A stretch of DNA of 64,000 bases from contig NZ_JAMLJK010000001.1 of NCBI RefSeq assembly GCF_023700005.1, positions 2,091,096 through 2,155,095 on the forward strand, in the 5' to 3' direction. The notes beneath the pieces were generated by a model, which did not search any database, had not been told where the DNA came from, and was given only the letters and a program-made list of their open reading frames with translations. Position 1 is the first letter of the stretch. Each line of letters starts with the position of its first letter. The translations under genes and the position numbers were made by a program. This document shows positions 1-64,000 of this stretch, in pieces. The DNA comes from Larsenimonas rhizosphaerae (GTDB lineage Bacteria > Pseudomonadota > Gammaproteobacteria > Pseudomonadales > Halomonadaceae).

Positions 1-558
1 CAACTGACCACGAAGGCCAGCGTCCAGCGCCGACAGGGGCTCATCAAGCAGCAACACATTGGGTTCACATACAAGAGCCCGTGCCAGCGCGATACGCTGA
101 CGCTGCCCGCCGGAAAGCTGATCGATGCGCCGGCCCAGCAGGGGCGTAAGCTTGATGAATTCTGCCATCTCACGTACGCGCCGCTGACGGTCATCCTTTT
201 CCACGCCCTGCATCTTGAGGCCGAAGGCAATGTTGTCTTCGACGTTCAGATGAGGAAACAGCGCATAGGACTGAAATACGGTATTGACGCTGCGCTTGTG
301 AGGCGGAACTTCAGTGACATCATGGCCACCAATCCGAACAACGCCCTTGTTGGCGGTATCCAGACCAGCCAGAATCCGCAGCAGCGTGGTTTTCCCGCAC
401 CCGGAAGGGCCGAGCAGTGTAAAGAATTCACCGGCACGGATGGTGAGATCCACGCCATCCAGCGCTATCACATCCCGGCTGAAGGATTTCTCTAGCCCTT
501 CCAGAGTGATGGAAGGCGCCGGTCGGCCGGCGTCGTCGGTTGCCAATGCATTTGTCAT
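1..558 (-). CDS. potA: PotA-like ABC transporter ATP-binding subunit (3' part outside window)
   Basis: Energises uptake of a polyamine-type solute across the inner membrane as the cytoplasmic ATPase of an ABC importer. The reverse strand translates openly for 186 codons from an ATG at 558 to the window edge. Walker A GPSGCGKTT lies at about residues 50-58, the Q-loop FQSYALFPH at about 95-103, signature LSGGQRQR at about 148-155 and Walker B LLLDEP just after 168. The stretch RSVNTVFQSYALFPHLNV is typical of the spermidine/putrescine (PotA/PotG) branch. The C-terminal regulatory domain is missing only because the window ends. The oxidase gene upstream on the same strand (61 bp away) fits a polyamine role. 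Substrate is inferred; another PotA-like importer is possible. Confidence 0.8.
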   Translation of the reverse strand, partial: MTNALATDDAGRPAPSITLEGLEKSFSRDVIALDGVDLTIRAGEFFTLLGPSGCGKTTLLRILAGLDTANKGVVRIGGHDVTEVPPHKRSVNTVFQSYALFPHLNVEDNIAFGLKMQGVEKDDRQRRVREMAEFIKLTPLLGRRIDQLSGGQRQRIALARALVCEPNVLLLDEPLSALDAGLRGQL

Positions 559-619
559 CAATTTGCCTACAGAAAAAGTGTCACAACATCCGGCCGAATG
601 CTCGCTTCGACCGCTGCCC

Positions 620-1897
620 CTACAGCCGATCCTTCAACTTGAAAAACGAGGTCGCCAGCACCAGCAGAGGGGTTCGTAACCGCTGACCACCAGGAAAGCT
701 CCGGTGTTTCAATGCGGCAAAGTGATCAAACCGCCGTGGCTTGCCGGCAATGGCTTCACACAGGAGCTTGCCGGCCAGACCGGCCAGCGCCAGACCATGG
801 CCCGAATACCCGTCGGCATAATAAAGGTGCTCTCCATGACGCCCCAGATGAGGCGCCCGGTTGCGTGTAATGGCCACGTCACCTCCCCAGCGGTAATCGA
901 TCGAGATACCTTCCAGTACCGGAAACAGCCAGGTCATCTTGTCCTGCATTCGCTGCAGCAGCCCGGGCGGCTCACGCCCGTTATAGCTGACCTGACCGCC
1001 ATACAGCAGGCGCTGATCGCCGGAAAGCCGATAATAATCCAGCACGAAGTTGGCATCCGAGACGGCCTCATTGAACGGCAGCACCCGGGCGACCTGTTCA
1101 TTGCTGAGCGGTTCGGTAGCAATAATGTAATTGGCTACCGGCATCAGCTTTGATGCCAGTGGCGGCACCAGCCCCTGATGATAGGCATTGGTTGTCAATA
1201 CGACCTTTTGGGCGCGGATAGTGCCTGATGGGGTTGTCACTCGGCAAGGCTCACCCTGCGTTATTGCGGTAGCAGGTGAATGTTCGAAGATATCGACCCC
1301 GGCGTCACTGGCTGCCCTCGCCAGCCCCAGGGTGTAATTCAGCGGATGAAGATGGCCGGCCCCCGGCTCGGAAAGCCCTCCGAGGTAGGCATCCGTAACA
1401 ACCCGCTCCCTCAGTGCGGAGGCATCCAGCCACTCAAGGCCTTCATAGCCATAACGGGAGGCCATCGTAGCCTGCCAGCCTTTCAATTCTTCCACGTGAC
1501 GCGCCTTGAGCGCCACATGCAGGTAACCGGATCGGAAGTCACAGGGGATGGAATATTGCCGGATCAGTGACTGCACCAGCTCGACGGCCTCAAGGCTCAT
1601 GGTCCAGATCGCACGTGCAGCGTCCAGCCCCAGCTGACGCTCTATCACGGCAAGATCAGTGCCAAGTCCGGGCAGGATCTGCCCGCCACTCCGCCCTGAT
1701 GCACCATAACCAATGGTTTTACCTTCCAGCAGCGCAACACGATACCCTTCGTGGGCAAGATGCAACGCCGCCGAGCAGCCACTGATGCCGCCACCAATGA
1801 CACAGACATCCACCTCCCGGTCTTCGGAAAGCGAGGGGCACGGTACCCAGGGTACCGTCACACTGTCTTCGTAGTACGAATTGACCGCGACCGACAT
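620..1897 (-). CDS. puuB: FAD-dependent amine oxidoreductase, PuuB-like (gamma-glutamylputrescine oxidase family)
   Basis: Predicted flavoprotein (425 aa) of the DAO/PuuB family, which oxidises gamma-glutamylputrescine or a related amine to the aldehyde. The N-terminus carries the dinucleotide-binding motif VIGGGISGCSAALHLA and the family stretch GYGASGRSGGQILPG; the C-terminus has the FAD-contacting WGGDVAITRNRAPHLG and YADGYSGHGLALAGLAGK segments. I chose the ATG at 1897 over an in-frame ATG 11 codons upstream because GGAG lies about 7 nt before it and the resulting N-terminus matches PuuB proteins. It lies between a PotA-like ATPase gene and a LysR regulator. Exact substrate is inferred from family and context. 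Confidence 0.8.
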   Translation of the reverse strand: MSVAVNSYYEDSVTVPWVPCPSLSEDREVDVCVIGGGISGCSAALHLAHEGYRVALLEGKTIGYGASGRSGGQILPGLGTDLAVIERQLGLDAARAIWTMSLEAVELVQSLIRQYSIPCDFRSGYLHVALKARHVEELKGWQATMASRYGYEGLEWLDASALRERVVTDAYLGGLSEPGAGHLHPLNYTLGLARAASDAGVDIFEHSPATAITQGEPCRVTTPSGTIRAQKVVLTTNAYHQGLVPPLASKLMPVANYIIATEPLSNEQVARVLPFNEAVSDANFVLDYYRLSGDQRLLYGGQVSYNGREPPGLLQRMQDKMTWLFPVLEGISIDYRWGGDVAITRNRAPHLGRHGEHLYYADGYSGHGLALAGLAGKLLCEAIAGKPRRFDHFAALKHRSFPGGQRLRTPLLVLATSFFKLKDRL

Positions 1898-2067
1898 AAG
1901 GGCTCCAGACCATGAAGACGAGCATTTCATCTCGCGTTGTTATTGATATCTCAAGGTCGCTCTTTTTCCAACGCCCCGGTAAAGGCTGTCAATGATAATT
2001 CAACTCACGGCTTCAACGCCGCTGTCATGAACCAGACGACAGCATCAATGAAACCATACCGCTCATT

Positions 2068-3036
2068 TCATGCCGAGTCATTGCTCATGACCTGGGCGAG
2101 AGTTGCCATGAAGCCTTCACGCAGCCGATGGGGGCGCTGCTCGCGGCGATAGATGGCCAGCATCGCGGTGCTGAACTGCCAGGTCGGCAGGGCGACGGAC
2201 ACGAGCCGCCCCTGGGCCACCCAGGGCGTCGCCATGTGCACGGGCAGGAATCCGACATAGCGTCCGGTCAGAATCAAAAACGCCATGCCTTCCCGGTTGG
2301 AGGCTGTCGCGGTACTGCGCAACTGCCGCTGCAGTGCATGGCCGGCAGGAGGAAGGGCATACTCGGGCGTTACGGCCTCACAATCAGGCAACGCCTCCTC
2401 CAACCCGGCCTGCGGCATGATGGCCAACGGGTGGTCCGGCGTGACATACAAGGCCGAGGTCTCTTCGTAAAGCGACTGGTATATCAAACCCTCCAGCCGA
2501 TGACGTGCCGGCACAACTCCGACCTGAAGCTGACCGTCCAGCACCCCCTGCTCGACCTGTTCCGGTGTCAGCATGTGCAAATGAACATGCACCGCCGGAA
2601 AGTCCGCGCTGAACCGGGCCAGTGCATGCGTGATCGACATCTCCGGCAGAGACACCAGCGCATCCGCCAGCCCCAGCGCCAGACTGCCGCGTGGTGTCTG
2701 ATGGACGCTATCGATGTCATCGAGAAATCCATCGACGGCCCTGAACAGTCGCGTGGCAGCCTCGAAGACCTGCTCACCTTCCGAGGTCATCTGAAAGCCG
2801 GCCCGCCCGCGATGGCACAGCCGAAGGCCCAGGCGTGTTTCAAGATCCGCCATGTACGTGCTGATGGAAGACCGTCCCACACCCAGCACCGGCTCAGCAG
2901 CACTGAACCCGCCACTGTTCACCACGGCCATGAAAACACGCAACAATCTGAGATCGACATCACTGACCTGCCCCAGCGCCCGACCTCGTCCCACGAAGGG
3001 CAGATCCATGCTCGACGATGCCCGATGATTATCCAT
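2068..3036 (-). CDS. LysR-family transcriptional regulator, BauR-like
   Basis: DNA-binding regulator of about 322 aa with an N-terminal winged HTH (DVDLRLLRVFMAVVNSGGFS through the recognition helix GVGRSSISTYMADLETRLG) and a C-terminal periplasmic-binding-like effector domain. The open frame extends upstream to a GTG at 3075, but the ATG at 3036 has a GA-rich ribosome site and keeps the HTH close to the N-terminus. It is divergent from the omega-amino acid:pyruvate transaminase gene. That arrangement matches bauR-bauA of Pseudomonas, where the LysR protein controls beta-alanine and polyamine catabolism. Target and inducer are inferred from this layout only. Confidence 0.8.
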   Translation of the reverse strand: MDNHRASSSMDLPFVGRGRALGQVSDVDLRLLRVFMAVVNSGGFSAAEPVLGVGRSSISTYMADLETRLGLRLCHRGRAGFQMTSEGEQVFEAATRLFRAVDGFLDDIDSVHQTPRGSLALGLADALVSLPEMSITHALARFSADFPAVHVHLHMLTPEQVEQGVLDGQLQVGVVPARHRLEGLIYQSLYEETSALYVTPDHPLAIMPQAGLEEALPDCEAVTPEYALPPAGHALQRQLRSTATASNREGMAFLILTGRYVGFLPVHMATPWVAQGRLVSVALPTWQFSTAMLAIYRREQRPHRLREGFMATLAQVMSNDSA

Positions 3037-3206
3037 GCCGCCCTGCCCTCGAAACACTATCCCTATAGTCAACACTAATCAGGCGCCTGCTTGAATAGCG
3101 ATGGATTGCTAATCGCCAACGTAAACGTCTTGATCCTTCTATTGCTTCCAGGGACCTCCTTTGGACATCATTGGCTGATCAACGCTCGCCTGCCTGGAGA
3201 ACACTC

Positions 3207-4529
3207 ATGTCCCATACCGATGTTTCCGACTCGGCATACTGGCTGCCCTTTTCCGGCAACCGCGCCTTTCATGATACTCCACGCATCATTACACGCGCTG
3301 AAGGCCGTTATCTGTTTGATGACAGGGACGCACGCAAGTTTGACTCGCTCTCCGGATTATGGTGCTGCGGGGCCGGCCACAATCGCCGCGAGATTCAACA
3401 GGCCGTGGCCCGGCAGCTGGAAACGCTGGACTATTCACCCGCCTTTCAGTACGCCCATCCCCAGGCCTTCACACTGGCAAAACGCCTTGCCAGCATGGCA
3501 CCGGAAGGCCTTGATCATGTCTTCTTTACCAATAGCGGCTCGGATGCAGCAGATACGGCCATCAAGATGGCCAGAGCCTACTGGCGTCTGCGGGGGCGTC
3601 CGGAAAAGATACGGCTGATCGGCCGTGCCAAGGGCTATCATGGCGTCAATGTCGGTGGTACCAGTGTCGGTGGCATCGGCCCCAACCGCATGGCCTATGG
3701 CCCGCTGCTGGAAACCAGCCACCTGCCTCACACCCTACAGCCGGAGCTGTCATTTACGCGCGGTCAGGCAGACACCGGCGCCGAGCTGGCTGATGCCCTG
3801 CTGGATCATATCGCCCTGCAGGGCACGGACAACATCGCTGCCGTTATCGTGGAGCCCATGTCCGGCTCCGCAGGAGTCATCGTGCCGCCAAGGGGGTATC
3901 TGGAACGCCTTCGTGCCCTGTGCACCGAGCACGATATCCTGCTGATATTCGATGAAGTCATTACAGGATTTGGACGTGTAGGCGCCGCCTTCGGGGCCCA
4001 GGCATTTTGCGTCACGCCCGATATCCTGACTCTTGCCAAACAGGTCACCAACGGCGCCATCCCGATGGGCGCTGTCATTGCTGACCGCACCATTCACGAC
4101 GCCTTCATGAACCAGAGCAGCACCCGACATGCCATCGAGTTTACGCACGGGTATACCTATTCGGCGCACCCGGTAGCCTGTGCCGCCGCGCTGGCCGCAC
4201 TGGATTTATATGAGCAGGAGGATTTTCCGGGTCAGACCCGACGGCTTGCACCGCATTTCGAAGAAGGGCTGCACTCACTCAAGGGGGTGCCGGGTATAAC
4301 CGACCTGCGCAATTACGGCCTTGCTGGCGCAATTCAACTCGCACCGCGAGACGCGGACCCGACCCTGCAGCCCACGAACATCGCCAAAACCCTGTGGGAG
4401 CAGGGCTTTTATGTTCGTCACGGCGGCGATACCCTGCAGTTTGCTCCCCCCTTCTCGACCACTCCCGAGGAACTGAGCACGCTGTTCAATGCGGTGGGCG
4501 AAGCGATAGAGCATCACGGGCAGGGCTAA
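3207..4529 (+). CDS. bauA: omega-amino acid (beta-alanine):pyruvate transaminase
   Basis: Class III PLP aminotransferase (440 aa) transferring the amino group of beta-alanine or another omega-amino acid to pyruvate, giving malonate semialdehyde and alanine. The order and wording of conserved blocks follow the P. putida omega-amino acid transaminase: LSGLWCCGAGHNRREI, FFTNSGSDAADTAIKM, YHGVNVGGTSVGG, the cofactor-binding IFDEVITGFGR and the Schiff-base lysine in LAKQVTNGAIPMGAV. Start ATG at 3207 follows GGAGA at 8 nt; an upstream in-frame codon at 3171 would add 12 unmatched residues. Its stop overlaps the convergent moeB stop by 4 bp. With the neighbouring PuuB-like and PotA-like genes it would complete polyamine breakdown through beta-alanine. 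Confidence 0.88.
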   Translation: MSHTDVSDSAYWLPFSGNRAFHDTPRIITRAEGRYLFDDRDARKFDSLSGLWCCGAGHNRREIQQAVARQLETLDYSPAFQYAHPQAFTLAKRLASMAPEGLDHVFFTNSGSDAADTAIKMARAYWRLRGRPEKIRLIGRAKGYHGVNVGGTSVGGIGPNRMAYGPLLETSHLPHTLQPELSFTRGQADTGAELADALLDHIALQGTDNIAAVIVEPMSGSAGVIVPPRGYLERLRALCTEHDILLIFDEVITGFGRVGAAFGAQAFCVTPDILTLAKQVTNGAIPMGAVIADRTIHDAFMNQSSTRHAIEFTHGYTYSAHPVACAAALAALDLYEQEDFPGQTRRLAPHFEEGLHSLKGVPGITDLRNYGLAGAIQLAPRDADPTLQPTNIAKTLWEQGFYVRHGGDTLQFAPPFSTTPEELSTLFNAVGEAIEHHGQG

Positions 4530-5281
4530 CCGCCCGCCCGGTCTCGGCAGGTCGAACAGGCAGGGTCACGCGGCACATCGAACTGCCGCCACTCTCCGGA
4601 CAGACCGTCCAGCGTCGACAGGCCGCCTGCCCGCGTCCCCGCCCCACTCAGCAGCTTCACCGCCTCAAGGGCCTGGAAGGCGCCAATGATGCCCACCAGC
4701 GGTGCTACTACACCGCTTTCGGCGCAGGTCAGCTCATCGTCTTCAGTGGAATCACCGTACAGACAGGCGTAACAGGGCGAGGTCTCATCGCGTGGATCGA
4801 ATACCGCCAACTGCCCGGAAAAACGAATGGCGGCACCGGAAACCAGCGGCGTGCCCGCAGCCATGCAGGCACGATTGATCTGATAGCGGCTTGTGAAACG
4901 ATCCGTGCAGTCCAGTACCACATCGGCCTCCACCGCCAGCGCACGCATATGCGTCTCATCCGGACGAGACGTCAACGCATCGATATGACAGGAGGGGTTG
5001 AGTGCCAGCGCCTGGCGTCGTGCAGACTCTGCCTTTGACTGGCCAAGTGATGAAGTGGTGTGCGCGATCTGACGCTGGAGGTTGGTGACGTCCACTACAT
5101 CGTCATCCACCAGCGTCAGATGACCAATGCCGCTGGCCGCCAGATACAGGGCCGCAGGAGACCCAAGTCCACCGACGCCCATGATGACAACGTGAGCGGC
5201 AAGCAGGCGCTCCTGACCGACGATATCCATCTGGGGAAGCATGATGTGCCGGCTGTAACGCAGCAGGGCCGAGTCATCCAT
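4526..5281 (-). CDS. moeB: molybdopterin-synthase adenylyltransferase MoeB / ThiF family
   Basis: E1-like enzyme (251 aa) that adenylates the C-terminal glycine of a ubiquitin-like sulfur carrier (MoaD or ThiS). Seen: N-terminal RYSRHIMLPQ, nucleotide-binding GVGGLGSPAALYLAASG, DDDVVDVTNLQRQI with the arginine finger, catalytic-loop region DELTCAESGVVAPLVGIIG, and two zinc-binding Cys pairs (CYACL and CSTCR). Without a moaD or thiS neighbour the choice between MoeB and ThiF cannot be made firmly. It is the last gene of the hemA-prfA-prmC-moeB run, 18 bp after prmC, an arrangement also seen in other gammaproteobacteria. Confidence 0.87.
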   Translation of the reverse strand: MDDSALLRYSRHIMLPQMDIVGQERLLAAHVVIMGVGGLGSPAALYLAASGIGHLTLVDDDVVDVTNLQRQIAHTTSSLGQSKAESARRQALALNPSCHIDALTSRPDETHMRALAVEADVVLDCTDRFTSRYQINRACMAAGTPLVSGAAIRFSGQLAVFDPRDETSPCYACLYGDSTEDDELTCAESGVVAPLVGIIGAFQALEAVKLLSGAGTRAGGLSTLDGLSGEWRQFDVPRDPACSTCRDRAGG

Positions 5282-5299
5282 TTCGAAATCCTTTTGGGG

Positions 5300-6139
5300 T
5301 TACGTCAGACGTGCAAGGGTCACGCGATCACGTCGCCCGATATCCTGCACGGTATCAATATGGCCGAATCCCGCCTGGTGCATGGCACATCGAACCGCCT
5401 CGCCCTGCCCGTGCCCATGCTCCAGCAGCAGCCAGCCGCCGGGGAGCAGCCATGTACGGGCTTCATTCACCAGATGAGCAAGATCATCAAGCCCCTCACC
5501 GGTGGCAACCAGCGCAGAGCGCGGCTCGAAGCGCACATCGCCCTGATCCAGATGCTCATCATGGTCGGCAATATAGGGCGGGTTCGAGACAATCACATCA
5601 AAGTGCATCGGAGGCAGGCCATCGAACCAGTTGCCTTGCCGGCAACGGATATCAAGGTTCAGACGCTGCGCGTTGCGCCGGGCAAGCGCCACCGCCTCAT
5701 CAAACAGCTCGACCGCCGTCACGTCCCAGCCGGGGCGCTCGCTTTTAAGAGCCAGTGCGATGGCACCGGTGCCTGTTCCAAGGTCCAGCAGCTGCCCCGT
5801 TTTACCCGGCATGCGCATCAGTGCCTGTTCAACCAGACACTCGGTATCAGGGCGGGGAATCAGCGTGGCCGGCGAGGTGTAAAGAGGCAGCCCCCAGAAC
5901 TCCCGCTCGCCGACAAGATAAGCCACGGGCTCACCCTCGGCTCGGCGGCTGACCAGTGCCTGATAAGCCGCCAGATCAGACGAATCCACGAGCCGATCAT
6001 TCCACGTATAAAGCCAGGTGCGGGACCGCTCAAGAACATGCGCCAGCAGAACATCAGCATCGAGTCGCGCCGTGTCCGATATATTGCCGAGCTGTTCCAC
6101 AGCCTCCGCCAGAACAGCATCAATACGCGCCGCTGACAT
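5300..6139 (-). CDS. prmC: peptide chain release factor N5-glutamine methyltransferase PrmC
   Basis: Methylates the glutamine of the GGQ motif in release factors RF1 and RF2 using S-adenosylmethionine. The 279-residue protein has the SAM-binding motif LDLGTGTGAIALAL and the substrate-glutamine-binding NPPY motif (VIVSNPPYIADHD), plus the N-terminal helical substrate domain with the PRPDTE segment between. Its ATG shares one base with the TGA of prfA (TGATG on the minus strand), so it is probably translationally coupled to the factor it modifies. Confidence 0.95.
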   Translation of the reverse strand: MSAARIDAVLAEAVEQLGNISDTARLDADVLLAHVLERSRTWLYTWNDRLVDSSDLAAYQALVSRRAEGEPVAYLVGEREFWGLPLYTSPATLIPRPDTECLVEQALMRMPGKTGQLLDLGTGTGAIALALKSERPGWDVTAVELFDEAVALARRNAQRLNLDIRCRQGNWFDGLPPMHFDVIVSNPPYIADHDEHLDQGDVRFEPRSALVATGEGLDDLAHLVNEARTWLLPGGWLLLEHGHGQGEAVRCAMHQAGFGHIDTVQDIGRRDRVTLARLT

Positions 6140-7227
6140 CAGGAGGCCTGCATGGCTGACAACTGATCTGCCTGATGTTCCTGCACCAGACTATCGATGA
6201 TGTCGCCCAGCTCATTGCCAAGAATGATTTCGTTCAGCTTGTAAAGCGTCAGATTGATACGGTGATCGGTAACCCGCCCCTGAGGAAAGTTATAGGTGCG
6301 AATGCGTTCACTGCGATCGCCCGATCCGACCAGCGAACGACGCTCATCAGCCTGCTGCTGCTGAAGCGAACTTTCCGCGGCCTGCTTGATTCTTGCCGCC
6401 AGCAGTGACATCGCCTTGGCACGGTTCTTGTGCTGTGAACGTTCATCCTGACACTCGACGACCGTACCGGTTGGCAGGTGGGTGATACGGATGGCCGAAT
6501 CCGTGGTATTGACGTGCTGACCGCCTGCGCCACTGGCACGGAAGGTATCCACGCGCAGATCCGAGGCGCTGAGCTCGACGTCATCCACGCTGTCTGCTTC
6601 CGGCATGATGGCCACGGTACAGGCCGAGGTATGGATGCGGCCCTGGGATTCCGTCGCCGGCACCCGTTGCACCCGGTGCGCACCGGATTCGAACTTGAGT
6701 CGGCCATACACTCCCTGACCGGACAGACGCGCGATGACTTCCTTGTAGCCGCCGTGTTCGCCCGGACTCTGGCTGATGATCTCTGTCCGCCAGCCCTGCA
6801 GCTCACCGTACCGGGAATACATGCGAAACAGATCCCCGGCAAAGATGGCGGCTTCATCTCCGCCTGTGCCGGCACGAACCTCAAGAAAGACGCTGCGTTC
6901 GTCATTCGGGTCCTTTGGCACCAGCAGTTTCTTGAGCTGACCTTCCTGCGCCTCAAGCTGATCGGTCAGCAAATACCACTCCTGCTCACCCATGTCGCGC
7001 ATGTCAGCGTCGTCATCTTCTCGAAGGGCTGCCGCTTCCTCGCGGTCGGCTTCCAGACGGCGATAACTCGCCCATGCCTCGACCAGAGGTTCGAGATCGG
7101 CATATTCACGGGAATAGTCACGGAAACGACGCTGATCCCCGATGACCTCGGGGTCGGACAAGAGAGCGGCCAGTTCCTCGAAGCGTTCGGAAAAACCATC
7201 GAGACGTTGACGCAGTGATGCTTTCAT
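6139..7227 (-). CDS. prfA: peptide chain release factor 1 (RF1)
   Basis: Terminates translation at UAA and UAG. The 362-residue product has the full RF1 architecture: coiled N-terminal domain, the tripeptide anticodon PAT in [19 protein letters not shown], and the peptidyl-tRNA hydrolysis motif GGQ in [14 protein letters not shown]. Length equals that of standard RF1. Start overlaps the hemA stop by 4 bp (ATGA), and the stop overlaps the prmC start. Confidence 0.97.
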
Positions 7228-8501
7228 GAAGGGTCCTGTTCTGCCTCTGAAGGGTCCAGCAATAATTCTTCGGCGGCCTGCAGCAGGTCAAGCCGCTCGG
7301 CGCCCGAGGCTTCGCGCAGGCGCCGGGTGGTGCCATGCAACAGCCGGTTGTTGAGTTGATGGGTCAGCCGGCGAATGACCTCCTCCGCCGATTGCCCCTG
7401 GGCGAGCTGGGCAAGCGCCTGGGCCTCCGCATCGCGACGCAGTCGTTCGGCCTGCTGGCGATACTGACGGATGACCTGGCCGCCCCCTCTGATCCGGCGC
7501 TCGTGCTGCCAGGCATCGATACCCGCCGTAATGATCAGTTCGGCCTGATCGGCCGCGGCCTGGCGCTGACGACGGTTTTCTTCGATCACATCGTGAAGGT
7601 CATCGACGGTATAGAGAAAAACGTCGTCCAGCTCACCGACCTGGGTTTCAATATCCCGGGGTACCGCGATATCCACCATGAACATGGGACGAAATCGCCG
7701 CGTCTTGAGCGCCGCCTCCACCATGCCCTTGCCCAGGATCGGCAGCGGACTAGCGGTGGATGAAATAACGATATCGGCACAGGTCAGTGCAGACGGAATT
7801 TCTTCAAGCCCGATTGCCGCCCCGCCTACTTCATCAGCCAGCGTCTGAGCACGCTCCTGAGTGCGGTTGGCCACGATAATACCCTGAATACCGGCTTCCC
7901 GGAGATGACGCGCCACCAGTTCGATGGTTTCTCCGGCACCGATCAGCAGCGCCCGCGAGCGAGAAAAGTCATCGAAGATGCGGCTGGCCAGGTTTACGGC
8001 AGCAAAGGCCACGGAGACCGGGTTTTCACCGATTCCCGTATCGGTACGTACCTGCTTGGCAACCGAAAAGGTATGCTGAAAGAGCCGATCCAGCTCGCCC
8101 TTTACCGTTTTCTGATATTGCGCCTTTTGATAGGCATCCTTGAGCTGCCCCAGGATCTGGGGCTCGCCCAGCACCATGGAATCCAGACCACAGGCTACGC
8201 GCATCAGATGGCGTGCAGCCTCGGGGCCGGTGTGGCAGTAGCTGCACGCCCTGATTTCCTCGATAGACACGCCATGATAACGACTGAACCACTCCACCAC
8301 GGCCTGCTCGTCACCCGCCGTTTCAAGTGCGCAATACAGCTCGGTACGGTTGCAGGTAGACAGCACGACTGATCCTCTGACGCCCGGGATGGCCGTCATG
8401 TCGATCAGCGCATCATTGAGCTCGACCGGCGAGAACGCGATTTTTTCGCGCACATCGACAGCAGCGGTGCGGTGATTGATACCCAGTGCGAGAAGCGTCA
8501 T
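7224..8501 (-). CDS. hemA: glutamyl-tRNA reductase
   Basis: First committed step of C5-pathway tetrapyrrole synthesis: reduces glutamyl-tRNA(Glu) to glutamate-1-semialdehyde with NADPH. Residues 1-20 contain [14 protein letters not shown]; the catalytic cysteine lies in [11 protein letters not shown]; the dimer and NADPH domain includes [16 protein letters not shown]. The frame stays open for 114 codons upstream, but the ATG at 8501 gives the normal 425-residue length and the family N-terminus [12 protein letters not shown]. It heads the hemA-prfA-prmC-moeB cluster and is divergent from the TPR lipoprotein gene. Confidence 0.96.
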
Positions 8502-8766
8502 ATTACGGTGTCGTTCAGAGAGCTTGGCGGCGCAGACCTCACTGGCGTCCTCCGGCGCAGCGCTCTCCTTGCCAGGCGAACGATACGTCTCGGGTTCCAT
8601 GGTCCTCGTCAGGTTTATCATCGTCGGTAGATCAGAGAGACTGATAGCCCCCTGCTCCTTGATAAACGGGCATTCTACCATAGCGTTGGCGTCCTTGGGA
8701 TGGCGTGAATACGCAGGAATGCACTCATCGCCTGCACTGAACAAACACCTAATATACGAGGGCTGG

Positions 8767-10509
8767 ATGGGCATTCGCACATTGTTCTTTCCTATAGTTG
8801 CCATTGGTCTGGGCACCTTGAACGGCTGCGCCGCACCGGCCACGCCCTCCGCCTTTTCCGATCGTCAGCTCATGTATACGCCGAATGATTCCGACCGAAG
8901 CGCTGATCTGGAAAGGCTGTTGACCGCCGAACTGGCGGCCTCCCGCGGCCAGTTTGAAACGGCCACCAGGGAGTACCTGAGCCATGGCGAGCGCATGACT
9001 ACACCCGCCATGGCGGAGCGGGCCACGCGACTGGCCGGGCAGACCAATGATGAGCTGCTGCTGCGCCAGACCGCCAGCCTGTGGGCTGAAGTCGCCCCTG
9101 CCAACCCTCTTCCACGACATATACTGGCGGAGCTGGCAGGAAGTAACAGGGACTGGCCAGAAGCACTGACGCTGTTGCTGACATTACCCCCGGATGAGCG
9201 CCCTACCCTGGCTGGTTTCATTGATAACGCCATTCATCATGGGGCCGATGCCAAAGGCTTCATACCGCCTCTCCAGCGACACATCGCCGCACACCCGACG
9301 GATCAGGAAGCTCGTCTGGCGCTGATTCTGGCCGACATCCATGCTGACAGACTGGACGTGGCCCGACAGCGTTATCAGCAAGAGCGTCCGGAGAGCATCC
9401 GGTCAACAGGCGTCAACTACTGGCTGGTAGGGCAGCAACTCTGGCTCGCCGACCGGCAGCCGGATCGGGCCATTGCCTCGGCCCGCGCGGGCCTTGCGGT
9501 GCATCCGAATGATTACCGACTGACAGTGGCACTGATTCAGGCACGTCTCGCCGCCGGAGAGCCTGAACGCACCCGCCCACTGACGGCGCAACTGCTGGCC
9601 CGAACAGATGACGATACCAGCCTGCGCCTGTCACTGGCCCGGCTTCACCTGGGATACAAGGCTCCCGAACAGGCCATGGCACTGCTATCCCCCCTGCTGG
9701 ACACGGATCAACCGGAGGGCCTGCTGCTGGCCGCCTCGGCAGCCACCCAGCAGAACAATCCTTCACAGGCACTGGTCTATTATGAGCGCATCCCTGAAGG
9801 TAGTGCATTCATGGCAGCCCAACGGCAGGCCGTAGCCCTGTTGCTGGACATCAATCAGCCTGATGACGCCGTGGCATGGCTGCAGGCGCAACGGGATCGT
9901 CATCCACACTACCTTGCCGAACTGGCAGCCAGCCAGGTAGCCCTGCTGGATCGCCTCGACGCACCCGGGCAGGGCGATCAGCTGCTGAACGACCTGATAG
10001 ACAATCACCCCGATCACAATGACGACCTTCTTTACCTTCGCGCCATGCGTCGCCTGAACCAGCAAAAAACAGGTCCGGCCCTTGACGATCTTCGTCTTCT
10101 GGTCGAGCGCCACCCCGACCAGCCTCACCTTCTCAACGCCTACGGATACACTCTGGCCGACCTTACTGACCGGTCCAGGGAGGCCATCGCACTCCTTGAA
10201 AAGGCACACCGGCTCGCCCCGGATGACCCGGCCATTCAGGACAGCCTGGGCTGGGCTTATACCCGTGCGGGTCGTTATCGAGAGGGAATCCTGTTGCTCA
10301 AACAGGCCTACAACGACATGCCGGACGAAGAACTTGCCGCCCATCTGGCCGAAGCCCTGTGGCTGGACAGGCATCGCCCGCAGGCACTTGCCGTTATCAA
10401 CGATGCCCTTGAGCGTTTTGAAGAACACCCTACACTGGACGACCTGTTGTCACGTCACCCGAGCCTGAGGCCGGAACAGGGCATATTCTCCACCCAGATA
10501 CACGAGTAG
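8767..10509 (+). CDS. TPR-repeat lipoprotein upstream of lolB
   Basis: Predicted lipoprotein of 580 aa with a lipobox LNGC (Cys at about residue 21) and a long run of tetratricopeptide-like helical repeats; the most regular are near the C-terminus (LLNAYGYTLADLTDRSREAI, IQDSLGWAYTRAGRYREGI). Start ATG at 8767 is chosen because it places the signal peptide directly at the N-terminus and follows a GAGGG site; the frame itself opens at 8476 inside hemA antisense. The same TPR gene sits between hemA and lolB in pseudomonads, suggesting envelope or lipoprotein-related scaffolding. Only 4 bp separate it from lolB. No catalytic function can be assigned. Confidence 0.85.
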   Translation: MGIRTLFFPIVAIGLGTLNGCAAPATPSAFSDRQLMYTPNDSDRSADLERLLTAELAASRGQFETATREYLSHGERMTTPAMAERATRLAGQTNDELLLRQTASLWAEVAPANPLPRHILAELAGSNRDWPEALTLLLTLPPDERPTLAGFIDNAIHHGADAKGFIPPLQRHIAAHPTDQEARLALILADIHADRLDVARQRYQQERPESIRSTGVNYWLVGQQLWLADRQPDRAIASARAGLAVHPNDYRLTVALIQARLAAGEPERTRPLTAQLLARTDDDTSLRLSLARLHLGYKAPEQAMALLSPLLDTDQPEGLLLAASAATQQNNPSQALVYYERIPEGSAFMAAQRQAVALLLDINQPDDAVAWLQAQRDRHPHYLAELAASQVALLDRLDAPGQGDQLLNDLIDNHPDHNDDLLYLRAMRRLNQQKTGPALDDLRLLVERHPDQPHLLNAYGYTLADLTDRSREAIALLEKAHRLAPDDPAIQDSLGWAYTRAGRYREGILLLKQAYNDMPDEELAAHLAEALWLDRHRPQALAVINDALERFEEHPTLDDLLSRHPSLRPEQGIFSTQIHE

Positions 10510-10513
10510 CTGC

Positions 10514-11116
10514 ATGACACGTTCATTACCGCTGATAACCCTTGTTGCCCTGCTGGCCGGCTGCGCCACTCAGGCTCCTGGCCCCAACGGCACGCGCCAT
10601 GTCGGGGACTGGAAAAACCAGCAGACCACGCTGGATGAGCTGGATACGTGGAAGCTCGCAGGCAAGGTAGGCCTGCGTGCGCCTGACACCCATCAGAGTG
10701 CCAACCTGGACTGGACACAACAGGCCAGCCATTATCGCCTGCTGCTGACCGGCCCCTTCGGCGCGGGTCGCACCGTGCTGGATGGCAAGCCCGGCCAGGT
10801 CACTCTGACCAATGGCGATGGAGAGTTCAGCGCTCCGACGCCGGAAGCCCTGATGCAGGAGCGTCTTGGCTGGTCGCTACCGGTCTCATCGCTGGATCAC
10901 TGGATCAAGGCGCGCCCCGCCCCGGGCAGCGAATCGCATATCGAACGAGATGATCTGGGCTTTCCGGCCACATTGAGTCAGGCCGGATGGGTCATTACCT
11001 ACAAGCGCTGGACTCTGGTTGACGGCCTGTGGCTACCGGGCCGAATCACCATGACCCAGGGCGACATCCGTGCCGTACTGGTCGTAACCAACTGGCAGCC
11101 GGGAGCCTCGCCGTGA
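10514..11116 (+). CDS. lolB: outer-membrane lipoprotein receptor LolB
   Basis: Accepts lipoproteins from the periplasmic carrier LolA and inserts them into the outer membrane. The 200-residue product has a lipobox LLAGC (Cys at about 17), then the LolB fold signatures WKLAGKVGLRAP, ANLDWTQQASHYRLLLTGPFGAG and the C-terminal WTLVDGLWLPGRITM. Its TGA stop overlaps the GTG start of ispE. The lolB-ispE-prs order is the standard gammaproteobacterial arrangement. Confidence 0.94.
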   Translation: MTRSLPLITLVALLAGCATQAPGPNGTRHVGDWKNQQTTLDELDTWKLAGKVGLRAPDTHQSANLDWTQQASHYRLLLTGPFGAGRTVLDGKPGQVTLTNGDGEFSAPTPEALMQERLGWSLPVSSLDHWIKARPAPGSESHIERDDLGFPATLSQAGWVITYKRWTLVDGLWLPGRITMTQGDIRAVLVVTNWQPGASP

Positions 11117-11982
11117 GCACGTTGTCCCTGCCCTGCCCGGCGAAACTGAACCTGATGCTGAATATCACCGGGCGGCGCTCCGATGGATACCACCTGCTGC
11201 AGACCCTTTTTCAGCTGCTTGATTACGGTGACACGCTGCACTTTCGCGACTCGGCCACCCCCGGCATACAGCTCGCCTCATCGATCGAGGGCGTAGCCCA
11301 TGAGGACAATCTGATCGTTAGAGCGGCCAATGCCCTGATCGACTACACGGGAACCTCCCGGGGCGCCCTGCTTGATCTGAAAAAGCGTCTGCCCATGGGC
11401 GGTGGGCTCGGCGGCGGCAGCTCCGATGCAGCAACCACTCTGGTCGGGCTTAACCAGCTCTGGTCACTGGGGCTTTCCCTCGACGTGCTGGCCCGACTTG
11501 CAGAGCCTCTGGGCGCGGATGTACCGGTATTTGTTCGCGGGTACAGCGCCTGGGCAGAGGGCATTGGCGAGCGACTGGAGCCAGTCACCCTGCCAGAGCA
11601 ATGGTTTGTGGTCCTTCACCCCGGGCCACACGTATCGACTGCCTCCCTGTTTTCAAGGCCGGACCTGCCCAGAAATACGCCACCAATCTCGCGCGACCAG
11701 GCCCTCACCCTGACCCATAACGACTGCGAGCAAGTCGCCCGACGCCTCTATCCTGAAATCGATGATGCCCTGACGTGGCTTGCGCCCTTCGGGCCTGCCC
11801 GACTGACAGGCACAGGCGCCTGTGTATTCTGCCCCTTGACGTCGGAGCAAGAGGCCGCTAACATTCTGCGCCGTATTCAGCAGGAGCGTGACACCCACGA
11901 TGGTCGCCGGCAATGGCAGGCATTTGTGGCGAAAGGCTGTAATACTTCTCCCCTTCACATTACCGTGGACAGCCCCGGATAA
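11113..11982 (+). CDS. ispE: 4-diphosphocytidyl-2-C-methyl-D-erythritol kinase
   Basis: GHMP-family kinase of the non-mevalonate isoprenoid pathway; phosphorylates CDP-methylerythritol. Seen: N-terminal LPCPAKLNLMLNITGRRSDGYH, the glycine-rich ATP loop LPMGGGLGGGSSDAA and the C-terminal GPARLTGTGACVF motif. I take the GTG at 11113 (GTGA overlap with lolB) as start: it gives 289 residues beginning just before the conserved PAKLNL block. The open frame begins further up at 11029 inside lolB, but that would add 28 unmatched residues. Confidence 0.94.
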   Translation: MSTLSLPCPAKLNLMLNITGRRSDGYHLLQTLFQLLDYGDTLHFRDSATPGIQLASSIEGVAHEDNLIVRAANALIDYTGTSRGALLDLKKRLPMGGGLGGGSSDAATTLVGLNQLWSLGLSLDVLARLAEPLGADVPVFVRGYSAWAEGIGERLEPVTLPEQWFVVLHPGPHVSTASLFSRPDLPRNTPPISRDQALTLTHNDCEQVARRLYPEIDDALTWLAPFGPARLTGTGACVFCPLTSEQEAANILRRIQQERDTHDGRRQWQAFVAKGCNTSPLHITVDSPG

Positions 11983-12003
11983 TGTGACTGGCAGACGACG
12001 TGT

Positions 12004-12078
12004 TGGGGTATAGCCAAGTGGTAAGGCACCGGTTTCTGGTATCGGCATTCCCAGGTTCGAATCCTGGTACCCCAGCCA
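12004..12078 (+). tRNA. tRNA-Gln (anticodon CTG)
   Basis: Cloverleaf with acceptor TGGGGTA pairing to TACCCCA, D-arm, anticodon stem CCGGT/ATCGG (one G-T pair) with loop TTCTGGT, T-arm CCAGG-TTCGAAT-CCTGG and an encoded CCA end. It lies 21 bp after ispE and 79 bp before prs, so it may be read from the lolB-ispE transcript. Confidence 0.96.
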
Positions 12079-12157
12079 TTTACTTGATAACGTCTGGCTC
12101 AGTCTCGTTCTACCTGTTTCCTTATACGACTCCATTAGCGTCCAAAGGTGGCTGCGC

Positions 12158-13099
12158 GTGTCTAAATTGATGGTTTTCGCGGGGAACGCCAACCCCGAAC
12201 TCGCCCGTAAAGTTGCAGAATGTCTCGATAACAGACTCGGCCATGCAACAGTTGGTCAGTTCAGTGATGGGGAAATCGCCGTTGAAATCAATGAAAATGT
12301 TCGCGGCAAGGACGTGTTCATTCTTCAATCTACCTGCTCCCCTACCAATGACAACCTGATGGAACTGATCCTGATGGTGGATGCGCTGCGTCGTGCATCG
12401 GCCACACGGATCACGGCTGTCGTACCCTACTTCGGGTATGCACGCCAGGACCGGCGCGTACGCTCAGCCCGCGTCCCCATCTCTGCCAAGCTGGTTGCCG
12501 ACATGATGGTCAAGGCCGGTGTTGACCGTGTCATGACCATGGATCTTCACGCCGATCAGATTCAGGGCTTTTTCGACGTGCCCGTCGACAACGTCTACGG
12601 CTCTCCGATCCTTCTGGATGACATCGAACGCCAGAACTATGACGACATCGTCATCGTTTCGCCCGATGTCGGCGGCGTGGTACGTGCCCGAGCAATCGCC
12701 AAGCAGCTCAATACCGATCTTGCCATCATCGACAAGCGTCGCCCTCAGGCCAACCAGGCTCAGGTAATGCACATCATCGGCGAGATCAAGGATCGTACCT
12801 GTATTCTTGTCGACGACATGGTCGATACTGCCGGCACCCTGTGCAAGGCTGCCGAGGCACTCAAGGCCCACCAGGCTCGTCGCGTGGTGGCCTACGCCAC
12901 TCACCCGATCCTGTCCGGCCCGGCCGTGGACAACATCAGCCAGTCCAAGCTCGATGAACTGGTCGTTGGTGACACTATTCCACTGTCGGAACATGCCCGC
13001 AGAAGCGGCAGAATCCGGCAGCTAAGCATGGCGGGACTGATCGCGGAAGCGATACGTCGCGTCAGCAATGAAGAATCCGTCAGCGCCATGTTCCACTAG
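12158..13099 (+). CDS. prs: ribose-phosphate pyrophosphokinase (PRPP synthetase)
   Basis: Makes PRPP from ribose 5-phosphate and ATP for nucleotide, His, Trp and NAD synthesis. The 313-residue protein shows [14 protein letters not shown], the ATP-loop region [13 protein letters not shown], the metal- and substrate-binding [12 protein letters not shown], the flexible [10 protein letters not shown] loop and the PRPP-binding signature [14 protein letters not shown]. Translation starts at GTG 12158 behind an AAAGGTGG site. PRPP also feeds TrpD encoded at 37-38 kb. A strong terminator follows at 13113. Confidence 0.97.
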
Positions 13100-13112
13100 G
13101 CACTGAGGTACT

Positions 13113-13139
13113 GGCGCCGCGCCATCGCGGCGCCTTTTT
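13113..13139 (+). terminator. Rho-independent terminator after prs
   Basis: Perfect 9-bp GC stem (13113-13121 with 13126-13134), tetraloop CCAT, then TTTTT. It separates prs from the rplY leader. Confidence 0.9.
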
Positions 13140-13180
13140 GGCGGAAACGGACAGTCTGGTCGCGGACAGCCGTTTTCGCC
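13140..13180 (+). promoter_or_regulatory. stem-loop in the rplY 5' leader (candidate L25 leader)
   Basis: Arms 13140-13150 and 13170-13180 pair over 11 bp with one G-U, enclosing a 19-nt loop that holds a second copy of GGACAG. It begins directly after the prs terminator and ends 28 bp before the rplY start. Autoregulatory leaders of ribosomal protein genes, including an L25 leader in gammaproteobacteria, are known; that this is one is inference. Confidence 0.4.
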
Positions 13181-13208
13181 TTCATCATTTAAAGTGAGTA
13201 AATAAACC

Positions 13209-13859
13209 ATGTCACAGCAATTCATTCTGAACTCTCACGTTCGCAGCGAGCTGGGGAAAGGTGCGAGCCGCCGCCTGCGTCGCAAGAACGATTTCGTTGC
13301 CGCTATCGTCTACGGCGGTGAAGCTGCACCGCAGCCGATCGCCATCGACAAGCCCGCCTTCTACAAGGCCATCGAAAGCGAATCCTTCTTCTCCTCCATC
13401 ATTACGCTGGACATTGAAGGCAAGAAGGAAAGCGTGGTTGTACGCGACCTGCAGCGTCACCCGTACAAGCCGCTGATTACGCATGCCGACTTCCTGCGCG
13501 TTGATGCTACTCACGAACTGACCACGACGGTTCCGCTGCACTTCGCCAACGACACCACCTGCAAGGGCGTGAAGGACGAAGGCGGTGTACTGCACGTTCT
13601 GAACAACGACGTTGAAATCAGCTGCCTGCCGAAGGACCTGCCGGAATACCTGGAAGTGGACGTGGCCGACCTGAGCATGGGCGACACCCTGCACCTGTCC
13701 GACATCAAACTGCCTTCCGGCGTATCTCTGGTTGCACTGAGCCACGGCGACGAAGACGCTGACTACGGCATCGTCAGTGTAACGCACGCAAGCCCGGGTA
13801 CCGAGAGTGACGACGACGGTACCGGCGAAGCTGCCGATAGCGACGCCAGCGAAAGCTGA
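13209..13859 (+). CDS. rplY: 50S ribosomal protein L25, long (Ctc) form
   Basis: 5S rRNA-binding ribosomal protein of 216 aa. The N-terminal L25 domain ([31 protein letters not shown]) is followed by the Ctc/TL5 beta domain ([38 protein letters not shown]). The tail after about residue 190 is very acidic and low in complexity ([18 protein letters not shown]), as in salt-adapted relatives. Genes prs, rplY and pth are adjacent here, as in many gammaproteobacteria. A stem-loop in the leader may regulate it. Confidence 0.95.
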
Positions 13860-13875
13860 GTATAAGGACGCCTGC

Positions 13876-14457
13876 ATGACGGACATTCGTGTATTGGTTG
13901 GTCTGGGAAACCCCGGCCAGCAGTATGAACTGACCCGACATAACGCAGGCGTCTGGTTTATCGAAGCCCTGGCAGGGCACTGCGGCACATCACTGCGCCC
14001 GGAAAAGAAATTTTTCGGCCAGTATGCCAAGGTCTCCTTTCAGGGCATCGAACTTCACCTCCTGGTCCCCACGACCTACATGAATCGCAGCGGTCAGGCC
14101 GTTGCCGCCCTTGCCAATTTCTTCAAGCTGCCCCCGGAAGCCTTTCTCGTCGCCCACGATGAGCTGGACATTCCCACGGGCCAGGCCCGCCTCAAGCAGG
14201 GTGGTGGCCATGGCGGACACAACGGACTTCGCGACATTATCAGTGCTACGGGCAATAACGCCGGCTTCATGCGCCTGCGCCTTGGCATAGATCACCCCGG
14301 CCAGGCAAAACTGGTCACCAATTACGTATTGAGCGCTCCCGGCAAGGCAGAGCGCCAGGCCATCGATGCCGCCATTGACGCTGCCATCGACTCCCTCCCC
14401 GCATTATTAAGCGGCGACAAGGCTCGCGCCATGAACCATCTTCATAGCGTAAAGTAA
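13876..14457 (+). CDS. pth: peptidyl-tRNA hydrolase
   Basis: Recycles peptidyl-tRNA dropped from the ribosome. The 193-residue product carries [18 protein letters not shown] with the catalytic His, [12 protein letters not shown], the [30 protein letters not shown] core and the RLGIDHPG segment. ATG 13876 follows AAGGA at 7-8 nt; the longer open frame from 13807 lies inside rplY. An Ala/Ile/Asp repeat ([11 protein letters not shown]) near the C-terminus is unusual but conservative. It lies 16 bp after rplY, so the two are probably cotranscribed. Confidence 0.96.
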
Positions 14458-14519
14458 CGCCTTGTCCGGTCAGCAGCCTTCCTTTTTACCCGTTTCAACA
14501 CGACATACAGGATGACAGC

Positions 14520-15611
14520 ATGGGTTTTAACTGCGGCATTGTCGGTCTCCCCAACGTCGGCAAATCGACACTGTTCAATGCATTGACCAAATCAGGCATC
14601 GACGCCGAAAACTTTCCCTTCTGCACCATCGAGCCCAACACCGGCATCGTACCGGTACCGGATCCACGCCAGGAAACCCTGGCAGGAATCGTCAAGCCGG
14701 AACGTACAATCCCGACCACCATGGAGTTCGTGGATATTGCAGGCCTCGTGGCAGGCGCATCCAAGGGTGAAGGTCTGGGCAACCAGTTTCTGGCCAACAT
14801 CCGCGAAACCGACGCCATTGCTCACGTGGTGCGCTGTTTCGATAACGATAACGTTATCCATGTAGCCAACCAGGTGGACCCGACGGCCGATATCGAGACA
14901 ATCAATATCGAGCTGGCTCTGGCAGACCTGGACAGCGTTGAGCGCGCCATTACCCGTCTGGCACGGGCCGCCAAGGGGGGCGACAAGGATGCTGTTACGA
15001 CAAAGGCCATTCTTGAACGCATCCAGCCGCACCTCGCCGAAGGCCAGCCGCTGAGAAGCTTCGCACTCGACAGCGATGAGCTTTCACAGCTCAAGGGGTT
15101 CGGCTTCCTGACCCTCAAGCCGACCATGTACATTGCCAACGTCAATGAAGATGGCTTTGACAACAACCCCTATCTCGATATCGTGCGCGCCATTGCAGAA
15201 CAGGAAGGCGCAGTAGTAGTTCCGGTCTGCAACAAGCTGGAATCCGAAATTGCCGAGCTGGATGACGAAGAACGTGGCATGTTTCTGGAAGAGCTCGGCA
15301 TGAGCGAACCCGGGCTTGATCGGGTCATTCGTGCAGGCTATGACCTGCTGGGCCTTCAGACCTACTTCACGGCAGGCGTCAAGGAAGTACGCGCCTGGAC
15401 CGTCAAGTGTGGCGCCACGGCCCCTCAGGCCGCCGGGGTCATCCACACCGATTTCCAGAAGGGCTTTATCCGCGCCGAAGTAGTTGCCTACGACGATTTC
15501 GTGGCAAACAACGGTGAACAGGGGGCGAAGGAAGCCGGAAAATGGCGCTTGGAAGGCAAGGACTACATCGTGAAGGATGGGGACGTCATTCACTTCCGGT
15601 TTAACGTCTAA
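14520..15611 (+). CDS. ychF: redox-responsive ATPase YchF (Obg-family)
   Basis: Ribosome-associated P-loop NTPase of the Obg family that prefers ATP. G1 [14 protein letters not shown] at about residues 8-21, switch regions [17 protein letters not shown] and [20 protein letters not shown], and the C-terminal TGS-like domain ([36 protein letters not shown]). Length 363 aa is standard. The pth-ychF order is conserved. An independent tRNA-Met promoter lies just after its stop codon. Confidence 0.96.
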
Positions 15612-15616
15612 AATCC

Positions 15617-15645
15617 TTGACTTGGCGGGGTCGGATCCGTATTAT
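15617..15645 (+). promoter_or_regulatory. sigma70 promoter of tRNA-Met
   Basis: TTGACT at 15617-15622, 17-bp spacer, TATTAT at 15640-15645; the predicted start falls a few bases before the tRNA at 15661. A G/C-rich discriminator follows, as expected for stringently controlled stable RNA genes. Confidence 0.75.
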
Positions 15646-15660
15646 CCACCCCCGTTCGAC

Positions 15661-15737
15661 GGCTACGTAGCTCAGCTGGTTAGAGCACATCACTCATAAT
15701 GATGGGGTCCCCTGTTCGAATCAGGGCGTAGCCACCA
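15661..15737 (+). tRNA. tRNA-Met (elongator, CAT)
   Basis: Acceptor GGCTACG/CGTAGCC, anticodon loop ACTCATAAT in stem CATC/GATG, T-arm CCCTG-TTCGAAT-CAGGG, encoded CCA. The sequence matches the elongator tRNA-Met pattern and not initiator tRNA. It is identical base for base to the inverted copy at 20134-20210. Confidence 0.96.
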
Positions 15738-15744
15738 GAATTTA

Positions 15745-15770
15745 AAAACCCGCCTTTTGGCGGGTTTTTT
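15745..15770. terminator. bidirectional terminator between tRNA-Met and apeB
   Basis: AACCCGCC-TTTT-GGCGGGTT hairpin flanked by A-run on the left and T-run on the right, so it can stop the tRNA transcript on plus and apeB on minus. Confidence 0.9.
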
Positions 15771-15783
15771 CGTTACTGACTGC

Positions 15784-17088
15784 TCAGCGATCATTGACGG
15801 CAGCAAAAAAGGCCACCAGGGCCCGAATGAGATATTCGGGGTCATGCGCGCCTGCCGTTTCACGAATTGAATGCATGGCCCACTGAGGCAATCCGACATC
15901 GATAACCGGGATTCCGAGGGCCGTGGCCGTAATCGGACCGATGGTGCTGCCACACCCCATATCAGCTCGCGTCACAAATTCCTGCACCGGTACCTCGGCC
16001 ATGGCGCAGGCAGTCCGAAACAGGGCCTGCGTTTGACTGTTGGTCGCATATCGCTGATTGGCATTGACCTTGATTACCGGGCCCCCGTTGATTTTTGGCC
16101 CATGATTACCGTCATGCTTCTCCGGGTAATTGGGGTGAAGCGCGTGAGCGTTATCACAGGACACCATGAACGAGCGCTGAATCATGCGCACCCATCCCTC
16201 ACTTCCCCCTTCGCCAACAGCAGATTCATTGATCCGGGACAGTACGTCACGAAGAAAGCTGCCTTCAGCCCCGCTGGCCGACCCACTACCCACCTCCTCA
16301 TGATCGTTTGCTACCAGCAATACGGCCTGATCCGGAGACGCCTCACACAGCGCCTGCGTTGCACAAAAACACGACAACAGATTATCCAGCCGCGCACTGG
16401 CAACAAGCTCGCCGTCCCAGCCGATACAAGCTGCAGGCTGAGTATCATAAAGGCACAGCTCATGACCCAGCACACACTCTATATCCCCTTCGCCCTGCAC
16501 CCTCAATAGCTCACGAATCAGATCATCCAGCGTACGGCCTTCACCAACCTGCCACAGCACCGGCGACATCTGGGTCTGTGCATTGAAGGTCCGATTCTTG
16601 TTGGCTTCTCGATCCATGTGAATGGCCAACGAAGGTATGACAGCAATTGGCTTCCTGGTATTAATTAATATACCTTCAATTGTCTGATCCGGGCGTCGCA
16701 CATGCACGCGACCCGCCAGCCCGAGATCACGGTCGAACCAGGGCGCCAGCAAGGCCCCTCCGTACACTTCAATGCCAAGCTGCAACCAGTCATCTGACTG
16801 AATCAGAGGATTGGCTTTCAGCCGAAGACAAGGACTGTCGGTATGCGCCCCCATCATGGAAAATCCTTCCAGTGGCTTTTCAGGCAATTGAAATGCAATC
16901 AGCGCCGTATCATTGCGGGTAACCATGTATCGGCCCCCCGGTGACAGCGTCCATGCTGACCGCTCATCCAATGCCTGATACCCTGCCTGTGACAATTGAT
17001 CGGTCATGGTGCTGGTTGCGTGCCACGCCGTCGGAGATGCATCGAGAAACCGACACAAGTGGTCCTGTACCCGGGAAGCTGAAACCAT
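15784..17088 (-). CDS. apeB: M18-family aspartyl aminopeptidase
   Basis: Zinc aminopeptidase (434 aa) that removes N-terminal acidic residues from peptides. Metal-site motifs seen in order: GAHTDSPCLRLKAN, the VANDHEEVGSGSASGAEGS block, SCDNAHALHPNYPEKHD and ADMGCGSTIGPITA near the C-terminus. The frame is open to 17235, but the ATG at 17088 behind CGAGG gives the normal M18 length and N-terminus. The upstream part would overlap prc. Its promoter must lie in or near the prc start, since the two are divergent. Confidence 0.92.
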   Translation of the reverse strand: MVSASRVQDHLCRFLDASPTAWHATSTMTDQLSQAGYQALDERSAWTLSPGGRYMVTRNDTALIAFQLPEKPLEGFSMMGAHTDSPCLRLKANPLIQSDDWLQLGIEVYGGALLAPWFDRDLGLAGRVHVRRPDQTIEGILINTRKPIAVIPSLAIHMDREANKNRTFNAQTQMSPVLWQVGEGRTLDDLIRELLRVQGEGDIECVLGHELCLYDTQPAACIGWDGELVASARLDNLLSCFCATQALCEASPDQAVLLVANDHEEVGSGSASGAEGSFLRDVLSRINESAVGEGGSEGWVRMIQRSFMVSCDNAHALHPNYPEKHDGNHGPKINGGPVIKVNANQRYATNSQTQALFRTACAMAEVPVQEFVTRADMGCGSTIGPITATALGIPVIDVGLPQWAMHSIRETAGAHDPEYLIRALVAFFAAVNDR

Positions 17089-17213
17089 AAAAAAAGCCTC
17101 GTGATATGCCTGTTGAATGTTTTGGAAGGCGTCATGAATAAAGCCTGCGCCACGCGCAGACAAGTGCAAGGAATTCAGGAACAAGTGTACATGAAACAGG
17201 GAGAGCTTCATTG

Positions 17214-19253
17214 ATGAGCCCACGCGTCGTGGCAAGCCAACTGGCCATTACCCTTCTATGGCTGGCCTTCAGCCTGCCGGCTTCTGCCGCCCCCATCACG
17301 TCTACCAGTGAACAACAGCAGGCTTCCAGAGAAGTCAGCGAAGCACTGCGCTATGGCCACTATGACGATGTCACTATGGACCAGGCGTGGTCCAAACGCG
17401 CCTTTGAGCGCCTTCTGAAGCTGCTTGACCCTCAACATGTCTACCTGCTGGAAAGCGACATCAATGAATTCAGCGGCCTGGAAGACAGTTTTGGTGATGA
17501 CATCAAGGAAGGCAACCTGGACCCCATCTACGCCTTTTATGACCGCTTCCAGGACCGCCTTGAAGCCCGACTGAATTACGCCATCAACCAGCTAAGGCAA
17601 AAGCCTGTCTTTGACTTTTCAGGCAACGAGCGCATGGTACTGGACCGTGAGGACAGCGACTGGGCAGCCAGCAGCGAGGAACTCGATGCCCTCTGGGACA
17701 AGCGCATCAAGAACTCCGCACTGACCATGTCACTGTCAAATACCGCAGATGACGACATCGTCAAACAGCTATTGACCCGCTATGAAAATCAGCTTAACCG
17801 TATTCGTCAAACCAAGTCCGAAGACGTGATGAGCGTCATCATGAGCGCCGTTACTGGCTCGATCGACCCTCATACTGAATACCTGTCTCCCAGCCAGGGC
17901 GAATCCTTTGATATTCAGATGAAATTGTCACTGGAGGGGATCGGCGCCCTGCTGCAAAGCGAAAACGAATACGTCAAGGTGGCAAGCCTGGTACCCGGCG
18001 GCCCGGCCGACAAGGGAGGCGCACTGAAACCCGCCGACCGCATCGTTGCGGTGGGCCAGGGGGAAGACGGCGAAATGACCAATGTGATCGGAATGCGGCT
18101 TGATGATGTGGTTGACCTGATTCGAGGCGCAAAAGGCTCTATCGTGCGACTTGAAATCATACCTGCCAAGGCCGTTGATGTGACGCAAACCCACGTCATC
18201 AAGATCAAGCGAGATACCGTCAAGCTTGAGGATCAGGCCGCCAAGAGCCAGATTGTCACGCTCGAGCGTGACGGTAGACCGGTCAAGGTAGGCGTTATCA
18301 CCGTACCCGCCTTCTACGTCGATTTCGAAGCCTGGCAGGCAGGCCGCCAGGACTACCGCAGCACAACCCGTGATGTACGCAAGCTGATCGAGAAGCTCAA
18401 GGACCAGGACGTGGAAGGCATTGTGCTCGACTTGCGCAATGATGGCGGTGGCGCCCTTCAGGAAGCCAACTCCATGATCGGCCTGTTCATCGACCGTGGG
18501 CCCACGGTACAGGTTCGTGATGCCCGTGGTCGCATCAGCCTCTACGGAGACACCGACCGAGGTGTTGCCTACGACGGGCCACTGGCCGTACTGGTCAACC
18601 GACTGTCAGCTTCAGCATCCGAGATTTTTGCAGGCGCCATCCAGGATTACGGACGCGGCATCATCGTAGGCACCCGCACCTTCGGCAAGGGAACCGTTCA
18701 GACAATGTCGGATTTGAGCCATGGCGAGCTCAAGATGACACGGGCCAAGTTTTACCGAATCACCGGAAAAAGCACCCAGATGAAAGGCGTCACGCCGGAC
18801 ATCAGCTTCCCGAGCATGCTCGACAGCGAGGAAATCGGTGAAAGCGCACTGGACAACGCCCTGCCCTGGGATACCGTCCGCCCGGTCAACTACCGCCGTT
18901 ACGGCAATCCGGCACGCTGGATGAGTGAACTTGAAAAACGCCACGAACAGCGCGCATCCAACGATCCCAACTTTCGATACCTCGAGCAGGAAGCACGTCT
19001 GGCCAGAAAACTGCGGGAACAGACCAGCTCGGTCAGCCTGAACAAGCGTCAGCGCAAAAACGAAATGGATGCCCAGGAGGCGGAGCAACTCTCGCTCGAG
19101 AATCAACGCCGGCGCGCACTGAAACTACCCGAGATAAAGGACTGGACTGACAGCCGCGACGACAAGGACAGCGCCACCCCAATTGACGAGGCTGAACTCA
19201 ATGAAAGTGCTGCCATCCTTTATGATTACCACCAGCTGATGCAGGACCAGTAA
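17214..19253 (+). CDS. prc: carboxy-terminal processing (tail-specific) protease Prc
   Basis: Periplasmic S41 protease, 679 aa, that degrades proteins with apolar C-termini and trims envelope targets such as peptidoglycan enzymes. It has a signal peptide ending near SLPASA, an N-terminal DUF3340-type region, a PDZ domain (YVKVASLVPGGPADKGGALKPADRIVAV, around residues 255-320) and the protease core with catalytic Ser in LSASASEIFAGAI and Lys in GTRTFGKGTVQT. TTG at 17211 opens the frame, but the adjacent ATG at 17214 is better placed after GGGAGAG. Confidence 0.95.
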   Translation: MSPRVVASQLAITLLWLAFSLPASAAPITSTSEQQQASREVSEALRYGHYDDVTMDQAWSKRAFERLLKLLDPQHVYLLESDINEFSGLEDSFGDDIKEGNLDPIYAFYDRFQDRLEARLNYAINQLRQKPVFDFSGNERMVLDREDSDWAASSEELDALWDKRIKNSALTMSLSNTADDDIVKQLLTRYENQLNRIRQTKSEDVMSVIMSAVTGSIDPHTEYLSPSQGESFDIQMKLSLEGIGALLQSENEYVKVASLVPGGPADKGGALKPADRIVAVGQGEDGEMTNVIGMRLDDVVDLIRGAKGSIVRLEIIPAKAVDVTQTHVIKIKRDTVKLEDQAAKSQIVTLERDGRPVKVGVITVPAFYVDFEAWQAGRQDYRSTTRDVRKLIEKLKDQDVEGIVLDLRNDGGGALQEANSMIGLFIDRGPTVQVRDARGRISLYGDTDRGVAYDGPLAVLVNRLSASASEIFAGAIQDYGRGIIVGTRTFGKGTVQTMSDLSHGELKMTRAKFYRITGKSTQMKGVTPDISFPSMLDSEEIGESALDNALPWDTVRPVNYRRYGNPARWMSELEKRHEQRASNDPNFRYLEQEARLARKLREQTSSVSLNKRQRKNEMDAQEAEQLSLENQRRRALKLPEIKDWTDSRDDKDSATPIDEAELNESAAILYDYHQLMQDQ

Positions 19254-19276
19254 TCGATCACTCCATCCTGAAAAAA

Positions 19277-19306
19277 AGCCGCTGATAGGTATCAGCGGCT
19301 TTTTTA
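19277..19306. terminator. bidirectional terminator between prc and the 63-residue gene
   Basis: 10-bp stem AGCCGCTGAT/ATCAGCGGCT with loop AGGT, A-run on the left and T-run on the right; serves both converging genes. Confidence 0.92.
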
Positions 19307-19320
19307 TTTATTCAATAACA

Positions 19321-19512
19321 TTAGCGGTCCAGCCACACCAGCACGTCCATCATGGTTTGATGATCAATGTCGTACTGAGCCATCAGGGCATCAAGCCGCT
19401 TCTTGAACTGCTCATCCACATCGTTGCGAGTATCCAGCCCGCGCAGCAACTCACCCAGTTGCGCATCCAGCGCCCACTTCTCCTTTACGGACAAGACGTT
19501 TTCACGAGACAT
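19321..19512 (-). CDS. small helical protein of unknown function (63 aa)
   Basis: Predicted soluble cytoplasmic protein, all-helical by composition (KEKWALDAQLGELLRGL, EQFKKRLDALMAQYDIDHQTM), with no signal peptide, membrane segment or cysteine. Support for it being real: an ATG with AAGGA about 6 nt upstream, its own bidirectional terminator 15 bp after the stop, and normal codon use. I do not recognise the family. It stands alone between prc and tRNA genes. Confidence 0.65.
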   Translation of the reverse strand: MSRENVLSVKEKWALDAQLGELLRGLDTRNDVDEQFKKRLDALMAQYDIDHQTMMDVLVWLDR

Positions 19513-19831
19513 GCGAATCCTTTAACACTACTGTCAGCAATAAAAATCAATACATCAGGGAAACCCGTCAGGAAAGCACAGGCAGTATAAATACCTGCAG
19601 GCCCGACCGCGATCTACGCGCCATTGACACGAACGCAGGCCAAACACCAGCGGCCACGGGCAGCTGGTGCTGTTCTTTTAGCAAAGCATACGCTTAAAGG
19701 CAAATAAATACAGAAAGGTCAAGCATTATCTACATCAGATAAAACCAAGATCGATGAACGACACTAATGGATATGACAATGAAATTCTTGCAGAACCACA
19801 AAAAGGAGATTTACCGGCAGGATTTACAAAA
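19513..19831. other. 319-bp non-coding gap before the tRNA-Asn pair
   Basis: No convincing reading frame. Contents: the upstream region of the small minus-strand gene (TATACT-like box near 19586-19591 when read in reverse), a plus-strand hairpin CACCAGC/GCTGGTG at 19645-19669 followed by a T-rich stretch, and an AT-rich stretch toward 19831. A small RNA ending at the hairpin is possible but weakly supported. Confidence 0.5.
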
Positions 19832-19907
19832 TGGCTCCCCGAACAGGACTCGAACCTGTGACCCAATGATTAACAGTCATTTGCTCTACCAACTGAGCTA
19901 TCGGGGA
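19832..19907 (-). tRNA. tRNA-Asn (GTT), copy 1
   Basis: Acceptor TCCCCGA/TCGGGGA with G discriminator and encoded CCA, anticodon loop CTGTTAA, T-loop TTCGAGT. Identical to the copy at 19948-20023 and lies 40 bp downstream of it in transcription direction. Confidence 0.96.
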
Positions 19908-19947
19908 ACATACATATTGTAAATTGTAACTCGGACATCAGGGATAA

Positions 19948-20023
19948 TGGCTCCCCGAACAGGACTCGAACCTGTGACCCAATGATTAACAGTCATTTGC
20001 TCTACCAACTGAGCTATCGGGGA
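19948..20023 (-). tRNA. tRNA-Asn (GTT), copy 2
   Basis: Same 76-nt sequence as copy 1. It is the promoter-proximal gene of the pair; the shared promoter is at 20047-20074. Confidence 0.96.
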
Positions 20024-20046
20024 ATGACGTCCTGAGTACGCGGCGT

Positions 20047-20074
20047 AGTATAAGGATTTTAAATCGCTCGTCAA
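20047..20074 (-). promoter_or_regulatory. promoter of the tRNA-Asn pair
   Basis: On the minus strand TTGACG (20074-20069), 16-bp spacer, TATACT (20052-20047), followed by a G/C-rich discriminator ACGCCGCG. No comparable promoter is seen in the 40 bp between the two tRNA genes, so they are probably one transcript. Confidence 0.75.
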
Positions 20075-20133
20075 CACCTGTGGTAATGACGCTCCTTATT
20101 TTCTACTACACCCATGGCTTACGCCATTTCAAG

Positions 20134-20210
20134 TGGTGGCTACGCCCTGATTCGAACAGGGGACCCCATCATTATGAGTGATGTGCTCTAACCAGCTGAG
20201 CTACGTAGCC
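20134..20210 (-). tRNA. tRNA-Met (elongator, CAT), inverted copy
   Basis: Base-for-base identical to 15661-15737 but on the opposite strand. Flanking sequences do not match the first copy beyond the tRNA itself. Confidence 0.96.
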
Positions 20211-20223
20211 AACAACGGCAAGT

Positions 20224-20251
20224 ATCTTACACCATGGAAATTTACATGCAA
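20224..20251 (-). promoter_or_regulatory. promoter of the inverted tRNA-Met
   Basis: TTGCAT (20251-20246), 16-bp spacer, TAAGAT (20229-20224); about 13 bp from the -10 box to the tRNA 5' end. Confidence 0.6.
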
Positions 20252-20424
20252 GTACTTATTTTTACAGGCCTAACTGTCAAAGCGGGAAAACGCGGAAAAC
20301 AGGTGCGATCAATGCCCTTTTCTTCTCTGGCGTTTACAGGCCGGCACCGTTCAATGTCTGACCCGATGCGCCGATTTCAGTAAAACAATCCTGCAATGAA
20401 CACTCGAAACGCCGAACTTCTTTT

Positions 20425-20457
20425 ATTGATTGAACGTTCAATAAAAAATGATACACT
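20425..20457 (+). promoter_or_regulatory. betIBA promoter with overlapping BetI-type operator
   Basis: Perfect palindrome TTGAACGTTCAA (20430-20441) inside an AT-rich frame ATTGATTGAACGTTCAATAA, very like the BetI box of the E. coli betT-betI intergenic region. TTGAAC (20430-20435) and TACACT (20452-20457), 16 bp apart, form a plausible promoter that a bound repressor would cover. Expected effect: BetI autorepression, relieved by choline. Confidence 0.75.
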
Positions 20458-20505
20458 GACTGTATTAACGGTAATCCCATTATCGCGATACCCGGGAGCA
20501 AGCGC

Positions 20506-21129
20506 ATGCCTAAAGTAGGAATGGAGCCCATCCGCCGCCATCAGTTGATCAAGGCCACCATGGAGGCCATCGATGATGTCGGTCTTGCAGATGCCACCAT
20601 CGCACGCATTGCATCGCGCGCTGGCGTATCGACCGGCATCATCAGCCATTATTTTGGTGGCAAGGGCGGGCTGCTGGAAGCCACCATGCGCCACATTCTT
20701 GCTGATCTGGGCGATGCCGTAAGCCAGCGCCAAAGGATGCTGGGCACCAGTGATCCGCGCGCGCACCTCCGGGCTATCGTTGAAGCCAACTTCGATCGCA
20801 GTCAGATCAGCCGCAGCGTCATGAAAACCTGGCTGGCCTTCTGGACCACCAGCATGCACCGGGACGATCTGATGCGGCTGCAGCGCGTCAATGACCGCCG
20901 CCTCTACTCCAATCTGTGCTTTCAGTTTCGCAAGAAAATGCCTCGTGACGAGGCCCAGAACGCTGCCCGCGGCCTGGCGGCCCTGATCGACGGATTATGG
21001 CTTCGCGGTGCACTGGCACCGGAGGGCCTCAATATCCCCAGGGCGATCTGTATCGCGTTTGATTTCATCGATGAACAATTCAACAAGACAGCCGACCACG
21101 CCGGCAACCTGGAACAGGCGTGCCGGTAG
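20506..21129 (+). CDS. betI: choline-responsive repressor BetI (TetR family)
   Basis: TetR-type repressor of the glycine-betaine synthesis operon; 207 aa. The N-terminus [22 protein letters not shown] and [37 protein letters not shown] are diagnostic of BetI, as is the ligand-domain segment [18 protein letters not shown] lies before the ATG. First gene of betI-betB-betA, with a BetI-like palindrome 65-80 bp upstream. Confidence 0.95.
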
Positions 21130-21173
21130 TTACCTTTTCAATGACACCTCCATTCAACTCAGGGAGCGATGGT

Positions 21174-22643
21174 ATGAGCGTTTTCGAGACCCAGAAGCTT
21201 TACATCAACGGTCAGCACGTAGAAGCGACCTCCGGCGAAACCTTCGACACGATCAACCCGGCAACCGGTGAGGTACTTGCCACTGTGCAGCAGGCATCTC
21301 AGGCAGATGTCGACAAGGCCGTCGACGCCGCACGTCAGGGGCAGAAGGTCTGGGCGGCAATGACCGGGATGGAGCGTTCACGCATCCTTCGCCGTGCCGT
21401 CACCCTGTTGCGCGAGCGCAATGATGAACTGGCTCGTCTGGAAACCCTTGATACCGGCAAGGCCATGAGCGAAACCACGGCGGTGGATATCGTGACCGGT
21501 GCCGATGCCCTTGAATACTACGCAGGCCTGGCTACCGCAGTGGAAGGTCAGCAGATCCCGCTGCGCGAGGATTCCTTCGTATATACCCGCCGCGAGCCGC
21601 TCGGTGTCTGTGCCGGCATCGGGGCATGGAACTACCCGATTCAGATTGCCTGCTGGAAGTCTGCTCCGGCTCTAGCAACCGGCAACGCCATGGTATTCAA
21701 ACCCAGCGAAGTCACGCCGCTGACGGCCATGAAGCTGGCTGAAATCCTTACCGAAGCCGGCCTGCCGGACGGTGTATTCAACGTGGTTCACGGCGATGGC
21801 CGTGTTGGCGCCATGCTGACCGAGCATATGGGCATCGACAAGATTTCCTTTACCGGTGAAGTCGGGACCGGCAAGAAGGTCATGGCAGCCTCTGCAGCCT
21901 CTTCCCTTAAGGAAGTAACCGTGGAACTGGGTGGCAAGTCACCCCTGATCGTCTTTGCCGACGCCGACATTGATCGCGCCGTTGACGGTGCCATGATGGC
22001 CAACTTCTACTCTACCGGTCAGGTCTGCACCAACGGCACACGCGTGTTTGTCGAACGCAGCATCAAGGATGACTTTGAAGCACGTCTTCTTGAGCGCCTC
22101 AAGAACATCAGGGCCGGTGACCCACTGAAGGAAGACACCAACTTTGGCCCACTGGTCAGCTTCGAGCATATGGAAAAGGTCATCTCCTATCTGGAGCTTG
22201 GCCAGCAGGAAGGCGCACGCCTTCTGGCCGGTGGTCACCGCATGACGGAAGGTGAATTTGCAAAGGGTGCCTACGTTGAAGCCACTGTCTTCACCGATTG
22301 CACCGATGACATGCGCATCGTCAGGGAAGAAATCTTCGGGCCGGTCATGTCCATACTCGCCTTCGATGACGAAGAAGAAGTCATTCGCCGCGCCAATGAT
22401 ACCGAATACGGCCTGGCCGCCGGGGTCTTCACTGAAAGCCTGAACCGTGCACATCGAGTCATCCACCGGATGGAAGCCGGCATCTGCTGGGTCAATACCT
22501 GGGGTGATTCACCTTCTGAAATGCCGGTCGGTGGGTACAAGCAGTCCGGTGTCGGCCGCGAAAACGGAGTGATCACGCTGGGGCACTATACCCGCGTCAA
22601 ATCAGTGCAGATCGAAATGGGCCCGTTTGAATCCGCCTTCTGA
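21174..22643 (+). CDS. betB: betaine aldehyde dehydrogenase
   Basis: NAD(P)-dependent oxidation of betaine aldehyde to glycine betaine, the main compatible solute made from choline; 489 aa. Cofactor-binding [30 protein letters not shown], catalytic Glu in [14 protein letters not shown] and catalytic Cys in [16 protein letters not shown] are all present. ATG 21174 with AGGGAG upstream gives the standard length; the frame opens at 21120 but those residues overlap betI. A GC hairpin follows in the gap to betA. Confidence 0.96.
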
Positions 22644-22650
22644 AATCGGC

Positions 22651-22670
22651 GGGGCCGGCCTGCCGGCCCC
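22651..22670 (+). other. GC-rich hairpin between betB and betA
   Basis: GGGGCCGG/CCGGCCCC arms with a 4-nt loop, 8 bp after the betB stop. No T-run follows, so it is more likely an mRNA-stability or partial read-through element than a full terminator. Confidence 0.45.
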
Positions 22671-22719
22671 CTTCCCTGCGGTGACGCAACCCACGACGAC
22701 CTGACACGAGGAATACACC

Positions 22720-24405
22720 ATGGCAGATCGCCAGGAATTTGATTACGTCATTATTGGTGCCGGCTCTGCCGGTAATGTACTGGCCACACGTCTGACCGAG
22801 GATCGTGATGTAACGGTACTGCTGCTTGAAGCGGGCGGTCCGGACTATCGACTCGACTTCCGGACCCAGATGCCGGCAGCGCTGGCCTTTCCGCTACAGG
22901 GAAAAAGGTACAACTGGGCCTTTGAGACCGACCCCGAACCCCATATGGACAACCGCCGGATGGAGTGTGGTCGTGGCAAGGGGCTGGGCGGCTCATCGCT
23001 GATCAATGGCATGTGCTATATCCGGGGTAACGCCATGGATCTCGACAGATGGGCCGAACGGCCAGGCCTGTCGGACTGGACCTATGCAGACTGTCTTCCG
23101 TATTACCGCAAGGCAGAAAGCCGTGACATCGGCCCCAACGATTACCACGGCGGCACAGGCCCGGTCAGTGTTGCCACACCCAAACAGGATACCAATCCGC
23201 TGAATCTCGCCTTTATTCAGGCCGGTGTCGATGCCGGATATCCGCGCACCGATGACCTGAACGGCTATCAGCAGGAAGGCTTCGGCCCGATGGATCGTAC
23301 GACAACGCCCAACGGACGCCGTGCCTCTACCGCGAGAGGTTATCTTGATACCGCAAGACAGCGCGATAATCTGACCATTGAAGTACACGCCACCACGGAC
23401 CGCATTCTGTTCGAGGGCAAGCGGGCGGTAGGCGTTACGTATGATCAGAAAGGCACCCGCAAGGAAGTGCACGCTCGCAAGGAAGTACTGCTGTGTGGTG
23501 GAGCCATCGCCTCGCCACAGATTCTGCAGCGCTCGGGAGTAGGCGATCCGGAGTGGCTGAGCGAATTGAACATCGATGTGGTTCATGAACTGCCAGGTGT
23601 CGGCAAGAACCTGCAGGATCACCTCGAGATGTACATTCAATATGAATGCAAGAAGCCGATTTCGCTCTACCCGTCGCTGAAAATCCATAACCAGCCCAAA
23701 ATCGGGCTTGAGTGGATGATGTTCGGCAAGGGCATCGGTGCGAGCAATCAGTTCGAGGCAGGCGCCTTTATCCGCTCGGACGACAACGAAGAATGGCCCA
23801 ACCTGCAGTACCACTTCCTGCCGATTGCCATCAGCTACAACGGCAAGAGTGCAGTCGAGGCACACGGTTTCCAGGCTCACGTTGGATCCATGCGCTCCAA
23901 CAGCCGTGGCCGCATCAAGCTGCGCTCCACTGACCCGCATGATGCCCCCAGCATTCTATTCAACTACATGGCCGAAGAGCGCGACTGGGAAGAGTTCCGT
24001 GCCGGTATCAGGCTCACACGAAACATCATCAATCAGCCGGCCATGGATGAATTCCGGGGCGAGGAAATTGCGCCTGGAGCGCATGTTCAAAGTGATGAAG
24101 AGCTCGATGCCTTCGTACGCGAGCATGCCGAAACGGCCTACCACCCCTGCGGCTCCTGCAGAATGGGTGATGATGACATGGCCGTGGTCGATGGCGAAGG
24201 ACGAGTACACGGCATGGAAGGGCTTCGCGTGATCGATGCGTCACTGATGCCTGTCATTGTTACCGGCAACCTGAATGCCACCACCATCATGATGGCTGAA
24301 AAGCTGGCCGACAAGGTACGGGGACGCGCCCCACTGCCGAAATCCGATGCCGACTATTTCAAGGCAGAAGGCCGGCCGGCCCATGAGGCGCCCAAACGCG
24401 CCTGA
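22720..24405 (+). CDS. betA: choline dehydrogenase
   Basis: Membrane-associated GMC flavoprotein (561 aa) oxidising choline to betaine aldehyde. FAD-binding motif [21 protein letters not shown] at the N-terminus, GMC signatures [15 protein letters not shown] and [15 protein letters not shown], and the C-terminal catalytic His/Asn region [10 protein letters not shown] and [16 protein letters not shown]. Last gene of the bet operon, followed by a hairpin at 24441. No choline transporter (betT) is in this window. Confidence 0.96.
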
Positions 24406-24440
24406 TCCCACCGTCGATCAGACCACTGCCTCATGTCATC

Positions 24441-24466
24441 AAGGCCCGCCACTGGCGGGCCTTTCC
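24441..24466 (+). terminator. terminator after betA
   Basis: 10-bp stem AAGGCCCGCC/GGCGGGCCTT with loop ACT; only a short T tract follows. Confidence 0.65.
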
Positions 24467-24550
24467 GTTTGATATTGACTGAAGAAATCAGCAGCATCTT
24501 CTACACCTTTAGCAGGGCTTGGCAGTACAGTGGTTTCTCCTCTACAGTGA

Positions 24551-24568
24551 TTCAAACGACCGTTTAAA
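24551..24568 (+). promoter_or_regulatory. PsrA-like palindrome upstream of fadE
   Basis: TTCAAAC-GACC-GTTTAAA, an inverted repeat with one mismatch whose core CAAAC-N4-GTTT resembles the binding pattern reported for the fatty-acid-responsive TetR repressor PsrA of pseudomonads. It ends 17 bp before the fadE ATG, so a bound protein would block translation start or early transcription. Assignment is inference. Confidence 0.4.
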
Positions 24569-24585
24569 TATACCGGGAGCCCGCC

Positions 24586-27036
24586 ATGATAACCTTGCTC
24601 ATCCTAGTGATCACCGCAGGAGCCACCCTGTGGTTACTGGCTCGAGAAGCGGGTGCCAAACCCGTAATGAGCCTTTTCCTCGTGCTGGGAACCGTGGCCC
24701 TGTTCCTGCATGCCTGGGTCATAGGAGTGCTCTGGTGGTTGATCGGTATTACCCTGGTCGTCTGCGGCCTTAAAAACGTTCGCCGCCACTGGCTGACGCC
24801 CAGACTTTTCAATCTGTTCAAACAGGTGGCCCCCCGGGTTTCGGAAACCGAGCGTATTGCCCTGGAAGCCGGCACGGTATTCTGGGATGGCGAGCTGTTC
24901 AGCGGTCGCCCCCAGTGGAACCGGCTGTTCGATCAACGCTGTGACGACTTTACGGAAGAGGAACAGGCTTTCATCGATCATCAGTGCAGCGTGGCTGCCA
25001 GCATGTGTAATGCCTGGGAAATTTCAAGAGAGAGAGCCGACCTGCCTGAAGAGCTCTGGGCCTACCTCAAGCGCGAACGTTTCTTCGGCATGATCATTCC
25101 GAAACAGTACGGCGGCCTGGGCTTTTCAGCCAGGGCGCAATCTGCCGTACTGCAAAAGCTGTCGATCGATGAAACCCTGATGGTGACGGTCGGCGTGCCC
25201 AACTCACTCGGGCCTGGCGAGCTACTGATGAAATACGGCACCGAGGAGCAGAAGAATCACTACCTGCCCCGGCTGGCCGACGGCCGTGAAATTCCCTGTT
25301 TCGGGCTGACCGGACCGCGTGCCGGCAGTGATGCGACCTCCATTCCTGATATCGGCCAGGTGTGCCGTCGAATGTTCAAAGGCAAGGAAACCCTGGGCAT
25401 TGCACTGACCTTTGAAAAGCGCTGGATTACTCTGGCCCCCATCGCCACCGTGGTCGGGCTGGCCTTCCGCCTTTTCGACCCGGAAAAACTGCTGAGTGAC
25501 ATTGAAGATCGGGGCATTACCTGCGCCCTGGTCCCCCGTGACACCGACGGCCTGTCCATCGGCCGCCGCCATCACCCGATCGGCAGCCCGTTCATGAACG
25601 GTCCGATTCGCGGCAAGGACGTTTTCATTCCGCTGGACTGGGTCATTGGCGGACCGGACATGGTCGGCCAGGGCTGGAGGATGCTGGTCGAGTGCCTGTC
25701 CATCGGACGCTGTATCACCCTGCCGTCAGGATCCAGTGGTGAGGGCCGCTATCTGGTGGGACATGCCGGTGGCTACACGCGCATTCGCCGTCAGTTCAAC
25801 CAACCGGTGGCCGATATGGAAGGTGTACAGGAAGCCCTCGCTCGACTGGCCAGCCGAGCCTACATTGCACAGGCGGCCGTGATGCATACGGCCAACATGA
25901 TCGACCACGGCATCAAGCCGGCGGTGCCCTCCGTGATCATCAAGACGCATCTGACCGAGATGGCACGCCAGATGATGATTGATGCGATGGATGTCCATGG
26001 CGGCAGGGCCGTAACGCTTGGACCGCGTAACTACATCGGGCTGGCCTTTGCAGCCACGCCGGTATTGATCACGGTAGAAGGGGCCAACATCATGGGGCGC
26101 AGCCTGATGATCTTCGGTCAGGGCGCCATTCGCTGCCATCCTTACGTGCTCAAGGAGCTGGCGGCCAAGGATCAGGATGACCTGATTGCCTTTGATGGTG
26201 CCGTGTTCAGTCACATCGGGTTTGTGGCCGGCAACGGGGCTCGAAGCCTGCTGCATGGTCTGGGACTGACCAGACCCGCTTCCAGCATCGATGCTACCCT
26301 TGCATCGCATGCGCGGGCCATCGACCGACTGAGCAGTGGCTTTGCCCTGTGTGCCGATGCTGCCATGGGATCACTGGGCAGCCAGCTCAAGCGGCGTGAG
26401 ATGCTCTCGGCTCGACTCGGTGACACCCTGTCCAACCTTTATCTGGCCTCGATGGTCATCAAGCAGGCCAATGAGCGCGCTCTGGTGGAAGAAGAACACG
26501 GCCTATTGAATTTCAGCCTCGACCGGCTGCTCTACAATGCCGAAAAGGGATTGATCGACTTTCTCGCCAACCTGCCCAACCGAGCACTGGCCACAATATT
26601 GAAGCCGTTGATCTTCCCCCTTGGGCGGCGTCACCAGATCCCCTCGGACCAGGTTGCCCGGCGCATTGCTCAGGCCATTTCGACCGACACACCACTTCGT
26701 CATCGCCTGACCGAACTGACCTGGGACACATGGCAGGAAGGCGATCGCGAAAATCCGCTGTATCGTTACAACTGCCTGCTCAGGGATCAGGCTCGGGCAG
26801 AACCGCTTTATAAAAAGCTTCAGAAGGCTCAATCCCGGGGTGATATACCGGCCCACAAGCTGCACCCCGAGCAACGGATTGAAGCCGGTATCGCCAGTGG
26901 TCTGCTCAGTGCCGAAGAAGGCGAATTCATGATTGCCTTCGAAACCGAGGTACTGGACATGCTGACCGTCGATGACTTCGACTTTGATGCCTTTGCACTG
27001 GATAAACATCACAGCAGCGCTCATCACTTCGAGTGA
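24586..27036 (+). CDS. fadE: acyl-CoA dehydrogenase FadE
   Basis: First step of fatty-acid beta-oxidation: FAD-dependent dehydrogenation of acyl-CoA to trans-2-enoyl-CoA. The 816-residue length and two hydrophobic N-terminal segments (ITLLILVITAGATLWLLA and a second at about 30-60) are typical of the large membrane-associated FadE type. Core signatures: IIPKQYGGLGFSARAQSAVLQ, CFGLTGPRAGSDATSIPD, IDAMDVHGGRAV and TVEGANIMGRSLMIFGQGA. GGGAG precedes the ATG. A PsrA-like palindrome lies immediately upstream and a terminator follows. Confidence 0.95.
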   Translation: MITLLILVITAGATLWLLAREAGAKPVMSLFLVLGTVALFLHAWVIGVLWWLIGITLVVCGLKNVRRHWLTPRLFNLFKQVAPRVSETERIALEAGTVFWDGELFSGRPQWNRLFDQRCDDFTEEEQAFIDHQCSVAASMCNAWEISRERADLPEELWAYLKRERFFGMIIPKQYGGLGFSARAQSAVLQKLSIDETLMVTVGVPNSLGPGELLMKYGTEEQKNHYLPRLADGREIPCFGLTGPRAGSDATSIPDIGQVCRRMFKGKETLGIALTFEKRWITLAPIATVVGLAFRLFDPEKLLSDIEDRGITCALVPRDTDGLSIGRRHHPIGSPFMNGPIRGKDVFIPLDWVIGGPDMVGQGWRMLVECLSIGRCITLPSGSSGEGRYLVGHAGGYTRIRRQFNQPVADMEGVQEALARLASRAYIAQAAVMHTANMIDHGIKPAVPSVIIKTHLTEMARQMMIDAMDVHGGRAVTLGPRNYIGLAFAATPVLITVEGANIMGRSLMIFGQGAIRCHPYVLKELAAKDQDDLIAFDGAVFSHIGFVAGNGARSLLHGLGLTRPASSIDATLASHARAIDRLSSGFALCADAAMGSLGSQLKRREMLSARLGDTLSNLYLASMVIKQANERALVEEEHGLLNFSLDRLLYNAEKGLIDFLANLPNRALATILKPLIFPLGRRHQIPSDQVARRIAQAISTDTPLRHRLTELTWDTWQEGDRENPLYRYNCLLRDQARAEPLYKKLQKAQSRGDIPAHKLHPEQRIEAGIASGLLSAEEGEFMIAFETEVLDMLTVDDFDFDAFALDKHHSSAHHFE

Positions 27037-27044
27037 CCCCACCG

Positions 27045-27077
27045 CGGCAGGATGCCTTGTTATCCTGCCGTTTGTTT
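27045..27077 (+). terminator. terminator after fadE
   Basis: Perfect 9-bp stem CGGCAGGAT/ATCCTGCCG with an 8-nt loop, then TTTGTTT. Confidence 0.85.
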
Positions 27078-27214
27078 ATGGCATTTCCTTCAGGTTTGTT
27101 TTCCTACCTGCCCGCTTTTCTTTATGCTGTAGACACTTCCTTTTCAAATATCAGGTCAATTCAGCACGGTAAGCCTGCCTGCCGACCTGCCCCAGTAGAT
27201 TTGATTTCAACCGG

Positions 27215-28444
27215 ATGTCACTGATGACCTCACCCAAGGCCCCAGCCCGCCCACTCGTGCGGCGTCCCCTGTTCTGGGTTGTATTGATTGCGGCCCTGCT
27301 CTTGATCGCACTGACCGTATCAAGATTCAACCACACCCCTGATGACAAGACAGGCCAGCCAGCGGCCCCGACCACGGCTGTTTCAACACAACAGGCGATC
27401 GAGGCCGATTTCCCGGTAGAAGTCACCGCACTGGGTACCGTCAAGTCTCTGAAAGGCATCGAGGTCCGCCCCCGCGTCGAAGGTGAATTACTGTCGGTAG
27501 ATGTCAGAGAAGGCCAGCAGGTAAAAAAAGGCGATGTCATTGCCCGGATAGATCCCCGCAGCTACCAGGCACAGCTTGATCAGGCCCGAGGGCAACTGGC
27601 CCAGGACCAGGCACAGCTGTCCACGGCCCGGGATGATCTGGCACGCTATCAAAAGCTGATCAAAACCAATTCCATCTCGCGACAGGATCTTGAAACCCAG
27701 CAGCAGCTGGTCAGGCAATATACCGGCACGGTCGCTTCGGACAAGGCCAGCGTTGAGGATGCAAAAGTACAACTCGATTACACGACACTGACCGCGCCGA
27801 TCGATGGCCGCATCGGTATCCGCAACGTGGACCCCGGCAATATTGTCCAGCTCGGGGACGAAGACCCGCTGATGACCCTGACAGACCTTTCCGCCATGAG
27901 CGTGGTCTTTTCCCTGCCATCTCGCTACCGCAATGATATTCTGCCACGCTTCGATGCTGGCCAGCCCCTGAAGGTCACGGTGCTCGATGATGCTGATGCT
28001 CCCCTGGCAACAGGTAGCGTTACCGGTGTGGACAGCATGATCAATACCGCTACCGGCACGCTCAGGCTGCGTGCTCGTGTCGACAATGATGAAGCCTCGC
28101 TCTACCCCAATCAGTTCGTCAATGTCCAGCTGGTGCTGCATACCCTGAAAGGGGCTGTCGTTCTGCCGCGCTCTGCCATTCAGACCAGTGACGACAAAAA
28201 CTTTGTCTACCACGTCGAGGGCGACAAAGTCTCACGCCGCCCTGTCACTCTGGCCGCTGACAGTGATACGCGGGTAGCCGTGGCAGAGGGGGTATCGGCA
28301 GGAGATGACATCGTTGTGGACGGCGTTGATCGGCTGAGCGATGGTGCCAGAGTCAAGGTGGTGAGCCACGCCCTGCCAGGTGACCCGGCTTCCGAGGCCA
28401 AGGGCAGTCCCACCGACCCAGCAGATGCCGAGCCGGACGCATGA
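27215..28444 (+). CDS. mdtA: RND efflux periplasmic adaptor MdtA
   Basis: Membrane-fusion protein (about 409 aa) linking an inner-membrane RND pump to an outer-membrane channel. One N-terminal hydrophobic anchor ([19 protein letters not shown]), the lipoyl halves ([24 protein letters not shown] and [24 protein letters not shown]) flanking a coiled alpha-hairpin (about residues 125-185, Gln- and Asp-rich), then beta-barrel and membrane-proximal domains. ATG 27215 and 27224 are both possible; neither has a strong ribosome site. It overlaps mdtB by 4 bp. Confidence 0.88.
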
Positions 28445-31400
28445 ACCCGTCTCGTCTGTTCATACAACGCCCCATTGCCACCACGCTGGTGATGGTCGCC
28501 ATACTGATCACCGGCATCCTTGCCTACCGGTTACTGAGCATTGCCTCCCTCCCGCAGGTGGATTATCCGACGATCCAGGTCAAGACCCTGTATCCCGGCG
28601 CAGGGCCGGACATCATGCTGTCCCACGTTACTGCTCCACTGGAAGACGAGCTGGGCGAGATTTCCGGACTGGATACCATGAGTTCCACCAGCACGGGGGG
28701 CGCCTCGCTGATTACCCTGCGCTTCGGCCTGGATATCGATATCGGCACCGCAGAACAGGACGTTCAGGCTGCCATCAATCAGGCCAACAGCCTGCTGCCG
28801 AAGGATTTGCCCCAGCCACCGAGCTATAGCAAGGTCAATCCGGCCGATACGCCGGTACTGACGCTGGCCATTACCTCGAGCACGCTGCCGCTGACCAGGG
28901 TCCACGACCTGGTGGATACCCGTGTAGCTCAGAAAATTTCCCAGATTACCGGCGTAGGCGAAGTATCGGTCATCGGTGGTCACAAACCGGCCGTACGCGT
29001 ACGCGTTGATACCCGTAAGCTGGCCGCCCGCGGGCTGGATATGGAAGACGTTCGTACAGCCATCAGCAATGCCAACGTCAACCTTGCCAAGGGCAGCCTG
29101 TATGGCCGCTACCGTACCCTGACCCTGGATGCCAACGATCAACTGACCTCGGCTGATCAGTATCGTCGCCTGATTCTGACGCACGACAACGGCGCCGTAC
29201 TGCGTCTGGCCGATGTGGCCGAGGTCACCGATGGCAGTGAGAATGCCTACCTTTCGGCCACGGCAGACGGGACGCCGGCCATCATTCTCAATGTCCGACG
29301 ACAGCCGGGCGCCAACGTTATTCAGGTGGTGGATAACATCAAGCGGCTACTGCCATCCCTGGAACGCACCCTGCCCGGCAATCTGTCAGTCAACGTCATG
29401 AATGATCGCACCACGACCATTCGCTCTTCCATTGACGATGTACAGTTCGAACTGGTGCTGGCAATCGCGCTGGTCGTCATGGTGACCTTTCTGTTTCTGC
29501 GCGATATTCCTGCCACCATCATCCCGAGCCTGGCCGTGCCCCTTTCACTGGTAGGCACCTTCGGCGTGATGTACCTGCTCGGCTTCAGCCTGAACAACCT
29601 GTCATTGATGGCCCTGACCATCGCAACCGGGTTCGTGATCGATGATGCCATCGTGGTGCTGGAAAACATCATGCGGCATATCGAAAATGGCGACCGCCCC
29701 TACAAGGCTGCCCTCAAGGGATCGCGGGAAATCGGCTTTACCATCGTATCGCTGACAGTCTCGCTGCTGGCGGTATTGATCCCACTGCTGTTCATGGGTG
29801 ATGTCGTGGGCCGACTGTTTCGGGAATTTGCCATGACACTGGCCATCTCGATCGTCATCTCCGCATTTGTGTCGCTGACGCTGACCCCGATGCTGTGCTC
29901 GAAGATGCTGAAGGCACGCCCTGAAAAGGCAGGAAACGATGCCCGTCGCCGGACCCTGTTCGAGCGACTAGGCAGTAGCTACGCTCGAGCCCTTTCCAGA
30001 GTGATGCACCATCAGCGCCTGACCCTGCTTGTGGCACTGGGCACGTTTGGCGTGACCGCAGTCCTGTATCTCTCCATCGCCAAGGGGTTGTTCCCAACCC
30101 AGGATACCGGCCTGATCCAGGGGATCTCCGTGGCAAGCCAGGACACTTCCTACCAGGCCATGACGGCCCGCCAACAGGCACTGGTCAAGGCGCTGATCAA
30201 GGATCCGGCCGTGGAGAGCATTACCTCCTTCATCGGTATTGATGGCACCAACACCACCCTCAATACCGGGCGCCTGCAGTTGAGGCTGTCCCCGATCGGT
30301 GGTCGTGACGACAGCCGCGAAGTCATTACCCGATTGCAACATCGCGTAGCCGATCTGCCGGGGATAACCCTGTACCTGCAACCGGTGCAGGATCTGACAC
30401 TCGAAGACAGCGTCAGCCGCAATCAGTATCAGTTCACGCTCACCAATACCGACCGGAAAAGACTGGATCAGGAAGTCCCGCGCCTGATTGATCAGCTGGC
30501 GCGCTCACCGGTGCTGTCCAGCGTATCGACCGACCTCCAAAACAACGGGCGCAAGCTCATGGTGACCATCGATCGAGACCGGGCCAGCCGGCTGGGCGTA
30601 TCCGTGGCCGATATCGACAATGCCCTGTATAACGCCTTTGGTCAGCGCCTGATTTCCACCATCTTCACCCAGTCAAACCAGTACCGTGTCGTCCTGAGTG
30701 TTGACCAACAGCATCAACAGGGACCATCCGCACTGTCGAGGCTTTATGTGGTGGATGACAATGACAACCGCATTCCGCTATCAACATTGACAAATATCAG
30801 CGAAACCACCACGGCGCTGTCCATTCAGCGACGAGATCAGTTCCCGTCGGCACTGATCTCGTTTGATGTTGCCGAAGGCTACTCTCTTTCCCAGGCCTTT
30901 GATGCCATTGATGATGCCAGACAGGCCAGCCGGCTTGATGCCGGTACCGAGCTTGCCTATCGCGGAGCGGCACTGTCGTTCTCGTCATCAACAAGCAATA
31001 CGCTCTGGCTGGTACTTGGTGCCATCGTCACGATGTACATCGTGCTGGGGGTACTTTATGAAAGCTTCATTCACCCACTGACGATTCTATCGACCCTGCC
31101 GTCGGCGGCCATTGGGGCCCTGCTGGCACTGATGGCAAGTGGCAATAACCTGGGGATGGTCGGCATCATCGGCATCATCCTGCTGATCGGTATCGTCAAG
31201 AAAAACGCCATCATGATGATCGACTTCGCCCTTGATGCCGAACGCCATCAGGGCCTGGCGCCTGAGGATGCCATCTATCAGGCTGCCTGCCTGCGCTTCA
31301 GGCCCATCATGATGACGACCTTTGCGGCCCTGCTCGGCGCCCTGCCACTGATGTTCGCCAGCGGATATGGTGCCGAGCTCCGCCAGCCCCTCGGGCTGGC

Positions 31401-31560
31401 CATGGTCGGAGGCCTGATGGTCAGCCAGCTGCTTACCCTGTTTACCACGCCGGTGATCTATTTGTTCTTTGACCGACTGGCCGGTCGATGGCGCCGCACG
31501 TCGAACACCGGCGGCCCGGAGACCGAGCCTGCAGATCCCGACCATGGAGCGCACCCGTGA
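28441..31560 (+). CDS. mdtB: RND multidrug efflux pump subunit MdtB
   Basis: Inner-membrane proton-driven RND transporter (1039 aa) that forms a heteromultimer with MdtC. N-terminus [25 protein letters not shown] with TM1, the large periplasmic loop, TM cluster around [20 protein letters not shown] (proton-relay Asp pair in TM4) and the C-terminal half with [19 protein letters not shown]. The [25 protein letters not shown] stretch is diagnostic of MdtB over AcrB-type pumps. ATGA overlap with mdtA and GTGA overlap with mdtC indicate one translationally coupled operon. Confidence 0.92.
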
Positions 31561-34500
31561 GCCTGTCATCGCCCTTCATTCGGCGACCGATTGCCACGGT
31601 ACTGCTGTCGCTGGCCATTATCATGGCCGGTACGCTGTCCTACTTTCGGCTGCCGGTGGCCCCGCTGCCGGATGTGTCGTTTCCGGTCATCATGGTCAGC
31701 GCCAACCTGGCCGGCGCCAGCCCTGAAACGATGGCATCGACGGTTGCCACTCCCATTGAGCGGTCGCTGGGCAGCATTGCAGGTATCAGTCAGATGACGT
31801 CGTCCAGTTCGACTGGCTCAACGCGCGTCATCATTCAATTCGACATGGACAAGGACATCAACGATGCAGCGCGGGAAGTGCAGGCAGCTCTGAATTCGGC
31901 CCAGGCCCTGCTGCCCAGCGCCATGAAAAGCCGCCCGACCTACCGCAAGTTCAATCCGGCGGATTCGCCGATCATGATCCTGAGTCTGACCTCGAGCACC
32001 CTGAGCCAGGGAGCGCTGTACTCCATGGCAGATGAGCAGGTCTCACCCAGGGTAGCGCAGGCCAAGGGCGTCGGTAACGTGTCAGTGGCCGGCAGCTCAT
32101 CCCCGGCCATACGCATCAACCTGAACCCGGTCAGGCTGGACCATGCCGGCATTGCGCTCGATCAGGTCAGCGCAGCCATCAGCAATACCAACAGCAACGC
32201 CCCCAAGGGCTTTGTTCACAGCGGGCTGTATCGCTGGGAAGTGGACAGCAACAGCCAGTTGTTTGATGTCGATAGCTACCGTCAGCTGATATTGAGCGAT
32301 GATGGCAAGGGCAACATCATACGACTGGGTGATGTGGCACGGATCGGCCGGGGCGTTGAAGATATCTACCGGGTCGGTTTTCTGAACGAGACGCCAGCAG
32401 TGCTGATGGTCGTGACGGCCGCCAGCGGGGCCAACGTCATCGAGACCATCGACGGTATCAAGGCCCGAATGACAGATATCGCCCGTAGCCTGCCTGCCAG
32501 CGCGCAGCTGACTACGGTCATGGATCGCTCTCCAGGCATACGGGGGTCACTGCACGAAACCCAGCTTACCCTGCTGCTGGCCGTAGCTCTGGTGGTAATG
32601 GTGGTCTTCGTCTTTCTGCGCAGCGGACGGGCGACGCTGATTCCCAGTGCCACCATTCCAGTGTCAGTGCTGGGAACGTTCGGCATGATGTATCTGCTGG
32701 GCTACTCCCTCGACAGCCTGTCACTGATGGCCCTGATCGTAGCCATCGGGTTTCTGGTCGATGACGCCATCGTGGTCACCGAAAACATCGCACGTCATAT
32801 CGAGCGCGGCCTGCCCCCCATGCGCGCCGCCCTTGAAGGTGCACGAGAAGTCGGCTTTACAGTGATGTCGATGAGCCTGTCACTGGTGGCTGTCTTTATA
32901 CCCCTGCTGCTGCTCGGCGGGATAGCGGGTCGGCTTTTCCATGAATTTGCCATGACCCTGTCCATTACCGTACTGGTATCACTGGTCGTATCATTGACCC
33001 TGACACCCATGCTGTGCGCCCGCTGGCTGAAGCCGCATCATGCCTCCGAACCCGGCCGAATGACTCGATGGGTCAATCACCTGGGCGAGATGTTCAACCG
33101 CGGCTACGCCCGCAGCCTGGATATGGCCCTGCGTCACCGGCGGCTGACCCTTTTGTCGCTGGTCGCGGTCATTGTTCTGAATGGCTACCTTTATGCCGCC
33201 ATCGACAAGGGCTTTATCCCTGACCAGGATACCGGCCGACTGATGGGTACGGCCAAGGCCGACCAGGGCATCTCGTTCAATGCCATGACAGCCAAGCTCG
33301 ACACCCTGCGGGCGCGGCTGCTGGCCAATCAGAACGTGCACCAGGTGCTCGGATTTGTTGGCGGCAGTGGCCCGGGCGGCGGCGGCAGCAATTCAGCAAC
33401 GCTCTTCATCACCCTGAAAAACGAGCGCACCCAGGACACCCGGACCATTGCCAATGAGCTGACAGCCAGCACCAGCGACATGGCAGGCATGAGCGTCTAC
33501 ATGCGCGCTCTGCAGGATCTTCAGTTTGGTGGCCGGGAAAGCAATGGGCAGTATGAGGTCACACTGAAAAGCGACAACCTGTCCCTGCTCAATGAATGGG
33601 CACCCAGGGTGCAGGAAAAACTGAGAAGCGTGGATGCCATTACCAGCGTCAGCTCCGACAGCCAGAGTCAGGGGCTGTCACTGACACTTCAGGTAGATCG
33701 AGACAAGGCGTCTCGGCTGAGAGTCGACATGACCACGATCGATACCCTTTTGCAGGGGGCCTTCAGCCAGAAGCAGGTCGCCAGTGTCTATCAGGGAGCC
33801 CACCAGTACTACGTCATCATGGCACTGGATGCCCGCTATCGGCGCTCGGCAGATATTCTGTCGCGCCTCCATGTGTTCAACAGGGACGGCGACCGGATTC
33901 CCCTGTCGGCCTTCAGCCATGTCGAGCGCACCAACACGCCGGTCAGCGTCAGCCATCAGAACCAGTTTGCTGCTACCACGGTATCCTTCAACCTGGCCGA
34001 TGGGGCCACTCTGGACGCTGCCACGACGCGTATCAACGAGGCGCTGGATCAGCTCGGCCTGCCTACCGCCATTCAGGCTGGCTTTGAAGGCGGGGCGGCC
34101 AGATACCAGGAAGGTGCCTCTGCCATGCCGCTGATCATTCTGGGCGCACTGGTGACGGTCTACCTGGTGCTGGGCATTCTATATGAAAGTTATATTCATC
34201 CATTGACCATACTGTCCACCCTGCCCTCCGCCGGTATCGGTGCACTGCTGCTGCTCATGCTATTGGGTAAGCCCTTTACCCTGATTGCCGCCATCGGCAT
34301 CATCCTGCTGATCGGTGTGGTCAAGAAAAATGCCATCATGCTGGTGGATTTTGCGCTCGACGCAGAACGCAATCGCAAACTGCCACCGATTGAAGCGATC
34401 CGTGAAGCCGCACTGGTGCGTTTTCGCCCCATCATGATGACGACACTGGCCGCCATTCTGGGCGCGCTGCCATTGATGTTCGGCACCGATGAAAATGCAG

Positions 34501-34634
34501 ACATTCGCGCACCGCTGGGTATTTCAATCGTCGGGGGGCTGATTGTCAGTCAACTGCTGACCCTCTATACCACGCCGGTGGTATATCTGTATCTGGACAA
34601 GTTGCGGCGAGGCAGAAAAGCTACTGACGAGTAA
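31557..34634 (+). CDS. mdtC: RND multidrug efflux pump subunit MdtC
   Basis: Second RND subunit of the MdtABC pump, about 1025 aa from the GTG at 31557 that overlaps the mdtB stop. MdtC hallmarks: [76 protein letters not shown] and TM4 [20 protein letters not shown]. The open frame extends upstream to 31488 but those residues come from mdtB in another frame. MdtB and MdtC are homologous to each other, an old duplication. No outer-membrane channel or two-component system is adjacent, so a TolC encoded elsewhere is presumably used. Confidence 0.93.
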
Positions 34635-34644
34635 GGGCGGGATA

Positions 34645-34670
34645 CCACCCCCTGCAGGATCAGGGGGTGG
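34645..34670. terminator. hairpin between mdtC and the GNAT gene
   Basis: 10-bp stem CCACCCCCTG/CAGGGGGTGG with a 6-nt loop between convergent genes. No T-run on either side, so termination there is uncertain. Confidence 0.45.
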
Positions 34671-34676
34671 GGCATG

Positions 34677-35255
34677 TCAGCCGGCGCTGAGGGATGGCGC
34701 TTCGGCAAGGGCCGTAGTGAAGCGGTTTTTCCATTCTTCAAACAGCTCCGACTTGTGCTTGAAGCTTCGAAGAATGACGTCTTCATCAAAGCTGACGGTT
34801 TCCGGTGCCTCATGAAGGGAGGTCACCCGCGCCAGCTGGTTGAACCCGACCCGGCTGCCGGTATCCGCGTAAAACCACTTGTTGAACCCCAGAGCATGGA
34901 AAAACTGCTCCAGACGTGGATCGCGGGTTTCCACCCGAAGACTGGTGGTGGCCGTCAGCCGTTCCACCAGCTCACGCCCATATCCCTGTCCGCGCACGTG
35001 TTCAGGGGTTACCATCAGCTTCAGCTCCAACCCTTCGCCTTCGATATCCAGCACCAGAAGCGCAGTGCTCAAGACCTTCTGACGGGCATCAAGCAGGGCC
35101 ACCACTCGGGCCGCATCGTTATCTATCAGGGCAGCCAGGGCCCCGGTAAATACAACCAGCGGCTTGAGGCCGGCCTGCTTGCCATATACTTCGGCGCACA
35201 TCAGCGCCACGCAGCTGTCACGCTGCGCCTTGTCCTTGATTTCGGCCACTCTCAT
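34677..35255 (-). CDS. GNAT-family N-acetyltransferase
   Basis: Predicted acetyl-CoA-dependent transferase of 192 aa. The acetyl-CoA binding motif VTPEHVRGQGYGRELVERL (Q-x-x-G-x-G) follows a beta strand LELKLM at about residues 85-110. The C-terminal third (FNQLARVTSLHEAPETVSFDEDVILRSFKHKSE) is not part of the GNAT core. ATG 35255 starts at MRVAEIKDK; the frame opens 14 codons earlier. Substrate cannot be guessed. It converges on mdtC and is divergent from ugpQ. Confidence 0.72.
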   Translation of the reverse strand: MRVAEIKDKAQRDSCVALMCAEVYGKQAGLKPLVVFTGALAALIDNDAARVVALLDARQKVLSTALLVLDIEGEGLELKLMVTPEHVRGQGYGRELVERLTATTSLRVETRDPRLEQFFHALGFNKWFYADTGSRVGFNQLARVTSLHEAPETVSFDEDVILRSFKHKSELFEEWKNRFTTALAEAPSLSAG

Positions 35256-35437
35256 GCGGAGACTCTTTATTACTGAACACGCCCGTATTTGATGCATACG
35301 ATTTCACCGCGGAGCCTAGCACAGCCAGCGTCGATCGCGCAGTAAAACAGCATGCACCGCTGGCAGGTACCTGCAACACGCTATACTTTTTACCCGGTGA
35401 GCTTCACCGCTATTTTCTACCGCAGGACAGATTCAAC

Positions 35438-36181
35438 ATGGCACTTCCACAATTTATCGGCCATCGGGGATACAGCGCCCGAGCACCTGAAAACACTCTG
35501 TCTGCACTGCATGCAGCCGCGGATGCAGGCATTGCCTGGGTCGAACTCGATGTACAGTGCCTGGGCGATGGCACGCCGGTCATCTGGCATGACACCCACG
35601 TCCGACGGTGCAGTGATGGCAAGGGCCGGCTCAAGGAGCTGACCCTGGCCGAGGCCAGACAACTTGATGTAGGACGCTGGTTCGATCCGCGCTTTGAAGG
35701 CGAGCGCATGGCCACGCTCAAGGAAGCGCTGGATGTCATTGCCGAGCGCGGACTGGGACTCAATCTGGAGTTCAAACTGGATCATCGGGACGAGCCGTCC
35801 CCACTGATTGATGCGGTGCTTCCGATTCTGAACGGCGGGTTACCGCGAGAGCGCCTGCTGATGTCGAGCTTTTCAAACGACGTGCTTGATGAGATACGCC
35901 AGCGGGATAAAAAAGCCCCCCTGGGGATTCTGTTTAGCGAGGAAATACCCAGAGACTGGCTCTGGGACGCGGAACGGCTGGAACCAGAGAGCATCCACGT
36001 CGACTGGCGCTACATGAACGAAGCGAGGGCGCGGGAAATCATCGAAGGCGGCATGGCACTGGTCTGCTACACCGTGAACGACCCCGACAGGTTCAATGAC
36101 TGGTGGGACATTGGTGTCACCAGCGTCATCAGTGATGACCCATTGCGTTTTGATCGCTTCACCCGGGCACTCGAGAACTGA
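35438..36181 (+). CDS. ugpQ: glycerophosphodiester phosphodiesterase
   Basis: Hydrolyses glycerophosphodiesters to glycerol 3-phosphate and an alcohol. The 247-residue protein has the catalytic GHRGYSARAPENTLSAL at the N-terminus, VELDVQCLGDGTPVIWHDTHVRR with the metal-binding E-x-D and second His, NLEFKLD and the C-terminal YTVNDPDRFNDWWDIGVTSVISDDP. No signal peptide, so cytoplasmic (UgpQ type, not GlpQ). A TATACT box at about 60 bp upstream of the ATG may be its -10. Convergent with trpC. Confidence 0.93.
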   Translation: MALPQFIGHRGYSARAPENTLSALHAAADAGIAWVELDVQCLGDGTPVIWHDTHVRRCSDGKGRLKELTLAEARQLDVGRWFDPRFEGERMATLKEALDVIAERGLGLNLEFKLDHRDEPSPLIDAVLPILNGGLPRERLLMSSFSNDVLDEIRQRDKKAPLGILFSEEIPRDWLWDAERLEPESIHVDWRYMNEARAREIIEGGMALVCYTVNDPDRFNDWWDIGVTSVISDDPLRFDRFTRALEN

Positions 36182-36187
36182 TGGGGC

Positions 36188-36211
36188 GGTGGCCGTTCCA
36201 TGACGGCCACC
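36188..36211. terminator. hairpin between ugpQ and trpC
   Basis: Perfect 9-bp stem GGTGGCCGT/ACGGCCACC, loop TCCATG, centred in the 51-bp gap between convergent genes; no T-run. Confidence 0.4.
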
Positions 36212-36232
36212 GACATCTCCCGGGGCAGGATA

Positions 36233-37030
36233 TCAGAAGAAGAGTCGACGCAGCGCAGCGCCCGCATCAGGATCACGCATGAAGCTTTCACCAACCAGAA
36301 AGCCATTGACGTCATGCGCCTGCATACGGTGCACATCGTCGCGGGTGGCAATGCCTGATTCCGTGATGACGGTCACACCATCGGGAATCATCGGCAATAG
36401 ACTGAACGTGGTATCAAGCGATGTTTCAAACGTATGCAGGTCGCGATTGTTGATTCCCACGAGAGTCAGATCCAGCGCCAGTGCACGATTGAGTTCGAGG
36501 GCATCATGCACTTCCACCAGCACATCCATATCCAGGTTGCGGGCCTGATCGTGAAGGGCCTTGAGCGCGTCATCATCCAGAGCAGCCGCAATCAGCAGAA
36601 TACAATCCGCGCCCAGTGCCCGGGCCTCGAGCACCTGATAGGGATCAATCACAAAGTCCTTGCGAAGCACCGGCAGTGCACAGGCATCGCGGGCTGCCAT
36701 CAGGTATTCATCACAGCCCTGAAAAAAGTCGACATCGGTCAATACCGACAGGCAGCTGGCACCGGCCTCTTCATATTCCCGTGCAATATCAGCCGGCCTG
36801 AAATCCTCGCGAATAACCCCTCTGGACGGAGAAGCCTTCTTGACTTCGGCAATCACCGCCGGGTCACCGGCCAGCATGGTACGCTCAAGTGCCTTGATGA
36901 ATCCGCGGGGCATCGGAGCCTGCTTGACCCGGGCCTTGAGGGCGTTCAGTGGTGCAATGGCCTGACGCTCGATGACTTCTTCGCGCTTGCGCGCGATGAT
37001 ACGGGCCAGAATGGTGGGCAACTCACTCAT
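36233..37030 (-). CDS. trpC: indole-3-glycerol-phosphate synthase
   Basis: Closes the indole ring from CdRP in tryptophan synthesis; single-function TrpC of 265 aa, not fused to TrpF. Seen: [31 protein letters not shown] with the catalytic Lys, [34 protein letters not shown] and VTESGIA-type [12 protein letters not shown] plus [13 protein letters not shown] 37030 overlaps trpD by 8 bp; the longer open frame to 37210 lies within trpD. Last gene of trpGDC; trpF, trpB and trpA are not in this window. Confidence 0.96.
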
Positions 37031-38054
37031 CTGCCACTCCTGCAAAAACAGACGTGAAATGGGACAACTCGCGCAAACGCTCTGCTGCCAGGCCGGTATA
37101 CAGGGCATCCTGGGCCATGGCCACGCCCTCCTTGATCGAGGAGGCAATACCTGACACGTAAATGGCAGCCCCTGCATTATAGGCCACCATATCCGCAGCA
37201 GGACCATCACCTTTCAACGCCGTCTTCACCATCGCCAGACTTTCTTCGGCATTGGACACCTTGAGCGTCTCCAGTGAGCTGCGCGACAGCCCGACGTCTT
37301 CCGGTGTCAGGGTATAGGTCGTGATCTCCCCGTCCTTCAGCTCCGCGACATGGGTTACTCCGGCAATCGACAGCTCATCCAGACCATCCTCGGCATGAAC
37401 GACCAGGGCATGAGTACTGCCGATGCGACGAAGCACCTCTGCAAAGGGCTCGATCAGCGAGGCATCATAAACACCGATCACCTGTTGCCGTGCACCGCTT
37501 GGATTGGTCAATGGCCCGAGAATATTGAACATCGTCCGGACCCCGAGCGACTGGCGCACCGGCACCGCGTGACGCATGGCCGTATGGTGATTCGGCGCAA
37601 ACATGAACCCGACACCAACGTCTTCGATACAGCGACCGATCTGCGCCGGAGTCAGATCCAGCGTGACGCCGGCCCGCACCAGCAGATCAGCGCTGCCGGA
37701 GCTGCTGGAAACGCTGCGCCCGCCATGCTTGGCCACATGGGCGCCTGCTGCTGCGGCTGCAAAGCACGAGGCTGTAGACACATTGAACAACCCTGCACCG
37801 TCTCCGCCGGTCCCTACGATATCGACCACATTGTCAGCCTGAACCCGGACGGGCGTCATCAGCTCACGCATGACCTCAACAGCCGCCGTGATTTCGTCGA
37901 CGGTCTCCCCCTTCATGGCAAGACCGATCAAGAACCCGCCCATTTGAACCGGGTCGGCCTGGCCACTCATCATTTGATGCATGACCTCACGCATTTCCTT
38001 TAGCGCAAGGTGCTCGCCCCGTGTGACACGAGTGATGGCTTCTTTCAGTTCCAC
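37023..38054 (-). CDS. trpD: anthranilate phosphoribosyltransferase
   Basis: Transfers phosphoribosyl from PRPP to anthranilate; 343 aa. Key motifs: [24 protein letters not shown] (PRPP-binding GTGGD), [51 protein letters not shown] and [10 protein letters not shown]. The start is a GTG at 38054 (V-E-L-K-E-A-I), preceded by AGGAAGGA; the 28 extra upstream codons overlap no homologous region. It is 53 bp after trpG and is not fused to it, unlike in enterics. Confidence 0.95.
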
Positions 38055-38107
38055 GACAATCCTTCCTGTAGTTGTTTCAACCTGAGTGAGGCGTGTGCGC
38101 CGGCGGC

Positions 38108-38722
38108 TCAGGCGACTGCCCGCGTGGTGATCGGACATTCGCCTCGTTCGAGAAAGTTCGCCAGTAGCTGATGGCCCTGACGCGTCAGGATGGATTCCGG
38201 GTGAAACTGGACTCCTTCGATATCAAGGGTCCGATGGCGCAGCCCCATGACGAGCCCGGGCGTGACATCATCATCACCGGTAAGGGCCGTGATCTCCAGG
38301 CAGTCCGGCAGGCTGTCACGATCGACTACCAGCGAATGATACCGGGTCACCTCCAGCGGGTTTTCAAGCCCCTGGAAGACCCCCACGCCTTCATGATGCA
38401 CCAGCGAGGTCTTGCCATGCATGACCTGCGGTGCACGCACGACCTGACCGCCATAAACCTGACCAATGGCCTGATGGCCCAGGCAAACACCCAGTATGGG
38501 CAACCGGCCGGCATATTCGCGTATCAATGCCATGGAAATGCCCGCCTCGTTCGGCGTGCACGGGCCCGGCGACACGATCAGGTGCGTAAATGATTTTCCG
38601 GCAATGTCTTCAAGCGTGACGGCATCGTTGCGGAGGGTTTCGACTTCGGCACCCAGCTCCCCCAGATACTGCACGATGTTGTAGGTAAAGCTGTCGTAAT
38701 TATCGATCATCAGTACAGACAT
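38108..38722 (-). CDS. trpG: anthranilate synthase glutamine amidotransferase subunit
   Basis: Supplies ammonia from glutamine to TrpE (and possibly to PabB). Class I glutamine amidotransferase of 204 aa with [19 protein letters not shown], the oxyanion region [12 protein letters not shown], catalytic Cys in [11 protein letters not shown] and His-Glu in [17 protein letters not shown] lies about 10 nt before the ATG. It heads trpGDC and is preceded by a tryptophan attenuator in the gap to trpE. Confidence 0.95.
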
Positions 38723-38777
38723 GATGTACTACTCCTTGCGTATCAAACCATCCGCCGACCGCGCCAGGGGAAGACAC

Positions 38778-38802
38778 AAAAATGCCGCCCTAGCGGCGGC
38801 AT
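38778..38802 (-). terminator. trp attenuator terminator (regions 3:4)
   Basis: On the minus strand, ATGCCGCC (38802-38795), loop GCTAG, GGCGGCAT (38789-38782), then TTTT: an intrinsic terminator 56-60 bp before trpG. The 5' arm GCCGCC can instead pair with GGCGGC at 38832-38827 (region 2), which would destroy the terminator. Region 2 in turn overlaps CCAGCG, which can pair with CGCTTGG across the Trp codons of the leader (region 1). This is the classical 1:2, 2:3, 3:4 set. Confidence 0.85.
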
Positions 38803-38838
38803 CGTCGATCACACAAACACACGCTGGCCGCCTGTCTT

Positions 38839-38895
38839 CTAGCGAGGCCACCAAGCGCCGAGGCGCGAAACGAGTGTAGTTGTCGTGATCATCAT
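38839..38895 (-). CDS. trpL: trp operon leader peptide
   Basis: Eighteen-residue frame MMITTTTLVSRLGAWWPR on the minus strand, stop TAG at 38841-38839. Two adjacent Trp codons (TGG TGG at 38853-38848) sit three codons before the stop, and region 2 of the attenuator begins 7 bp after it, so a ribosome stalled for tryptophan would mask region 1 and favour the antiterminator. An ATG at 38904 would add three residues. No Shine-Dalgarno is seen. The overlapping 65-codon frame 38729-38926 is a shadow. Confidence 0.82.
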   Translation of the reverse strand: MMITTTTLVSRLGAWWPR

Positions 38896-38902
38896 ACAAT
38901 GC

Positions 38903-38931
38903 ATAGTGTGTTGCCCGCAGAACCATGTCAA
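38903..38931 (-). promoter_or_regulatory. candidate trpGDC promoter
   Basis: Consensus TTGACA (38931-38926), 17-bp spacer, weak -10 CACTAT (38908-38903). The predicted start, near 38896, falls at the ATG of the leader peptide. Its -35 overlaps the 3' arm of the trpE hairpin. Confidence 0.5.
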
Positions 38932-38955
38932 GGCCCGCATCATGCGGCGGGCCTT
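38930..38955 (-). terminator. hairpin after trpE
   Basis: 9-bp stem AAGGCCCGC/GCGGGCCTT with 8-nt loop, 7 bp after the trpE stop; not followed by a T-run on the minus strand, so some read-through into trpGDC is likely. Confidence 0.5.
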
Positions 38956-38961
38956 ATAAGA

Positions 38962-40446
38962 TCAGTCCAGATTATCGAGCCCTTTTTCAGCCATTGCGAC
39001 CGCCTTGAACATGGCACGCCGCTTATTGAGGGTTTCCTGCCATTCGTCGTCCGGGTCGGAATCGGCCACGATGCCACCGCCCGCCTGCACGTGCAGTTCA
39101 CCCCGCTTGATGACGGCAGTACGGATGGCAATCGACATGTCCATGTTGCCGGACCAGGACAGATACCCTACCGCCCCCGAATAGATCCCCCGCTTGACCG
39201 GCTCGATTTCGTCAATGACCTCCAGCGCCCGGATCTTGGGCGCGCCGGACAGGGTGCCTGCCGGGAAGGTGGCTCGCAGAACATCCATCGGCCCGAGCGA
39301 CGGCTTTATGCGCCCCACCACATTGGACACGATATGCATTACATGCGAATACCGCTCGATGCTCATGTTATCGGTCAACTCGACGGTTCCCGGCTGACTG
39401 ATCCGGCCAACATCGTTACGGCCCAGATCGATCAGCATCAAGTGCTCGGCACGCTCCTTCGGATCGGCCAGCAGTTCAGCTTCAAGGGCCAGGTCTTCTT
39501 CCGCGGTGGCGCCACGATGACGCGTTCCGGCAATGGGGCGAAGCGTAATCTCGTCACCCTCGAGCCGCGCCAGGATCTCGGGCGATGCGCCCACGACGTG
39601 GTGGTCGTCCAGGTTGAAGAAAAACATGTAGGGGGACGGGTTCAGGTAACGCAGCGCCCGGTACAAATCCAGCGGCGGAGCCGAAAAGGGAATCGACATG
39701 CGCTGGGAAGGTACACACTGCATGACATCGCCGGCCAGGGTGTATTCCTTGATGCGACGAACGGCGTCCTTGTAGCCCTCTTCCGAGAAGCTCGCAAAGA
39801 AATCATTCTCGCCAATGTCGTCGCGACCGGAGCCCGGACTGGATGCCGACAACATGGTGGCCCGCAGTTGGGCTTCCAGCACATCAAGACGCTGATAAGC
39901 GCCGCGCAGGGCCTCCTCTCGAGATGGATCCGCATGCACAACCAGTGTCAGCTGGCCTGAAAGGTTGTCGAATACCACGACTTCCTCGGCCACCATCAGC
40001 AGAATATCCGGTACATCGATGGGGTCCGGCTTCTCGACGCCCTGCAGGCGTGGTTCGATATAACGAATGGTGTCGTAACCGAAGTACCCGACCAGACCAC
40101 CGGTAAAGCGCAACGTATCTTCTTCCGGCACCTTGAATCGCTGCCGGTACTGATCGATCCAGGCCAGCGGGTCCGTTACCTGTGTAGCACCGGCATCCTC
40201 ACCATCCATGAAATGACGGATGGTAAAGCCACGAACTTCAATTCGCTCGCGGCACGGCAGCCCGATAATAGAGTAGCGGCCCCACTTTTCACCCCCCTGT
40301 ACGGATTCGAGCAAAAAGCTCCATGGCGCGTTGGCCAGCTTGAGATAGGTAGACAGCGGCGTATCAAGGTCGGCCAGAATACGGCGTGAAACAGGAATAC
40401 GGGTATAACCGGCATCAGCCAGTTCATTAAAGCGTTCAGGTGTCAT
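38962..40446 (-). CDS. trpE: anthranilate synthase component I
   Basis: Makes anthranilate from chorismate with TrpG; 494 aa. The N-terminal [18 protein letters not shown] holds the Ser of the LLES motif that binds feedback-inhibiting tryptophan. The chorismate-binding domain has [65 protein letters not shown] and [13 protein letters not shown]. It lies downstream of gph, as in pseudomonads, and is separated from trpGDC by 239 bp that carry a hairpin, promoter and attenuator. Confidence 0.96.
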
Positions 40447-40609
40447 GGGGGGGTCTCGGCAAGCGCGTCAGGCGCATGAATAACAGGAAGCGAAGGCCCG
40501 GGAATCAGGCCGGAAACAGGGCGCTCGTTATCCTCGCCAGCCCGCCGCATTGCATCTGCAGGCGTCCGGCGTTTCGAATATGGGCATGGCAATATCCTGA
40601 TCTTCATTG

Positions 40610-40630
40610 AAAAAAGGCCCCGGCGCGGGG
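40610..40630 (-). terminator. terminator after gph
   Basis: On the minus strand CCCCG-CGC-CGGGG followed by CCTTTTTT, about 10 bp after the gph stop; separates gph from trpE. Confidence 0.8.
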
Positions 40631-40639
40631 AAATTTACC

Positions 40640-41317
40640 CTAAACGAGTTCAATCAGTGATTCAACAATCACATCCGGGCCGGCGTCAGCGATCGGCTGG
40701 CCGTGATTATAGCCATAGGGCACGCCCAGTGTACGGCACCCTGCTGACTGCCCGGCACGAACGTCATGCACTGAATCCCCGACCATCAGGGTCTGACCCG
40801 GCCGTGCCCCGACCTGCTCCATCACATGTAAAAGCGGTAGCGGATCGGGCTTTTTGTGAAGCAGGGAGTCTCCCCCGATCAACAGGGTAAAGTAGCCGCC
40901 CAGCTGCAGCCCTTCGAGCAGCGGCGCAATGAAGCGCGATGGCTTGTTGGTCACCAGCACCTGCGTCAGGTTACGAGCCTTCTGGGCAGCAAGGCACTCA
41001 TGTACCCCCGGATAGACCCGGGTAGCACGGCAGGCGTAACGGCCATAATGATGCAGAAACCGCTCATGGAGTGCATCGACCAGCGCCTTGTCCGGTGGTG
41101 CCATCAACCCTTGATCACTGGCCGCCCCCAACGCACGCTCGACCAGTACCAGCGATCCGTTGCCAACCCACTGACGCACGGCCTCTTCCCGGGGGACCGG
41201 CAGGTGGCGTTCGCTCATGGTCTCCTGAAGCGCAAACGTCAGATCCGGGACAGAATCGATCAGCGTGCCGTCCAGGTCATAGGCAATCAACGTAATGCCC
41301 TCCAGTACCTCGTGCAT
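40640..41317 (-). CDS. gph: phosphoglycolate phosphatase
   Basis: HAD-superfamily phosphatase (225 aa) clearing 2-phosphoglycolate formed during repair of oxidative DNA ends. Motif I IAYDLDGTLIDSVPDL with both nucleophile Asp residues, motif II VLVTNKPSR, motif III Lys in HKKPDPLPLL and motif IV MVGDSVHDVRAGQSAGC. GGGGAG precedes the ATG. In many relatives gph directly follows rpe; here three genes intervene. Confidence 0.93.
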   Translation of the reverse strand: MHEVLEGITLIAYDLDGTLIDSVPDLTFALQETMSERHLPVPREEAVRQWVGNGSLVLVERALGAASDQGLMAPPDKALVDALHERFLHHYGRYACRATRVYPGVHECLAAQKARNLTQVLVTNKPSRFIAPLLEGLQLGGYFTLLIGGDSLLHKKPDPLPLLHVMEQVGARPGQTLMVGDSVHDVRAGQSAGCRTLGVPYGYNHGQPIADAGPDVIVESLIELV

Positions 41318-41508
41318 GTGCTACTCCCCTGTCTGTATGTTCATGTCCTGGCTGATTGTGCCATCAGCCTGCTTCGGTATGTCATGGCGCCATCAGTAAG
41401 AGTATTCTTGGAACTCCATTTTTTCCATTGCTGACAGCAACTTGAATTCACAAGGGCTAATTGAAGCAGGGTAAGGTACTCCCTCGAGGCCCCTGACAGG
41501 AAAACATC

Positions 41509-42807
41509 ATGAATGCTCCTCGTATTGTAATTGTAGGCGGCGGTGCCGGCGGCCTTGAGCTGGTCACACGTCTGGGCAAGAAACTTGGCAAGAAAAAGAA
41601 AGCCGATATCGTGCTGGTCGACCGGGACCAGACGCACGTCTGGAAACCATTACTGCACGAAGTGGCTACCGGAAAACTGGACTCCGGGCTTGATGAAGTG
41701 TCCTATCAGGGCCACTCCCGCCACAATGGCTATCGGTTTCAGCGTGGCACCATGACCGGCCTTGATCGTGAAGCCCGCCGCATCCATCTGGCCGCCATCG
41801 CAGATGAAGACGGCCATGAAATCCTGCCACAGCGTACGCTGGATTATGACTACCTGGTACTTTCCCTGGGCAGCGTCTCGAACGATTTCGGCACCCCCGG
41901 TGTCAGCGACAACTGCTACTTTCTGGACAGTACCCTGCAGGCCGAACAGTTTCGCAAGGCGCTGCTGAACACGTTCCTGCGCCATAATCATCAAAACGAT
42001 GACCAACAGACACCACTTACGCTGGCCATCGTGGGGGCCGGGGCAACCGGCGTGGAACTCTCGGCCGAACTGCTTGATGCCACCGACATGCTCAACAGCT
42101 ATGGCGTCACCCGCGTGGACCGGCACAAGCTCAAGATTCATTTGATTGAAGCTGCCCCACGCGTGCTGCCGGCCCTGCCCGAGCGCATAAGCCAGCCAGT
42201 GCATCGTCAGCTTGACCGACTCGGCGTTCAGCTGCACGTGGATACCCGGGTAACCCAGGCCGATGAACATGGTTTTGAAACCGGAGACGGCAAGCGCATC
42301 GAGGCAGACCTTTCCGTCTGGGCAGCAGGAGTCAGGGCCCCGGCCTTTCTATCCGAGCTGGGGCTGAGTACCCGACCGAATCATCAGGTGCTGGTACATC
42401 AGAATATGCAAAGCGTGGATGACGCCAACATCTTTGCCTTTGGTGACTGCGCAGCCTGCCCCCAGCCAGGAGACAAGTTTGTTCCACCTCGAGCCCAGGC
42501 GGCCCATCAGCAGGCCAACCTGCTGTTCAGGAACATCCTGGCCGCAATGGAGAACAAGCCCCTCAAGGACTTCAACTATCGGGATCTTGGCTCATTGATA
42601 TCACTGGCTCATTTCGATGCTGTCGGCAATCTGATGCGCAGCTCTTCTTCCAGGGGCCTGTTCGTGGAAGGGAAACTGGCGAAACTGTTTTATGTCTCGC
42701 TTTATCGCATGCACCAGCGCGCAGTGCACGGCACGGCCAGAGCCGGCCTGACCATGCTGGTTGATGCCCTCAACAGCTGGATTCGACCGCGCATGAAACT
42801 GCACTGA
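41509..42807 (+). CDS. ndh: type II NADH:quinone dehydrogenase
   Basis: Single-subunit, non-proton-pumping respiratory NADH dehydrogenase (432 aa). FAD-binding RIVIVGGGAGGLELVTRLGKKLG at the N-terminus, DRDQTHVWKPLLHEVATGKLD, NADH-binding LAIVGAGATGVELSAELLD, VWAAGVRAP and IFAFGDCAACPQPG. A C-terminal amphipathic segment (ARAGLTMLVDALNSWIRPRMKLH) would attach it to the membrane. AGGAAAA precedes the ATG. Its stop directly abuts the stop of the convergent reductase gene. Confidence 0.94.
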   Translation: MNAPRIVIVGGGAGGLELVTRLGKKLGKKKKADIVLVDRDQTHVWKPLLHEVATGKLDSGLDEVSYQGHSRHNGYRFQRGTMTGLDREARRIHLAAIADEDGHEILPQRTLDYDYLVLSLGSVSNDFGTPGVSDNCYFLDSTLQAEQFRKALLNTFLRHNHQNDDQQTPLTLAIVGAGATGVELSAELLDATDMLNSYGVTRVDRHKLKIHLIEAAPRVLPALPERISQPVHRQLDRLGVQLHVDTRVTQADEHGFETGDGKRIEADLSVWAAGVRAPAFLSELGLSTRPNHQVLVHQNMQSVDDANIFAFGDCAACPQPGDKFVPPRAQAAHQQANLLFRNILAAMENKPLKDFNYRDLGSLISLAHFDAVGNLMRSSSSRGLFVEGKLAKLFYVSLYRMHQRAVHGTARAGLTMLVDALNSWIRPRMKLH

Positions 42808-43701
42808 TCAAGGTACCTCAATCGCCTTGGTCAACGTATAAAGCGTCGTATTGACGGGGGTGGGCACCTGATGCTCACGCCCTTTTTGCATGATGAACCC
42901 ATTGAATTCCTCGATTTCAGTCACCCGCCCTCGCGCAATATCCTGCGCCGTGGAGGAATACTGTTCAGGCATGGTGCGTACAATATGCAGAATATCGTCC
43001 CTTAGCCCCGGGTCGATGGCCACCTCACAGGCGGCTGCCACGGCAGCGCACTCATAGAACAGGGCGTCCATCACATCCATCATCGACGGCACCTGCATCA
43101 ACTCGCCATAGGATTTTTGCGCCACGGCAGATAACGCATTCAGCACACAGTTGACGATGAGCTTGCGCCAGCGCGCAGCGGTCATGTCATCGCTGTGATC
43201 CAGGGCGATCAGCTCACCAACCAGTGACGGATGCCAGGATGTGGCCCGCGCTCGCTGATCAAGACACAGGGTATGCCCCCCCCGGTGTGCCACGATACCG
43301 GCCGCCTTCATCCCGATGGCTGCGTAAACAAGTACCGGCCATACTTGATGATCAGGTAACCGGTTCGCCAGATGGTCTGCACTGGTCAGGCCATTTTGAA
43401 GAGCCAGTACCGGCACGCCGTGATGGGTATACGTCCTGATTGCCTCGGCCGCCTGAACGACCTGATCGGCTTTCACGCAGCACAGCACCAACCCGGCGTC
43501 CGCCAGAGCCGAACTGTCTGTAGTAGCCTTCACGGCATGAATGAAGCGGGTGCGCTCTCCTTCATGAATACCAAGCCCCTGTGACGTGATGGCCTCAGCG
43601 TGCGCCGGCCGGGTAATCAAGATAACGGACTGTCCCTGCTCGGCCAGCAGTCCGCCAAAAAAACAGCCCACGGCACCTGCTCCCAGTACTGCAATCTTCA
43701 T
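42808..43701 (-). CDS. panE: 2-dehydropantoate 2-reductase (ketopantoate reductase family)
   Basis: NADPH-dependent reductase of the PanE family (297 aa), expected to reduce ketopantoate to pantoate for coenzyme A synthesis. N-terminal MKIAVLGAGAVGCFFGGLLAEQG dinucleotide motif, CCVKADQV, LALQNGLTSADHLANRLPD, catalytic Lys in WRKLIVNCVLNALSAV and the C-terminal EIEEFNGFIMQKGREHQVPTPVN. ATG 43701 follows GGGAGGGC. PanE-family paralogues are common, so the exact substrate is less sure than the fold. Confidence 0.85.
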   Translation of the reverse strand: MKIAVLGAGAVGCFFGGLLAEQGQSVILITRPAHAEAITSQGLGIHEGERTRFIHAVKATTDSSALADAGLVLCCVKADQVVQAAEAIRTYTHHGVPVLALQNGLTSADHLANRLPDHQVWPVLVYAAIGMKAAGIVAHRGGHTLCLDQRARATSWHPSLVGELIALDHSDDMTAARWRKLIVNCVLNALSAVAQKSYGELMQVPSMMDVMDALFYECAAVAAACEVAIDPGLRDDILHIVRTMPEQYSSTAQDIARGRVTEIEEFNGFIMQKGREHQVPTPVNTTLYTLTKAIEVP

Positions 43702-43723
43702 CCGCCCTCCCGTCTGTTTCTTC

Positions 43724-43758
43724 AAAAAAAACGCCACTCGGGATATCCCGTGTGGCGT
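43724..43758 (-). terminator. terminator after the GIY-YIG gene
   Basis: On the minus strand ACGCCAC/GTGGCGT enclosing an inner CGGGATATCCCG palindrome, followed by seven T. It ends the rpe-GIY-YIG transcript just before the panE ribosome site. Confidence 0.9.
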
Positions 43759-43859
43759 CCTCATCAAGTACTCTACGGCACTTTATCTACTTTTGGCGCT
43801 ACGCGATTCAGGCACGCAGCGCAGGGCAGATAATACCATGCAGGTCGACGATCGTCAGC

Positions 43860-44186
43860 TCATCTGCCGGCATCATGCCCGGTTTCAGCTTCCCTTTCAG
43901 GGCTCAGGGCCTGGTCGTTGAGCCGCTCCGCCAGCCACGCTCGCTTGGCACTGGGAGACAGTTTCTTGATCCGGACTTCAAGCCTGAGCGCCTCGCCCTG
44001 GCTGCCAACCACTTCCTGATATGCCAGCGTCAACGGCCCCTTTCCGCGTAATGATCTTGCACCGCGTCCGCTGACGTGCTGCCGAAATCGACGTGCAACA
44101 TCAGTACTGATACCGGTATACAGGGCACCACGGCCTGTCCACAGCATGTAAAGATGCCAGACCGGTTGCTCAGTTTCGGCGTGCAT
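43860..44186 (-). CDS. GIY-YIG nuclease-superfamily protein, YhbQ-like
   Basis: Small single-domain protein of 108 aa with the GIY-YIG signature spread as [26 protein letters not shown] and the conserved Arg, followed by [10 protein letters not shown] and [21 protein letters not shown], which match the YhbQ/UPF0213 family. Family members are structure-selective or non-specific DNA nucleases in some species. The start overlaps the end of rpe by 17 bp, suggesting coupled expression. Role is inferred. Confidence 0.85.
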
Positions 44187-44856
44187 TGCGCTTCAGTGTA
44201 TCGATCACGCTGTCGTAACCGTGGGGGTCTTCATCACGACGATGCTTGAAGATGGCAGAACCGGCCACGAAGGTATCCGCTCCGGCCGCCGCGATATCGG
44301 CAATGTTGTCGGCCTTGACGCCACCATCAACCTCAAGCCAGATATCACGGCCACTTTCATCGATGCGTCGGCGGGCATCGCGAATCTTGTCCAGTGTCCC
44401 CGGTATGAAGGACTGGCCACCAAAGCCTGGATTGACACTCATCAGCAGCACCATATCAACCTTGTCCATCACGTAATCCAGCCAGTGCAAGGGAGTGGCC
44501 GGATTGAACACCAGACCCGCTTTGGCACCACCATCACGAATCAGTTGCAGGGAACGGTCGATGTGCTCACTGGCCTCGGGGTGGAAGGTAATCATGTTGG
44601 CACCCGCATCCAGAAAATCACCGATCAAGCGGTCAACCGGTGACACCATCAAATGCACGTCGATGAAGGCATCGATTCCGTAATGACGCAATGCATGACA
44701 AATGGGAGCGCCAAAACTCAGGTTCGGAACATAGTGATTATCCATCACATCGAAGTGGATCATGTCGGCCCCACTGGCCAGCACATCCTCGACATCCTGG
44801 CCAAGCCGCGCAAAATCGGCGGACAGAATGGATGGCGCGATACGGCATGCAGACAC
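44170..44856 (-). CDS. rpe: ribulose-phosphate 3-epimerase
   Basis: Interconverts ribulose 5-phosphate and xylulose 5-phosphate in the pentose phosphate pathway; 228 aa TIM barrel. [18 protein letters not shown], metal ligands in [57 protein letters not shown] and the catalytic Asp in [13 protein letters not shown]. First gene of a short minus-strand unit with the GIY-YIG gene. Confidence 0.96.
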
Positions 44857-44897
44857 AGGCGTCTCCTTGCGGGTTCAAAAACGAAGATATCCAGTAT

Positions 44898-44921
44898 AAC
44901 AAAGCCGCCCCGAAGGACGGC
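44898..44921 (-). terminator. terminator after the 64-residue gene
   Basis: On the minus strand GCCGTCC-TTCG-GGGCGGC (one U-G pair, stable UUCG loop) followed by TTTGTT, 47 bp after the stop codon at 44968 and upstream of rpe. Confidence 0.75.
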
Positions 44922-44967
44922 AATGCAATAAAACGCAGATCACTGCAGGGCAGCGGGCACTTCGTGC

Positions 44968-45162
44968 CTATTGCTCTTCGCTTTCGTAGCGACGCTTGGC
45001 ATCAAGTGCTTCGGCTTCACTTTCATGTTCACTCAATAAAAGCCCTTCTTCGGGTACCACCCCGCGCAACTCATACATGTAGACCGCTTCGCCTTCCGGC
45101 GTTTCACCGCGCTGGTCCCTGACAATTTCGGCCTTGCGAGGCCATGGTGCTTGATCCGGCAT
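44968..45162 (-). CDS. small acidic protein of unknown function (64 aa)
   Basis: Starts MPDQAPWPRKAEIVRDQRG at ATG 45162, with AGGA about 10 nt upstream; a longer frame opens at 45222 without a ribosome site. The C-terminal half is strongly acidic (PEEGLLLSEHESEAEALDAKRRYESEEQ) and probably helical. There is no cysteine, signal peptide or membrane segment. A good terminator follows the stop, which supports a real gene. I do not recognise the family. Confidence 0.6.
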   Translation of the reverse strand: MPDQAPWPRKAEIVRDQRGETPEGEAVYMYELRGVVPEEGLLLSEHESEAEALDAKRRYESEEQ

Positions 45163-45316
45163 GTTTCTCGTCCTTGAAAGGGGAAGTACACCTTCGACTA
45201 TAGCTGGTTTTGAGCCGGGCAAGGCCCCCCGGTGATACGAAAGTGCTACTCTGAAAATTCACCCTCGGCCCCCGGGTACGCGGGATTTCAATAACAGGAC
45301 GTCAAGGAACCTGCTC

Positions 45317-47059
45317 ATGCCAACATGGCTATCCACTTACGGCGTGCACACTGCGGCAATGGCCCTGGCATGCACATTATCCTTTCCGGCCACGGCAGCT
45401 CAGGACGATTCAGCCCCTATCATCGAAGGTGAGCGTTTTCATCCTGCTGAAGGTACTCATGGCATGGTTGCGACCAGCCATTATCTGGCCAGCCGTATCG
45501 GGCGGGATGTACTGGACAATGGTGGCAACGCGGTCGATGCCGCCGTGACAGCCGGCTTTGCTCTGGCGGTCACTCAGCCACGCTCCGGAAATATTGGTGG
45601 CGGCGGGTTCATGCTGATATCGGATGAAAAAAGCGGCCGGGTCATCGCCATCGACTACCGTGAAAAGGCACCTGGCGGTGCGTATCGCACCATGTTTCAG
45701 GATGAAGACGGCAATGTAGTGCAGGAGCGTTCCCGCTTCTCGGCCAATGCTTCCGGCGTACCTGGCACCGTGGCAGGCCTTGCAATGGCACTGGATACCT
45801 ACGGCACGCTCACCCTGGCGCAGGCCCTCGCCCCGGCCATTGCCTTGGCCGAGGATGGCTTCATTGTGCCCGAGCGATTCGAAAAGGGAGTAACCGATGC
45901 GCGTGAGCGCCTCGAGAAATGGCCGTCCAGCCGCAAGGTGTTTTTCAAACCGGATGGAAGTACCTATCAGGCCGGCGAACGCTTCAAACAGCCAGAACTG
46001 GCCGCCACGCTGAAACGCATTGCCGCCCATGGGCCACAGGAATTTTATACCGGCAAAACGGCACAGTTGATCATTGATCAGATCAAACGCCACGGCGGTA
46101 TCATGACACTGAAGGACCTGGCTGCCTATCAGCCGGCACTCCGGGAGCCGGCGCACGGTACCTATCGTGGATACGACATTTATTCAATGTCGCCCCCCTC
46201 TTCCGGGGGCGTGCATATCGTCGAAATCCTCAACATGCTGGAAGGGGATGACATTCACGCGCTGGGCCCCAATTCCGCCGCAACGATCCACTTGATGAGC
46301 GAAGCCATGAAACGGGCCTACGCTGACAGGTCTCAGTACCTGGGGGACAGCGACTTTGTCGATGTGCCGGTGGCTGCCCTGACATCAAAAGCCTATGCAA
46401 GCGCCCTTCGCAAGACCTTCAACATGGATCATGCCACCCCCTCCAGCGACATTGGCCCGGGGCCTGTCAGCCGTTATGAATCCAATGAAACCACGCATTT
46501 TTCCGTGGCTGATGACCAGGGGCTGGCCGTCTCAAACACCTATACCCTCAACTTCAGCTATGGATCCGGCATGGTCGTTGATGGCGCAGGGTTTCTGCTC
46601 AACAATGAAATGGATGACTTTTCATCAAAACCAGGCGTACCGAACGCCTATGGCCTGATCGGCGGCGAAGCCAATGCCATCGCCCCGAACAAGCGGATGC
46701 TGTCATCCATGTCTCCCACCATCGTCAAGCATGAAGGCAACAACTTCCTGATTACAGGCAGTCCGGGCGGTTCACGTATCATTACCACCACGCTGCAGGT
46801 GATCATGAATGTCATTGATCATGGCATGAATATTCAATCCGCCGTCAGCGCTCCACGTATTCACGATCAGTGGCTGCCGGAGGAGCTTCGCATCGAAGCC
46901 GGCATCAGCCCGGATACGATCCGACTGCTCGAACAGATGGGTCACACGGTCAAGGTGAAACCCGCCATGGGGGCGAGTCAGTCGATTGTCATCGACAATG
47001 ACCATTTTTACGGAGGTGCCGATCCCCGCCGGGAAACGTCCTCGGCGCTCGGGCTTTAG
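45317..47059 (+). CDS. ggt: gamma-glutamyltranspeptidase
   Basis: Periplasmic N-terminal-nucleophile hydrolase (580 aa) that cleaves glutathione and other gamma-glutamyl compounds. A signal peptide ends near FPATAA at residue 28. The proenzyme is expected to cut itself before the Thr of NETTHFSVAD (about residue 394), giving large and small subunits. Other signatures: GGNAVDAAVTAGFALAVTQPRSGNIGGGGFM, DYREKAPGGA, FLLNNEMDDFS, PNKRMLSSMSPTIV and ITGSPGGSRIITTTLQV. AAGGAAC precedes the ATG. Converges on ansA. Confidence 0.95.
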   Translation: MPTWLSTYGVHTAAMALACTLSFPATAAQDDSAPIIEGERFHPAEGTHGMVATSHYLASRIGRDVLDNGGNAVDAAVTAGFALAVTQPRSGNIGGGGFMLISDEKSGRVIAIDYREKAPGGAYRTMFQDEDGNVVQERSRFSANASGVPGTVAGLAMALDTYGTLTLAQALAPAIALAEDGFIVPERFEKGVTDARERLEKWPSSRKVFFKPDGSTYQAGERFKQPELAATLKRIAAHGPQEFYTGKTAQLIIDQIKRHGGIMTLKDLAAYQPALREPAHGTYRGYDIYSMSPPSSGGVHIVEILNMLEGDDIHALGPNSAATIHLMSEAMKRAYADRSQYLGDSDFVDVPVAALTSKAYASALRKTFNMDHATPSSDIGPGPVSRYESNETTHFSVADDQGLAVSNTYTLNFSYGSGMVVDGAGFLLNNEMDDFSSKPGVPNAYGLIGGEANAIAPNKRMLSSMSPTIVKHEGNNFLITGSPGGSRIITTTLQVIMNVIDHGMNIQSAVSAPRIHDQWLPEELRIEAGISPDTIRLLEQMGHTVKVKPAMGASQSIVIDNDHFYGGADPRRETSSALGL

Positions 47060-47063
47060 GCCG

Positions 47064-47092
47064 GAAAGAAAACAGGCCCGTGGCACGGGGCC
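47064..47092 (-). terminator. candidate terminator after ansA
   Basis: On the minus strand GGCCCCG-TGCCA-CGGGCC (one bulged C) followed by TGTTTTCTTTC, 17 bp after the ansA stop. Confidence 0.5.
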
Positions 47093-47108
47093 CCAAGGCC
47101 CCGCGCCA

Positions 47109-48095
47109 TCACGCAGGTGACAGCTCGCCACACAGGTTTGTCTCCATCAACTGACGACGACGGGTCTCGTCAAGGGAAGACTGGTGAAGCAGGAAGTGAA
47201 GCTTTGCCAACGCCGTCTCGCGGGTCATGTCACCACCGGAGATCACGCCGGCAGCTCTCAGCTGCTGACCGGCTTCATAAATATCCAGCATGATTCCGCC
47301 TTCCAGACACTGACTGACCGCCACCAGCAATATACCCGCCTGACGGGCACGTTCGAGTGCGGCCATGAACGCGGGGTCGTCCCCGGGGCCCGTGCCGCTG
47401 CCAAAACACTCCAGCACCACTCCCCCATAGCGGCCACTATCAATCAGTGCCGTCAGGATACTGGCGTCAAATCCCGGGTAAAGCGGCACGATACCCACTT
47501 GTTGCGCCTTGTCGGGCATATCGAAGTTGAAGCGATCTGCCGGCGCAGTGGCGGGCCCACTGTCACCCGCCACTGCCTGGAAGGCATGACGGCCATGGCT
47601 ACGCACCTTGCGGGTGCGCGTGGCGGGCAGCAGCGTCCCATGGAAGTAAAGCCCCACGCCAGGGGCAGCATCGGCAATCGCCTTCAGGCTACCGAAGAAG
47701 TTCTCCCAGGCATCACTGTCTGGTGCCCCAGCAGGCAACATGGCCCCGGTAATGATGACCGGCACGCTCACATCCATCAGCCAGAAGCGAAGTGCTGCTG
47801 CCGAAAAGGCCAGCGTATCGGTACCGTGAAGAATCACGACCCCGGAAGCGCCTTTTTCCACGGCCTCTCTGGTTGCCCTGGCAATACTGATCCACTGCAA
47901 CGGTGTCATGTTGGCGCTGTCGATCAAGGGCGAAAGCGAAGTGAACTCCCACTCTGGCACCTCCTTCAGCGCTGGCGATTGCTGCTGGACATCCCGGGCC
48001 AGCAAATCAAGCCCGGCGGCCGGGGCCAATCCTCGCGGACCGAGCTGCATGCCGATGGTGCCGCCGGTATACAGCACATGAACGGGCTGGGTCAT
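47109..48095 (-). CDS. ansA: L-asparaginase (type I, cytoplasmic)
   Basis: Hydrolyses asparagine to aspartate and ammonia; 328 aa. First catalytic Thr in VLYTGGTIGMQ, second in VVILHGTDTLAFSAAAL with Asp and the downstream VIITGAMLP; PGFD and ECFGSGTGP in the C-terminal domain. No signal peptide, consistent with the cytoplasmic low-affinity type. It follows aspA by 13 bp, so the pair would turn Asn into Asp and then fumarate. Confidence 0.93.
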   Translation of the reverse strand: MTQPVHVLYTGGTIGMQLGPRGLAPAAGLDLLARDVQQQSPALKEVPEWEFTSLSPLIDSANMTPLQWISIARATREAVEKGASGVVILHGTDTLAFSAAALRFWLMDVSVPVIITGAMLPAGAPDSDAWENFFGSLKAIADAAPGVGLYFHGTLLPATRTRKVRSHGRHAFQAVAGDSGPATAPADRFNFDMPDKAQQVGIVPLYPGFDASILTALIDSGRYGGVVLECFGSGTGPGDDPAFMAALERARQAGILLVAVSQCLEGGIMLDIYEAGQQLRAAGVISGGDMTRETALAKLHFLLHQSSLDETRRRQLMETNLCGELSPA

Positions 48096-48108
48096 GATAT
48101 CTCCGATG

Positions 48109-49527
48109 TCAGCTTCTCAGCGGTTTCAACCGCGGGGCAATCATGTTGGCAGGACGCAGGATGTCGGTCAGGGTATCGTCATCCAGCAGTTTTTCCTCTC
48201 GAACCAGTTCCAGTACGCCACGGCCGCTGGTCAGAGCTTCGCGGGCAATGCGCGTGGCGTTGTCATAGCCGATCCAGGGATTCAGGGCGGTAATCAGCCC
48301 GATCGAGTTTTCGACCAGTTCCAGGCAGCGCTCTTCATTGGCGGTGATGCCTTTGATGCAGTGCTCTTCCAGCATGGTCATGGCACGCGTCAGCAGACGT
48401 ACGGAGTCAAAGGTCCGGTAGGCAATCAGCGGCTCCATGACGTTAAGCTGCAACTGGCCTCCTTCGGCTGCCATGGTCACGGCCAGATCATTGCCGATGA
48501 TATCAAAGGCTACCTGATTGACAGCTTCGGGAATGACTGGATTCACCTTGCCCGGCATGATGGAACTGCCCGGCTGTCGTGGTGGAAGATTGATTTCGTT
48601 GAAGCCGGTACGTGGCCCGCTGGACAGCAGCCGAAGGTCATTACAGATCTTGGAGAGCTTGACCGCCAGCCGCTTGAGCATGCCGGAGATCAGTACAAAG
48701 GCGCCCATGTCGGAAGTGGCCTCGACAAGATCAAGCGCCGGACGCAGCGGCATGCCGCTGATTTCCGCAAGCCGGGCAACGGCAATGCGCTGATACTCGG
48801 GATCGGAATTGATACCGGTACCAATTGCGGTGCCGCCAAGATTGACCTCGACCAGCAGTTCCGGGGCCATGCGATTCAGGTGCTGAAGGTCTTCCTTCAG
48901 GGTATTGGCAAACGCATGAAATTCCTGGCCCAGTGTCATGGGCACCGCATCCTGCAGCTGGGTCCGCCCCATCTTGAGCACATGGGAGAACTCATTGCCC
49001 TTGTCAGTGAGGGCACCAGCCAGGTTATCAAGGCTGTCCAGCAGGTAGTGATGTCCCAGCAGCAGCCCCACGCGAATGGCCGTAGGATAGGCGTCGTTGG
49101 TCGACTGGGCCATATTGACGTCATTGTTGGGGTGCAGGTAGTGGTATTCACCGCGAGCGTGCCCCATCAGTTCCAGACCGATATTGGCGATGACCTCATT
49201 GGCGTTCATGTTGGTCGACGTACCGGCGCCGCCCTGAATCATGTCCACTACAAACTGATCATGAAACTCGCCATCAATGACCTTGCGGCAGGCGCCGGTA
49301 ATGGCCTGATGCTTTTCATCGTTCAGGTAGCCCAGCTGATGGTTGGCATCGGCGGCGGCCTGCTTGACCATGGCCAGTGCGATCACGAATTTTGGATAAT
49401 GTGACAGGGGCACGCCGGTCAGGCGAAAATTATCTACCGCCCGCAGTGTCTGTATACCGTAATAGGCATCCCCGGGAACCTCCAGACTGCCCAGTAGATC
49501 CTTCTCGCAACGAAAGGCAACGCTCAT
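48109..49527 (-). CDS. aspA: aspartate ammonia-lyase
   Basis: Deaminates L-aspartate to fumarate; 472 aa of the fumarase/aspartase superfamily. The superfamily signature with catalytic Ser is GSSIMPGKVNPVIPE; other blocks are VDMIQGGAGTSTNMNANEVIANIGLELMG, NDVNMAQSTNDAYPTA, GRTQLQDAVPMTLGQEFHAF and VNLGGTAIGTGIN. The LRAVDNFRLTG N-terminus favours aspartase over fumarase. No strong Shine-Dalgarno is seen before the ATG at 49527. Upstream partner of ansA. Confidence 0.93.
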   Translation of the reverse strand: MSVAFRCEKDLLGSLEVPGDAYYGIQTLRAVDNFRLTGVPLSHYPKFVIALAMVKQAAADANHQLGYLNDEKHQAITGACRKVIDGEFHDQFVVDMIQGGAGTSTNMNANEVIANIGLELMGHARGEYHYLHPNNDVNMAQSTNDAYPTAIRVGLLLGHHYLLDSLDNLAGALTDKGNEFSHVLKMGRTQLQDAVPMTLGQEFHAFANTLKEDLQHLNRMAPELLVEVNLGGTAIGTGINSDPEYQRIAVARLAEISGMPLRPALDLVEATSDMGAFVLISGMLKRLAVKLSKICNDLRLLSSGPRTGFNEINLPPRQPGSSIMPGKVNPVIPEAVNQVAFDIIGNDLAVTMAAEGGQLQLNVMEPLIAYRTFDSVRLLTRAMTMLEEHCIKGITANEERCLELVENSIGLITALNPWIGYDNATRIAREALTSGRGVLELVREEKLLDDDTLTDILRPANMIAPRLKPLRS

Positions 49528-49634
49528 GTCAGATAACCACTCGAATTCAGGGAAAACGCCACCTTACGGTGCCCCCCTTCATTCGTCTAATGCCGGTATG
49601 CTCTGGAGTATGTCGGTCGCGTATAGCGCTGTTG

Positions 49635-50294
49635 TCACCGCTGCACCCTGACCTCTTCTTCCAAGGGTCCCTTGCGGACCAGCATCCAGACCGATTCGCG
49701 CTCATCTTCCGCCGGTTCGAACTCCTCAAGCAGGGTACGCTCGAAGTTGCCGTCAAACAGAGCACCCACCTCTTCAGGCGTCACATGATAAGGCGGGCCT
49801 GAAAGCTGTGTTGCGGGTGGCTTTTCAAGGGTGATCAGCAGCCCGGCTGCACCGGGAGGCAACAGCTGGGCCAGATGAAAGGCATATCGCTGGCGCCTGG
49901 CCGGCGGCAGGGCAATCAGCGCCGCCCGATCATAGAATGCCCGTGCCACATCGCTGTGCCCGCGATGAAAATGAAAGAAGTCGCCACACAGCAACTCGAT
50001 ACAGCCCTGGCGCAGCCCCTTGAATCCGTCACGCTGAATGCGTTCGACGCCTTCGGCACTATCGGCAGTGAATTGCTCCAGCGCCTGATAGGCCAGCTCC
50101 ACACCGGTCACCGGGTGACCATGTCTTGCCAGCCAGCGCATATCCACGCTTTTACCGCACAGCGGAACCAGCACTCTGGTACGCGGAGGCAACGCCAGTG
50201 TTGCCCAGTGCTCCACAAGCCCGGGATGAGGGCGGGACTGGTTGAAACCGATCCGCCCGTTTTGCCACCTGGCCAGCCAGGCTTCATTCGCCAC
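49635..50294 (-). CDS. tpm: thiopurine S-methyltransferase
   Basis: SAM-dependent methyltransferase of 219 aa; bacterial Tpm proteins methylate thiopurines and some tellurium or selenium compounds. W-x-x-RWQNGRIGFNQSRPHPGLVEHW at the N-terminus, LVPLCGKSVDMRWLARHGHPVTGVEL (SAM site) and YDRAALIALPPARRQRYAFHLAQLLPPGA are diagnostic. The start codon is GTG at 50294 behind AAGGAG. Physiological substrate here is unknown. Confidence 0.92.
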   Translation of the reverse strand: MANEAWLARWQNGRIGFNQSRPHPGLVEHWATLALPPRTRVLVPLCGKSVDMRWLARHGHPVTGVELAYQALEQFTADSAEGVERIQRDGFKGLRQGCIELLCGDFFHFHRGHSDVARAFYDRAALIALPPARRQRYAFHLAQLLPPGAAGLLITLEKPPATQLSGPPYHVTPEEVGALFDGNFERTLLEEFEPAEDERESVWMLVRKGPLEEEVRVQR

Positions 50295-50330
50295 CAGCGT
50301 TCTCCTTCACTCAATGCGCATTCATGGATG

Positions 50331-50948
50331 CTAGAACCAGCGGTCGCGCTTTTTGCGCCGTCTTGGCAGGTGTGGAACGATCAACCCCAGCAGCAGGCCG
50401 GCCCCTGCCACACTGCCGCCATATACAAAATAACGCATCAGCAGGTCGTCCTTTTCACTGTCAAGGCGAGCCTTGTAGGTCCGGGACTGCGATTGCGCCT
50501 GACTCAGCTGCTTGTTGAGGCTGGCGGTGTGCTGCTCAAGTTCGGCAATGCGCTGCTGACGGGCATTGAGCAGCTCCGTCGAGCCGGCCACCTTTTTTTC
50601 CCAGGTTTCATTGATGGACGACAGGCGTGATTGCAGCTCATCGGCCCTGGCCTTGAGCGCAGGCACCTGCTCGGCCACGCTTTCCTGCTCCTGAAGATCG
50701 GCGCTCTTTATCCACACCGTATCGCCGCCCTGGCTACGAATACGACTGTAGTCTCCATCGGTCGCCAGCAGCGTGACCCTGTCGCCGGATGCCACGGTAC
50801 CCACGATCCGATACTCATCCGTGGGCCCGCTGCGCACATAGGTTGATAAATGATCACTGACCCAGCGGGTCTGGTCGGCCTGAGCAACTCCTGCCACGGT
50901 GCAGGCCAGCGCACCGATCACCAAGTATTTGATTCTGGACATATTCAC
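50331..50948 (-). CDS. SH3-domain coiled-coil membrane protein (TIGR04211/YgiM-like)
   Basis: 205 aa with a cleavable signal peptide (cut near VAQA-DQ), a bacterial SH3 domain (TRWVSDHLSTYVRSGPTDEYRIVG, through WIKSADLQ at about residues 25-95), a Gln/Glu-rich coiled coil (about 95-165), one transmembrane segment (YFVYGGSVAGAGLLLGLIVP) and a basic tail HLPRRRKKRDRWF. This layout is that of the YgiM/TIGR04211 family, a cell-envelope protein of unclear role. MSRIK at residue 3 is an alternative start. Confidence 0.83.
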   Translation of the reverse strand: MNMSRIKYLVIGALACTVAGVAQADQTRWVSDHLSTYVRSGPTDEYRIVGTVASGDRVTLLATDGDYSRIRSQGGDTVWIKSADLQEQESVAEQVPALKARADELQSRLSSINETWEKKVAGSTELLNARQQRIAELEQHTASLNKQLSQAQSQSRTYKARLDSEKDDLLMRYFVYGGSVAGAGLLLGLIVPHLPRRRKKRDRWF

Positions 50949-51054
50949 ATCATCTTGTGGCTATGAGGATACTGCCATCCCATCGCGGCTCAGCATCCCG
51001 GTGAAACATCAGTGCGTTCCTGCGCTGTTATCAAACGCCCCAGGAACCGGCGTT

Positions 51055-51077
51055 TCATCCACACAATCTGTGGATAA
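51055..51077. promoter_or_regulatory. inverted pair of DnaA boxes
   Basis: TCATCCACA (51055-51063, one mismatch to TTATCCACA) and TGTGGATAA (51069-51077, perfect in reverse) face each other across 5 bp in the 232-bp gap between two minus-strand genes. The downstream flank is AT-rich (ATTTTTAACC). Confidence 0.5.
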
Positions 51078-51180
51078 CATTTTGGACAACAGCCAACCCT
51101 GCATCGGCGGAGGGCCGAATGACCTGCCGCGAGCACAGATTGATCAATTTTTAACCAAACTGACATCAAAACGTCATTTA

Positions 51181-51507
51181 TCAGTCTTCCCTCCCTCCCC
51201 AGTGAGGAGGCGTTGGAAAGGGAGACACATTTCCTGTTGCCTTGACGGCTCGCGCCTCGCCCTCGCGCTCTACTTCGTCAATGCGGACAACCATGTTCAA
51301 GGGAATATAACTGCGTTGCACGCCTTCGAAGGCCTTGCGCAGCTTCTCGACGGCCGGGTCGACCACCACCGAGGATGCTTCCCCGAACACGATGCCTTCA
51401 ACTTCCAGAAAGCCCCATAGCTCGCTTTGATAAATTTCGCGGGCATACAGCTCCCAGACTTCACCCTGCTGATGAAAAATCACCCGATACATTGCTTTGA
51501 CTGGCAT
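51181..51507 (-). CDS. DUF1820 family protein
   Basis: Conserved gammaproteobacterial protein of 108 aa, function unknown. Family blocks are clear: YRVIFHQQGEVWELYAREIYQSELWGF, VVVDPAVEKLRKAFEGV and RSYIPLNMVVRIDEVEREG. No signal peptide or membrane segment. It is divergent from miaB, the usual neighbour of this family in pseudomonads. GGAGG lies 13 nt before ATG 51507; the ATG at 51492 (MYRVIF) is possible too. Confidence 0.88.
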   Translation of the reverse strand: MPVKAMYRVIFHQQGEVWELYAREIYQSELWGFLEVEGIVFGEASSVVVDPAVEKLRKAFEGVQRSYIPLNMVVRIDEVEREGEARAVKATGNVSPFPTPPHWGGRED

Positions 51508-51596
51508 GCGAGCCTGCTTCCTCCACGAAAAAAATCCGGGTTAATGATACAATTTTGCGAGTCTACCACAGAGCCCTGGCCCTGCACCTGCCCCAC

Positions 51597-51625
51597 TGGT
51601 CGAGCGCACTCACGCGCCGTATAAT
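51597..51625 (+). promoter_or_regulatory. candidate miaB promoter
   Basis: Perfect -10 TATAAT (51620-51625) with a weak -35 TGGTCG (51597-51602) at 17 bp. It implies a 5' leader of about 170 nt before the miaB ATG. Confidence 0.5.
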
Positions 51626-51801
51626 GCTGCCCAAACGACCAGAACGCATCATCATGGCCGCATCGGCCCGCTCACACCCGACCGTGCACTGCCCACCTCT
51701 CTGCCACCGCGCGGATGTTGACATCACCGCAGCGATGCTTCGACGTTACTGGTTCATCACTCATGACAGGCCCTGGTGCCTGCGATAAAACGGCTTTTGA
51801 C

Positions 51802-53145
51802 ATGACGAAGAAACTCTTCATCAAGACCCACGGCTGCCAGATGAACGAGTACGACTCTGCCCGTATGGCAGATCTGCTCGGTGAATCGCACCAGATGGAA
51901 CTGACCCACGATGAAAACGAAGCCGACGTGGTGCTGCTTAACACCTGCTCGATTCGTGAAAAGGCACAGGACAAGGTATTTCATCAGCTGGGCCGGTGGA
52001 AAAAGCTCAAGGCCAAAAACCCTGACCTGGTAATTGGCGTAGGCGGCTGTGTCGCCAGCCAGGAAGGCAGCAACATTCAACAGCGCGCCCCTCATGTCGA
52101 CATGGTGTTCGGTCCGCAAACGCTGCACCGTATCCCCGACATGCTCAATAGCCAGGAAGGCAAGCGCATCTCGGTCGTTGACGTGACCTTCCCCGAGATT
52201 GAAAAGTTCGATCACCTGCCCAAACCCAGTTCCGATGGGGCCACGGCCTTTCTATCCATCATGGAGGGCTGTTCAAAATACTGCAGTTTCTGCGTGGTGC
52301 CCTATACCCGGGGCGAGGAAATCTCGCGGCCGTTTGAAAGTGTCATGAAGGATGTCATTCATCTGGCAGACCAGGGTGTACGTGAAATCAACCTGCTGGG
52401 GCAAAATGTCAACGCCTATCGCGGGCTGAACCAGCAGGACGAGGAAATCGACCTGGCCGAGCTGATAGCCTGTGTGGCTGCGGTCGAGGGAATTGACCGC
52501 ATTCGCTTTACCACCTCACATCCGGTCGAATTTTCCGACAGCCTGATCGAGGCCTATGGCGAGATTCCTGAACTGGTCAGCCACCTTCACCTGCCGGTGC
52601 AATCCGGGGCCGACCCGATTCTGAAAGCCATGAAGCGCGGCCACACCCGTGAGGAATACATTGCCAAGATGGAACGTATTCGTGCCCTGCGCCCGGACAT
52701 CAGCTTTTCGTCGGATTTCATCATCGGTTTTCCCGGTGAAACCGAGCAGGACTTTCAGGACACCATGGCACTGATCGAACAGATCGGATTCGACATGTCC
52801 TTCAGCTTTGTGTACTCGAAACGACCCGGCACACCCGCATCGGACCTCGAGGACACGACCCCTGAAGACGTGAAGAAGCAGCGTCTGGCGCTGCTTCAGG
52901 CACGGATCAACGAGCAATCCATGCAGATCTCACGCCGAATGGTCGGCAGGGTCGAACGCATTCTGGTCACCGGATTTTCGCCCAAGGACCCGAGTGAGCT
53001 GTCAGGACGCACCGAGAACAATCGAGTCGTCAACTTCAAGGCTGCCAACCCGATCGACATGATCGGCTACTTTGTGGATGTCACCATCACCACGGCCTAT
53101 CCCAACTCCCTGCGTGGCGAGCTGGTTTCCGAGCAGCGCTACTGA
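51802..53145 (+). CDS. miaB: tRNA-2-methylthio-N6-dimethylallyladenosine synthase
   Basis: Radical SAM methylthiotransferase (447 aa) that finishes ms2i6A at position 37 of tRNAs reading UNN codons. N-terminal UPF0004 domain with three cluster cysteines ([31 protein letters not shown]), radical SAM motif [15 protein letters not shown], and C-terminal TRAM domain ([29 protein letters not shown]). ATG 51802 gives the family N-terminus [18 protein letters not shown]; the frame opens earlier at 51715 without homologous residues. Confidence 0.96.
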
Positions 53146-53165
53146 TTCGATCCCGCATCTCACCG

Positions 53166-53189
53166 GTCAGGCCTGGAAACGGGCCTGAC
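53166..53189 (+). terminator. hairpin after miaB
   Basis: 8-bp stem GTCAGGCC/GGCCTGAC with an 8-nt loop, 21 bp after the miaB stop; no T-run, so termination may be partial. Confidence 0.35.
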
Positions 53190-53269
53190 TCGCCCTGTGT
53201 TATTGCCCCCTGCTGCCTTCACACAGTAAGCTGCCCTTATACATCCAACAACCTGCATGGACATCCAAC

Positions 53270-54277
53270 TTGAGCCAGAACGCCAGCAACGCACATCGCA
53301 TTCTTCAGCTGTCGCTGGAACCCAACGACCCGATGAGACTGGCCAACCTGTGTGGTCAGCAGGACGAGCACCTGAAGCTCATTGAGGGCCGCCTTGACGT
53401 CACGGTCAGAAACCGTGGCAACGCCTTTCAGATTGCCGGCCCTCAGGTCAAGACCCGGGCAGCAGCCAATGTCATCGAACACCTGTATCGCGAAACGGCT
53501 ACCGAAGAATTGTCACCGGACACGGTACACCTTTATCTTCAGGAATCAGGCATAGAGGCGCTGGAGGAAGAGGATGCCAGCGACGAGTCGGCCGGCGGTG
53601 TAGTGATCCGCACGCCACGGGTCATGATCAAGCCTCGCGGTCTCAATCAGCAAAGCTACGTTCAGTCCATTCACGACAACGACATCAATTTCGGGATCGG
53701 CCCCGCCGGTACGGGCAAGACCTATCTGGCCGTGGCAGCGGCAGTTGAAGCACTCAACCTGCAGCAGGTACGTCGTATCCTGCTGGTACGACCAGCCGTT
53801 GAAGCCGGTGAAAAACTGGGCTTTCTGCCCGGCGATCTGGCTCAGAAGATCGACCCCTATCTTCGCCCCCTGTATGACGCCCTGTATGAAATGCTCGGGT
53901 TCGAGCAGGTAGGCAAACTGATCGAGCGCCAGGTCATCGAGATCGCCCCACTGGCCTATATGCGTGGACGAACGCTCAATAACGCCTTCATCATTCTGGA
54001 TGAAAGCCAGAACACTACACGTGAACAGATGAAGATGTTTCTGACCCGGATCGGCTTTGGCTCCACGGCAGTCATTACCGGAGATGCGACGCAGGTCGAT
54101 CTTCCCAAGGGGCAGGCGTCGGGCCTTATTCACGTCATGAAGATCCTGTCGGACGTTCCCGGCATCAGCCTGACCCACTTCGCCGCCAAGGATGTAGTGC
54201 GTCACCCGCTGGTTCAGCGCATCATCGAAGCGTATGAACGGTTTGAAGCCGGCCAGGAGGATCATTCACACGAATGA
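53270..54277 (+). CDS. ybeZ: PhoH-like ATPase YbeZ
   Basis: P-loop NTPase (335 aa) of the PhoH family, cofactor of the YbeY RNase. N-terminal KH-like segment ([31 protein letters not shown]), Walker [41 protein letters not shown] and Walker [13 protein letters not shown]. The only plausible start is a TTG at 53270; an ATG at 53257 is out of frame. ATGA overlap joins it to ybeY. Confidence 0.94.
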
Positions 54278-54765
54278 ACACCACCGCCTTGATTGACCGG
54301 CAGATTGCCACGGCATTTACACCACTGCCGGACGAGGACCAACTGACTCGATGGGTCGGCCTGGTTCTTGATACCGTCGGCATCGAAGATGAGCGGGAAC
54401 TCACCCTGCGCTTTGTTGATGACGATGAAATGCGTGACCTCAATGCCACCTACCGCGGCAAGGATAAAAGCACCAATGTGCTGTCCTTTCCGTTCGAGGC
54501 CCCGGCCGGCATCGAGCTTCCCCTGCTGGGCGACTTGGTACTGAGCCCCCACGTGATTGACCGTGAGGCCCGCGAACAGGGCAAGACCCTGCAGGATCAC
54601 TTTACACACATGGTGATTCACGGCACCTTGCACCTATTGGGTTATGATCATATCGAGGATGCCGAGGCCGAGGAGATGGAAGCCATGGAGCGACGTCTTT
54701 TATCAGAACTCGGTATCCGCGACCCCTACCTGCCATCCAAAGAGGACGAGAGACCCCCCGAATGA
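54274..54765 (+). CDS. ybeY: endoribonuclease YbeY
   Basis: Zinc-dependent RNase (163 aa) for 16S rRNA 3' maturation and ribosome quality control. The metal site [25 protein letters not shown] carries all three His residues; [19 protein letters not shown] is the second family block. It overlaps both neighbours by 4 bp (ATGA), giving a tightly coupled ybeZ-ybeY-corC unit. Confidence 0.95.
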
Positions 54766-55670
54766 GCGATGATCGATCGAGTAGCCAGGGCAGCAGATCC
54801 TGGCTCGACAAGTTGCTCGGTGCATTTTCCAGCGACAGCGAAGAACCCAGCTCGGTTGACGAGCTGAAACTTTTTCTTCGCGACGTCGGCACCCGCCTGA
54901 GCCTGGACCAGGACGGCATGGCCATCATCGAAGGCGCGTTCGAAATCAGCGATCAACAGGCACGGGAAGCCATGATTCCCCGCTCCCAGATCGTTGCCAT
55001 ACGCGCCGACCAGTCCCCAGAGGACTTTCTCCCGATCATCATGGACAGCGCACATTCGCGTTATCCGGTGGTTGACGAGAATCTCGATGAGATTATTGGC
55101 CTGTTGCTCGTCAAGGACCTGCTGCCCCTGATCATGCAAAGCCCGGAGGAGCGTGAAAGCCTTGATATACGCACCCTGCTGCGCCCGGCCATGTTCATCC
55201 CCGAATCCAAACGGCTGAATAACCTGCTCAAGGAGTTCAGGGATACCCGCAATCACATGGCGGTCGTGGTGGACGAGTACGGCGGCACCGCCGGTCTGGT
55301 CACCATCGAGGACATTCTCGAGCAAATCGTGGGTGATATCGAAGACGAGCACGATACGGATGAAGAAGACGATATTCGTGATCTCGGTGACGGGAGCTTT
55401 GCCGTCAAGGCCCTGACCCCGATCGAGGACTTCAATGACCGCTTTGAAACGGAATTTTCCGACGAGGAATTCGATACCGTAGGCGGTCTTGTAATGCAGC
55501 GACTCGGTCATCTGCCTCGCCGGCTTGAATCGACCGACCTTAATCAGTGGCGCTTTACCGTGCTCAATGCCGATAATCGCCGGATTCGCCTGTTGAAGGC
55601 CACCCATATCGGGACCCAGGCAGCCGGGGCACCCAATGAATCCTCAACCGATTCACGAGATGACCACTGA
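54762..55670 (+). CDS. corC: CorC/YbeX CBS-domain transporter-associated protein
   Basis: Cytosolic protein of 302 aa with two CBS domains ([40 protein letters not shown] and [57 protein letters not shown]) and a C-terminal CorC_HlyC domain. Linked in enterics to Mg/Co efflux and ribosome physiology. It has an acidic linker ([18 protein letters not shown]). The last member before lnt; a short GC palindrome at 55677-55694 follows the stop. Confidence 0.94.
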
Positions 55671-55828
55671 ATCGAGAGCCGCCCGCGGGCGGCTTCCGAT
55701 CCCCCGATCAGCGCACTAAAAGCCCGCTTCTCCACAGACACTCGTCTTCCCTTCCTGATATTCTCACCGTCTGTATGCACCGCCTGTCGGCGAGTAGCGC
55801 CCTGTATTGACCATCCAAAAGGCCATGT

Positions 55829-57364
55829 ATGGTATTTTCCGACCCGCTTGCCAGACGTACCTGGCTGGGCGATTTAACGGCGCTGGCCGCCGGCGCCCTG
55901 ATGACCCTGACATTTGCTCCCTTTGATGCCTGGTGGCTGGCGCCGGTGCTGATGGCACTGGTCTATGCCAGCCTGCAACAGATTGCGCTGGGTCGCACCC
56001 TGTGGCGAGGCTGGCTGTTCGGGTTTGGCCTGTTTGGTGCCGGCACCTCCTGGGTCTATGTCTCGATCCATGATTACGGCTATACCGGAGTACCTCTGGC
56101 CATCCTGCTGACGGCACTGTTTGCCGCCACTCTGGCCCTGTTTTATCTGATCACCTTCGGCCTGTATCGATATTGTCGACCACGCGGTGCAGTAAACCCG
56201 TGGGCCTTTGCCGGCATCTGGGTACTGGGGGAAATGTTTCGAAGCTGGGCCTTTACCGGGTTTCCCTGGCTCTACCTCGGCAGTGCTCAGGTCGAGGCGC
56301 CCATTCGCAGTCTGGCACCACTGGGGGGCGTTTATCTGCTGAGCCTGACCGTCGCACTTTCCGGTGGTCTGTTGTATCGCCTGGTAATTCGCAGGGCCTG
56401 GTTCAATGCCATACCGCTGCTGGTTATCTGGCTCGCGCCACTGGCACTGCCCACCCTGTGGGCGACGCCTACCGGCGCGCCCCACCAGGTGGCTCTGGTG
56501 CAGGGCAATCTTCCCCAGCTGGAAAAATGGACACCCGATGGGCAACGCACGGCGGCGAACACCTACGCCACCCTGACACGCGAGCAGGCCGGCGATGCCG
56601 ATATTGTGATCTGGCCTGAAACCGCTCTTCCCATGCTGGATACCCAGGCCATGCCGTTTCTTGAACGCATTCAGGCGACTCTTGCGCCCGAGGCAGCACT
56701 TGTTACAGGCGTGGTACAGCGTGATGTTGAAGGCCATTACTTCAATAGCGTGATGGCCCTGGGCAACGGAAATGGTACCTATCGCAAGGCTCATCTTGTT
56801 CCCTTTGGCGAGTACCTGCCGCTGGATTCAATGCTTCGCGGCGTGATTGATTTCTTCAACCTGCCCATGTCGAATTTCAAGGCCGGACCCGCGGCACCCG
56901 CGCCCCTCATGGCAGACGGCCTGAAACTGGGGGTAGCCATCTGCTACGAGATTGTCTATCCGGACCTCGTTCGACAGCGGGCGGCCACGTCCGACGTGCT
57001 GCTGACGGTATCCAACGACAGCTGGTTCGGTCACTCCATCGGCCCGTTGCAACACATGCAAATGGCTCAGCTACGCGCACTGGAAAACAACCGCTACCTG
57101 CTGCGCGCTACCAGCAACGGCATGACGGCCATCGTCGGTCCCTCCGGCGAAATACTGGCCGAGGCACCGCGCTTTTCAAAACAGGTGCTGACCGGCTCGA
57201 TCCGGGCAATGCACGGTGCCCCGCCCTTCACCTTCTGGGGAAGCTGGCCCGCCGGCATTCTGGCAACGCTGCTTGCACTGTCGGGCATCGCGGCACGCTG
57301 GCTGGAACGTCAGCGCCGCCGGCGCAAACGCCGGGAACAACAATTTCATGACGAGCTTTACTAA
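55829..57364 (+). CDS. lnt: apolipoprotein N-acyltransferase
   Basis: Adds the third acyl chain to lipoproteins at the inner membrane before Lol export; 511 aa. Six or more hydrophobic segments in the first 210 residues, then a nitrilase domain with the catalytic triad: Glu in VIWPETALPML, Lys in RKAHLVPFGEYLPL and Cys in GVAICYEIVYPDLV, followed by VSNDSWFGHSIGPLQH. A very basic C-terminal tail (RQRRRRKRREQ). Its products are handled by LolB encoded at 10.5 kb. Confidence 0.95.
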   Translation: MVFSDPLARRTWLGDLTALAAGALMTLTFAPFDAWWLAPVLMALVYASLQQIALGRTLWRGWLFGFGLFGAGTSWVYVSIHDYGYTGVPLAILLTALFAATLALFYLITFGLYRYCRPRGAVNPWAFAGIWVLGEMFRSWAFTGFPWLYLGSAQVEAPIRSLAPLGGVYLLSLTVALSGGLLYRLVIRRAWFNAIPLLVIWLAPLALPTLWATPTGAPHQVALVQGNLPQLEKWTPDGQRTAANTYATLTREQAGDADIVIWPETALPMLDTQAMPFLERIQATLAPEAALVTGVVQRDVEGHYFNSVMALGNGNGTYRKAHLVPFGEYLPLDSMLRGVIDFFNLPMSNFKAGPAAPAPLMADGLKLGVAICYEIVYPDLVRQRAATSDVLLTVSNDSWFGHSIGPLQHMQMAQLRALENNRYLLRATSNGMTAIVGPSGEILAEAPRFSKQVLTGSIRAMHGAPPFTFWGSWPAGILATLLALSGIAARWLERQRRRRKRREQQFHDELY

Positions 57365-57367
57365 GCC

Positions 57368-58102
57368 ATGCTGAATCTTCTCAAGACCTTTGCCCTGCCT
57401 CCGGGCATCTTTCTGGTAATACTGCTGATCATTCTGGTGCTGATGCCCAAATGGCCCCGCCTGATGCGGTGGCTGGGCATCGCCACCGTGGCTCTGTTCT
57501 GGGGGCTGTCCATGCCTCCCGTCGCCAGTCTGTTGCTCAAACCGATCGAGCATATCGGTCCATCAAGTGTCGCGCAGTGGAAAAGCGCGGAAGCCATCGT
57601 GGTCCTGGGTGGAGGGCGCGATTACGGCGCCCCTGAACTGGGATGGAAGGACCGCACCAACCCCTCCTCGCTCCAGCGGCTGGATGAAGGGGCACGTATT
57701 GCTCGTCGGACCGGCCTGCCGATACTGCTGTCCGGCGGTGGCAAACAGGGGTGGACAATAAAATCAGAAGCACAGTTGATGGAGCGCAGTCTGGAGCAGG
57801 AGTTCGGCATGAGCGCTCGCTGGCTTGAAAACAACAGCAGCAATACCGAACAAAATGCTCAGTACAGTGCCAGGATACTGAAAAAGGCCGATATCAAGCG
57901 CATTGTGCTGGTCACCACGGCTTATCACATGCCGCGAGCCATGCATAATTTCGAAAAGGAAGGGCTGGACGTTGTGCCTGCGCCAGTCGGTTTTTCCAGC
58001 GATATTTCCGGTGGCGAAATGTGGTGGGCCCCGCAGCTTGACAGCCTGGCTCGCAGCCAGCTGGCCCTGCACGAATACATGGGAAGGCTGGCCGGGCGAT
58101 AA
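57368..58102 (+). CDS. DUF218 (YdcF/ElyC-like) membrane protein
   Basis: 244 aa with two N-terminal transmembrane segments (PPGIFLVILLIILVLM and WLGIATVALFWGLSMPPVASLLL) and a DUF218 domain: AIVVLGGGRDYGAP, RLDEGARIARRTGLPILLSGGG, ENNSSNTEQNAQYSARIL and VLVTTAYHMPRAMHNFEKEGLDVVPAPVGF. This two-TM architecture fits ElyC of E. coli, which affects peptidoglycan precursor (undecaprenyl phosphate) use. It is 3 bp after lnt, so cotranscribed. Function is by family only. Confidence 0.88.
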   Translation: MLNLLKTFALPPGIFLVILLIILVLMPKWPRLMRWLGIATVALFWGLSMPPVASLLLKPIEHIGPSSVAQWKSAEAIVVLGGGRDYGAPELGWKDRTNPSSLQRLDEGARIARRTGLPILLSGGGKQGWTIKSEAQLMERSLEQEFGMSARWLENNSSNTEQNAQYSARILKKADIKRIVLVTTAYHMPRAMHNFEKEGLDVVPAPVGFSSDISGGEMWWAPQLDSLARSQLALHEYMGRLAGR

Positions 58103-58121
58103 AGGGCCCGGCCCTGACAGA

Positions 58122-58658
58122 CTAACCGACGCGGATGCTGTCTCGCTTGAAGTAACGATGACCACAGCCATGACAGGCCTCCAGCAGGCTGGACGTGGTA
58201 AAGGTGACCGTTTGGTCACAATGCACACAGCGCATCCGCCCGGGAAGAGCCAGTTCCCCCTCGCAGTAGTCAGCCTGGGCGGCTTCCAGGTCATCATTGA
58301 AACGGTATTGATCGATAGCGGTACGATCAGCCATGGAAAACAGGGCCTGACGCAGCCGGTTCGACAGGTAATCCAGATCGATGCCCATCCACTGCGCCAG
58401 CCCGCCCCCGCCTTCAGCCATGAAATGGCCGAACTGGCGGACATCCCGCTCAAGCCAGGCCCGCAGCAACGATAGCTCGTCCCTGGTAAACTCCTCGACG
58501 TCAGCTTCAAAGGCAATGATTTCGTCCAGCTCGCGCGCAAGCCCCTCCTTCGACCAGCGTGAGGTATCCTCCCGCTGTTGCTCGCGCTCCCCAAACCGGG
58601 ACATGGAACGCTCGTAAGCGTCCTTCAAACGCTGCTGACGATCCGGCTGATTGTTCAT
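58122..58658 (-). CDS. ybeL: zinc-ribbon protein YbeL (DUF1451)
   Basis: 178 aa, charged helical N-terminal region (DRQQRLKDAYERSMSRFGEREQQRE) and a C-terminal zinc ribbon with two Cys pairs (MRCVHCDQTVTF and EACHGCGHRYF). DUF1451 proteins are encoded next to leuS in E. coli (ybeL) as well, and here the gene is divergent from leuS. No known activity. Confidence 0.88.
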   Translation of the reverse strand: MNNQPDRQQRLKDAYERSMSRFGEREQQREDTSRWSKEGLARELDEIIAFEADVEEFTRDELSLLRAWLERDVRQFGHFMAEGGGGLAQWMGIDLDYLSNRLRQALFSMADRTAIDQYRFNDDLEAAQADYCEGELALPGRMRCVHCDQTVTFTTSSLLEACHGCGHRYFKRDSIRVG

Positions 58659-58744
58659 GACCTCACTCCTCTGGTGACTCCCCTACCTGTCGGTCGCCGA
58701 CTGGGGTATGCTTGTGGCCCTGCGGGCCAGACCCTGTGGGGATA

Positions 58745-61484
<2,740 letters not shown>

Positions 61485-61535
61485 TTATCGTGCGCCGGGC
61501 GACCCTGCCCGGCGGATTGATGCAAGGAGGCTTTG

Positions 61536-62078
61536 ATGAATCGACGTGCATGGCTGGCCGGCACGGCAGGACTTGCAGCAGCGCTGACCCTCAGCGCATG
61601 CGGTTTTCAGCTGCGAGGCTATCAGGATGCGGCGCTGCCCTTCAGCACACTGGCCGTACAGTCACGGGATGGGGGTGGGCCGCGGGATTACGCCTACAAG
61701 TCCGTAGTCGACACGCTTGAAGGTACCAATGTCGCTATTGACAGCAATGCCCCGCTGACGCTGAACCTGGGCAGTGAATCGTTCTCCGAACATGAGCTGA
61801 CCTTTGGCGATGTCGGCAGTCAGGAGCGGGAAGTCACCTACACCCTGCCCTGGTCAGTGCAACGCAGTGAGGACGGTGCCTACCTGGCTGACCAGCAGAC
61901 CGTGGAAGCCACCGGAACGTACACCACCAGCACGGACCGACTTCTGTCGCGCGACAACCAGCGTAATGATCTCGAGAGACAGCTGCGCGAAGAAGCGTCC
62001 CATCAACTGATCGAGCGCCTGCAGGCCCTGGATACTACTGCCGTTTCCGATGAAAGTCTTTCCCGACAAACTCGCTGA
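61536..62078 (+). CDS. lptE: LPS-assembly lipoprotein LptE
   Basis: Outer-membrane lipoprotein (180 aa) that plugs LptD and delivers lipopolysaccharide to the surface. Signal peptide with lipobox LSAC (Cys about residue 22), then CGFQLRGYQDAALPFSTLAV, which is the LptE start, and the Asp/Arg-rich C-terminal half typical of the family. ATG 61536 with AAGGAGG upstream is preferred over the adjacent TTG at 61533. It overlaps holA by 29 bp. Confidence 0.93.
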   Translation: MNRRAWLAGTAGLAAALTLSACGFQLRGYQDAALPFSTLAVQSRDGGGPRDYAYKSVVDTLEGTNVAIDSNAPLTLNLGSESFSEHELTFGDVGSQEREVTYTLPWSVQRSEDGAYLADQQTVEATGTYTTSTDRLLSRDNQRNDLERQLREEASHQLIERLQALDTTAVSDESLSRQTR

Positions 62079-63114
62079 ACAGCTGGGCAAGTCTCTCGCC
62101 CCGATTTACCTGGTGGCGGGAGATGAGCCACTGATCCACATGGAAACCTGTGACCGAATTCGGGCAGCAGCCCGGAACGCAGGGATAGAGGAACGCGACG
62201 TCATGCACGTCGAGCCTCAGTTTTCATGGGGCCAGTTGCTGGAAAGCGCCAATGCCCTGTCGCTGTTTTCCTCTCGCAAGCTGATCGAGGTTCGCCTCGG
62301 CAATCAGTCTCCCGGTCAGGAAGGTGGCAAGGTTCTTGCGGAGTACGCTCAGTCGGCCAGCCATGACAACGTGCTGTTGATTACGGCCGGACGCCTTGAT
62401 CGCAAGGTGCAGCAGAGTGCCTGGTTCAAGGCCGTCGACAAGGCCGGCATTTTTGTCCCGATTTGGCCGGTGGATCATCAGCGCATGGGATACTGGATCC
62501 GTGATCGGGCACAACGAGTGGAGTTGGAACTGTTGCCTGAAGCCGCCCAGTTACTGGCAGACCGCATCGAGGGCAACCTGCTGGCGGCCGATCAGGAGTT
62601 GACCAAGCTGCGCCTGCTGTATCCGGCAGGCAGCCGGCTGACAGCCGAGGCCATCGCGGCAGGCGTCGAGGACAGCGCCCGATTTGATGTCTTCACCCTG
62701 ACGGATGCCTGCCTGCTCGGCGAGCGTGATCGCAGCGTACGCATCGTGCAGGGACTGAAGGCAGAAGGTATCGAAGCGCCGGTGGTTCTGTGGGCACTGG
62801 GGCGGGAGCTGCGCACGCTACTGTCACTGCGTCAACTGCTCGATCAGGGCCAGAGCCTTGAACATGCCTGCAAGGCCCAACGGCCGATGATCCCTGAAAA
62901 GCGTCGCCCAGCCTATCAAAAGGCGCTCGGCAGGCTGCCGCACAAGCGGCTCAACAAGTTACTGCTGTTCGCTCAGCGCATAGACCAGTCCATCAAGGGA
63001 GCGCATCCGCTACCGACCTGGGATGCTCTGGCCGATCTGGCGCTGACCCTTGCCGGTGGCAAGGGCCTGCTTGCCGAATGGGCAGGTGCCTACACCAGTC
63101 AGACTTCCTCCTAG
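62050..63114 (+). CDS. holA: DNA polymerase III delta subunit
   Basis: Clamp-loader wrench subunit that opens the beta sliding clamp; 354 aa. LAPIYLVAGDEPLIHMETCDRIRAAAR, FSSRKLIEVRL with the clamp-contact region LSLFS, LLITAGRLDRK and the C-terminal helical domain (VLWALGRELRTLLSLRQL, PLPTWDALADLALTLAGGKGL). The leuS-lptE-holA order is conserved, but the usual next gene nadD is absent: a convergent LacI gene overlaps the holA stop by 4 bp. Confidence 0.95.
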   Translation: MKVFPDKLAEQLGKSLAPIYLVAGDEPLIHMETCDRIRAAARNAGIEERDVMHVEPQFSWGQLLESANALSLFSSRKLIEVRLGNQSPGQEGGKVLAEYAQSASHDNVLLITAGRLDRKVQQSAWFKAVDKAGIFVPIWPVDHQRMGYWIRDRAQRVELELLPEAAQLLADRIEGNLLAADQELTKLRLLYPAGSRLTAEAIAAGVEDSARFDVFTLTDACLLGERDRSVRIVQGLKAEGIEAPVVLWALGRELRTLLSLRQLLDQGQSLEHACKAQRPMIPEKRRPAYQKALGRLPHKRLNKLLLFAQRIDQSIKGAHPLPTWDALADLALTLAGGKGLLAEWAGAYTSQTSS

Positions 63115-64000
63115 CCGGCAACGGCGGGACAGGTATCCCCGACAATCAACCAGGTTGGCAGTATCACCTGCTCCTGGTCGCTCTGATCGATAACCATCAA
63201 GGCCGCCAGCCGTCCCTTGGCCCGACTGTTCTGATAGACCGTGGTCAGTATCGGCCGACGCTGCTGGCCTTCCGGAATGCCGTCGAATCCGGTCACTGCC
63301 AGCGCCCCCGGCACATCGATACCGCGCTGCTCTGCAATGGCCAGTACCGTCAGTGCCAGCTGGTCTGACATGCACAGCACCAGGTCCGGAGCATCCTCGC
63401 TCAACAGAGCCTCCACCACCGACACCGCCTCTGTAAAGGTATTGCTTTTCACGTTCCACACCGGCACCTGTTGCGGATCATGACCGGCCGCCAACAAGGC
63501 CTCATCAAAACCTGCCAGACGCTGATACGCCATGGTATTGGGCTCCATTGCAACCTGATCACGGTCATAACGCCCGGAAGACATTTCAAGTGACATGCAA
63601 AGCGCCAGTATTGCAGGGCGACGCGCTCCGCTTGCCAGCGCAAACTCCCCGATCATGTTCGACGCCGCCTGATCATCGATCTGCACGGAAGGAATATCAT
63701 CCTGACGCATGTCAATCGTGACCGCCGGGCTGAAATCACCACGGGCCAGCGCAGCGGAGGTCGTGGTGGGCAGAGACCCATACACCAGGTAGCCATCCGA
63801 GATGCCATTGAATTCGTTACGAATCTCCTGACTGGCTGACTGGGTCAGCAGCAGCATGCGATACCCGTGCAAATCCAGCACCTCCGAGATACCAGACAGA
63901 AACTCGCTGGCCACACTATCTGTCAGGCTGTGACTCAGGTTATCGGCCAGCATGATCCCGATAATGCGACTCTGGCCGGTGCGCAGGCTACGACCAAGAC
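63111..64000 (-). CDS. LacI-family transcriptional regulator (5' part outside window)
   Basis: The reverse frame is open from the right edge to TAG at 63113-63111 (about 296 codons). It begins LGRSLRTGQSRIIGIMLADNLSHSLTDS, the hinge-to-core junction of LacI/GalR repressors, and continues with the sugar-binding core (GYRMLLLTQSASQEI, FALASGARRPAILAL, PDLVLCMSDQLALTVLAIAEQRGIDVPGALAVTGFDGIP). The HTH lies beyond 64000. The ATG at 63953 is internal. PxxSxxxDxxA-type effector domain indicates a carbohydrate ligand, identity unknown. Confidence 0.88.
   Translation of the reverse strand, partial: LGRSLRTGQSRIIGIMLADNLSHSLTDSVASEFLSGISEVLDLHGYRMLLLTQSASQEIRNEFNGISDGYLVYGSLPTTTSAALARGDFSPAVTIDMRQDDIPSVQIDDQAASNMIGEFALASGARRPAILALCMSLEMSSGRYDRDQVAMEPNTMAYQRLAGFDEALLAAGHDPQQVPVWNVKSNTFTEAVSVVEALLSEDAPDLVLCMSDQLALTVLAIAEQRGIDVPGALAVTGFDGIPEGQQRRPILTTVYQNSRAKGRLAALMVIDQSDQEQVILPTWLIVGDTCPAVAG

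Follow-up and report, generated by a model that had tools for sequence, protein, structure and literature searches.

The question raised by this locus is whether the trpGDC genes of Larsenimonas rhizosphaerae are controlled apart from trpE and, if so, by which kind of switch. In the window (the whole stretch of 64,000 nucleotides that was analysed, by computation throughout), trpE (38962–40446, minus strand) is the upstream neighbour of trpG (38108–38722, minus strand), 243 nt away as measured by aligned ends. Two reading frames on the same strand, named here from sequence resemblance, are presumably trpD (listed at 37023–38138) and trpC (listed at 36233–37210); the true start of each is probably further in. 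The first gene under the predicted control, trpG, has a ribosome-binding site of its own, AAGGAG (38732–38737, minus strand), with a duplex energy of -8.0 kcal/mol, compared with -1.5 kcal/mol for the ATG of a short leader frame that lies between the two genes. The reading developed below, which is very probably correct, is that this leader belongs to a ribosome-mediated attenuator with its own promoter, which controls trpGDC apart from trpE and whose leader peptide is translated from a leaderless mRNA.

The leader frame had been described in the original prediction as a minus-strand frame of 18 codons with two adjacent Trp codons (WW) in front of trpGDC, and it is indeed present: MMITTTTLVSRLGAWWPR followed by a stop, at 38895–38839, with its ATG at 38895 and the stop TAG at 38841–38839, both read from the sequence. 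The adjacent Trp codons, which form the putative sensing site, occupy 38853–38848. Among ATG-initiated frames no longer than 30 aa, the window has two with WW at most five codons from the stop, and the trpG leader is the only one of them that is followed by TTTT in the 97 nt after its end. Downstream of the Trp codons, and on the same strand, GGCGGC (38832–38827) lies within region 2 (38833–38825) and pairs with region 3, GCCGCC (38800–38795), both placed as had been foreseen. Region 3 can form either this antiterminator or, with region 4, an intrinsic terminator (38803–38778) in which GATGCCGCC (38803–38795) pairs with GGCGGCATT (38789–38781) around a loop of 5 nt, ahead of a U tract (38782–38778); the terminator and its U tract agree with the original prediction, and the stem has 9 bp instead of the 8 bp given there. 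The predicted pairing of CGCTTGG with CCAGCG as helix 1:2 was rejected, since it is absent from the minimum free energy fold and both this fold and the relatives show other partners: region 1 (UGGU.GCCU, 38853–38845) pairs with region 2 (AGGC.GCCA, 38833–38825). The segment 38896–38774 folds at -55.2 kcal/mol (z of -3.5), and none of 200 shuffles was as low. The locus thus holds a short frame with tandem Trp codons ahead of a biosynthetic operon, mutually exclusive helices 1:2, 2:3 and 3:4 (with covariation for 1:2 only), and a helix 3:4 that is an intrinsic terminator with a U tract, as expected of a Trp attenuator. The Rfam Trp_leader covariance model, a search with which the original prediction had proposed, gave no match in the window at E up to 10 and none at the gathering score in six related loci.

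Conservation of the element has been followed through the family, in which 199 of 201 genomes have a TrpG match. The regions upstream of trpG were examined in 125 of these 199 genomes (30 loci plus 100 regions, five of which were repeats), and the element was recognised by TGGTGG in a short frame at most five codons before the stop. In 52 of the 125 genomes, belonging to 13 of 19 genera, trpG is preceded by a WW leader, by helices that can form alternatively and by a terminator; the leader peptides have 15–18 aa and the terminator is present in all 52. The survival of the WW frame and of the complementarity of regions 2, 3 and 4 in close relatives, on which the original prediction had been made to depend, is seen in these 52 genomes and in all three genomes of the genus of the window. 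The WW element is absent from the other 73 genomes of the family, including 34 of 34 in one genus (g10), and is present in 17 of 40 genomes of another (g20). Its distribution follows the distance between trpE and trpG, which was tabulated for the 100 of the 125 genomes in which both genes could be placed: 0/32 at gaps of at most 150 nt and 52/68 in the others, namely 14/20 at 151–500 nt, 21/28 at 501–6000 nt, 7/10 further apart, and 10/10 with trpE on another contig. This indicates that the attenuator module accompanies trpG genes that lack tight coupling to trpE. An ordinary intergenic trpE terminator accompanied by a chance WW frame, with no regulation at all, is extremely improbable; a terminator alone would suffice at such a place, and terminator-like matches to the model R1 are common in genomes, but the WW frame, a covarying helix 1:2 and the promoter are conserved in 13 genera, and the element persists where trpE is kilobases away or on another contig.

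The helices of the attenuator were compared in an alignment of the 48 distinct sequences among the 52 elements, and the compensatory changes that the original prediction had proposed to look for appear in helix 1:2 and are missing from 2:3 and 3:4. In the relatives, the codons after WW pair with a G-rich stretch after the stop, for example CGCTCC/GGGGCG, CGCCTTTGA/TCAAGGGCG, GCCCTC/GAGGGC and CGCGC/GCGCG, and the residues that these codons specify vary despite the pairing (RS, RL, PS, QS, RF, RAP). For helix 1:2, 91.1% of cells are paired, five of the seven pairs have changes on both sides, 20 cells are doubly changed, and the covariation score is reached by none of 500 shuffles; two other measures are less distinctive, the number of further pair types being unexceptional (reached by 312/500 shuffles) and that of pairs with both-sided change being reached by 26/500. 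Helices 2:3 and 3:4 (90.5% and 95.6% of cells paired) are near-invariant and show no covariation beyond shuffles in the alignment, an invariance that would follow from the need of region 3 to match two partners. In single-sequence tests against a shuffled region 2, pairing 2:3 was significant (p<0.05) in 39/52 loci and 1:2 in only 8/52. When a ribosome is modelled as sitting at the second of the two Trp codons, the mean folding energy of the RNA as far as region 3 is -16.3 kcal/mol (at or below -6 kcal/mol in 52/52), and helix 3:4 alone has a mean of -16.5 kcal/mol. As the energies of the 2:3 state and of helix 3:4 are nearly equal, the choice between them would have to be kinetic, made by the order of synthesis.

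From the anatomy and its conservation, which are observed, we infer the start site, stalling and termination as follows. Transcription would start at the leader ATG or 1–2 bases from it, and the 18-codon leader would be translated as a leaderless mRNA. When charged tRNA-Trp is low, the ribosome would stall on the two Trp codons and cover region 1, so that 2:3 pairs, no terminator forms, and RNA polymerase continues into trpGDC. With ample tryptophan, the ribosome would reach the stop and cover region 2, leaving 3:4 to form and transcription to end at the U tract. In the absence of translation, 1:2 and 3:4 would both form and transcription would also end.

The start of this transcript is suggested by a conserved predicted trpGDC promoter on the minus strand, with the -35 hexamer TTGACA (38931–38926) and, 17 nt after it, the -10-like hexamer CACTAT (38908–38903), which stands 7 nt before the leader ATG. 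Among the 52 relatives with a leader, the -35 hexamer is TTGACA in 49 and TTGACG in three, the spacing is 17 or 18 nt, and the -10-like hexamer has A at its second and T at its sixth position, being CACTAT in 32. The distance from this hexamer to the in-frame leader ATG is 6 nt in 27 loci and 7 nt in 25; a promoter at one of these two distances is found in 52/52 real loci and in 4/10400 shuffles, and two of the 52 loci also have a promoter pair at another distance. Where there were several candidates, the promoter/ATG pair nearest 6.5 nt was chosen; when the farthest in-frame ATG was taken without guidance, the gap was 6 or 7 nt in 44/52, an ATG further upstream in frame being taken in the other eight. 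The usual distance from a -10 hexamer to the transcription start is about 7 nt. Taken with the fixed spacing between promoter and ATG, this means that the leader AUG should stand at the head of the mRNA, that is, the start codon is predicted to lie at the transcription start or within about 1–2 nt of it, and trpGDC to have an attenuated promoter of its own. Both this promoter and the leaderless start predicted from it are new and go beyond the original prediction; the separate control of trpGDC proposed there is supported by the dedicated conserved promoter, together with the link between the element and the separation from trpE. Leaderless translation of trpG itself was also considered and rejected, since only 4/125 trpG ATGs have a promoter at 6 or 7 nt, three of them near-identical and with weak hexamers.

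Alternatively, the same attenuator might have its leader translated from a longer transcript, made by read-through from trpE or from a promoter further upstream, and not be leaderless. This is unlikely, although trpE is the immediate same-strand upstream neighbour in this genome, leaderless starts are only inferred, and a generic promoter scan (nine of 12 matches) reported no promoter here, CACTAT matching TATAAT at only 3/6 positions. Against it stand the two hexamers at their fixed distance from the ATG in every one of the 52 loci, and the retention of this promoter where trpE lies elsewhere. Moreover, there is no excess of Shine-Dalgarno complementarity before the leader ATG in the 52 loci as compared with shuffled sequences (anti-Shine-Dalgarno duplex energies of -2.4 kcal/mol for the leader, -2.3 for shuffled sequence, and -5.0 for trpG). 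A hairpin after trpE, AAGGCCCGC..GCGGGCCTT (38955–38930, minus strand), also speaks against the longer transcript; it has no U tract. Its 3' arm overlaps the -35 hexamer of trpGDC, and a similar inverted repeat is present in genome G009. As for trpE, a second conserved short frame, ending in WRW and a stop and often reading MRxVKRWRW, stands ahead of it in 26 of 30 loci (the window and L250–L278), with no obvious U-tract terminator; the version in the window (40587–40528, minus strand), MPIFETPDACRCNAAGWRG followed by a stop, is altered. This frame is possibly a separate trpE leader.

The predicted-leaderless attenuator before trpGDC can be compared with several known systems. In Escherichia coli, the trp leader has WW codons, the same logic of helices 1:2, 2:3 and 3:4 and an intrinsic terminator, together with a 5' UTR that carries a Shine-Dalgarno sequence, and the operon is also under TrpR. 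The element described here differs in its lack of an Rfam match, of a Shine-Dalgarno excess and of a TrpR match: TrpR (PF01371) was not matched in this genome in a search whose control was positive in E. coli (and in Bacillus subtilis). In Pseudomonas, trpGDC is likewise controlled apart from trpE, and the title of a 2001 study by Olekhnovich and Gussin reportedly announces attenuation of both P. putida operons, trpE and trpGDC. In genus g92, taken for Pseudomonas, 21 of 25 genomes have before trpG a frame that ends in RWRWRA and a stop, not WW, and 20 of the frames read VIH..., mostly from GTG. This leader type fits P. aeruginosa, for which premature 3' ends before trpGDC have been reported beside a possible uORF with a GTG start (PMC8297930). 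An identity of the present element with the Pseudomonas trpGDC uORF was rejected, since that uORF ends in RWRWRA. One record named P. fulva has a QWWRFQ leader with an R1 score of 31.3 bits and, by eye, no promoter at the leaderless distance. Leaderless trp leaders have been reported elsewhere. In Sinorhizobium meliloti, the trpL RNA (rnTrpL) begins at the ATG of a leader ORF of 14 codons, and attenuation gives a short RNA (PMC7298713); there the leaderless start is reported and here it is predicted. This bacterium, however, is an Alphaproteobacterium and its leader precedes trpE(G), not trpGDC. Another example is trpL1 of Streptomyces lividans, MFAHSTRNWWWTAHPAAH, which is leaderless, contains WWW and has an end resembling a terminator (PMC8079986). 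It resembles the present element in these respects, leaderlessness being a prediction here, but it belongs to an Actinobacterium and stands before a monocistronic trpE.

Beyond the family, a search of the order with R1 (293 genomes, E up to 0.001) gave matches in 28 genomes, and scores above 50 bits were found only in the family of the window (G000, G001, and G003 twice). A wide distribution in the order was rejected, as all but three (L220, L221, L247) of the 29 loci inspected (L220–L248) looked like ordinary terminators; in G000, R1 reaches at most 30.3 bits outside the element, which it matches by construction. A plasmid search gave no match. In a Gammaproteobacteria MAG (L047, 2790–3000), MAHSDVSLNSLWQHYADWWAPARHTL followed by a stop begins 6 nt after TAAAAT, with GTGAGTAA-4-GTGAGTAA before trpG; this leader has no clear -35 hexamer and no R1 match. 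Literature on point for a trpG attenuator or a trpG-attached prophage in Halomonadaceae was not found, which is weak evidence of absence, since the subscription literature lay mostly outside the scope of the search.

A further link concerns prophages. Prophage-like elements use the 5' end of trpG for attachment, and two of them carry a predicted leaderless attenuator. In the Salinicola-like genome G003 (L220, L247, L304–L306), a prophage has inserted within the first codons of trpG; the order is host attenuator (WWW, predicted leaderless), first trpG codons, tyrosine integrase (PF00589 and PF13356) and prophage, which includes genes for capsid and head-tail proteins (PF20911, PF12236). About 45 kb further on, trpG is preceded by a different predicted-leaderless attenuator, MTTAPIASIKSWRLH followed by a stop, with one Trp and 52 bits with R1, and both ends of the element share GTCCTCATGATCGA of trpG. 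The integrase was found at E up to 1e-120 in eight of 201 genomes; besides G003 these are G014, G015, G081, G057, G143, G141 and G101 (L417–L428, L437), which belong to other genera and have an integrase of this kind at the 5' end of trpG. In seven of the eight, integrase and trpG point the same way, with the integrase 35–51 kb upstream; the contig of G101 stops there, and this genome gave only a weaker TrpG relative. A stretch resembling the start of trpG occurs at all eight integrase ends, and in G014 the integrase side has a stranded old WW attenuator, predicted leaderless, MRTRKDLQPSLWWRS followed by a stop (69.6 bits). An attenuator was seen at 2/8 trpG-side ends; in six integrase genomes other than G003, R1 detects none at this end. 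The second case is a phage-like contig, IMGVR_UViG_2788500074_000003 (L441), with a predicted-leaderless one-Trp leader, MTSISMTIAKQWRLVI followed by a stop, before trpG (R1 53.0 bits). Its trpG frame has an early stop, the frames ahead of the attenuator resemble phage antirepressors, and a 66% similar integrase lies on a separate contig that bears the same genome number. Four viral contigs matched the terminator pattern, two of which (L440, L442) have neither a Trp leader nor trpG. Paired repeats, such as CTGGGTAA-4-CTGGGTAA or GTGAGTAA-4-GTGAGTAA, stand just before trpG in 16/125 genomes compared with 2/5000 shuffles (4/52 with the element and 12/73 without it), and are perhaps integrase arm sites. 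The last part of the record of Acinetobacter phage TPWB-05 (L443, 1400–1560) resembles the start of trpG/pabA, with GTGAGTAA-4-GTGAGTAA ahead of it as in the elements above, and R1 has no match there.

These arrangements raise the possibility, which we put a little short of probable, that the promoter and attenuator form an exchangeable cassette: temperate phages or islands with a tyrosine integrase that attaches them at about codons 2–9 of trpG could bring their own leaderless tryptophan attenuator, and lysogeny would replace the trpGDC switch of the host. More surprising than the attenuator itself is the link with phages, which rests on two cases. As a whole, the element is best described as following the known logic of trp attenuators in a form that is new, family-wide and predicted to be leaderless, and it adds to the Gammaproteobacteria a trp attenuator that is invisible to Rfam and whose sensor ORF is predicted to be leaderless. 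In such a device, the speed of leaderless initiation, and not that of Shine-Dalgarno initiation, would need to match the pace of RNA polymerase. The element is tied to a trpG uncoupled from trpE and, in one case, a prophage apparently gives its host a replacement amino-acid attenuator. If the cassette reading is true, past insertions would help to explain both the patchy distribution of the element in the family and the separation of trpE from trpG.
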